Shown one piece after another: positions 1 to 40,662 of a stretch of DNA of 40,662 nucleotides. Made by a program: the position numbers and the translations under genes. Numbering within the stretch: the stretch's first letter is position 1; each line of letters opens with the position of its first letter. The notes below the pieces were generated by a model. The model worked only from the letters and a program-made list of their open reading frames with translations. It did no database searches and had not been told where the DNA came from. Source of the stretch: Alphaproteobacteria bacterium (lineage in GTDB: Bacteria; Pseudomonadota; Alphaproteobacteria; DSM-16000; Inquilinaceae); the NCBI GenBank assembly GCA_028281985.1, contig JANQIU010000136.1, forward strand, positions 1 to 40,662, read 5' to 3'.

Positions 1-121
1 CGCGATGCTTACCCCGGGAGCTTGTGTTGTTTCACAAGACCCTACGCCGGGTCGCACCGCCCCGCCAGAGGGTCGGTGGGGGCGGCAAACGGGGTAGAGT
101 TCGGTGATGCCAATGCCAGCG

Positions 122-1192
122 TCAGGAGGCGGCCAACGCCGGGGGAACGGGTTGCGCCGGTTCCACCAGGCCGCGGTCTTCCGCCGGCAAACGGCCTTCT
201 TCGACAGCGTGACAGGCCACCGCGCCGCCGCCCTCCAGCGGTGTCGATGCCGGCACTTCCTGTCGGCAACGGTCGTTGGCGAAGGGACAGCGGGGGTGAA
301 AGGTGCACCCGGTCGGCGGCGTGATCGGGTTCGGCACCTCGCCGGCGACCGGCTGACGGTTGCGGCCGCTCATGTCCAGGTCCGGAATGGTATCCAGCAG
401 CATCCGCGTGTAGGGGTGCCGCGGGAACCGGAACAGCCGGCGCTTGTCGGCCCACTCGACCAGCCGGCCGAGATACATCACCCCGACCCAATCCGAGATG
501 TGGTAGACGACCGCCAGGTTGTGGCTGATGAACAGATACGTCAGGCCCAGTTCGCGCTGCAGGTCCTTCATCAGGTTCAGGATCTGTGCCTGGACCGACA
601 CGTCCAGCGCCGAGGTCGGCTCGTCGCACACCAGGAATTCCGGGTTGGACGCCAGCGCCCGGGCGATGGAGATCCTTTGGCGCTGGCCGCCGGAGAATTC
701 GTGCGGGTACTTCTCGCCGTCCTTCGGGGTCAGCTTCACATGGCTCAGCAGTTCGCCCACCTTGGCCATCACTTCCGCCCGGTCGGTGGCCAGGCCGTGG
801 GCGCGGATCGGCTCGGCGATGATGTCGGCCACCCGCCAGCGGGGGTTAAGGCTGGCATAGGGGTCCTGGAAGATCATCTGCAGCCGTTTGCGGAACGGCT
901 TCATCGCCGTGCGGCTGCGCAGCGTCGAAATCTCATGGCCTTCGAAGAACACGGAGCCGCCGCTGGGCCGGTAGAGCCCCACCACCGTGCGCGCCACCGT
1001 CGACTTGCCGCAGCCGCTTTCGCCGACCAGGGAGAAGGTGCGGCCGCGCGGGATTTCGAACGTCACCCCGTCGACGGCCTTCAGAGTCAGCCGCGGCTCG
1101 CGATCCAGCAACCGGTTCAAGAACGGCTTGGAGACGTCGAAATGTTTCGCCAGGTCGACGACCTGGATCAGGGACGGTTCAGCCTGCGACAT
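122..1192 (-). CDS. Oligopeptide/dipeptide ABC transporter ATP-binding protein (DppF/OppF family)
   Basis: Walker A GESGCGKST, signature SGGQRQRISIARAL, Walker B LVCDEPTSALD, C-terminal oligo_HPY CTFHPRCPFA. Start chosen at MSQAEPS (1192) rather than the ORF-track start at 1249; overlaps the upstream gene by 14 bp. Confidence 0.93.
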   Translation of the reverse strand: MSQAEPSLIQVVDLAKHFDVSKPFLNRLLDREPRLTLKAVDGVTFEIPRGRTFSLVGESGCGKSTVARTVVGLYRPSGGSVFFEGHEISTLRSRTAMKPFRKRLQMIFQDPYASLNPRWRVADIIAEPIRAHGLATDRAEVMAKVGELLSHVKLTPKDGEKYPHEFSGGQRQRISIARALASNPEFLVCDEPTSALDVSVQAQILNLMKDLQRELGLTYLFISHNLAVVYHISDWVGVMYLGRLVEWADKRRLFRFPRHPYTRMLLDTIPDLDMSGRNRQPVAGEVPNPITPPTGCTFHPRCPFANDRCRQEVPASTPLEGGGAVACHAVEEGRLPAEDRGLVEPAQPVPPALAAS

Positions 1193-2207
1193 GGGCGACC
1201 CCCGGCGCGGGTTGGGCCGCGGGGATGTCCGCCGCTGCCCCCGCATCATCGTACAGCCAACAGGCCACCTCGCTGGTGCCCGCCGGGATCAGGTCCGGCC
1301 GATCCCGCCGGCACCGGTCCAGGACCTTGGTGCAGCGCGGATTGAAGGCGCAACCCGTGGGGATGTCGGTCAGCCGCGGCATTGAGCCGTCGATCTGGGA
1401 CAGGCGTTCGACATCGCTGCCGACCGACGGGATCGCGCCCATCAGGCCGATCGTGTAGGGGTGCCGGGGGTGCTTGATGACGTCGCGGACCGGGCCGATC
1501 TCGGCCATCCGCCCGGCATACATCACCGCCACGCGGTTCGCCGTCTCGGCAATGACCCCCATGTCGTGGGTGACCAGGATCACCGCCGTCCCGTGCTCGC
1601 GGCACAGCCGTTTGAGCAGGGCCAGGATCTGCGCCTGGATCGACACATCCAGCGCGGTGGTCGGCTCGTCGGCGATGATCAGCCGCGGATTGGCGGCCAG
1701 GGCCAGGGCGATCACCACCCGCTGACGCATGCCGCCGGAGAACTGATGCGGGAAGCTGTCGACCCGCCGGTCGGCGGCCGGGATCCCCACTTCCTGCAGC
1801 AGCTCGATGGCCCGGTCGCGGGCCTTCGACAGCGACAGGTCGGTATGGGTCAGGATGGTTTCGACGAGCTGCCGCCCGACGGTGTAGAGCGGGTTCAGGC
1901 TGGTCAGCGGATCCTGGAAGATCGCGCCGATCTTGCGGCCCCGGATCCGGCGGATGCGCTCGTAGGGGAGGTTGTCGATACGCTCGCCCTCGAGGATCAC
2001 CTGCCCGCCGGCGATCCGCCCGGGCGGCTCCAGAAGGCCGATCACGGCCGATCCCGTCAGCGACTTGCCGGCACCGGATTCACCGACAACGCCCAGCACC
2101 TCGCCCTGATCCACATGGAAGGACACGCCGTCCACCGCGACCAGCGTGCCCCGGCGGGTCGGGAACTCCACCCGCAGGTCTTCGACCTTCAGCAAGGGGT
2201 CGGACAT
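1179..2207 (-). CDS. Oligopeptide/dipeptide ABC transporter ATP-binding protein (DppD/OppD family)
   Basis: [50 protein letters not shown] motif. Confidence 0.93.
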
Positions 2208-2211
2208 CGGG

Positions 2212-3204
2212 TTATCGCAGCTTCGGGTTCAGGGCGTCGCGCAGCCAGTCGCCCAGAAGGTTGACCGACAGCGCCAACAGGATCAGCGCGATGCCCGGGA
2301 AGATGGTGATCCACCAGGAGCCGGAGAACAGCTCCTCCTGGCCGATGCGGATCAGCGTGCCCAGCGACGGCTGGGTCGGCGGCACGCCGACGCCAAGGAA
2401 CGACAGGGTCGCTTCGGTGATGATGGCAAGCGCCAGGCCGAGGGTGGCAATGACCAGCACCGGCCCCATAACGTTTGGCAGGACGTGGCGCAGCATGATC
2501 AGCACCGGATGTCGGCCCACCAGGCGGGCCGCCTGAACGTATTCCTTGTTCTTCTCCACCAGGGTCTGGCCGCGGACCGTGCGGGCGTACTGCACCCAGG
2601 TGGACACGCCGATGGAGAAGATCATCACGTAGACGGCTAGGTCGCCCGCCCGGTGCCCGGTCAGCACCGCACGGGCCACGCCGTCGACCAGAAGCGCGAT
2701 CAGGATCGTCGGGAAGCTCAGGAACACATCCGCCGTGCGCATGATCAGGCTGTCGACCCAGCCGCCCAGATAGCCGGCGGCCAGCCCCAGCGACACGCCC
2801 AGTATGGCGGCGAAGATCACCGCGCAGACGCCGACGATCAGCGAAATCCGCGATCCGTAGATGATAGTGGACAGGATATCCCGGCCCTGCAGGTCGGTGC
2901 CCATCAGATAGGACGAGCCGCTAAAGCTGTCGCCCAGCGGCGGCGTCAGCCCGTCCATCAGGTTGTTGGCGCCGGGGTCGAACACGTTATAGGGCGCGAT
3001 CAGCGGCGCGAAGATCGAGCCGAGAACGAATATCAGGGTGATCAGGGCGGCGACGATCGTCACCGGGGATCGCCGGAAGCTGTACCAGAGATCGCTTTCG
3101 GCCGCGGCCCGCCATTGCTCGCGCATCCAGAAACCGGCGCGGGCCAAGGGCGAGCGCGGTGCAAAGGCGCCGGCCGACGGACGGTCGATGGGGCTGTCGG
3201 TCAT
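2212..3204 (-). CDS. Dipeptide ABC transporter permease (DppC family)
   Basis: Multi-TM protein with GTDLQGRDILSTIIYGSRISL and the EAA-like loop EYVQAARLVGRHPVLIMLRHVLPN. Confidence 0.93.
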   Translation of the reverse strand: MTDSPIDRPSAGAFAPRSPLARAGFWMREQWRAAAESDLWYSFRRSPVTIVAALITLIFVLGSIFAPLIAPYNVFDPGANNLMDGLTPPLGDSFSGSSYLMGTDLQGRDILSTIIYGSRISLIVGVCAVIFAAILGVSLGLAAGYLGGWVDSLIMRTADVFLSFPTILIALLVDGVARAVLTGHRAGDLAVYVMIFSIGVSTWVQYARTVRGQTLVEKNKEYVQAARLVGRHPVLIMLRHVLPNVMGPVLVIATLGLALAIITEATLSFLGVGVPPTQPSLGTLIRIGQEELFSGSWWITIFPGIALILLALSVNLLGDWLRDALNPKLR

Positions 3205-3223
3205 CGGTCCTGCCTCCGCACGC

Positions 3224-4213
3224 TCAATGGCCGCCGGACGCGCCTGGGCGCTCGACGCGCAGGCGCGGATCGACGGCGAAGTACAGGAGGTCGACGATCA
3301 GATTGATGACCACGAAGAAGAACGCGATCATCACCAGATAGGCGGACATCACCGGGATGTCGGCATCGCGCACCGCGCCGATGAACAGCAGGCCGATGCC
3401 CGGCCATTGGAACACGGTTTCGGTGATGATCGCGAAGGCGATGATGGTGCCGAGCTGCAACCCGGTCACGGTGATCACCGGCACCATGGTGTTCTTCAGC
3501 GCATGGCCGAAATGCACCGCCCGGTTCTTCAACCCGCGGGCCCGGGCGAACTTGATGTAGTCGGTGCGCAGCACCCCCAGCATCTCCGCGCGCACCAGGC
3601 GCATGATCAGGGTCATCTGAAACAGGCCCAGCGTGATCGCCGGCATGATGATCGCTTTCCAGCCGTCCCATGTCAGCAGGCTGGTATGCCACCAGCCCAG
3701 GTCGACCACCCCCGGTCTGCCGAAGCTCGGCAGCCATTGGAGCTGCACGGCGAACAGGAAGATCAGCAGGATCCCGATCAGGAAGGTGGGCAACGACACC
3801 CCGACCAGGGACACGAACATGAAGACCTTGCTGAGCACGCTGTTGCGGTTCAGCGCCGTGTAAACGCCCATCGGCACGCCGACGCCCAGCGCGAACAGTG
3901 CCGACATGATCGACAGCTCCAGCGTGGCCGGCAGCCGCTCCATGATGATGTCTTCCACCGGCCGCCGGTGCTGGTAGGACAGGCCGAAATCGCCCTGGGC
4001 CGCGTTGCCGGCGAACCGCAGGAACTGCAGGTAGAACGGGTCGTTCAGGCCCAGCTGCTCGCGCAGCTGCTCGCGCTGCACCACCGTCGTTTCCTGACCG
4101 ACCATGTTGTTGATCGGGTCGCCGACGTAATTGAACATCAGGAAGGCGACGAACCCGACCGCCAACATGACGATGACGGAGTGCAACAGGCGTTTGATGA
4201 TGAAGGCGGCCAT
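3224..4213 (-). CDS. Dipeptide ABC transporter permease (DppB family)
   Basis: N-terminal MAAFIIKRLLHSVIVML, LGLNDPFYLQFLRF, RTDYIKFARARGLKNRAVHFGHALKN. Confidence 0.93.
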   Translation of the reverse strand: MAAFIIKRLLHSVIVMLAVGFVAFLMFNYVGDPINNMVGQETTVVQREQLREQLGLNDPFYLQFLRFAGNAAQGDFGLSYQHRRPVEDIIMERLPATLELSIMSALFALGVGVPMGVYTALNRNSVLSKVFMFVSLVGVSLPTFLIGILLIFLFAVQLQWLPSFGRPGVVDLGWWHTSLLTWDGWKAIIMPAITLGLFQMTLIMRLVRAEMLGVLRTDYIKFARARGLKNRAVHFGHALKNTMVPVITVTGLQLGTIIAFAIITETVFQWPGIGLLFIGAVRDADIPVMSAYLVMIAFFFVVINLIVDLLYFAVDPRLRVERPGASGGH

Positions 4214-4251
4214 TCAGCGGCTAGCTCTGGGTGTCCCTTTGGCGGCGGTCC

Positions 4252-4282
4252 GCCGGGGCGGGCACGACGGCCCGGCCCCGGC
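4252..4282 (-). terminator. GC-rich intercistronic hairpin after SBP gene
   Basis: gccggggcgggc / acgacg loop / gcccggccccggc; 12-bp stem with one bulge, 12 nt past the SBP stop and before dppB; no T-tract. Confidence 0.55.
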
Positions 4283-4293
4283 GGCGATACCGG

Positions 4294-5880
4294 CTACTCG
4301 AAGCTGACGTACTTGAACAGCGGTGTGTTGTCCGACCGGATCGGCACGTTCACATCCGCCCCCATGGCCCAGTTGATCACCTGGTAGTGCAGCGGCAGGT
4401 AGACCAGGTTCTCCTGGGCAACGCCCCACGCTTCGGCGATCAGACTATCCCGGGCCGCCAAGTCGACTTCGGTCAGCATGGCCTGGGTCAGCTCGTCCAT
4501 CCGGGCGTCGGAAAAGCCGGTGCCGTTCCAGGAGCCCCGGTCGCCGTCGTCCGTGTGGTAGAGGAAATTGAAGATGTACTCGCTGTCGAAGGTCGGCACG
4601 CCCCAACCCAGCATGTAGAAGTTGATCACCCGGTTCTGCAGGTCCTGGAAATGGATGCTGCGGGTACGGGCGACCAGATCCACCTCGACGCCGATCTGTG
4701 CCCACATGCCAACGGCGGCCTGGCAGATCGCCTCGTCGTTCACATACCGATCGTTCGGGCAGTAGAGGGTGGCCTGGAAGCCATCCGGATAGCCGGCTTC
4801 GGCCAGCAGCTCCCGGGCGCCGTCGGGATCGAACGGCAAGCGGACATCCAGGTCCGCGTCGTAGCCGTGCACGAAGGTCGGCACCACCACGCCGGCCGGG
4901 GTCGCCTGGCCGCGCATCACCACCCGCTGGATGGCATCGATGTCGATGGCCCGGTACAGCGCCTCGCGCACCTGGATGTCGGCGAACGGATTGGCCCCTT
5001 CGACGCTGTCATCGTCAAGGTCTTCCGCACCCATGTTCATGCCGAAGAAGATCACCCGGTTTTCGTCGACCGTCTCGACCTTGATGCTGGGGTCGGCCGC
5101 CAGCCGTTGCAGGTCCTGCACCGGCGGGTCGAGCACGAATTCCAGTTCACCCGACAACAGGGCCGCGACCCGGGTCGGGTCGGAGGCGATCGGGCTCAGG
5201 ACCATCTCGTCGATTTCCAACGGCACGTTGGCCGCGTCCCAGTAGTTCTCGTTCTTCACCAGGACGGTACGGACTTCCGGTTCGCGCAGTTCGACGATGA
5301 ACGGCCCGGTGCCGTTAGCGTTACGCACGGCGAAGGTCTCTTCGCCGCCGGCATAGTCCTGCGGTTCCTCGACATTGTTCGCCACCGCCCAGTCCTGGTC
5401 CATCATGTAGATGAAGGTCATCTGCTGGGGCAGGATCGGGTTCGGCCCGGCGGTGTGGATGCGGATGGTGAAGTCGTCGACCTTCTCCACCTCCTCCACC
5501 GACGACAGGTAGTTGCGGAAGTCGGAGGTTTCCGCCATCGCGCGGTTGACCGAGAACACTGCGTCGTCGGCGTCGAACGCCGCGCCGTCGTGGAACGTCA
5601 CCCCTTCGCGAAGCTGGAACTCCCAAATCGTGTCTTCCACCGGCTCCCAGCTGACCGCCAGGCCCGCCTGCAGGCCAAGGTCGTTGGCCCGCTCAATCAG
5701 CGGCTCGTAGATCTGCGCGCTCAGCGTATTGGTCGGCCCCTCGTTCTGGGACATCGGGTCCAGGGTCAGGGCATCGCCCTGGCGGGCCCAGCGGAACTGG
5801 TTCTGGGCGTCGGCCGGCGCCGCCATGGCGGTGGCGCCGACGGCAAAGACGGTGCCCAGCAGAAGGGTCTTCATACGCAT
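4294..5880 (-). CDS. ABC transporter substrate-binding protein, family 5 (copy 1)
   Basis: Signal peptide MRMKTLLLGTVFAVGATAMAAPADA; SBP_bac_5 features (LDPMSQNEG, WEFQLREGVTFHDG, GTGPF). Start at 5880 preferred over the ORF-track start at 5916. Confidence 0.92.
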   Translation of the reverse strand: MRMKTLLLGTVFAVGATAMAAPADAQNQFRWARQGDALTLDPMSQNEGPTNTLSAQIYEPLIERANDLGLQAGLAVSWEPVEDTIWEFQLREGVTFHDGAAFDADDAVFSVNRAMAETSDFRNYLSSVEEVEKVDDFTIRIHTAGPNPILPQQMTFIYMMDQDWAVANNVEEPQDYAGGEETFAVRNANGTGPFIVELREPEVRTVLVKNENYWDAANVPLEIDEMVLSPIASDPTRVAALLSGELEFVLDPPVQDLQRLAADPSIKVETVDENRVIFFGMNMGAEDLDDDSVEGANPFADIQVREALYRAIDIDAIQRVVMRGQATPAGVVVPTFVHGYDADLDVRLPFDPDGARELLAEAGYPDGFQATLYCPNDRYVNDEAICQAAVGMWAQIGVEVDLVARTRSIHFQDLQNRVINFYMLGWGVPTFDSEYIFNFLYHTDDGDRGSWNGTGFSDARMDELTQAMLTEVDLAARDSLIAEAWGVAQENLVYLPLHYQVINWAMGADVNVPIRSDNTPLFKYVSFE

Positions 5881-6070
5881 ACGAAACTCCCTGATCAGCA
5901 TCGGCCGCCCATCCAAACCGGTAGCGGCGTCTTGTTGGCTTCTCCGCCGGGATATCCGGCGAAGGATGCGCTGTTGTAGACCGAGGCAATCCCCGGGCCA
6001 AGCGAGCTTGCGACAATTTCCGGGACAATCGGGTCACAAACCGACACAATTGCTCAAGCATCGGTCAGGA

Positions 6071-6103
6071 AACGGCGCCGCTTTAGGCAGCCGCGGCGCC
6101 GTT
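6071..6103 (-). terminator. GC-rich hairpin downstream of second SBP gene
   Basis: aacggcgccgc ... gcggcgccgtt, 11-bp perfect inverted repeat, 11-nt loop, 27 nt after the SBP stop. Confidence 0.6.
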
Positions 6104-6129
6104 CCCAATCGACCGTGTGGTGCCGACGG

Positions 6130-7716
6130 TCAGTTTTCGACCGTCACATGCCGCCAGACGAAGCTGTTGTCGGCCCGCTGGGCGACCGTGACGCCGTTGC
6201 GCACGCCCCAGGACAGCGCCTGCTGGTGCAGCGGCAGGTAGCCGAAATCTTCATGCAGCAGCGTCCAGGCTTCGTCGATCAGCTCGTCCCGCCGCGCCAG
6301 ATCGGTTTCGACCAGGATGTCCGCGGTCAGCGCGTCGATCTCCGGGTTCGAATAGCCGCCGACATTGAAGGTGCCGCGGCCCATGTCGTCATCACGGGTG
6401 CCGACCAGGTTGAACAGCACGTTGTAGCTGTCGAAGCTGCTGGGGGTCCAACCGAGCATGTAGAAGGCGGAGTCGTAGCCGCCCTGCTTCAGGATACGCC
6501 CGAAATAGACGCTCCGGGTTTCGGCCAACAGGTCGACGGTAATCCCGACGCGCGCCAGCATGCCGACCACCGCCTGACAGATCGCCTCGTCATTGACGTA
6601 GCGATCGTTGGGGCAGTTGAGCTGCACCCGGAAACCGTCGGGATAGCCGGCCTGCGCCAGCAGTTCGCGCGACCGGTCGGGATCATGGTCGTGGCGCTGC
6701 AGGTCTTCCGGGAAGCCGTTGATGCCAGGCGCCACCAAGGTGGCCGCCGGGGTCGACTGGCCGCGCATCACCACCCGCTGGATGGCGTCCATGTCCAGGG
6801 CGCGATAGACCGCCTCGCGCACCCGGATGTCCTGGAACGGGTTGGCCCCGGTCACATCGGAATACAGCAGCTCGTCACGCGCCTGATCCATGCCAAGGAA
6901 GACGGTGCGCAGTTCGGGGCCGGTCAGCGACCGCGTCTCATCGCTCGCCTGGACCCGGTCGGTGTCCTGCAGCGGCACCGGGAACACCAGATCCATCTCG
7001 CCGGACAGAAGGGCCGCCACCCGCGTCGCATCCTCGGCGATCGGCTGGAACACGACTTCGGTCAGATTGTGCTCCGGCTCGTCCCACCAATTGGGGTTCG
7101 GCACGGCGACGGTGACGATCTCCGGCTGGCGCTCGGTCACCATAAACGGGCCGGTACCGTTGGCGTTGCGGTTGGCGAAGCTTTCGCCATCGGGGTCGGC
7201 GATGTTGGTGACGCCGACCGCACCGTTCGCTTCCGCCCACTCCCGGTCCATGATGTACCAGTTGTCCCATTCGGCGATCAGGATCGGGTTGGGGGTGGTG
7301 GTGATCACGTCCACGGTGTGGTCGTCGACCACCACCATCTCCTCGATGCCGGCGACCTTGACCGCGACATCCGACCCTTCGGCAGTGGCGCGCTCGTAGG
7401 AGAACACGACGTCTTCCGCCGTGAACGGGTTGCCGTTGTGGAAGGTCACGCCCTGGCGCAGAAAAAAGCGCCAGCGGGTGGGCTCGATGATCTCCCAGCG
7501 CTCGGCCAGGGCCGGCTCGATGCTCAGATCCGGCGTCCGCCGGGTAAGCCCCTCGTAGATATTGCCCTGGTAGCCCAGGGTGAAGGTCTCGTTGAGCGAG
7601 TGCGGGTCGAGCGTGTTGACGTCCGCCTGAAAGGCATATCGCAGGGTTTCGGCGTTGCCGACCTGGGTGCCGGCCAGAATGGCGGCCCCCGCCAGGAAGG
7701 CGGTCTTGATGCGCAT
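6130..7716 (-). CDS. ABC transporter substrate-binding protein, family 5 (copy 2)
   Basis: Signal peptide MRIKTAFLAGAAILAGTQVGNA; WRFFLRQGVTFHNGNPFTAEDVVFS, NANGTGPFMV; diverged paralogue of the 4294-5880 gene. Confidence 0.92.
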   Translation of the reverse strand: MRIKTAFLAGAAILAGTQVGNAETLRYAFQADVNTLDPHSLNETFTLGYQGNIYEGLTRRTPDLSIEPALAERWEIIEPTRWRFFLRQGVTFHNGNPFTAEDVVFSYERATAEGSDVAVKVAGIEEMVVVDDHTVDVITTTPNPILIAEWDNWYIMDREWAEANGAVGVTNIADPDGESFANRNANGTGPFMVTERQPEIVTVAVPNPNWWDEPEHNLTEVVFQPIAEDATRVAALLSGEMDLVFPVPLQDTDRVQASDETRSLTGPELRTVFLGMDQARDELLYSDVTGANPFQDIRVREAVYRALDMDAIQRVVMRGQSTPAATLVAPGINGFPEDLQRHDHDPDRSRELLAQAGYPDGFRVQLNCPNDRYVNDEAICQAVVGMLARVGITVDLLAETRSVYFGRILKQGGYDSAFYMLGWTPSSFDSYNVLFNLVGTRDDDMGRGTFNVGGYSNPEIDALTADILVETDLARRDELIDEAWTLLHEDFGYLPLHQQALSWGVRNGVTVAQRADNSFVWRHVTVEN

Positions 7717-7981
7717 GGCTGAAGATCCTCGAGTCCGTTGAAGCCTGCCGTCGGGTTAGGCCGCTTGCTGCGGCCATTTCATTGTCCGGCGAGCCCATGG
7801 AAGGCCAGCCGGCACCGGCGCGAAACAGAGACGCGGCAGGCCAAGGCTGTCAAACGGTATTCGGTCGGCGCCGCAACCAGCGGGCGGGTGGCACGTCTTG
7901 CCAGCCGCCGGTGCTCCGTGACACCGTTGCATCCCCAGATGCCGGCCGGCATCGACCCTCCACTTCCATCGGGACGCCGCC

Positions 7982-8917
7982 ATGATCGTGGTCTGTGGTG
8001 AATCCTTGATCGATTTCCTGCCGGTGTCCGTTGACGCAGGGGAGACCGCTTACCGGCCCTTCCCCGGCGGTTCGCCTTACAACGTCGCCATCGCCACCGC
8101 GCGCCTGGACGCGCCGACGGCCTTTCTGGGCAAGATCTCCAGCGATGCCTTCGGCGACCTGCTGGCCGGGACCCTGTCGCAAAACGGGGTCGATCTGCGC
8201 TGGCTGGCACGCGGCCCGGAACTGACGACCCTGGCCTTCGTCACCGCCGCGCCGGGGGAAGAGCCGCGCTATGCCTTCTACGCTGAAGGCGCGGCGGACC
8301 GGATGGTGGCCGAAACAGACATTCCGGACACGTTTCCCCCGGATGTGACCTGCCTGCATGTGGGCTTCGGCGCGGTGACCCCGGATGTGGACCCGGTTTC
8401 CCGCCGCTGGGAGGCCCTGGCCGACCGTGAGGCGGACCAGCGGATCGTATCGTTCGATCCGAATGTCCGGCCGAACATGGTTGCCGACAAGCAAGCCTAT
8501 CTGAAACGGCTGGAGGGCTGGGTCGACCGGGCGACGATGATCAAGGTCAGCAGCGCCGACCTACGCTGGCTGTATCCCGGCACGGCGCCGGAACGGGCGG
8601 CGGAGACGTGGTGCGGGCGCGGCCCGAAGCTGGTGGTGATGACCCGCGGCGCCTATGGCGCCATGGCCTGGGGCCATCGTGTGGAGGCGGAAGTGAACGG
8701 CGCCCGGGTCGAGGTTGTCGACACCGTCGGGGCCGGCGACACCTTCCAGGGCGCCCTGCTGGTGGGCTTGGCGGAGCGCGGCCTGCTGACCCGAGACGGG
8801 CTAGACAGCGCGACAAAGGGCGACCTGGAGGACGTGATGGGCTTTGCCACCCGGGCCGCCGCCGTCAACTGCACCCGCGCCGGCATGGACCCGCCGCGGC
8901 GGTCGGAACTGCGCTAA
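7982..8917 (+). CDS. PfkB-family carbohydrate kinase (fructokinase-like)
   Basis: VVCGESLIDFLP, FPGGSPYNVAIATARL, DTVGAGDTFQGALL (PfkB signature 2). Confidence 0.92.
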   Translation: MIVVCGESLIDFLPVSVDAGETAYRPFPGGSPYNVAIATARLDAPTAFLGKISSDAFGDLLAGTLSQNGVDLRWLARGPELTTLAFVTAAPGEEPRYAFYAEGAADRMVAETDIPDTFPPDVTCLHVGFGAVTPDVDPVSRRWEALADREADQRIVSFDPNVRPNMVADKQAYLKRLEGWVDRATMIKVSSADLRWLYPGTAPERAAETWCGRGPKLVVMTRGAYGAMAWGHRVEAEVNGARVEVVDTVGAGDTFQGALLVGLAERGLLTRDGLDSATKGDLEDVMGFATRAAAVNCTRAGMDPPRRSELR

Positions 8918-8938
8918 GCGGCGCGGCAGCCGGCCTGA

Positions 8939-11179
8939 TCATGTGGCGGCTTTGGGCATGCCGTCCATAACCAGTTCCAGCACAGTCCCGTAGTCGGTCT
9001 TGCCCGACCCCAAGAGCGGCAGCGCGTCCACATTGACAATGATGCGCGGCACCATCAGTTCCGAGTAGCCGAGCCGCTTGGCCTCTTCCAGCAGCAGGCT
9101 CCGCGCCGCATCCGGCCGGTCGGTGACCAGGATCAGGCTCTGTCCCTTGCGGCTGTCCGGCACGGCGACCACCGCATGCCGGTTGTCCGGCCACAGGCTG
9201 GTCGCCAGCTTCTCGACATAACCCAGCGACACCAGTTCCCCGGCAATCTTGGCGAACCGCTTGGCCCGGCCGACGATGGTGACGAACCCGTCCCCGTCGA
9301 TATCCACCACATCGCCGGTATCGTGCCAGCCGTCCTCCGGCGGCTGGATTTCCTGGGGCCGATCGGCGGTCAGGTACCCGGCCATGACATTGGGGCCGCG
9401 CACCCAAAGCCGCCCGCCCCGGTCGATCCCGGGGATCGGCTCAAGCCGGTGCTCGACCCCGGGCAGCAGGCGGCCGACGCTGCCGGCCTTGAAATGCATC
9501 GGCGTGTTGACCGCCAGCACCGGCGCCGTTTCGGTGGCGCCATAGCCCTCCAGAATCCGCACGCCGAACTTGTCCATCCAGACGTTGCGCGTTTCGGTCC
9601 GCAGCGGTTCGGCCCCGGACACCACATAGCGCATCCGGTGGAAGTCGTACGGGTCGGCGTTCTGGGCGTAGGACGACAGGAAGGTGTCGGTACCCAGGAT
9701 GACCGTGGTGTCCGCCGAATAGCACAGCTCCGGGATGACCCGGCTGTGCAGCGGCGACGGGTAGAGGAACACCTTGAACCCGGCGACCATCCCCATCATC
9801 AGGCCCGCCGTCAGGCCGAAGCAATGGAATATCGGCAGCGCGTTGAACATCACGTCGGTGTTGTCGAAGCTGATGCGCGCGGCCACCTGGCGGACATTGG
9901 CCAGGATGTTGTCGTGGGTCAGCACCACGCCCTTCGGCCGCCCTTCGGTGCCCGAGGTGAACAGGATGACCGCCGGATCCTTGGCGGTGGCCCCACGACG
10001 CCGGTAGATGCGGTGGAAGAAGGGGCGCGCCGCCAGCGCGCGCAGCTTGGCGCCGAGGCCGATCTCGGCCCGCACATCCTCCAGGTAGACGATGCCCACC
10101 AGCCGGGAGAGCCGGTCGACCAGCGGGCCGAGATTGGCCTTCTCCACGAAGGCCCGGCTGGTGAACACGGTGCGGATGCCCGCCGCCTCGCAGGCTGCCT
10201 CGATCGATGCCGGCCCGGAGGTGAAGTTGATCATCGCCGGCACCCGGCCGGCCATATGACAGGCCAGGAAGCTGACCGCCGCGCCATTGGCGTTCGGCAA
10301 CATCAGGCCCAGGACCTCGCCGGGCCGGCTGCGCCGGGCCAGCGGGCCGGACAAGGCCAGGATGCCGACCAGCAACCGGTTGTAGGTCAAGGTCGTGCGG
10401 GTCATGTCCTCCAGGACAATCGCCTTGCCGCCCCGCATCTGCCGTGCCGCCAGCAACGCGTCCAGCAGCGTCGGCCCCGGGAAAGCCGTGGCGAACCGGG
10501 CATCGGCCAGGGCGTCGTAGAGCTGCCGGCCCAGATCGCGGCGATGGGCCGAACCGTTGCGCGTCGCCGGCGCGGTCAGGCGGCGCGGCGACTGGATGTC
10601 CAGGTCAATCCGCGGAAAACGGCGGCGCGGCACCTTGCCGTCCAGATCGGTGAAGCTGGTGAACTGGGTCCCGTGGATCCAGACCGGGACCAGCGCGGCG
10701 CCGGTCCGCTGGGCGATCACCGCGGCACCGTCATACACCTTCATCATGCCGCCGGTGCTGGAGATCCGCACCTCCGGGAACAGGATGCACCGCCGTCCCT
10801 GGCTGACCGCGTGGATCAGATCCTTCAGGGCGAAGGGATTGCCGTGGTCGATGGGGACCAGTTCCACCAGCAGCGACAGGGCACGGATGTGCCATTTGCG
10901 CGCGGCGTCGGTGGTGACGACAAGGATCGGGCGACCCGGCAGGAATGCCGCCAGGAGCGGCGCGTCAAGCCGGGACAGATGGTTGGCGACGATGACTGCT
11001 TTGGGCCCGGCCGCGGCAAGGTGGGCGAGCCCCCGCACCCGCACCCGGTAGAACAGCCGGAAGTAGCTGGCCAGGACCAGCCGGACGACGGCGGCGATCG
11101 CCAGCCGCAGCCGCAGCATCGATCGCGATCCGCTTCGGTCGGCGGCCCTTGCGGTGGCAGTCTGTGCTGTATCGCTCAT
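8939..11179 (-). CDS. aas: Aas-type bifunctional acyltransferase / acyl-ACP synthetase (PlsC domain fused to AMP-binding domain)
   Basis: NHLSRLDAPLLAAFLPG (PlsC block I), AMP-binding ILFTSGTEGRPKGVVLTHDNILANV, YGATETAPVLAVNTPM, GRAKRFAKIAGELVSL; close in motif order to E. coli Aas. Start at MSDTAQ (11179). Confidence 0.88.
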   Translation of the reverse strand: MSDTAQTATARAADRSGSRSMLRLRLAIAAVVRLVLASYFRLFYRVRVRGLAHLAAAGPKAVIVANHLSRLDAPLLAAFLPGRPILVVTTDAARKWHIRALSLLVELVPIDHGNPFALKDLIHAVSQGRRCILFPEVRISSTGGMMKVYDGAAVIAQRTGAALVPVWIHGTQFTSFTDLDGKVPRRRFPRIDLDIQSPRRLTAPATRNGSAHRRDLGRQLYDALADARFATAFPGPTLLDALLAARQMRGGKAIVLEDMTRTTLTYNRLLVGILALSGPLARRSRPGEVLGLMLPNANGAAVSFLACHMAGRVPAMINFTSGPASIEAACEAAGIRTVFTSRAFVEKANLGPLVDRLSRLVGIVYLEDVRAEIGLGAKLRALAARPFFHRIYRRRGATAKDPAVILFTSGTEGRPKGVVLTHDNILANVRQVAARISFDNTDVMFNALPIFHCFGLTAGLMMGMVAGFKVFLYPSPLHSRVIPELCYSADTTVILGTDTFLSSYAQNADPYDFHRMRYVVSGAEPLRTETRNVWMDKFGVRILEGYGATETAPVLAVNTPMHFKAGSVGRLLPGVEHRLEPIPGIDRGGRLWVRGPNVMAGYLTADRPQEIQPPEDGWHDTGDVVDIDGDGFVTIVGRAKRFAKIAGELVSLGYVEKLATSLWPDNRHAVVAVPDSRKGQSLILVTDRPDAARSLLLEEAKRLGYSELMVPRIIVNVDALPLLGSGKTDYGTVLELVMDGMPKAAT

Positions 11180-11276
11180 AGCTGATGCCCGACCTGCGCC
11201 GGATCGGTCCGGACGGTCGGTCCCTGGGGTAGGTGAACGAATCGCCGCCTCAGTGCGGCGCGGCGGATCGGCGTCG

Positions 11277-11969
11277 TCAAGACCGGGCTGCCCCGAACTG
11301 CCGGGTCGCCGGGCGGCCATCGCCGACCGCCTGGTCCAGCAGCGTCAGGCGGGCTTCGGCGTCCAGCAGGCGCGCGCGGCCGGCCTCCCATCGCTTCTTG
11401 GCGAAGTCCTCGGCGACGGCCGACAGCGTCTGGCTGGCCCGTTCGGCGGTTTCGCGGTCCAGGCTGCCGGCCTCCTGCGCCTTGATCATGGCCAGCGCAA
11501 CCGCCTCGACATGCTCCAGATGATGGCGCAGCGATTTCCTCAGGCGGCGGGCCGCCACCGGGCTCTCGGCCGCCTGCAGCACCAGGGCGCGGCCAGCGCG
11601 GGCGATGCGTTCCAGCGCCGCCGACAAGGCCGGGTCGCGCAATGTGTGGGCGGCCTTGTAGATGTGGCGAACCCGTTCCGCCGCCTCTTCCAGTTCGCCG
11701 GTCAGATGCGCCATCGACGCCTGTTCGCGGGCCATGTCGGCCGACCCGTCATAGCGCTCGTGGTCACCGACATCGAGGATGCGCCGGACGGTGCGGGCAC
11801 CGGCCTTCACCACGCGCACGGCGATGGCGATCACCGTGCCGACGACGAAGACGATGCCGCCCAAAATGACGGCCAGGATGGTGAAGATCGTGCCGAAGGC
11901 ATCCGCCAGCAGCGAGATCCCGACCAACAACCCGACGAAGATCGCTGCGGCGATCAAGCCCGTACGCAC
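11277..11969 (-). CDS. Membrane-anchored coiled-coil-like protein, possibly XpaC-like
   Basis: Two N-terminal hydrophobic segments, then a charged helical region ending AGRARLLDAEARLTLLDQAV. The XpaC assignment is by resemblance only. Confidence 0.6.
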   Translation of the reverse strand: MRTGLIAAAIFVGLLVGISLLADAFGTIFTILAVILGGIVFVVGTVIAIAVRVVKAGARTVRRILDVGDHERYDGSADMAREQASMAHLTGELEEAAERVRHIYKAAHTLRDPALSAALERIARAGRALVLQAAESPVAARRLRKSLRHHLEHVEAVALAMIKAQEAGSLDRETAERASQTLSAVAEDFAKKRWEAGRARLLDAEARLTLLDQAVGDGRPATRQFGAARS

Positions 11970-12038
11970 GCTATGCCCCCACCCTGCAACCGGATAACCG
12001 CTCCGCTGCGGTACCGCTCATATTTGCCCGTGGTGGGT

Positions 12039-12647
12039 CTAATGCAATCGCTTCTGCCCCTTTTTTGGGCGGTTTGTCGTGGTTTGCGCTGGTTTGGCAA
12101 TGGCATCGCGGGTCACCGGCCGCCACTGCCCGGGTATCAGGTCTCCTAGGAACAGGTCGCCGATGGCGACGCGGACCAGCCGCAAGGTCGGATGCCCGAC
12201 GGCAGCCGTCATCCGACGGACCTGGCGGTTGCGGCCTTCGGTCAGGGTCAGGCGCAGCCAACTCGTCGGGACGGATTTGCGATGGCGGATCGGCGGGTCG
12301 CGCGGCGGCAGGTCCGGTTCACCGTCCAGCAGCACAACGCCGCATGGCCGTGTCGGGCCATCGGTCAGCGTCGGCCCCGCCGCCAGAGCCGCCAGGGCCG
12401 CCGGGTCCGGCACCCGCTCGACCTGGGCCAGATAGGTCCGCGGGTGTCGGTGCTTGGGGTCCAGCAGCCAGGCGATGAACGGCCCGTCGTCGGTCAGCAA
12501 CAGCAGCCCTTCGCTGTCCCGATCCAGCCGGCCGGCGGGATAGATCCCCTTGGGCAGGCCGAATTCCGCCAGCGACCGGTGCCCAGCCTCGGAGCGAAAC
12601 TGGCTCAGCACGCCGAAAGGCTTGTTCAGGGCGATGTAGCGGGGCAC
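12039..12647 (-). CDS. rluE: 23S rRNA pseudouridine synthase, RluE-type
   Basis: ALNKPFGVLSQF, YPAGRLDRDSEGLLLLTDDG (catalytic Asp motif), RKSVPTSWLRLTLTEGRNRQVRRMTAAVGHPTLRLVR. Confidence 0.9.
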   Translation of the reverse strand: MPRYIALNKPFGVLSQFRSEAGHRSLAEFGLPKGIYPAGRLDRDSEGLLLLTDDGPFIAWLLDPKHRHPRTYLAQVERVPDPAALAALAAGPTLTDGPTRPCGVVLLDGEPDLPPRDPPIRHRKSVPTSWLRLTLTEGRNRQVRRMTAAVGHPTLRLVRVAIGDLFLGDLIPGQWRPVTRDAIAKPAQTTTNRPKKGQKRLH

Positions 12648-12656
12648 GGCCCGGGA

Positions 12657-13832
12657 TCACGCAGGATCGCTGTCCGGATCGGTCACATAGACCGTACCGT
12701 CGTTCACCAGCCGCAGCAGCAACGTGGCAATGGCCGGCCGGGCCAGCCAGTCCGTCACCGTCGCACCCGGAATGCGCCGGCGCCGGCAAAGCTCCCTGGC
12801 CGCGGCGGCCGTGGCGGCGTCGCAGTCGATCGGAACCCCGTCGGCGAACAACACCACCCCAGGTCCGTCTTCAAAGAACGCCAGCCGCGACCCTTCGTTG
12901 CGGCGCAATTCGGACCCCGCCACAGCCAAGGCCCCGCGCAGATCGTCGAGGTCAAGGCAGGTTTCCGGCGGACGGGCGGTCTCCGGCTCGCGCGGTTCGG
13001 TCATATGGCTGCCGAACCAGGTGGCGACGACCCGGGGATCGGCCATCCGGTCCTGCACCAGGGCCCGCAGCACCTGGACGGTGCTGGCCGATATCTCCCC
13101 GGCATCGCCGGGGTCGGCCATCCGGGCGTCCCGGTACCGGTCGTCTTCGGTCAGCCCCGCCGCCACGGTGTCGGCCAGTCCGGTCAGGATTTCCGACGCG
13201 CTCGGCGCCCGGAAGCCGATGGAATAGGTCAGTCCCGGCGCCAGCGCCACGCCGTCATGGGCGATGCCCGGCGGCAGGTAGAGCATGTCGCCCGGCTGCA
13301 GCACGTGGTCTTCGGTCTCATCGAACGCCGCCAGCAGCCGAAGCGAGGGATGGTCGCGCAAGGGACTGTCCACCGTACAGCGCTGGCCAAGGCGCCAGCG
13401 CCGGGCGCCCCGCGCCTGCAGCAGAAAGACGTCGTACTGGTCGTAATGCGGCCCCACGCCGCCGCCGGCCGGGGCGTAGCTGATCATGATGTCGTCCAGC
13501 CGCCAGCCCGGCAGGAAGTTGAACCGGTCCAGAAGATCGGCGACCGCCGGCACCCACCGGTCCACCGACTGAACCAGCAGGGTCCAGCCGGTTTCCGGTA
13601 ACGCCTCGAAATCGGCTTCCCGAAACGGCCCGTCGCGCACCTCAAACGGGACGGTGCCACCTTCGGCCAGCACCAGGCGGCTTTCCACCCCGTCCTCGCA
13701 GGCCAGCCCGGCCAGTTCCTCCGGTGACAGCGGCCCGGCGAAACCCGGCACCGCCTGCCGGATCAGCGCCGGTTCCCGCTGCCAGTGATCGGCCAGGAAA
13801 CGGGCGACGCCCAGACCGCCGAGGACGGTCAT
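12657..13832 (-). CDS. JmjC-fold ribosomal protein uL16 arginine hydroxylase-like (RoxA/YcfD family)
   Basis: IMISYAPAGGGVGPHYDQYDVFLLQARGARRWRLG (HxD metal motif); LPPGIAHDGVAL; 9 bp upstream of rluE on the same strand. Confidence 0.87.
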   Translation of the reverse strand: MTVLGGLGVARFLADHWQREPALIRQAVPGFAGPLSPEELAGLACEDGVESRLVLAEGGTVPFEVRDGPFREADFEALPETGWTLLVQSVDRWVPAVADLLDRFNFLPGWRLDDIMISYAPAGGGVGPHYDQYDVFLLQARGARRWRLGQRCTVDSPLRDHPSLRLLAAFDETEDHVLQPGDMLYLPPGIAHDGVALAPGLTYSIGFRAPSASEILTGLADTVAAGLTEDDRYRDARMADPGDAGEISASTVQVLRALVQDRMADPRVVATWFGSHMTEPREPETARPPETCLDLDDLRGALAVAGSELRRNEGSRLAFFEDGPGVVLFADGVPIDCDAATAAAARELCRRRRIPGATVTDWLARPAIATLLLRLVNDGTVYVTDPDSDPA

Positions 13833-13884
13833 ACCGGATGCAGCAGGCGCAGGGGAGGCAGGCGCCTCGAGACCGACGGCGCGG

Positions 13885-14562
13885 TCAGACGGCCACCGGC
13901 TCGGGGGACAGGATCGTCTGGCCGGTCTTGGCCCAGTCGGCCAGGAACGCCTCCAGACCCTTGTCGGTCAGGGGGTGCTTGTACATCTGCCGGATCACCG
14001 ATGGCGGCATGGTGGCCACATGGGCGCCCAGCTTTGCCGCATCGACCACATGGCGCATACCGCGGACCGAGGCGACCAGGACTTCAGTCTTCAGATGATC
14101 GTACTGCTTGTAGATCGTGACGATCTCGGCAATCAGGTCCATGCCGTTTTCGCCGATATCGTCCAGCCGACCGACAAAGGGTGAGATGAAGGTGGCGCCC
14201 GCCTTGGCGGCCAGCAGCGCCTGCGCCGGGCTGAAGCACAGCGTCACATTGACCATGGTGCCGGCGTCGGACAGCGCCTTGCAGGTCTTCAGCCCGTCGG
14301 GCGTCAACGGCACCTTGACGGCGACATGCGGCGCGATCTTCGCCAGCAGGCGGCCTTCGGCCAGCATGGTCTTGTAGTCGGTGGCGGTAACCTCGGCGCT
14401 AACCGGGCCGTCTACCACCTCACAGATCTCGGCGATCAACGACTTGAAGTCGCGGCCGGACTTGGCGACAAGCGACGGGTTGGTCGTCACACCGTCCAGC
14501 AGGCCGGTGGACGCAAGGTCACGGATTTCGGCGATATCCGCCGTATCGACAAAGAACTTCAT
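13885..14562 (-). CDS. tal: Transaldolase / fructose-6-phosphate aldolase-like
   Basis: [53 protein letters not shown]; start fixed at 14562 (ORF track over-extends to 15621). Confidence 0.93.
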
Positions 14563-14676
14563 GATCAATCTCCAGCCCCTTGGATTTTGCTCCACGATAG
14601 TGCCCAAGCCCGCGCGAGGAAAGGCGTGCGGCCGCAAACCTGCCGCCCGCGCCGGGCGGGGCGACGGACCGTGACC

Positions 14677-16179
14677 ATGGGCGCGAACGTGCCGCCGGTG
14701 CGGGCACCGGAGATCGACCGGCCCGGCCTGACATGGCTGAACATCGACAAGCCGCTTTCCCTGGGCGACCTGAAGGGGCGCCTGGTGATCCTGGATTTCT
14801 GGACCTTCTGCTGCGTGAACTGCCTGCATGTGCTGCCGGCATTGCGGCGCGTCGAAGAGGCGTTTCCGCAGGATGTCGTGGTGATCGGCGTGCATTCGCC
14901 GAAGTTCGCCGCGGAGAAGGATCCGGCGGGCGTGCAGCGGGCGGTAGCCCGCTATGCCATCACCCATCCGGTGATCCACGACCCGGACATGCAGCTCTGG
15001 CGGGCCTACGCGGTGCGGGCGTGGCCGACGCTGGTGTTCGTGTCGCCGGCCGGCCGGGTGGTCGGGCACGCGCCCGGCGAGCCGGACACCGGCAAGCTGC
15101 TGCAGGCGGTCGAAAGGCTGCTGGCCGAGGCGCGGGACGGCGGCACGCTGTCGCCCCAGCCGCTGGCGCTGACGCCGGCCGTCGAACCCTCCGGCGACCT
15201 GCGCTTTCCCGGGAAGGTCAAGCCCGTGCCGGGCCGGCGCCGGCTCAGGCCGCTGCGGCGCTGGGCAGTGGCCGATGCCGGTCACCATCAGATCGTACTG
15301 CTCGACGACCGCGGCCGGGAAACCGGACGCTTCGGGTCCGGGGAACCGGGGCTGGCCGACGGCCCTGCGGCGACCGCCCGCTTCACCGACCCCCAGGGCC
15401 TGATCGCCACGGCGGACGTCATCTACGTTGCCGACACCGGCAATCATGCGATACGGGCCATCGATCTGGCGACCGGCGACGTCGCGACCCTGGCCGGGAT
15501 CGGCCGGCGGGGCCGTGCCCTGACCGGCCGCGCCACGCCGGGCGACCGGACCGCCCTGGCGTCCCCCTGGGACCTGGCGATCCGCGACGATACCGTGTTC
15601 TTCGCCAATGCCGGGACGCATCAGATCGGCGCCTTAGACCGGGTGTCGGGCACCGTGGTCCGGCTGGCCGGCAATGGCGGGGAAGGCCTGGTGGACGGCG
15701 CTACGGAGACCGCCCAGCTGGCCCAGCCCAGCGGGCTGGCCCTTTCTGCCGACGGTCAAAGCCTGGCCTTCGCCGACAGCGAGACGTCGTCGGTCAGGAT
15801 GCTGGGCCTGCGGCGGATGCAGGTCACCACGCTGGTCGGCACCGGGCTGTTCGACTTCGGCCACGTCAACGGGCGGTTGGATGATGCGCGCCTTCAGCAC
15901 CCGTTGGGCGTCGCCATGGACCGGGATGGAACCCTCCTGGTCGCCGACAGCTACAACCATGCGATCCGCCACATCGACGTCGCCGCGGGCACGGTCACCG
16001 ATTTCGACGGCGGCACCTACACCTGCCAAGATCCGGTCTGCCTGCCGTTGGGCGAACCGGCCGGGATCTGGGTCGACGCCGGGGCGCGCCGGGCGCCGGT
16101 CCTGCTGTCCGACACCAACAACCATCGCATCCTGGCCTTCGACCGGGCCGGGCGCACCTACCGGACCTGGGCGTCCTGA
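14677..16179 (+). CDS. Thioredoxin-fold plus NHL-repeat protein (NHLRC2-like)
   Basis: [26 protein letters not shown] (CCVNC redox motif), followed by repeats such as [27 protein letters not shown] and [19 protein letters not shown]. Confidence 0.85.
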
Positions 16180-16186
16180 CAGCCGG

Positions 16187-17251
16187 TCACGCCGGCAGCA
16201 GCCAGCCGTCGTCCACCGCGACCCGGATCTCCGCGCCCACGGGCGGCGGCTCGGCCGCGACGCGCAGCGTCAGGGTCCGCTGTGGATCCGCCGAAGGGCG
16301 CAGGTGCACTGTGGTGCTGGCACCGTGAAAGGTATGCCTGGCGACGGTGGCCGGCAGGCCCGCCTCACCCTCGGCCGCCAACCGAAGCCCTTCCTGGCGA
16401 AGGCAGGCGCTGGCCGGGCCGGCCGCAGTGCCTTCCGGCGCCCGCAGATGCACGGGCGTGCCCCAGAGATCCGCCGTGCGTCGGCCGTCGGCCGAGGCTG
16501 ACCCGTTCAGCGTCACCGGCACCACCATGCCGCGGCCGACGAACTCGGCGACCATGGCGGTTTCCGGCGAACGGTAGAGGGTGGCCGGGTCGCTGAACTG
16601 CTGGACCACGCCACGGTCCATCACGGCGATCCGGTCGGCCAGCGCCATCGCCTCGGCCTGATCGTGGGTGACGTAGACCATGGTGGCGCCGGTGGCCCGA
16701 TGGAACCGGCGAAACTCCTCCTGCATGCTGTCGCGCAGATGGACGTCCAGATTGGCCAGCGGCTCGTCCAGCAGGACGACCGCCGGCTCCATGGCCAGGC
16801 AGCGCGCCAGGGCGACCCGCTGGCGCTGACCGCCGCTCAGCGCCGCCGGGCGGCGTTCGGCCAGATGCGCCATGCCGACCGTTTCCAGGGCGCGGGCGAC
16901 CCGGGCCCGGCGCTCGGCCCCCGACAGCCGCCGCACCTTCAGGGCGAAGCCGACATTTTCCGCCACCGTCATATGCGGCCACAGGGCATAGGCCTGGAAC
17001 ACCATCCCAACCCGCCGCCGCTCGGGCGGGACATGGCCGCCATTGCCCGAAACGACCCGGTCGTCGAAGGCCACGGTGCCCTCGTCGGCCGGCTCGAACC
17101 CGGCCAGCAGGCGCAGCAGCGTGGTCTTGCCGCAGCCGGACGGCCCCAGAAGGGCGACGAGGGTTCCGGCCGCTATCGTCATCGAGACCCGGTCCACCGC
17201 CCGGGTCTGGCCGAAGACCCGGCTGACCCGGTCCAGTGTCACGCCTGCCAT
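16187..17251 (-). CDS. ABC transporter ATP-binding protein (ferric/phosphonate/spermidine type)
   Basis: LLGPSGCGKTTLLRLLAGFE, LSGGQRQRVALARCL, VVLLDEPLANLD, TOBE-like C-terminus. Confidence 0.92.
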   Translation of the reverse strand: MAGVTLDRVSRVFGQTRAVDRVSMTIAAGTLVALLGPSGCGKTTLLRLLAGFEPADEGTVAFDDRVVSGNGGHVPPERRRVGMVFQAYALWPHMTVAENVGFALKVRRLSGAERRARVARALETVGMAHLAERRPAALSGGQRQRVALARCLAMEPAVVLLDEPLANLDVHLRDSMQEEFRRFHRATGATMVYVTHDQAEAMALADRIAVMDRGVVQQFSDPATLYRSPETAMVAEFVGRGMVVPVTLNGSASADGRRTADLWGTPVHLRAPEGTAAGPASACLRQEGLRLAAEGEAGLPATVARHTFHGASTTVHLRPSADPQRTLTLRVAAEPPPVGAEIRVAVDDGWLLPA

Positions 17252-18957
17252 GGCAGCACTCCCTGGGGCAACCTGCCGAACCGGGCGACCAGGCCGGCCA
17301 GCCCCGCCAGCAGCAGCGTGGCTACGACGCTGAGCACCGCGACCGCCGCCGCCGCAGTGCTGTCGCCGCCGTCATAGAGCGAGAAGACCACCACGCCCAA
17401 GGTCTCGTTGCCGGCCGACCAAAGGAGGGCGGACACGGTCAGCTCGTTGAAGGCGGCCATGAAGACCAGAATGCCGCCGGCGGCCGCACTGGGCGCGGCC
17501 AGCGGAAACACCACCGACCGCAGCCGCCGCAGGCTGCCGGCCCCGGCAAGCTGCGCCGCCTCCTCCAGGGCCGGCTCGACGGACTGCACGCCCGCCGCCG
17601 TCGGCCGCAAGCCCAGAGCCAGGAACCGGCCCAGATAGGCGAACAGCAGGATCCAGAAGCTGTTGTACAGGCTGATGCCGACCACCGGCAGCGGCGGCAG
17701 CAGGATCAGGATCACGGCGATCGCCAGGACGATCCCGGGCAGGGCATACGGCGCGTCGGCCAACAAGTCGAGGACGCGGGCCAAACCGCGCCGCCGTGTC
17801 AGGGTCAGATAACTCAACGGCACGCTGACCAGCACCGAGGACACCGCCGCCAGCGATGACAGCATCAGGCTGTTCTGGAACGCCCGGCTGGTCATCGGGT
17901 TGGCGAACACTTCCCGGTAGTGGTCGAAGGTCCAGGTCTCCCAGCTCAACGGAACACCGAGCGCCTGCACCAGCGAGGTACTGCTTAGGGCGATCAGCGG
18001 CAGCACACCGATCATCAGCAGGACCGCCCACACCGCCGTCTCGATCGGCCAGCGCCAGCGGCCGAGCGAAAACGCCGTCCCCAGGGCGGCGGCCCGTTCG
18101 ATCGCCTGGCTGCGCCGCGACAGGCCCCAGGCCTGGATCGCCAGTCCGATCGCGGCGATGGCCGCCAGGATCATCGCCAGCACCGCCACCTGGCCCAGGA
18201 TGGTGATGCCGAAACCGTTCAGCCGCTGATAGACCAGCGTCGTCAGCATGGTGTAGCCGGCCGGAATGCCCAGCAGCGCCGGAACGCCGAAATTGCCGAT
18301 CGCCGAGACGAAGGCCAGCGCGCCGCCGGCGATCAGCGACGGCCGCAGCATTGGCAGAAGCACCGAACCGATGATCCGCAGCGGCCCTGCCCCGGCGGCA
18401 CGCGCCGCTTCCACCTGATCGGCGGGAAGCGCCCGCAGCCCGGCGCGCACCGCCAGGAACACCATCGGCGCATGCTCGATCCCCATCAGCAGCATGATAC
18501 CTTCGCGGGAATACAGCGGATTGCGCTGCCCGGCAGGGAAATCGTAGCCGACGAGGTCGTACAGAAAGCTGCTGGGGCCCAGCAGTTCCAGCCAGGCCAA
18601 GGCGGCGATCTGTGCCGGGATCAACAGCGGCATGATCGCCAGAAACACCACCAGCGACTTCCAGCGCAGGTCGGTCAAACCGACCAGCAGGGCCAGAACC
18701 GTGCCCAGCACCAGCGAGACCGCGGTGGCGCCCAGCCCGGCCTCCAGCGTGTGCCAGGTCGCCTGCCAGGTGCGGCTGGCGCCGAGGACCCGGCCGAAGG
18801 TTTCGGCGGCACCCCCGGCGCCCAGCACGAAGGCCTCGGCGAACAGGCGCAGCAGGGGCACGACGCAGAACACCAGCACATAGCCGGCGACCAGCGCCAG
18901 CAGCAGCGTTTCGCCGCTCGGCCGTCGGCCCGCACCCCCCCACACCGTCGCCGTCAT
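17239..18957 (-). CDS. ABC transporter permease, duplicated-domain (FbpB/PotBC-like fusion)
   Basis: Two copies of a BPD-type permease with EAA loops (DQVEAARAAGAGPLRIIGSVLLPMLRPS; LEEAAQLAGAGSLRRLRSVVFPLAAPS). Confidence 0.9.
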   Translation of the reverse strand: MTATVWGGAGRRPSGETLLLALVAGYVLVFCVVPLLRLFAEAFVLGAGGAAETFGRVLGASRTWQATWHTLEAGLGATAVSLVLGTVLALLVGLTDLRWKSLVVFLAIMPLLIPAQIAALAWLELLGPSSFLYDLVGYDFPAGQRNPLYSREGIMLLMGIEHAPMVFLAVRAGLRALPADQVEAARAAGAGPLRIIGSVLLPMLRPSLIAGGALAFVSAIGNFGVPALLGIPAGYTMLTTLVYQRLNGFGITILGQVAVLAMILAAIAAIGLAIQAWGLSRRSQAIERAAALGTAFSLGRWRWPIETAVWAVLLMIGVLPLIALSSTSLVQALGVPLSWETWTFDHYREVFANPMTSRAFQNSLMLSSLAAVSSVLVSVPLSYLTLTRRRGLARVLDLLADAPYALPGIVLAIAVILILLPPLPVVGISLYNSFWILLFAYLGRFLALGLRPTAAGVQSVEPALEEAAQLAGAGSLRRLRSVVFPLAAPSAAAGGILVFMAAFNELTVSALLWSAGNETLGVVVFSLYDGGDSTAAAAVAVLSVVATLLLAGLAGLVARFGRLPQGVLPWQA

Positions 18958-18994
18958 CGCCTAAAGACTGCGTTCTCTCGAAAAACAGAAATGG

Positions 18995-19018
18995 CCCTCC
19001 CCCCTCGAAGCGGGAGGG
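18995..19018 (-). terminator. Intercistronic hairpin with T-rich tail after SBP gene
   Basis: ccctccc...gggaggg; minus-strand downstream sequence ccatttctgttttt; 17 nt past the SBP stop. Confidence 0.6.
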
Positions 19019-19034
19019 TTTCGCCCGGGGGGCC

Positions 19035-20021
19035 TCAGCCGCCGAACAGGTCGGCGAACTGCTGCTTCATCTCCTCGTCATTGGCGATCAGCGTATCCTC
19101 CGGCACGGCGATGATGCTGATATCGGCGGCCGACGGGAAGTACGCCGCGCCCTGGACGTCCGGATGCGCCGGCAGGTAGCCCTGGGCGGCGGCGAACAGC
19201 TGGCCGGCCTCGGAAAGCTGCCAGTCGACGAACGCCTGCGCCGCCTCGACATTGCGCGCCGTCGACAGGATCGCCACCGGCTCGGTGATCGCCGTCACGC
19301 CTTCCGCCGGGAACACGAAGTCGACCGGCGAGCCTTCTTCGCGGGCGTTGAAGGTCATGAAGTCGATGATGATCCCGTAGGCGTTCTGGCCGGTCGCCAC
19401 CGCTTCGCGGACGGAGCCGTTGCCGCGGCCGGCGATGGCGCCGTTGTCGGACAGCGCCTGGTAGTAGTCCCAGCCGAAATCCGGATGCGCGGTCAGCGTG
19501 CCGACATGCAGCGCCGCGGCACCGGAATACAGCGGGCTGGGCATGATCACCTGGCCCTCGGTGGCTGCACCGGTCAGATCGGACCAGCTCGCCGGCGCTT
19601 CGTCCACCAGGTCGGTGTTGTAGATGATGCCCGTGGTGATCAGCTTGGTGCCGAAGAAGGTCATGTCCGGATCGTAGACGGCCGGATCATAAGCCGAGAC
19701 ATCGGCGCCTTCATACGCCATCAGGTGGCCGTCGTTCTTCAGCTGGGTCATCACCAGCGAGTTGGCGATGAACAGCACGTCGGGCTGCGGGTCGCCTGCG
19801 GCGAATTCGGCCTGCAGCCTGTTGATCACCTCGGTGGTGCCGGAGCGGAAGGTCTCCACCTCGATGTCCGGATAATCCTCGTTGAAGGCCGCGATCATGT
19901 CGGCCAGCAGGTCGTTCGGCTGCGACGTGTAGAGCAGCAACGTGCCGGACTGGGCATGGGCGGCGGACGCCAGGCTCAGGCTCAGGGCGCCGGCGGCGCC
20001 AAGCAGGAAGGTGCGGATCAT
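19035..20021 (-). CDS. Extracellular solute-binding protein, ferric/phosphonate-type ABC importer
   Basis: Signal peptide MIRTFLLGAAGALSLSLASAAHA; TLLLYTSQPNDLLADMIAAFNEDYPDIEVETFRSGTTEVINRL; start at 20021 (ORF track extends to 20267). Confidence 0.88.
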   Translation of the reverse strand: MIRTFLLGAAGALSLSLASAAHAQSGTLLLYTSQPNDLLADMIAAFNEDYPDIEVETFRSGTTEVINRLQAEFAAGDPQPDVLFIANSLVMTQLKNDGHLMAYEGADVSAYDPAVYDPDMTFFGTKLITTGIIYNTDLVDEAPASWSDLTGAATEGQVIMPSPLYSGAAALHVGTLTAHPDFGWDYYQALSDNGAIAGRGNGSVREAVATGQNAYGIIIDFMTFNAREEGSPVDFVFPAEGVTAITEPVAILSTARNVEAAQAFVDWQLSEAGQLFAAAQGYLPAHPDVQGAAYFPSAADISIIAVPEDTLIANDEEMKQQFADLFGG

Positions 20022-20478
20022 CGTCTCCGGTCTCCGATGCGTCAGGAATGTCGGATGGCTGGACGGGATCGACCAAAAGGCCGACGGCCGGGAACGGCAT
20101 CCCGCCTCTGCGGCCTGCATTAGCATATGGCGGTTTGCGTCAGTGTTACGGTCTGTTGACAATTTCCTGGCATCGTCGCCGGTCGCCCTGTCGGACAGTT
20201 GAGGTGGCGACGCGTTGCGCACTTTGACTTTCCCGGGGATTGGTCCGTAATGGGCCGGATCGCACACCGGCCTGCGGGCGCAAGGCCCCCGACTGCACGC
20301 GCCGGCCGGTGACGCGTTCGTCGTTCGGGTTCGGCGACACGGTGCCGCGCGTATCGGTGATATGCGCCCGCTGATCTGGTCAGACGGCGCCGGCCGCGTA
20401 GAGTGCGGGTTCCCCGCGAACCATCAAGGGCTGCCGTGCATGCACCGGCGGCCGACAATCGGCGGGGGGAGGGATGGA

Positions 20479-21699
20479 ATGGATTACGAACAGGCGTTTC
20501 GCGACGCGATCTCGACCCTGAAGGGCGAAGGCCGGTATCGGGTCTTTGCCGAGCTGGAGCGGGTATCCGGCGCTTTTCCCACCGCCCGCCATCACGGACT
20601 GGACCTAGGCGACCCGCTTCCGGAAGTGACCGTCTGGTGCTCCAACGACTATCTGGGGATGGGCCAGCACCCGGCTGTATTGGACGCGATGACCCAGGCG
20701 GTCGCCCAGTTCGGCGCCGGTGCCGGCGGTACGCGCAACATTTCCGGGACCAGCCATCTGCATGTCCTGCTGGAACGCGAACTGGCCGACCTGCACGGCA
20801 AGGAGGCGGCGCTGCTGTTCACCTCCGGCTACATCTCCAACGAGGCAACGCTGTCGACCCTGGCCCGGCAGCTCCCCGGATGCGTGGTGTTCTCCGACGC
20901 GCTCAACCACGCCTCGATGATCGCCGGCATCCGCAATTCCGGGGCGGAGAAGCAGATCTTCCGCCACAACGACCCTGAGCACCTGGATCAGCTGATGCGC
21001 CGCTACCCGGCGGACCGGCCGAAGCTGGTGGCCTTCGAGAGTGTCTACTCCATGGAGGGCGACATCTCGCCGATCGCCGAGATCTGCGACGTGGCCGAAG
21101 CGAACGGCGCGATGACCTATCTGGACGAAGTCCACGCCGTCGGCATGTACGGTGAACGGGGCGGCGGCGTCGCCGAGCGGGAAGGCCAGATGCATCGCCT
21201 GACGGTCATCGAAGGCACGCTGGGCAAGGCCTACGGGGTGATGGGCGGCTACATCACCGGATCGTCCGCGCTGGTAGATGTGGTGCGCAGCTACGCGCCC
21301 GGTTTCATCTTCACTACCGCCCTGCCGCCCGTGGTCGCCGCCGGTGCCCTGGCCAGCGTCCGACACCTGAAGTCCAGCCAGGCGGAACGGGACCGGCAGC
21401 AGGAACGGGCCGCCACCTTGAAGCGGCTGCTGACCGATGCCGGATTGCCGGTCATGCCGTCGACCAGCCACATCGTGCCGGTGCTGGTTGGCGATGCCCG
21501 CCGGTGCAAACAGGCCTCCGACGCGCTGATGGAACACCATGCCATCTATGTGCAGCCGATCAATTTCCCGACCGTCCCGCGCGGTACCGAGAGGCTGCGG
21601 CTGACGCCGACGCCGCTGCATGACGACCGTGAGATGCACCATCTTGTCGACGCGCTGAAGTCCGTGTGGAGCGCGCTGGAACTGCAGACGGCGGCCTGA
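20479..21699 (+). CDS. hemA: 5-aminolevulinate synthase
   Basis: [85 protein letters not shown]. Confidence 0.96.
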
Positions 21700-21824
21700 T
21701 CCACCTGGGTTTGTTGCAATGCAGCATAGAACAGCTGTAGACTATTTCGCCAGCGTCTCCGCAGGTTCGCATCGCCGGTCCGCCAGGCGCCCTTCATCAG
21801 ACCAACTGCGTATGGAATCGTGCC

Positions 21825-22652
21825 ATGACTGACGATTCGACCTCCTCGACCGGAACGCCGGCCGCAAAACCCGCCGCAAAGCCACGGAGCCCGCGGGCCA
21901 AGGCCCCGGCGAACAAGCCCAAGGCGGCTACGGCGAAGTCGGCGGCATCGAAAGCGGGGGCAACGAAGGCGGCGGCACCGAAGGGGGCAGCGGCCAACCG
22001 TCAGGGCACGTCCAGCGGGGCGGCGGCACGCAAGCCGGCGGCGTCCAGGACTGCAGCCTCCAAATCGACCGCATCGGCCAATCCGGCTGCCGCCAAGGCC
22101 AAGACCCCGACGGAGAAGCTGGTCAAACAGGTCGAAGCGAGTGTTGCCGACGTCACCGCCTCCGCCGAGAAGGCGACCAAGGAAGCGGAGACGATGGCCC
22201 AGAAAGCAACCGTCCGGGCCACCGAGGTGATGGAGGACCTGCGCGCCAAGACCGAAGACAGCGGGCGCCGCATCGAGGAGGCGCTGAGCCAGGCAGCCGG
22301 CAGCCTGACCCGGATGCCGGAGATGCAGTCCAAGGCCTCGGACGCGATGACGGCGTCGCAACAGGCGATTTCGGCCGGCGTGTCGGAACTGAGCAATGCC
22401 GTGCTGGCCTTCACCCGATCGGCCATGGCCGAAGGCTACGACGCCGCCAAAGCCGTTGCCACCGCCGCGACCATTCAGGACGTCATGCAGGTACAGACCA
22501 ATTTCGCCCGGTCGCGCCTGCAATCCAGCGTTGAATACACGCACCAGCTGGTCGACATCGTGACGCGGATGAGCCGCGAATCCACCCAGACCATGGTCGC
22601 GGGCGCCCAAGAGCTGATGGCCCTTATGCGCGGCGGGATGCCAAAGCCTTAA
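21825..22652 (+). CDS. Phasin-family protein with Lys/Ala/Pro-rich N-terminal extension
   Basis: N-terminal TPAAKPAAKPRSPRAKAPANKPKAATAKSAASKAGATKAA, then phasin-like helical segment (VQTNFARSRLQSSVEYTHQLVDIVTRMSRESTQ). Confidence 0.83.
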   Translation: MTDDSTSSTGTPAAKPAAKPRSPRAKAPANKPKAATAKSAASKAGATKAAAPKGAAANRQGTSSGAAARKPAASRTAASKSTASANPAAAKAKTPTEKLVKQVEASVADVTASAEKATKEAETMAQKATVRATEVMEDLRAKTEDSGRRIEEALSQAAGSLTRMPEMQSKASDAMTASQQAISAGVSELSNAVLAFTRSAMAEGYDAAKAVATAATIQDVMQVQTNFARSRLQSSVEYTHQLVDIVTRMSRESTQTMVAGAQELMALMRGGMPKP

Positions 22653-22688
22653 GCTCGTCTGCTTTCGTCTCGGCCCCGTCCGGCCCGA

Positions 22689-23387
22689 TCAGGTTGTCCT
22701 GGTGGCGGGGCCAAGATGGCCCCGCTTGACCCAGAGGGTGCAGCCGGTCTCGCTGGTCAGGCCGTGACTGCTGCCGGCCGGGTTGCGCACCCACACGCCT
22801 GCCGCGTGCGTATCCAGACCGTCGGATACGCTCCCCTCCAGGACCAGAAACTCTTCCCCGGCCGGACAGGGGTAGGCGGGAACGACCGTCCCCGGCGACA
22901 GGTGTTCCAGGGATACCCGCTCCGGCCAGCCATCGGGTTCGAAGAGCGGGCGCCGCCGGTAGCCCGGGGTGTCGGTTGCCTGCCAGGGTAGGCGGTTGGT
23001 GTCGATGCGCAGATGCGGCTCGTCGCTCGGGCGCATCTGCCGAAGCTTGACGAAGATGGTACATCTCGCCCGCGTGAACGGGGCATGGCCGGACCCGGGC
23101 GGATTGCGCACGTAGGTCCCCGCGGGGGAGTCGCCATCCTCGTCGGAAAAGGTGCCATCCAGCACGAAGTACTCTTCGCCGAGGGCGTGCTCGTGCCGCG
23201 GAAACCGGCTGCCGGCAGCGTAGCGGACGATCGACGTGGCGCGTGCCACCTCGCCGCCGTCGTCGCGGTCGAGCATCCGGCGTTCGACGCCGCCGGAGGG
23301 CGACGGGACCCAGGCCAGCGCGTGGGTGTCGACGACGGCCCGGGCTGACATATCGGCGTTCAGCGGGCCTGGCGTGTGATAGTCCAT
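22689..23387 (-). CDS. Duplicated ChrR-type cupin protein
   Basis: Two cupin repeats: PRHEHALGEEYFVLDGTFSDEDGDSPAGTYVRNPPGSGHAP and PAYPCPAGEEFLVLEGSVSDGLDTHAAGVWVRNPAGSSH. Start at MDYHTPG (23387). Confidence 0.85.
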   Translation of the reverse strand: MDYHTPGPLNADMSARAVVDTHALAWVPSPSGGVERRMLDRDDGGEVARATSIVRYAAGSRFPRHEHALGEEYFVLDGTFSDEDGDSPAGTYVRNPPGSGHAPFTRARCTIFVKLRQMRPSDEPHLRIDTNRLPWQATDTPGYRRRPLFEPDGWPERVSLEHLSPGTVVPAYPCPAGEEFLVLEGSVSDGLDTHAAGVWVRNPAGSSHGLTSETGCTLWVKRGHLGPATRTT

Positions 23388-23419
23388 GGGCGGAACCTCC
23401 GCAGTCGCGCGACCGGGCG

Positions 23420-23824
23420 CTAGACCAGCTCGAGAACGGCCAGGGCGATGATGATCATGGCGGCCCAGCCCACCGCAAAGACGACGGTGCGCAACACCGG
23501 GACCCCGATCACATAGACGACATAATGCGCGGCGCGCGCCCAGAAATAGACCTGGGCCATGGCGGCGACCAGCCCCGGGCTGGTTTCCGTCAGGGCGGCG
23601 ATGAGCACCAGGGGCGCGAACAGAACCAGGTTCTCCACCGCATTGCGGTGCGCGCGCATCGCCCGGTCGGCCCATGCGTCCAGGGGCTTGTCGTCAGGCT
23701 GGGGATTGCCCAGCGCCCGGGTGATCCCGCGCACGGACGACCGGTTGACACCATAGGGAAGCCAAAACACGGCCGTCATGACGATGGTCAAGGTCAGCCA
23801 GAACAACTCGCCGGACAAAGGCAT
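23420..23824 (-). CDS. MAPEG family membrane protein
   Basis: RAMRAHRNAVENLVLFAPLVLIA and YFWARAAHYVVYVIGVPVLRTVVF; start at MPLSGELFW (23824). Confidence 0.88.
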   Translation of the reverse strand: MPLSGELFWLTLTIVMTAVFWLPYGVNRSSVRGITRALGNPQPDDKPLDAWADRAMRAHRNAVENLVLFAPLVLIAALTETSPGLVAAMAQVYFWARAAHYVVYVIGVPVLRTVVFAVGWAAMIIIALAVLELV

Positions 23825-24037
23825 CCCCGGTCTCCCGAAACCGCGCGCAACGACCTCCGTATTTAGGGGGCGGCGCGCGCAGCGCCAACACTGCCGGTAA
23901 CCTGGCCCTTCGGCGCTTCGTCCCAATGGCCTGGGGCGTTGCCCCATCCGTCGATGCTGTCGGCACGGCGTCGGGCATGCCATCATCGCGCACCACGCCG
24001 GGCGGGCCGACCCGTCCGGCGATACAGGGATGGTGCT

Positions 24038-26311
24038 ATGCGTTACCTCCGCTTCTCCGGCCTGGTCGGGCTGGTGCTGTTGTTGATGCTGTCGACCGCG
24101 CAGGCCCAGCTGGTGCCCGGGCTGACGCCTGGCACATCCGGCGATGCCCCCGCCGACGTCGCGGGGGATCCGGAGACCGATGCGGCGAAGATCCGGCTGT
24201 TCACCTCGCTGCTGGCCGATCCGTCGGTACAGGCCTGGCTGATCGACCGGGGGGCGGAACTGGAGGCCGAAGCGGAAGGCGCGGCGGGCGACCCTGCCGC
24301 CGGCACCGGTAACCCGGTCGTCGCCGCCATCGAGCGCATCCAGGGCACGCTGGCCTTGCTGGGCGCCGGGCTGGAGGCCCTGCCCGGCGAAGCCAACACG
24401 GCAGCGCTGATCTGGTCGCTGGAGATGGGCGACGGCGAAACCCTGTGGTCGATCGTCTACGTGCTGATCTTCCTGTCCGCCGGCATTGCCGCAGAGCACG
24501 TTTTCTGGCGGGCGAGCCGCGGGGTCCGGCAACGCATCCTCACCGCGCCCCGGGGGACATTCGGGGCCAAGCTGCAACTGCTGCTGATGCGGGTCGTGTA
24601 CGCCATCCTGTCACTGCTGTTCTTCGCCGTCGGATCGATCGGCGTGTTCCTGATCTTCGACTGGGCGCCCATCGTCCGCCTGTTCACGCTGACCTTCCTG
24701 TCGGCCTTCGTGCTGGTGCGGATGGCCGAGATCATCTCGCGGCTGGTCCTGGCGCCGTGGGTGGACGACCTGCGGCTGATCCCGATCGACGGCGCGACCG
24801 CGCGGCTGCTGCACGGCTGGATCCGGGCGATGGCGGCGGTGGGCGCATTCGGGTTCCTGACCTGCGCGGCGCTGGACGACCTTGGGTTCTTCACCCAGTC
24901 CCATGTGCTGCTGGTTACTGCTGTCGGTGGCGTTCTGGCGTTGCAGGTCATCGCGTTGACCTGGCGGACCCGCCGGGGCGTTTCCAACGCTATCGGCCGC
25001 GACGCCGACCAGGGCCGCTGGCGGGCTTCGGTGGCCGATCTGTGGCCGGTGCTGGCGACACTGTGGATCCTGCTGGTCTGGGGCCTGTGGGCCATCGGGG
25101 CGCTTGGCCTGATGGGGACCCTGGCAGTGATCGGTCTCCTGCCCTTCGGCCTGACGGCCGCCCGCGCCCTGTCGGAGCGGATCGCCCTGGCCGCCCGCCG
25201 CCGCGCCGAGGATCGCGGCTCGGACGACGAGGAAGGGCGCCCCACCTACCAGCCGATCCTGCAACGGCTGCTGCGCATCGTCGTCGTCGCCGTTGCCCTG
25301 GCCGCCCTGGCCCTGTCGTGGCAGATCAGCCTCGGCAACCTGACCAGCGCGGACGGCGCCTGGTCGGCCTGGATCGGGGGGATCTTCAAGATCGTCCTGA
25401 CCCTGCTGCTGGCCGATCTGATCTGGCAGGCGGTCAAGGTCACCATCGACCGCCAGTTGACCGACACCCAGGGACCGGCGGCGCCGGCCGCGGACCATGG
25501 CGGTGAAGGCGGCGGGGTGGCCGGGCCGAAAGCCCGCCTCAGGACGTTGCTGCCGCTGGTGCGCAAGTTCCTCCTGTCGGTGCTGCTGGTGATGGCGGCG
25601 ATGATCGTGCTGTCGTCGCTGGGCGTCGATATCGGCCCGCTCCTGGCCGGTGCCGGCGTGGTCGGCATCGCCATCGGCTTCGGCGCCCAGGCGCTGGTCC
25701 GGGACATCGTCGCCGGTATCTTCTTCCTGGTGGATGACGCCTTTCGGGTCGGCGAATACATCGAGATCGGCGAACTGCGCGGCACCGTGGAGTCGATCTC
25801 GATCCGCAGCCTGCGCCTACGGCACCACCGAGGCGCCGTGCACACCATTCCGTTCGGCGAAATGCGGCACCTGACCAACTACAGCCGCGACTGGGTGATC
25901 ATGAAGCTGGAGTTCCGGGTGCCGTTCGACACCGACCTGTCGCTAGTGAAGAAGCTGGTCAAGCAGATCGGCAAGGAACTGCTGGCCGACCCCACCGTCG
26001 GTCACAGCTTCCTGGAACCGTTGAAGTCCCAGGGCGTGCGCCGCTGGGAGGAGTTCAACATGGTGATCGGCGTGAAGTTCATGGCCAAGCCGGGTGAGCA
26101 GTGGCTGATCCGCCGCGAGGCCTACCAGCGCATCCGCGATACCTTCGAAGCCAATGGCATCCATTTCGCCAGCCGCGACGTGCAGGTGCGGGTCAACCCA
26201 GACGCCTCGCCCCAGGAGATCGAACAGGCTGCCGCCGCGGCCGCCCACGAGGCCGCCCAGCGCCAGGAGCCCGCGCTCGGGGACGGGGGCCCGAAGGCGG
26301 CACCGGCCTGA
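24038..26311 (+). CDS. Large MscS-family mechanosensitive ion channel
   Basis: Signal peptide plus many TM segments; LLAGAGVVGIAIGFGAQALVRDIVAGIFFLVDDAFRVGEYIEIGELRGTVESISIRSLRLR is the MscS pore/beta domain. Confidence 0.93.
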   Translation: MRYLRFSGLVGLVLLLMLSTAQAQLVPGLTPGTSGDAPADVAGDPETDAAKIRLFTSLLADPSVQAWLIDRGAELEAEAEGAAGDPAAGTGNPVVAAIERIQGTLALLGAGLEALPGEANTAALIWSLEMGDGETLWSIVYVLIFLSAGIAAEHVFWRASRGVRQRILTAPRGTFGAKLQLLLMRVVYAILSLLFFAVGSIGVFLIFDWAPIVRLFTLTFLSAFVLVRMAEIISRLVLAPWVDDLRLIPIDGATARLLHGWIRAMAAVGAFGFLTCAALDDLGFFTQSHVLLVTAVGGVLALQVIALTWRTRRGVSNAIGRDADQGRWRASVADLWPVLATLWILLVWGLWAIGALGLMGTLAVIGLLPFGLTAARALSERIALAARRRAEDRGSDDEEGRPTYQPILQRLLRIVVVAVALAALALSWQISLGNLTSADGAWSAWIGGIFKIVLTLLLADLIWQAVKVTIDRQLTDTQGPAAPAADHGGEGGGVAGPKARLRTLLPLVRKFLLSVLLVMAAMIVLSSLGVDIGPLLAGAGVVGIAIGFGAQALVRDIVAGIFFLVDDAFRVGEYIEIGELRGTVESISIRSLRLRHHRGAVHTIPFGEMRHLTNYSRDWVIMKLEFRVPFDTDLSLVKKLVKQIGKELLADPTVGHSFLEPLKSQGVRRWEEFNMVIGVKFMAKPGEQWLIRREAYQRIRDTFEANGIHFASRDVQVRVNPDASPQEIEQAAAAAAHEAAQRQEPALGDGGPKAAPA

Positions 26312-26334
26312 CCGCGTCGCGGCGCGAGCGGGAC

Positions 26335-27462
26335 CTAGCTCCCAGCCAGGGCCGCCCGCGGCACCAGGGCCCAGAAACGGCCGGTCGACCGCATGCGGCC
26401 CGCACTTTCGCCGGCGGCGTCACCCTCCCCCCAATAAAGATCGCCGCGCACCGGACCGACGATAGCGCTGCCGACGTCTTGGGCCACCACGATCCGGCGC
26501 AGCCTTGGCGCAGCGACATCGGGTGCCGCCACATCCAGCCACAACGGCACGCCAAGGGAGATGTGGTCGCGGTCTACCGCAAGACTGCGCCCCGCCGTCA
26601 GCGGACGGCCGTCGGCACCAAGCGGGGCGCCGCTGTCCAGCACGTCGAAGAAGATGACGTTCGGGTTCTCGTTCATCATTGGCTGCGCCTGGTCGGGATG
26701 GTCGACCAGCCAGCCGCGGATCGCCTGCATCGACATGGCTTCCCGGGCAATCTCGCCGCGGTCGATCAGGACCCGGCCGATCGGCACGTATTCGTGGCCG
26801 TTGCGGCCGGCAAAGCCGACCGCCACCGTCGAGCCGTCGGGCAAGCGCACATAGCCGCTGCCCTGGATCTCCAGGAAGAACGCGTCGATCGGATCGTCGA
26901 CCCAGAGCAGCTCCAGTCCCTGCCCGGCCAGCGCCCCGGCAGCGACCTCCGCCCGGGTAGGCAGCCGCGCGCCGGCGGCAGCTTCCGGCGGCCGGTAGAG
27001 CGGCACGCGATAGCGGGCCGAAGGTCGCCAATCCCCATCCAGCAGGGGCGTGAAGTACCCGGTGAACAAGCCTTCCGGCCCCTCGGGACCGGATTGGGCA
27101 ACGGCGACGGTCAGACTGGTCAACACGCCGCGGAGGCCGATGTCGTCGCCCGGCGCCAGCGCGGCAATGGCGGTGCAGAACGGCCGCCAATCCGCCGCCG
27201 TGGTCCGGATCCCACCGCTGCTCACCGTCGCCTGCGGCGCCAGCGCGGCCAGGGTGTCGCATCCCCGCCGAAGCGCGGGCAGCCCTTGGGCGACCGTATC
27301 GGCCGACCAGCCGGGCAAACGGTCGACGGGCGAAAAAACGGGCGCTGAATCGGGTGTTGTGGCCGTACAGGCAGCGACGGCCAGTGCCGTACCGATCGAC
27401 GCCACCAATCCAACCGACAATTGCCGCAAGCAATGGCGTCGATTTATCCCTAGGATTCTCAT
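26335..27462 (-). CDS. mltA: Membrane-bound lytic murein transglycosylase A
   Basis: Lipoprotein signal; FTGYFTPLLDGDWRPSARYRVPLYRPP, IQGSGYVRLPDG, 3D domain VAQDVGSAIVGPVRGDLYWGEGDAAGESAGRM. Start at MRILGINRR (27462). Confidence 0.92.
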   Translation of the reverse strand: MRILGINRRHCLRQLSVGLVASIGTALAVAACTATTPDSAPVFSPVDRLPGWSADTVAQGLPALRRGCDTLAALAPQATVSSGGIRTTAADWRPFCTAIAALAPGDDIGLRGVLTSLTVAVAQSGPEGPEGLFTGYFTPLLDGDWRPSARYRVPLYRPPEAAAGARLPTRAEVAAGALAGQGLELLWVDDPIDAFFLEIQGSGYVRLPDGSTVAVGFAGRNGHEYVPIGRVLIDRGEIAREAMSMQAIRGWLVDHPDQAQPMMNENPNVIFFDVLDSGAPLGADGRPLTAGRSLAVDRDHISLGVPLWLDVAAPDVAAPRLRRIVVAQDVGSAIVGPVRGDLYWGEGDAAGESAGRMRSTGRFWALVPRAALAGS

Positions 27463-27601
27463 GGTAATAGGTGGTCCTTGCGGGCCGGTAGGGCCTTGAC
27501 CGGCAATGTCCGCGCGGAGACCATCCGCGATCAACAATCCATTTGCATTTTTCTGCCAACTATCCCAACACTATACTAAAGTATCTGGATAAACGGTGCC
27601 C

Positions 27602-28252
27602 ATGAATATCCTGCTCGCCGACGATCATGTCCTGGTTCGAGACACCCTCAAGCTTTACATCGAACGAGCCGAGGAAGGGACGGTTGTGCGCACCGCGGAC
27701 GACCTGGAGGGTGCGCTTGAGATTGCCGCCAGCGGCGTCCCGCTGGACCTGATCATCCTCGACTACCGCATGCCCGGGATGGACGGCCTGGAAGGCATGG
27801 GCCGGATGATGAAGGTGTGCCCCGGCGTGCCGGTGGCGATCCTGTCCGGCATGGCCAACCGGGATGAAGTGCATGAGGCGATTGCCCGGGGCGCCGCCGG
27901 TTTCCTGCCGAAAACGATGGCCCCGCCCGCCCTCCTCGGCGCGGTCAAGCTGATCCTGACCGGCGAACGGTTTCTGCCGGCTTCGTCCTTCGATCCCGAA
28001 GGCGAAGACCACTCCCGGCCGCCGGCCCGCCAGGGCAACGGGCAGGCGAATTCCAAACGGCTGCTGACGCCGCGCGAATCCGACGTGCTTCACCACCTCC
28101 ACCAGGGTAAATCCAACAAGGAAATCGCCCGCGAACTCGACCTGAAGGAAGTCACGGTCAAGCTGCATGTGGGCAGCATCTGCCGCAAGCTGCAGGCAAA
28201 GAATCGGACCCAGGCGGTGCTGCGCGCCATCGACATGGGCTTTGTCGGCTAA
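27602..28252 (+). CDS. NarL/FixJ-type response regulator (REC + LuxR HTH), orphan in window
   Basis: MNILLADDHVLVRDTL, LIILDYRMPGMDG (phospho-Asp), GFLPKT, HTH LTPRESDVLHHLHQGKSNKEIARELDLKEVTVKLHVGSICRKLQAKNRTQAV. Confidence 0.94.
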   Translation: MNILLADDHVLVRDTLKLYIERAEEGTVVRTADDLEGALEIAASGVPLDLIILDYRMPGMDGLEGMGRMMKVCPGVPVAILSGMANRDEVHEAIARGAAGFLPKTMAPPALLGAVKLILTGERFLPASSFDPEGEDHSRPPARQGNGQANSKRLLTPRESDVLHHLHQGKSNKEIARELDLKEVTVKLHVGSICRKLQAKNRTQAVLRAIDMGFVG

Positions 28253-28276
28253 CCAGCCGGTCGGGGCTGACGTGCG

Positions 28277-28660
28277 TCAGTCCTTGGGCGAGGAACCGGT
28301 TGCCGCCCCGAGCGACGCGACGGTGGGGACCACGGCGCCTTTGGTCGATGCGGCTGCGTCTTCCATCTCGGCAACCAGGGATGTCAGATCGGCAGATCCG
28401 TCGGCGCCCATCTGCAGCGCCCGGGCCACCGCCTGCAAGCGGCTGGCACCGAAAGTCACCGCAAGACCCTTCAGGCTATGCGCCGCCTCGGCAACGAGGG
28501 GACGATCATCCGTCGACGAGCCGCGACGGATACGGTCGAGATCGGCATCGACCGACGGTCCGAAGCGATTCGCCAGCGCTCCGAGCGCATCCGCGCCCAC
28601 CGCCTGCAGAAGCGCTTCCAGGCGGTCCGTGTCGAGGAGGGGCAGGTCATCGAACGGCAA
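28277..28660 (-). CDS. Hpt (histidine phosphotransfer) domain protein
   Basis: EAAHSLKGLAVTFGASRLQAVARALQMGADG; about 127 aa single domain. Confidence 0.87.
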   Translation of the reverse strand: MPFDDLPLLDTDRLEALLQAVGADALGALANRFGPSVDADLDRIRRGSSTDDRPLVAEAAHSLKGLAVTFGASRLQAVARALQMGADGSADLTSLVAEMEDAAASTKGAVVPTVASLGAATGSSPKD

Positions 28661-28805
28661 GTCGGCGAACCGTCGGCGCTACGGGTGCTGGCAGCCCTCA
28701 GCATAGCATCGCTTTGCCCGACGCCAACGCCAGTCCGACGAATCCGCGCCCGACAGTCGACAAAGCCGGAAGACAGGGTCCCCTTGCTGTGGCAGGCTCG
28801 CATAC

Positions 28806-29009
28806 ATGTCCGAACAGCCATCCTCGCCCCGCACCATCGATGTCCGGGGCCGCAATCCCGTCACATCGGCCATCGCCGCGGTGATCATTCTCGTGGTCTG
28901 CATCGTACCGATCTGGGTCATGATCTACGTTTCCGGCCACGAGCGGGCGCCTGAGGTCCCCATCGACGACTGGTTCGGGTGGCCGTCACCGCCGCAGGCC
29001 TCCGACTGA
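28806..29009 (+). CDS. Small single-TM protein (67 aa), uncharacterised
   Basis: MSEQPSSPRTIDVRGRNPVTSAIAAVIILVVCIVPIWVMIYVSGHERAPEVPIDDWFGW; one hydrophobic helix; a stem-loop follows its stop. Confidence 0.6.
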   Translation: MSEQPSSPRTIDVRGRNPVTSAIAAVIILVVCIVPIWVMIYVSGHERAPEVPIDDWFGWPSPPQASD

Positions 29010-29017
29010 GCCCCCGC

Positions 29018-29047
29018 AAGGGTTGCAGGCGCCGTCGCTGCAACCTT
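29018..29047 (+). terminator. Candidate stem-loop after small membrane ORF
   Basis: aagggttgcag / gcgccgtcg / ctgcaacctt; 10 bp with one bulge. Confidence 0.5.
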
Positions 29048-29060
29048 AGGTCTTGGTTAA
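29046..29060 (+). promoter_or_regulatory. CtrA-like box (TTAG-N7-TTAA), one mismatch, before the 29086 gene
   Basis: TTAG GTCTTGG TTAA followed by TATGCT (29072-29077). Confidence 0.5.
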
Positions 29061-29085
29061 AGACCTTGGCCTATGCTCCCCGGTC

Positions 29086-29751
29086 ATGCCGTTCGAAACC
29101 CCGCCCACCCCGGCCGTCACCAGAGACACGGCTGCCGCTGAAACCGCCGGTCCCGGCGGGGTGGTCGTCCGCCTGCCCGGCTACACGCGGACCTATCGAC
29201 GGCTGGTGCAGGGCACCAACATCAATCCCCAGACCCTCCTGGCCACAGATTATCTGAACCATTTCAACGAAATAGCCATGCTGCTCGATCTGATCCCGGA
29301 GATGCCGGACTGTATCGAGGACGCGCTGGAATGGCAGCCGATCAGTTACGAGGCGCACTTTCGCAACAGCGTGCTGGCCGACCGTCACCTGGCGATCGCC
29401 GCCTACGAGAACGCGCCGGCGGTGTACCGCGACCCGTTCGACGCCACCGTGCGGCAGTTGCATGACCTTGTGCATACCGGCCTGGAACGCATCGTCGCGG
29501 TGATCGGCCGCAACGACTCGGCACTGCTGGCGATCACGGTGCAGTCGGTGTCGCAGAGCCTGCAGCGGCTGATGGACGCCGCCAACGGCATCATCCATGG
29601 CACCGTCGAAACGGTCGATCAATCGGCGATCGACCTGATCCTGGAAACGGCGGCGGTTTCGCCGGGCGAACCGGAAACGCCGGCCCAGATCCCGCCGGCT
29701 GTCGGCCCCGAACCCATGGGCCAGGACGATATCGACGCCCTGTTTGCCTGA
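29086..29751 (+). CDS. Uncharacterised protein with C-terminal FliM-like acidic tail (GQDDIDALFA)
   Basis: Start MPFETPPTP at 29086; ends ...VGPEPMGQDDIDALFA. No recognised catalytic domain. Confidence 0.75.
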   Translation: MPFETPPTPAVTRDTAAAETAGPGGVVVRLPGYTRTYRRLVQGTNINPQTLLATDYLNHFNEIAMLLDLIPEMPDCIEDALEWQPISYEAHFRNSVLADRHLAIAAYENAPAVYRDPFDATVRQLHDLVHTGLERIVAVIGRNDSALLAITVQSVSQSLQRLMDAANGIIHGTVETVDQSAIDLILETAAVSPGEPETPAQIPPAVGPEPMGQDDIDALFA

Positions 29752-29787
29752 GGCTGGTTGCCGAGCGGGCACCAACACCGGCAAATC

Positions 29788-29812
29788 TTAACGATTACTT
29801 AACCAATATTAA
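29788..29812 (+). promoter_or_regulatory. CtrA-type full box TTAA-N7-TTAA plus an overlapping further TTAA half-site
   Basis: TTAACGATTACTTAA (29788-29802), then CCAATATTAA; the second TTAA is followed by CC, giving a half-site-like TTAACCAA. Confidence 0.6.
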
Positions 29813-29842
29813 GCGTCCGAAACCCAGCGCAATCGATAATCA

Positions 29843-29871
29843 TTGAAAACGCGCGCTGGAGTACATATACT
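29843..29871 (+). promoter_or_regulatory. Sigma70-like promoter TTGAAA-N17-TATACT
   Basis: -35 TTGAAA 29843-29848, 17-nt spacer, -10 TATACT 29866-29871. Confidence 0.6.
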
Positions 29872-29877
29872 TGTAGT

Positions 29878-30084
29878 ATGGCTCTCGCACCTCCAGTGAC
29901 AGTGCCGCTGCCAGTCGCGGCCTACGCCCCGGCGCAAACCGTTTCCAAGATCGCGCGGGGCCCCCAGCACGCCAAGACGGATACCGTCACGGCGGTGGAC
30001 CCGGTCGGGAAGACCGAGGCGTCTGGCCGGTCCAAGCAGCAGCACCATCAGCACCGCGGCCTGAACCTCGACATCATCGTTTGA
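29878..30084 (+). CDS. Small uncharacterised protein (68 aa), possibly leaderless
   Basis: MALAPPVTVPLPVAAYAPAQTVSKIARG...HRGLNLDIIV; directly preceded by a strong promoter-like sequence, no room for a Shine-Dalgarno. Confidence 0.5.
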   Translation: MALAPPVTVPLPVAAYAPAQTVSKIARGPQHAKTDTVTAVDPVGKTEASGRSKQQHHQHRGLNLDIIV

Positions 30085-30140
30085 TCGGCATCACCGTCTG
30101 ACCGGCATCACGGTCTGAGCGGCCGTCGCCCCAGCACGGG

Positions 30141-31262
30141 TCAGGACGCGTCGCTGCCGCTGGGCGGGGCCAGATCCTGAAGCTTGCGCAGCAGGAATTC
30201 CGTGTCGTCGGTCTCCTGGCCCTCGCTCTGGGTCAGGATCCGCTCCAGCATGGTCCGGGCGAAACGATGCCGGTCATAGTCGGCACCGCCGAAATCGGTT
30301 TCTTCCGCCACGTCGACCGCCGTCCGGAACGCGGCGAACAGCCCCTCCGGCAGGCTCGCCTTGGCATACAGCGACTTGAAGCCCAAACCGCCGGAATCGT
30401 GGATCAGCACCCCGGCATTCATCGGCGGGATACCGGCCAGTCGTGCCAAGGCGAATTCGAAGAACTTGACGTCGCCCATGCACAGGGACCGCAGGATGAG
30501 CGACGGCGACAGACGGCCGCCCTTGGCCAACTGGTCGACCAGGCTGGACAGCCGGTCGTCGTCGTCGATGCCGTCGGCCAGGCCCATGGTCGCGCGCTCT
30601 CGCGCCGCCAGCAGCAGGTCCGTTGCGGTGTTGGCCGACAGGTCGTGCTTGGCCATCAGGTGATCGCGCAGGCTGTCGGAGGCCCGGGCGACCAGCCTTT
30701 CAGCGACAGTCAGCGGCAGTGATGCCCGTTCGACCAGCGGTTTCTGGATCGCCTCCATCTCACCGAACCGGTCGACGACGCGGTTCAGGGTGGAGTCGCT
30801 GATCGCCGCGCTGGGGTTGCCGACGAGGACTTCCACCACCTCGGGATTGTCGGTGTCGACCAAGGCGTCGGAGACCGAGCCGGACAGACCGTCGCGCCGG
30901 GCCACGGCCCGTTGCTTTCCCTCCGCCGTCGTCCTAACGATGTCGATAAGGTCGGTGTCGGTCAGGACCTCGGAAAACTCCAGGATCGGCAGCGCCACCT
31001 CGTCGATGTCCTGGGCAAGGCGCAGCGCGACATCGTGCGGCAGTTGCTTGGACGTCTTTACGCTCGCGGACAGCGCCTCGCGCACGGTTCTTGAGGCATC
31101 CTGTGCCATCGCCCGCACGATCTCTTCCGCCAGACGGCGCTCGCCGTCGCTCAACTCGGCATCGATGTTGCGGGCGATCTTTGTCGCAACGGCTGCCCGG
31201 GTGTCTGCGGAAGGATCGGAAAGCAGTCGTTCGACGTCTGCGTGCGAAAGATCGGAGGTCAT
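30141..31262 (-). CDS. DUF2336 domain protein
   Basis: Alpha-helical repeat-like protein: SHADVERLLSDPSADTRAAVATKIARNID...VEVLVGNPSAAISDSTLNRVVDR...LVERASLPLTVAERLV...RFARTMLERIL. Start at MTSDLSH (31262); alternative ATG at 31328. Confidence 0.8.
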   Translation of the reverse strand: MTSDLSHADVERLLSDPSADTRAAVATKIARNIDAELSDGERRLAEEIVRAMAQDASRTVREALSASVKTSKQLPHDVALRLAQDIDEVALPILEFSEVLTDTDLIDIVRTTAEGKQRAVARRDGLSGSVSDALVDTDNPEVVEVLVGNPSAAISDSTLNRVVDRFGEMEAIQKPLVERASLPLTVAERLVARASDSLRDHLMAKHDLSANTATDLLLAARERATMGLADGIDDDDRLSSLVDQLAKGGRLSPSLILRSLCMGDVKFFEFALARLAGIPPMNAGVLIHDSGGLGFKSLYAKASLPEGLFAAFRTAVDVAEETDFGGADYDRHRFARTMLERILTQSEGQETDDTEFLLRKLQDLAPPSGSDAS

Positions 31263-31344
31263 GTTGCTCCGGGTCCACTCCGGGATAAACGGCCTTGCGC
31301 CCGCATAAAGCTGCAGGCGGAGCGGCATCGTGCCGGGCCGCTGG

Positions 31345-31359
31345 TTAAGGTGGGCTTAA
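31345..31359. promoter_or_regulatory. CtrA-type full box TTAA-N7-TTAA
   Basis: TTAAGGTGGGCTTAA in the divergent region between the DUF2336 gene and the cytochrome c gene. Confidence 0.6.
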
Positions 31360-31461
31360 GCACGGCTCTTGGCGATCGTCAATCGTTAGGTAGTGATGCG
31401 AAGTGAGGAAAACACAGCGGTTTGTCTTGAAGATGGCAGAACGCCGCGTACTGGCAGATCG

Positions 31462-31872
31462 ATGAGCCTATGCACGGTCGGCCACGTTCACCGCTTTGTC
31501 GTCGGCCTGGCCCTGTTGCTTGCAATAGCAGGTTGCGGCCCGGGGACGCCGTCCGATCCCCTGGCCGCCCGCGGTCAGGAGGTGTTTGCCCGCTGTGTCG
31601 CCTGTCACGCCGCCGACCGCCCGCTGACCAAGGTGGGACCGCACCTGGTGGGCGTGTTCGGCCGGACTGCCGGTTCGCTGGACGGGTTTCCGTACTCCGA
31701 CGCATTGATGGCCTCGGGCCTGGTGTGGGACGACGCGACGCTGGCGGCTTTCCTGCACAATCCTCGGGAATTGGTGCCGGGCAACCGCATGGCCTTTGTC
31801 GGCCTGCGGGACGATGCCGACATCGACGCTGTGATCGCCTATCTGCGAGCGGTGTCCGACCCGGCGGAATAG
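31462..31872 (+). CDS. Class I c-type cytochrome, predicted lipoprotein
   Basis: Lipobox-like LAIAGC; heme motif CVACH; distal Met region GNRMAFVGLRDDADIDAVIAYLR. Confidence 0.9.
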   Translation: MSLCTVGHVHRFVVGLALLLAIAGCGPGTPSDPLAARGQEVFARCVACHAADRPLTKVGPHLVGVFGRTAGSLDGFPYSDALMASGLVWDDATLAAFLHNPRELVPGNRMAFVGLRDDADIDAVIAYLRAVSDPAE

Positions 31873-31905
31873 GGTCGCCGGAACCGCCGGATCAGGCGGC
31901 CGCCA

Positions 31906-32634
31906 TCAGGCCCGGCGCCGCCGGGCCGCGGGCAACGCCGATGCGATCGCATCGACCTGGTGGCCCAGGTGAATGGCCAGACTGGACGGGATCTCCAGGG
32001 CCTCGTCTTCCCACGGGTCGGCTTCCGGACACGCTTCGGCATGCCGGGCCACGACCCGGTCGCGCTCGATCAGCAGGCTTTCGATCTGCGGCCGGAACAT
32101 GCGCAGCAGGTTGGTGATCCACACATTCACCGCCCAGGAAGGGTGGGTCTGGTCGATCTCGAACCGGTGCAGCAGGCCGATCAGCCGAACCGCCGGCAGG
32201 CGGTTTTCCCCGGTCACCCAGCGGTTGGTGGTGAACAGCCGGACCGGCTGGCCCACGGCATCGACCCCGATGCCGATGAGATGGCAAAGCGGCGGCTCCT
32301 GCAGCCCGTCGGTCAACAGGTCATGCGCCGACTCCGCGCCCTGCTCCTCCAGTTCAGGCAGGCGCAGGAAGGTGTGGAAATGGCCTTGGATCTCCGGCCA
32401 GGCGACGGTCATCGGATGATCATGAAAGTAGTACTGCGAGAAGTACTCGGCGTCGTAGACATCGCCATCAGGATAGTGCCGCCACGGCGCCGCGCCCGGC
32501 TCGCCGGCGATCATCTCCCGCAGGATCGTCGACTGCGATTTCGCCAGCAGGCGATGCACGTTCATGACGGCAGCGGCCGCGGCCTGCATCCCCTTCAGCG
32601 TATCCCAGGACAGGCTGGACAGGTCGGCGGTCAT
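31906..32634 (-). CDS. Conserved-looking protein of unknown function (about 242 aa)
   Basis: MTADLSSLSWDTLKGMQAAAAAVMNVHRLLAKSQSTILREM...WRHYPDGDVYDAEYFSQYYFHDHP...LFTTNRWVTGENRLPA; coherent globular composition. Confidence 0.75.
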   Translation of the reverse strand: MTADLSSLSWDTLKGMQAAAAAVMNVHRLLAKSQSTILREMIAGEPGAAPWRHYPDGDVYDAEYFSQYYFHDHPMTVAWPEIQGHFHTFLRLPELEEQGAESAHDLLTDGLQEPPLCHLIGIGVDAVGQPVRLFTTNRWVTGENRLPAVRLIGLLHRFEIDQTHPSWAVNVWITNLLRMFRPQIESLLIERDRVVARHAEACPEADPWEDEALEIPSSLAIHLGHQVDAIASALPAARRRRA

Positions 32635-32683
32635 CGACGGCCGGTCCGCCCGCAGGTCATGTCGCGGTTCGGGTCGCCGTAGA

Positions 32684-33112
32684 TCAGTCGCGTACGATCA
32701 TGACCGAGCATCGTGAATGCCGCACCACCCGCGCCGCGTTCGGGCCAAGCAGGAAGTCCTCCATGCCCGGGCCGTGAGCCGCCATGACGATGAGATCGGC
32801 TTCGACGACCTTGGCCGCAACCATGATCTCCTTATAGACGGTTCCGCGCGCAACGATGTGATGGATGTCGACGGCCTCGGGCACGTTTTCATGGACAAAG
32901 GCCTGCAGGGCGTCCGTCGCCTTGCGCATGGCCTGATCCGCGAAGTCTCGGGGGAAGAACCCCCCGACGATCGACATGCCGAAATCCGGTATCACCGTCA
33001 TGATGTTCAGGCGCCCACCGAACGCCTTGATCATGGACAGCGACACCGGCAGCGCCCGGGTCCAGGAAAACGTGTCGGTCAGGTCGACCGGCAACAACAG
33101 ATTGCGATACAT
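32684..33112 (-). CDS. Universal stress protein (UspA family)
   Basis: MYRNLLLPVDLTDTFSW...IVARGTVYKEIMVAAKVVEADLIVMAAHGPGMEDFLLGPNAARVVRHSRCSVMIVRD; start at 33112. Confidence 0.9.
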   Translation of the reverse strand: MYRNLLLPVDLTDTFSWTRALPVSLSMIKAFGGRLNIMTVIPDFGMSIVGGFFPRDFADQAMRKATDALQAFVHENVPEAVDIHHIVARGTVYKEIMVAAKVVEADLIVMAAHGPGMEDFLLGPNAARVVRHSRCSVMIVRD

Positions 33113-33129
33113 CGACCCCGCCTTCGCCG

Positions 33130-36100
33130 TTACGTGCCCTGCGGCGCGGACTGCCGCGCAGGCGGTGCCGGCTCCCGCCGCATCCGTTGCAGCCCCACGA
33201 CACCCCCCAACAGCAACAGGGCCGGCAGATACATCCACTCCTTGGCCGGGGTCTCCAGCGGGTAGGTGACCGTGGCGACCTCGTACCCGAAGGCGATGCT
33301 GGTACCCGCACCCGGTCCGGAAAACGGCGTCATGCCGACGATCACGGATTCGGCTTCGGTCATCAGCGACAGGCCGGACCCTTGCAGGCGCTGTTCGCCG
33401 GTATCGCCTTCGCCGACATCCAGAACGATGGTGACGTCGTCGACCTGGCCGGCGAACTCACCCCGGAAGACCACGGTCAGCGGCGTTCCCGGCGGCTGCA
33501 GCTCGGCAATCTCGAAGATCTGGTCGCCGGTTGCCGAGGCATCCGGCGGATAGATCATGTCCATCCAGAACCCGGGCCGGAACAGCGAGAACGCGACCAG
33601 CAGCAGGGCGACGATCTCGTACCACCGGCAGCGGACCAGGAAGTAGCCCTGGGTGCCGGCGGCGAACACCAGCATGGCCACCGTCGCCGCCGCGACCGTC
33701 ATCAGCAGGTGCCCGGCATCCTGGATGTCGTAGAGGATCAGTTCGGTATTGAAGATGAACATGAACGGCAGCGCGACGGTGCGCAGCGAATAGAAGAAGG
33801 CGGTGAAGCCGGTTCGTATCGGGTCGCCGCCCGACACGGCGGCGGCGGCGAAACTCGCCAATCCAACGGGCGGGGTCACGTCGGCCATGATGCCGAAGTA
33901 GAACACGAACAGGTGCACCGCGATCAGCGGCACGATCAGCCCGGCATCGGCCCCGACCGTGACGATGACCGGCGCCATCAGCGCCGACACGACGATGTAG
34001 TTGGCCGTCGTCGGCAGCCCCATGCCCAGAATCAGGCTGAGGATGGCGACCAGGAACAGCATCAGCAGCAGATTGCCGCCGGACAGGAACTCCACGAAGG
34101 CGGACATGACCAGCCCGATCCCGGTCAGGCTGACCGTCCCGACGATGATCCCGGCCGTGGCCGTGGCGACGCCAATGCCGATCATGTTGCGGGCGCCGGT
34201 GATCAGGGCATCGAACAGTTCGTCCCGCCCGCGCACGACAGCGGTGGCATAGGCCGACCCGTTGTGCCGATAGGGCAAGCGGACGAGCTGCAGCCAGCGC
34301 CGGCAGAACACCAGCGCGGCGGCAGCAACGATGATCAACAGGCTGGGTGCCGCCGCATGGCTGTCGAGGAACCGGTGATAGTCCTGGAACGCCAGCACTT
34401 CCACGAGGCCGTCGGCCTGGGCCGCAACACCCTCCGCAAACAGGTCGGCCGCCTCTGCGGCGTAGAACAGGTTCACGAAACCGCCTGTCAGCCAGGCATG
34501 CAGCGGCGCATAAAACCCGATCAGCAGGGCCACGCCGGCGACCATGACGATATTGTTGGCCAGCCAGAGGGCCAGGTTGACAACGCCGTCGCGCAGCGTG
34601 GCGAAGATGCCGGCCAGACCGCGGTCGGCGCCGCGGAAGAACACGAACAGCGGCCGCTGGGTCAGCATGATGACGATCATGAAGGTCGTCGCCCAGAACG
34701 CAGACAGGCCAGGCGACAGCCTTTCGACCATCAGGCACCAGACCAGGACCACGATGGGCAGCAGGTAGTGCAGCCCGGACTTCACCGTCGGCCCGCTCTC
34801 CGGCAGGGCGATCATCGGCGCGTTCGGGTCGTCCAGCGACAACTCGGGATAGCGGGCGGCGAACCAGAGTAAGGCGAGATACGCCAGACCGACGCCCAGC
34901 ACGATGATCCAGATCGATGTCGGCCCCAGACCGGCGCTCAGCACCGGGATGCCGAACCCGCCCGCCAGCCAGCCCCAACTGGCCATCGTCTCGGCCAGCA
35001 GCGGTTGTCGCACCGAATCCAGCCGCTCCACGGTCGCCATCAGCGACGCATGGTCGAAGTAATGCTCGGCCGACGCCCAGAAGCCCTGGCCTGCGGTGGC
35101 GGCCAGCGGTTCGTAGGCGGCCGTGAGCATGACCGGATCGAAGCCGCCCATGCGCCGGGCGGCCACAGCGATCTCCGGGAAGCCCAGCAGACCCAGGACC
35201 CCATCGCGCAGCCAGCCGATGCCGAAATAGACCAGCCCGGCCAGGATGACGACGCTGGCGATGATGATGCCCCCGGTGATCAGCGAGGCATACCAGGGGC
35301 GCGTATGGGGCTTGGGAAGCCCCTGCATCCCCTGCTTCAGCGCTTCCAGGTGCACGATGTACAGGAGCGCGATGTAGGAGATGATCGCCGGCAGGAAGGC
35401 GTGCTTGATCACCTCGATGTAGGGGATCCCCACATACTCGACCATCAGGAACGCCGCGGCGCCCATGACCGGCGGCATGATCTGGCCGTTGACGGAACTG
35501 GCCACCTCGACCGCACCGGCCTTTTCCGCCGTGAAGCCGACCCGGCGCATCAGCGGGATGGTGAAGGTGCCGGTGGTGACGGTGTTGGCGATCGACGACC
35601 CGGAGATCAGTCCGGTCATGCCCGAGGCGACGACCGCCGCCTTGGCCGGCCCGCCGCGCAGGTGCCCCAGCAGCGAGAATGCGGTCTTGATGAAGTAGTT
35701 GCCGGCCCCCGCCTTCTCCAGCAGGGCGCCGAACAGCACGAACAGGAAGACGAATTTGGTCGACACGCCGATGGCGATGCCGAACACGCCCTGGTCGCTG
35801 AGCCAGTACTGGTCCATCGCCCGATTCAGCGATGCGCCCTGATACCGGATCACATCCGGGATCCAGCCGGCATTGCCGAAGAACACATACAGCATGAAGA
35901 CGATAGCCACCGTCATCAGCGGCGGTCCCAGCGACCGGCGGGTCGCCTCCAGCAGCAGGATCAGGCCGATCAGCGAGACATAGATGTCCAGTTCCGTCGG
36001 CAGGCCGGGACGTTCGGCGAGGTCGTCATAGAACCAGAACCGGTAGCTGGCGCAGAAGGCGCCGACGATGGCCAGCACCCAATCCTGTACTGGTATCCGG

Positions 36101-36396
36101 TCCCGCGGGCTGCGCCGCAGGGCCGGGAAGGCCAGAAAGGCCAGGAAGATGGCGAATGCCAGGTGAACCGACCGCGCCTGGGCGTCGTTGACGATCAGGA
36201 TGCCGGTCATGAACGGCAATGGCGACGCGTACCAAAGCTGGAACAGCGACCACATCAGCGCCGCCAGGATCAACACCCGCATCGCCATCGGGTTCCTGGG
36301 CTGGCGGGCCCCGGTATCCGACGAGGCGACGAGTTCCTGCAGTTCCTCGTCCGTTGCCGGACGCGCCCGCTCCGAAGCCTGGGTCGCTTGCGCCAT
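33130..36396 (-). CDS. TRAP transporter fused 4TM/12TM permease with DUF3394-like C-terminus (TAXI type)
   Basis: GNYFIKTAFSLLGHLRGGPAKAAVVASGMTGLISGSSIANTVTTGTFTIPLMRRVGF; MGLPTTANYIVVSALMAPVI; C-terminal FRPGFWMDMIYPP. Start at MAQATQAS (36396). Confidence 0.93.
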   Translation of the reverse strand: MAQATQASERARPATDEELQELVASSDTGARQPRNPMAMRVLILAALMWSLFQLWYASPLPFMTGILIVNDAQARSVHLAFAIFLAFLAFPALRRSPRDRIPVQDWVLAIVGAFCASYRFWFYDDLAERPGLPTELDIYVSLIGLILLLEATRRSLGPPLMTVAIVFMLYVFFGNAGWIPDVIRYQGASLNRAMDQYWLSDQGVFGIAIGVSTKFVFLFVLFGALLEKAGAGNYFIKTAFSLLGHLRGGPAKAAVVASGMTGLISGSSIANTVTTGTFTIPLMRRVGFTAEKAGAVEVASSVNGQIMPPVMGAAAFLMVEYVGIPYIEVIKHAFLPAIISYIALLYIVHLEALKQGMQGLPKPHTRPWYASLITGGIIIASVVILAGLVYFGIGWLRDGVLGLLGFPEIAVAARRMGGFDPVMLTAAYEPLAATAGQGFWASAEHYFDHASLMATVERLDSVRQPLLAETMASWGWLAGGFGIPVLSAGLGPTSIWIIVLGVGLAYLALLWFAARYPELSLDDPNAPMIALPESGPTVKSGLHYLLPIVVLVWCLMVERLSPGLSAFWATTFMIVIMLTQRPLFVFFRGADRGLAGIFATLRDGVVNLALWLANNIVMVAGVALLIGFYAPLHAWLTGGFVNLFYAAEAADLFAEGVAAQADGLVEVLAFQDYHRFLDSHAAAPSLLIIVAAAALVFCRRWLQLVRLPYRHNGSAYATAVVRGRDELFDALITGARNMIGIGVATATAGIIVGTVSLTGIGLVMSAFVEFLSGGNLLLMLFLVAILSLILGMGLPTTANYIVVSALMAPVIVTVGADAGLIVPLIAVHLFVFYFGIMADVTPPVGLASFAAAAVSGGDPIRTGFTAFFYSLRTVALPFMFIFNTELILYDIQDAGHLLMTVAAATVAMLVFAAGTQGYFLVRCRWYEIVALLLVAFSLFRPGFWMDMIYPPDASATGDQIFEIAELQPPGTPLTVVFRGEFAGQVDDVTIVLDVGEGDTGEQRLQGSGLSLMTEAESVIVGMTPFSGPGAGTSIAFGYEVATVTYPLETPAKEWMYLPALLLLGGVVGLQRMRREPAPPARQSAPQGT

Positions 36397-36514
36397 GGTA
36401 CCGGTCCTCCGCCTCAATCGACCGGAGGCTCAGGATCGCCGGTGCAACCGGCGGCTGGAGCGGAGCCCGGTGATATGCCTGTCACTGACATCGGAGATGC
36501 GTTGGGGAGCAGAA

Positions 36515-36554
36515 GACCCCCCGGGCGGGCAGGCAACGCCCGCCCCGGGGGGTC
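36515..36554 (-). terminator. Strong GC-rich intercistronic hairpin after TAXI SBP gene
   Basis: gaccccccgggcgggc / aggcaac / gcccgccccggggggtc; about 16-bp stem with one bulge. Confidence 0.7.
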
Positions 36555-36570
36555 CGAAGCCGTTCGAAGA

Positions 36571-37554
36571 TTACTGGGCCAGGAGGCCGCTCTCTTCGAA
36601 GTACCGGGACGCGCCGTCATGCAACGGCGCCGACAAGGCATCGTTTGCCATCGCTTCCGGCGTCAACGTCGAGTAGGCCGGGTGCAGGCGCTTGAAGTCG
36701 TCGAAGTTCTCGAACACCGACGAGACGATCGTGTAGACGGCCTCTTCCGACAGCGCGGTAGAGGTCACGAACGTGGCCTTCGGGCCGAAGGTCGTGACGT
36801 CGTCCGGGTTGCCGGCATACATGCCGCCGGGGATCGTCGAGTAGGCATAGAACGGGTTGGCGTCGATCAGTTCGCTGACGATGTCGCCTTCGACCGGAAC
36901 GATGACCGTTTCGCAGCTCGTGGTGGCTTCCTGGATCGAGCCGTTCGGATGGCCGACCGTGAACACCATCACGTCGAAGTTGTTGTCGCACAGCGCCTGG
37001 CTCTGCTCATTCGACGCCAGTTCGGACACCTGGGCGAAGTCGTCGAACGTCCAACCATAGGCTTCCATGAGGACTTCCATGGTGGCCCGCTGGCCGGAAC
37101 CCGGGTTGCCGACATTGACGCGCTTGCCGACCAGGTCTTCGAAGCTGGCGACACCGGCGTCGGCCCGGGCGATCACCGTGAACGGCTCGCCATGCACCGA
37201 GAACACAGCCCGCAGGTCGTCGAAAGCACCCTGGCCGTCGAACTGCACCAGGCCGTTCAGCGCATTGAACTGCACGTCGGACTGGACCACGCCCATGTCC
37301 AGCTCGCCATTGCGGATGGCGTTGACGTTGAAGACGGATCCGCCGGTGCTTTCCACCGACACGCGGACGCCGTGATCGGCGCGACCGGCATTCACCAGGC
37401 GCTGGATGGCGCCCCCGGTCGGGTAGTAGACGCCGGTGACACCACCGGTGCCGATGACGACGAACTGTTCCTGCGCGTCGGCCGGGCTGCTGCCCGCACC
37501 GGCAGCGCCCAGGGCGACGACGGCGGCAGCCGTCAGTACCGTCAACTGCTTCAT
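36571..37554 (-). CDS. TAXI family TRAP transporter solute-binding protein
   Basis: Signal peptide; FVVIGTGGVTGVYYPTGGAIQRLVNAG, VESTGGSVFNVNAIRNGELDMGVVQSD. Confidence 0.93.
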   Translation of the reverse strand: MKQLTVLTAAAVVALGAAGAGSSPADAQEQFVVIGTGGVTGVYYPTGGAIQRLVNAGRADHGVRVSVESTGGSVFNVNAIRNGELDMGVVQSDVQFNALNGLVQFDGQGAFDDLRAVFSVHGEPFTVIARADAGVASFEDLVGKRVNVGNPGSGQRATMEVLMEAYGWTFDDFAQVSELASNEQSQALCDNNFDVMVFTVGHPNGSIQEATTSCETVIVPVEGDIVSELIDANPFYAYSTIPGGMYAGNPDDVTTFGPKATFVTSTALSEEAVYTIVSSVFENFDDFKRLHPAYSTLTPEAMANDALSAPLHDGASRYFEESGLLAQ

Positions 37555-38071
37555 ATGCCTCCTCCGTTCCTCGAGGTCAGGTTTCTAGAATGGTTCGTGC
37601 CGATCCGGCGGGGTGGCCGGTCGACCGGGTTTGCAACCCGTTGTTTGTTGGAGCCTTCAGGAAAGCTCTCAATCCTCCCGTTCCAGGCGGTTGCGCCCAC
37701 CCTCAGTTCGGTGGCGGGACGGCCTGGCTTGCGCCGGCCGCTGGCCCCGGGGTCACTTTTGAACCCGGGCCGACTATGCCCATGCCAGCGGGTAGCCGTC
37801 AACGCGCACCACTTCGCGACCGCGGCCGACCCGCTGCGTGGCCGGGTCGGCAAGCCATTTGCCCAAGGCAAACCCGCAAACAGACTTTCACAAAAACAGT
37901 CGGTTTTCTTCAGGTCCCGGACCACGCCTTGCCCTAATCACCGGCGCCTCACGGGTCGCGGGCCGCCGACGGCACCCTTCTCCGGCATCTGCGCCGGAAA
38001 GGCGTGCCGCTTCCGGCCATTTCGCCATGACGCGATCGAGATTACCGCAGCCGCATCACGGGAGACGACCG

Positions 38072-38731
38072 ATGCAACTCAGACTGGGCGACATTGCCCC
38101 CGATTTCTCCGCCCGGACCACACAGGGCACCATCCAGTTCCATGACTGGATCGGCGGTTCCTGGTGCGTCCTGTTCTCGCACCCGAAGGATTTCACGCCG
38201 GTCTGCACCACCGAGCTTGGCTACGTGGCCAAGATCAAGCCGGCATTCGATCAGCGCAACGTCAAGGTCATCGGCATCAGCGTCGACCCGGTCGAAGCCC
38301 ATGACCGTTGGGCCAAGGACATCGAGGAGACCCAGGGCGCCGCGCTGAACTACCCGCTGATCGGCGACAGCGACCTGTCGATCGCCAAGCTGTACGGGAT
38401 GCTGCCGGCGTCGGCCAATGGCGGCGCGGAAGCCCGGACGGCAGCCGACAATCAGACGGTGCGCAACGTCTACGTCATCGGCCCGGACAAGAAGATCAAG
38501 CTGATCATCACCTACCCGATGAGCACCGGGCGGAACTTCGACGAGGTGCTGCGGGTGATCGATTCCCTGCAGCTCACGGCATCGCATCAGGTGGCCACGC
38601 CGGTCAACTGGCAGGCCGGCGAAGACGTGATCATCGTCCCGGCGGTCTCCGACGAGGTTGCCCGGTCGAAGTTCCCCGAAGGCTGGAAGGCGCCCAAGCC
38701 GTATCTGCGGATCGTCCCGCAGCCGGCCTGA
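38072..38731 (+). CDS. Peroxiredoxin (1-Cys/Prx6 family)
   Basis: LRLGDIAPDFSARTTQGTIQFHDWIGGSWCVLFSHPKDFTPVCTTELGYVAK; RVIDSLQLTASHQVATPVNWQAGEDVIIVPAVSDEVARSKFPEGW. Confidence 0.95.
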   Translation: MQLRLGDIAPDFSARTTQGTIQFHDWIGGSWCVLFSHPKDFTPVCTTELGYVAKIKPAFDQRNVKVIGISVDPVEAHDRWAKDIEETQGAALNYPLIGDSDLSIAKLYGMLPASANGGAEARTAADNQTVRNVYVIGPDKKIKLIITYPMSTGRNFDEVLRVIDSLQLTASHQVATPVNWQAGEDVIIVPAVSDEVARSKFPEGWKAPKPYLRIVPQPA

Positions 38732-38772
38732 CGCCCACCCATCCGACATACAAGACACGAAGGAGATCAGAC

Positions 38773-39681
38773 ATGCTCACCCGCTATCTTCGCGGCGTCG
38801 CGCTTTGCGCGATCGTCACGGCGGCAACCCTGCCGGCCAGCGCCGAAGACTATGCCAACCCGGACCTGCTGATGACGGTGGACGCCCTGGCCAGCGCGGC
38901 GGCCGTCTCACAGCGGACCGGTGAGGTCACCTATGGCGAAAGCGCCGTCGTCATCGATGTTCGCCCGGCAGCCGCCTATGGAGACGGCCACATCCCGGGC
39001 GCCCTGCAGATGGACCCGGATGCCGTCGCCGACCCGAACTCGCCGGTGCCGGGAGACCTGCGGCCGGTCGCCGATCTGGCGGACCTGTTCGCGGGTCTGG
39101 GGATCTCGCCGGAGACCGAGGTCATCCTCTACGATGATCGCGGCGGCTTCCATGCGGCCCGGGTGTTCTGGGTGCTGGAGTATCTGGGGCACCGCAATGT
39201 CAGGATGATCGACGGCGGCATCCAGGCCTGGGTGGCCGACGGCAATACGGTCGAGACCGGCGCCGCGCCGACCGGCATCACGCCCGGCCAGTTCGCCCCG
39301 GCCGTCACCCCGCGCCGGTTCGCCAGCGCCGACTGGATCCTGGAACGCCAGGACGATGCGGAAACCGTCGTGATCGACGTGCGGCCGACGCATATGTACG
39401 CCGAAGGCCACATCCCGTGGGCCCAGAACATCCCCTGGAGCCAGAACCTGGAAGACGACCTGACGATGCGGACCGCCGAGGAACTGCGGGCGCATTTCGA
39501 GGCGCTTGGGGTGACCCCGGACGACAACATCGTCGTGCACTGCCAAAACGGCCTTGCGTCGGCGCACAGCTACTTCGCGCTGCGTCTGCTCGGCTACCCG
39601 CAGGTTCGGACCTATCACCGGTCCTGGGTCGAGTGGGGGTCGGCCGGTGACCTGCCGGTCGCCACTGCCGACGCCGGATGA
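38773..39681 (+). CDS. Exported tandem-rhodanese sulfurtransferase
   Basis: Signal peptide MLTRYLRGVALCAIVTAATLPASA; two rhodanese repeats (VVIDVRPAAAYGDGHIPGA, VVIDVRPTHMYAEGHIPWA); active-site loop HCQNGLAS; SD aaggag upstream. Confidence 0.92.
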   Translation: MLTRYLRGVALCAIVTAATLPASAEDYANPDLLMTVDALASAAAVSQRTGEVTYGESAVVIDVRPAAAYGDGHIPGALQMDPDAVADPNSPVPGDLRPVADLADLFAGLGISPETEVILYDDRGGFHAARVFWVLEYLGHRNVRMIDGGIQAWVADGNTVETGAAPTGITPGQFAPAVTPRRFASADWILERQDDAETVVIDVRPTHMYAEGHIPWAQNIPWSQNLEDDLTMRTAEELRAHFEALGVTPDDNIVVHCQNGLASAHSYFALRLLGYPQVRTYHRSWVEWGSAGDLPVATADAG

Positions 39682-39704
39682 TGTAGAGTGGCGTTCCGCC
39701 GTTT

Positions 39705-39737
39705 CCGCCCGCCCGGTGCATCCAACCGGGCGGGCGG
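39705..39737. terminator. Perfect 13-bp GC hairpin between rhodanese and MBL genes
   Basis: ccgcccgcccggt / gcatcca / accgggcgggcgg. Confidence 0.65.
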
Positions 39738-39776
39738 GTCGGCACCCGCCGGCTTCGGCCAGGAGATTGCCGTGCC

Positions 39777-40487
39777 ATGATGTTTCACCAGCTCTTCGAC
39801 GATGTCTCCTGCACCTACACCTACCTGATCGGGCGGCGGCGGGGCGGCGAGGCGCTGATCATCGACCCGGTCAAGGAGCGCATTGCCGATTACCTGGCGC
39901 TGCTGGAAACCTACGACCTGAAGCTGGTCAAGGCGGTCGACACCCATCTGCACGCCGATCACGTGACCGCGCTGGGCGCGCTGCAGGATCAAACCGACTG
40001 CCTGACCGTGATGGGGGCGGAAACCGACGCCGACCTGGTCGCCCTGCATGTCCGTGACGGCGACCGCATCGACGTCGACGGGCTGAGCCTGACGGCGATG
40101 CACACGCCGGGACACACCCCGGATTCCTACAGCTTCCTGCTGGACGACAGGGTGTTCACCGGCGACACGCTGCTGATCCGGGGCACCGGTCGCACCGATT
40201 TCCAGGGCGGCAGCCCGGCGGCGCAATACCATTCGCTGTTCGACCGCCTGTTGCGTCTGGACGAGGCGACGAAGGTGTTCCCCGGCCACGACTACAAGGG
40301 TCGGCAGGTCAGTTCGATCGGCGACGAGAAGGCGCACAATCCCCGCCTGCAGGTCGAAGGCGTCGGCGAGTATGTCGAGCTGATGAACGCGCTGGGTCTG
40401 CCGCCACCGAAGATGATGGATGTCGCCGTGCCGGCGAACCGGCGCCTGGGCCGCGCGGATGACGGCAAGCCGGCCCATCGGCAATAG
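39777..40487 (+). CDS. Metallo-beta-lactamase-fold hydrolase, persulfide dioxygenase (ETHE1)-like
   Basis: ALIIDPVKERIADYLALLETYDLKLVKAVDTHLHADHVTALGALQ; HTPGHTPDSYSFLLDDRVFTGDTLLIRGTGRTDFQGGS; VFPGHDYKGR. Confidence 0.9.
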   Translation: MMFHQLFDDVSCTYTYLIGRRRGGEALIIDPVKERIADYLALLETYDLKLVKAVDTHLHADHVTALGALQDQTDCLTVMGAETDADLVALHVRDGDRIDVDGLSLTAMHTPGHTPDSYSFLLDDRVFTGDTLLIRGTGRTDFQGGSPAAQYHSLFDRLLRLDEATKVFPGHDYKGRQVSSIGDEKAHNPRLQVEGVGEYVELMNALGLPPPKMMDVAVPANRRLGRADDGKPAHRQ

Positions 40488-40501
40488 AGCGCGACAAGGG
40501 A

Positions 40502-40662
40502 TCAGGCGGCCGCCTGATCGATCGCCGCCCCCAGCGCCGCATCAAGCTTGTCGACCAGCTCGCCGATCTGGTCTTCGGTGACGATGAAGGGCGGTGCCAG
40601 CAGGACGTGGTCACCCTGCACACCGTCGATGGTCCCGCCGTTGGGGTAGCAGATCAGCCCCC
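40502..40662 (-). CDS. Class III aminotransferase, C-terminal fragment (runs off the window)
   Basis: Translation of the minus strand: GLICYPNGGTIDGVQGDHVLLAPPFIVTEDQIGELVDKLDAALGAAIDQAAA*. Confidence 0.8.
   Translation of the reverse strand, partial: GLICYPNGGTIDGVQGDHVLLAPPFIVTEDQIGELVDKLDAALGAAIDQAAA

Follow-up and report, generated by a model that had tools for sequence, protein, structure and literature searches.

SpbR of Caulobacter reportedly localises to the cell pole, binds PopZ and undergoes regulated proteolysis, all this in work said to concern Caulobacter only. In chemotaxis, CheZ and CheX use a pair of an acidic and an amide residue placed one helical turn apart, and FliM carries an N-terminal CheY-binding motif. 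The CtrA regulon of Alphaproteobacteria, Caulobacter included, has been treated in a comparative analysis (PMC2877005), and the SpbR study of Wang and Bowman (2019, PMID 30891828) is cited in PMC12700997. DUF2336/COG5330, the family of SpbR, was not named in the CtrA-regulon papers found by literature search; for this reason, membership of spbR and S68 (a gene for a 68-aa protein described below) in the CtrA regulon is apparently not generally recorded.

We analysed a window of 40,662 nt, i.e. the whole stretch of DNA. The initial annotation had placed six genes in it, from a LuxR-type regulator to a DUF2336 gene, and all of them were present at the given positions (Table 1). The LuxR regulator has an intact receiver (D7, D8, D54 and K104), the Hpt protein carries an HSLKG phospho-histidine motif and its gene lies tail-to-tail with the LuxR gene, and the 67-aa transmembrane (TM) ORF gave no significant match in Pfam, NCBIfam or PHROG. 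The interval is a junction and not a module, and the LuxR, Hpt and TM genes are unrelated neighbours. Quite probably, these neighbours meet here with a conserved CtrA-regulated pair of spbR and S68 at the right and with an independent gene for a CheY-docking protein, which we call the GQDD protein after its C-terminus.

Table 1. Coordinates of genes, boxes and peptide motifs in and next to the analysed interval
Feature	Position in window	Strand	Basis or remark
REC-LuxR (REC-GerE, NarL/FixJ-type) response regulator, orphan	27602..28252	+	Pfam Response_reg 1e-22, GerE 2e-20
Hpt protein, stand-alone	28277..28660	-	Pfam Hpt 1.5e-9
TM ORF, 67 aa, single TM	28806..29009	+	no family
One-mismatch box TTAG-N7-TTAA, 5' of GQDD gene	29046..29060		
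GQDD protein (ends GQDDIDALFA)	29086..29751	+	relatives, tails, AF2 model
First docking-like motif VDQSAIDLILE of GQDD protein	29620..29655	+	residues 178-188; predicted helix 179-190
Putative C-terminal docking peptide GQDDIDALFA of GQDD protein	29719..29748	+	residues 212-221; predicted helix 213-220
Perfect CtrA box TTAACGATTACTTAA	29788..29802		76 nt 5' of S68 ORF
S68, conserved 68-aa protein	29878..30084	+	orthologues and codon changes
SpbR (DUF2336, PF10098), by family assignment	30141..31262	-	NCBIfam equivalog; Pfam 4e-82
Perfect CtrA box TTAAGGTGGGCTTAA	31345..31359		between divergent SpbR and cytochrome c genes
Cytochrome c, divergent from SpbR	31462..31872	+	Pfam Cytochrom_C 2e-9; conserved SpbR neighbour
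DUF6969 protein	31906..32634	-	Pfam 1e-64; conserved SpbR neighbour

Exactly two perfect TTAA-N7-TTAA boxes and one box with a single mismatch were found in the window, and no others. In dinucleotide shuffles of the window, the mean number was 0.01 for perfect boxes and 0.36 for boxes with at most one mismatch. Chance cannot plausibly account for the two perfect boxes, whereas it may for the one-mismatch box taken alone. All three boxes reported for the intergenic gaps are thus real as strings of letters, but they are unequal, and only two have conserved counterparts in other genomes.

The genome itself is a fragmented draft (4.31 Mb in 361 contigs, 86% complete), in which 18 perfect N7 boxes were counted. 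When pairs of TTAA were assigned by match length to spacings from N3 to N12, their genome-wide numbers were 3, 3, 1, 6, 18, 3, 7, 4, 3 and 2, i.e. 18 at N7 against 1-7 at the other spacings (mean 3.6; Poisson P about 5e-8). The two perfect boxes of the window lie within 1.6 kb of each other, and 0.11 such close pairs would be expected genome-wide. The regulator presupposed by any link of this locus to CtrA is also encoded (contig C249:22342-23016, minus strand), with 70% identity to Caulobacter CtrA (E 8e-105). Other boxes of the genome include two overlapping ones between fliX and flgI and those at Flp pilin/TadG, near a dCache-HAMP sensor gene and near a sigma-54 activator gene. Since flagellar and pilus genes, which are classical CtrA targets, carry boxes, the motif appears to be functional in this genome. 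The genome resembles the CtrA regulon described for Alphaproteobacteria in having a CtrA orthologue, TTAA-N7-TTAA boxes and targets that include the promoters of fliX/flgI and the Flp pilus; what differs is that the boxed genes in this window are spbR and a 68-aa gene without a name. About 63 nt upstream of ctrA (C249:23079-23098), TTAA-N6-TTAA was present together with another TTAA half-site, and autoregulation of ctrA through such a site of non-standard spacing is possible.

The DUF2336 protein passes the NCBIfam SpbR equivalog NF052659 (465.2 bits against a cut-off of 400, covering 357 of 373 residues) and is, by this assignment, SpbR, a member of a cell-pole protein family. SpbR orthologues (E below 1e-50) occurred in 80 of the 241 alphaproteobacterial genomes sampled. 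We scanned 320 nt upstream of 76 orthologues for TTAA pairs at N7 and at nine control spacings, and used downstream regions as a further control. The N7 box was perfect in 17 of 76 cases and matched at 7 of 8 positions in 33 more, while the control spacings gave 0-2 perfect boxes and 5-18 at 7 of 8, and the downstream regions no perfect N7 box and two at 7 of 8. As the control spacings share phylogeny and base composition with N7, relatedness of the genomes does not explain the excess. The CtrA box before spbR is therefore conserved class-wide across Alphaproteobacteria and specific in its spacing, with a recognisable box missing from about a third of the orthologues (26/76 below 7 of 8 matches).

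Over the 76 loci, window included, spbR was accompanied by a divergent cytochrome c gene in 22, by a DUF6969 gene in 14 and by a Usp gene in 7; the conserved neighbourhood of spbR is thus its right side, beyond the end coordinate of the initial annotation. The window and 21 other loci have cytochrome c divergently upstream of spbR, or the box between both genes, and the box might therefore serve cytochrome c instead of spbR. However, no divergent cytochrome c was detectable at 9 of the 17 loci with a perfect box, from which it follows that the box belongs with spbR; we regard its assignment to cytochrome c as very unlikely. The window protein is like Caulobacter SpbR in scoring above the equivalog cut-off, and unlike it in being paired with S68 and in adjoining the conserved cytochrome c / DUF6969 / Usp block. 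As SpbR function was tested in Caulobacter alone, any function in the present organism would follow from the family name. A perfect CtrA box was likewise present 136 nt ahead of the gene for a DUF2336 paralogue (L121, G008:C17; 41% identity).

S68 is characterised by the conserved pattern VVAP...KQ.R...VKT.T..AVD...RG..LDI. Orthologues were found in six other genomes of the same order, and searches outside this order gave marginal matches only, so that S68 appears nearly confined to it. Between two congeners, its codons differed by 21 synonymous and 2 nonsynonymous changes, and by this record S68 encodes a genuine small protein that is maintained by purifying selection. The gene is arranged tail-to-tail with spbR in three genera (those of the window, G012 and G016); in the remaining genomes it lies on a contig other than that of spbR, the box still being kept. 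Over seven orthologues, four perfect boxes and one with a single mismatch were present upstream (5/7 boxed). In the window, a TTAA-N6-TTAA at 29799-29812 overlaps the perfect N7 box of S68, so that three half-sites lie within 25 nt.

Matters stand differently for the left part of the interval. Our synteny survey covered 75 other SpbR loci, in most of them with about 1.5 kb on each side, and neither the LuxR, Hpt and TM genes nor the GQDD gene recurred there, bar one weak generic LuxR match. The conserved synteny foreseen for the whole gene set was hence not found, and the proposal that the six genes form one regulatory module did not hold, four of them being unlinked to SpbR elsewhere. Orthologues of the LuxR regulator (1e-40) were present in 2 of 16 other genomes of the same order, and those of the GQDD gene sit among unrelated or housekeeping genes in other genomes. 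No CtrA box precedes the LuxR or Hpt gene in the window. Upstream of the GQDD gene, 80 loci yielded two perfect N7 boxes and three with a 7/8 match, numbers that other spacings reached as well, and CtrA control of this gene was rejected on that ground; its one-mismatch box is not conserved and probably arose by chance. Conservation in orthologues, by which the initial annotation had wished the boxes to be judged, therefore holds for those before spbR and S68 and fails for the near-box before the GQDD gene. It could still be argued that a single signalling island under CtrA control comprises all six genes and feeds into the control of flagella or of a phosphorelay, given three boxes in intergenic gaps and the fact that a chemotaxis-like tail, an Hpt domain and a REC-LuxR protein are all signalling parts. 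In view of the left-hand genes absent from other SpbR loci, the housekeeping surroundings of the GQDD gene with its unenriched upstream box, and the LuxR and Hpt genes devoid of any box, we find such an island scarcely credible.

The GQDD protein belongs to an unnamed, widespread, all-helical family that is independent of spbR and S68. At least 573 relatives were found in the genome collection, including those of Azospirillum, Magnetospirillum, Thalassospira, Pelagibius and Roseospira, and the family was present in 49 of the 241 sampled alphaproteobacterial genomes. No convincing match was obtained in Pfam, NCBIfam or PHROG, the sequence profile matched only low-complexity helical entries of the PDB, and a fold search with the model against PDB and viral structures gave nothing below E = 1 (best 1.7). 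AlphaFold2 predicts a helical core with confidence (pLDDT 86), and one helix of this core begins with the family's invariant LATDYLNH-NE segment and bears the invariant residues D55, N58, H59, N61 and E62. In three genomes of the same order (L026, L027 and L028), the gene immediately before that of the GQDD protein encodes a C-terminus judged by eye to be CcoS-like; CcoS takes part in cbb3 oxidase assembly.

In nearly every member of the family, the C-terminus is a peptide resembling Q-x-x-I-D-x-L-[LF], and some members carry two such peptides. The window protein terminates in a predicted helix of the Q-x-x-[IV]-D-x-[LMF] form. Three true CheZ proteins of the same genome, all with the catalytic NFQDITGQR motif, end in SQDEIDALFD, IDQDEIDKLLAGDD and SQDDIDAMFD, and its FliM carries NQDEIDSLLGF. 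Because the three CheZ proteins and FliM share this peptide, GQDDIDALFA is by sequence a docking peptide of the CheZ/FliM type, and docking of CheY by the GQDD tail, already proposed in the initial annotation, is strongly suggested. The three CheZ paralogues (L231, L232 and L233) are located on contigs C14, C78 and C36, and one of them directly adjoins CheY. A text search for EIDALL returned only noise. FliM was present in 43 of 49 GQDD-positive genomes against 98 of 192 GQDD-negative ones (Fisher P about 1e-6, phylogeny ignored). Among GQDD genomes, the tail motif was intact in 41 of 42 evaluable FliM-positive cases against 3 of 6 FliM-negative ones (P about 0.004), a comparison of small numbers in which some absences of FliM may be assembly gaps.

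As for the activity of the GQDD protein, two possibilities were weighed. The first is that the GQDD protein works like CheZ as a CheY~P phosphatase, the D55/N58/H59/N61/E62 helix providing the acidic-amide pair and the tail docking CheY. Invariant acidic and amide residues within one helix and a tail of the CheZ type agree with this. With CheZ it shares the C-terminal Q-D-[DE]-I-D-x-[LM]-[LF] peptide on a helical protein, but the QDITGQR catalytic motif is lacking and the core is unrelated. The window protein could not be classified as a CheZ, having neither a CheZ Pfam domain nor the QDxTGQ motif; a CheZ domain was likewise not found among the families matched by 56 GQDD members, and a profile comparison with CheZ by hhalign reached only 34% probability, outside the catalytic helix. 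As three CheZ proteins are moreover already encoded in this genome, we consider a phosphatase of this kind rather unlikely. The second possibility is a non-enzymatic sink, scaffold or localiser of CheY~P that competes with FliM, and it is consistent with the often doubled docking tail (residues 178-188 and 212-221 in the window protein) and with a model devoid of any known catalytic fold. On the other hand, the invariant polar residues of the core hint at a surface or activity of greater specificity, and we hold to this possibility only tentatively. FliM itself offers the same peptide, but at its N-terminus and in a motor switch protein, whereas that of the GQDD protein is C-terminal on a predicted cytoplasmic helical protein.

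Returning to the junction of a CtrA-regulated pair with an independent docking gene, the following course of events can be proposed. CtrA boxes precede both spbR and S68 and are conserved in their orthologues, and from these sites we infer CtrA binding as well as the sign and timing of regulation. Phosphorylated CtrA would bind both TTAA-N7-TTAA boxes and tie the timing of transcription of the two genes to the cell cycle. SpbR might then act at the cell pole like its Caulobacter namesake, with S68 as a putative co-regulated small partner or modulator. Separately, the C-terminal Q-x-x-I-D-x-L-F helix of the GQDD protein would dock on the CheY surface used by FliM and CheZ, and the docked protein would most likely sequester, scaffold or dephosphorylate CheY~P.

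We give about even chances to the wider proposition that GQDD proteins make up a CheY~P-docking class that had no name before, is widespread in Rhodospirillales-type Alphaproteobacteria and enters the competition of CheY, CheZ and FliM as a third participant, be it as phosphatase, sink or localiser, and that, separately, spbR and S68 are an ancestral CtrA target set. A class-wide CtrA box before spbR would place SpbR in the ancestral CtrA programme instead of making it a speciality of Caulobacter, and S68 is a small-protein candidate for study alongside spbR. If docking is true, many environmental Alphaproteobacteria (Azospirillum, Magnetospirillum, Thalassospira and relatives) would have an uncharacterised player at the interface between CheY~P and the flagellar motor, and this additional player would exist even beside three CheZ paralogues.
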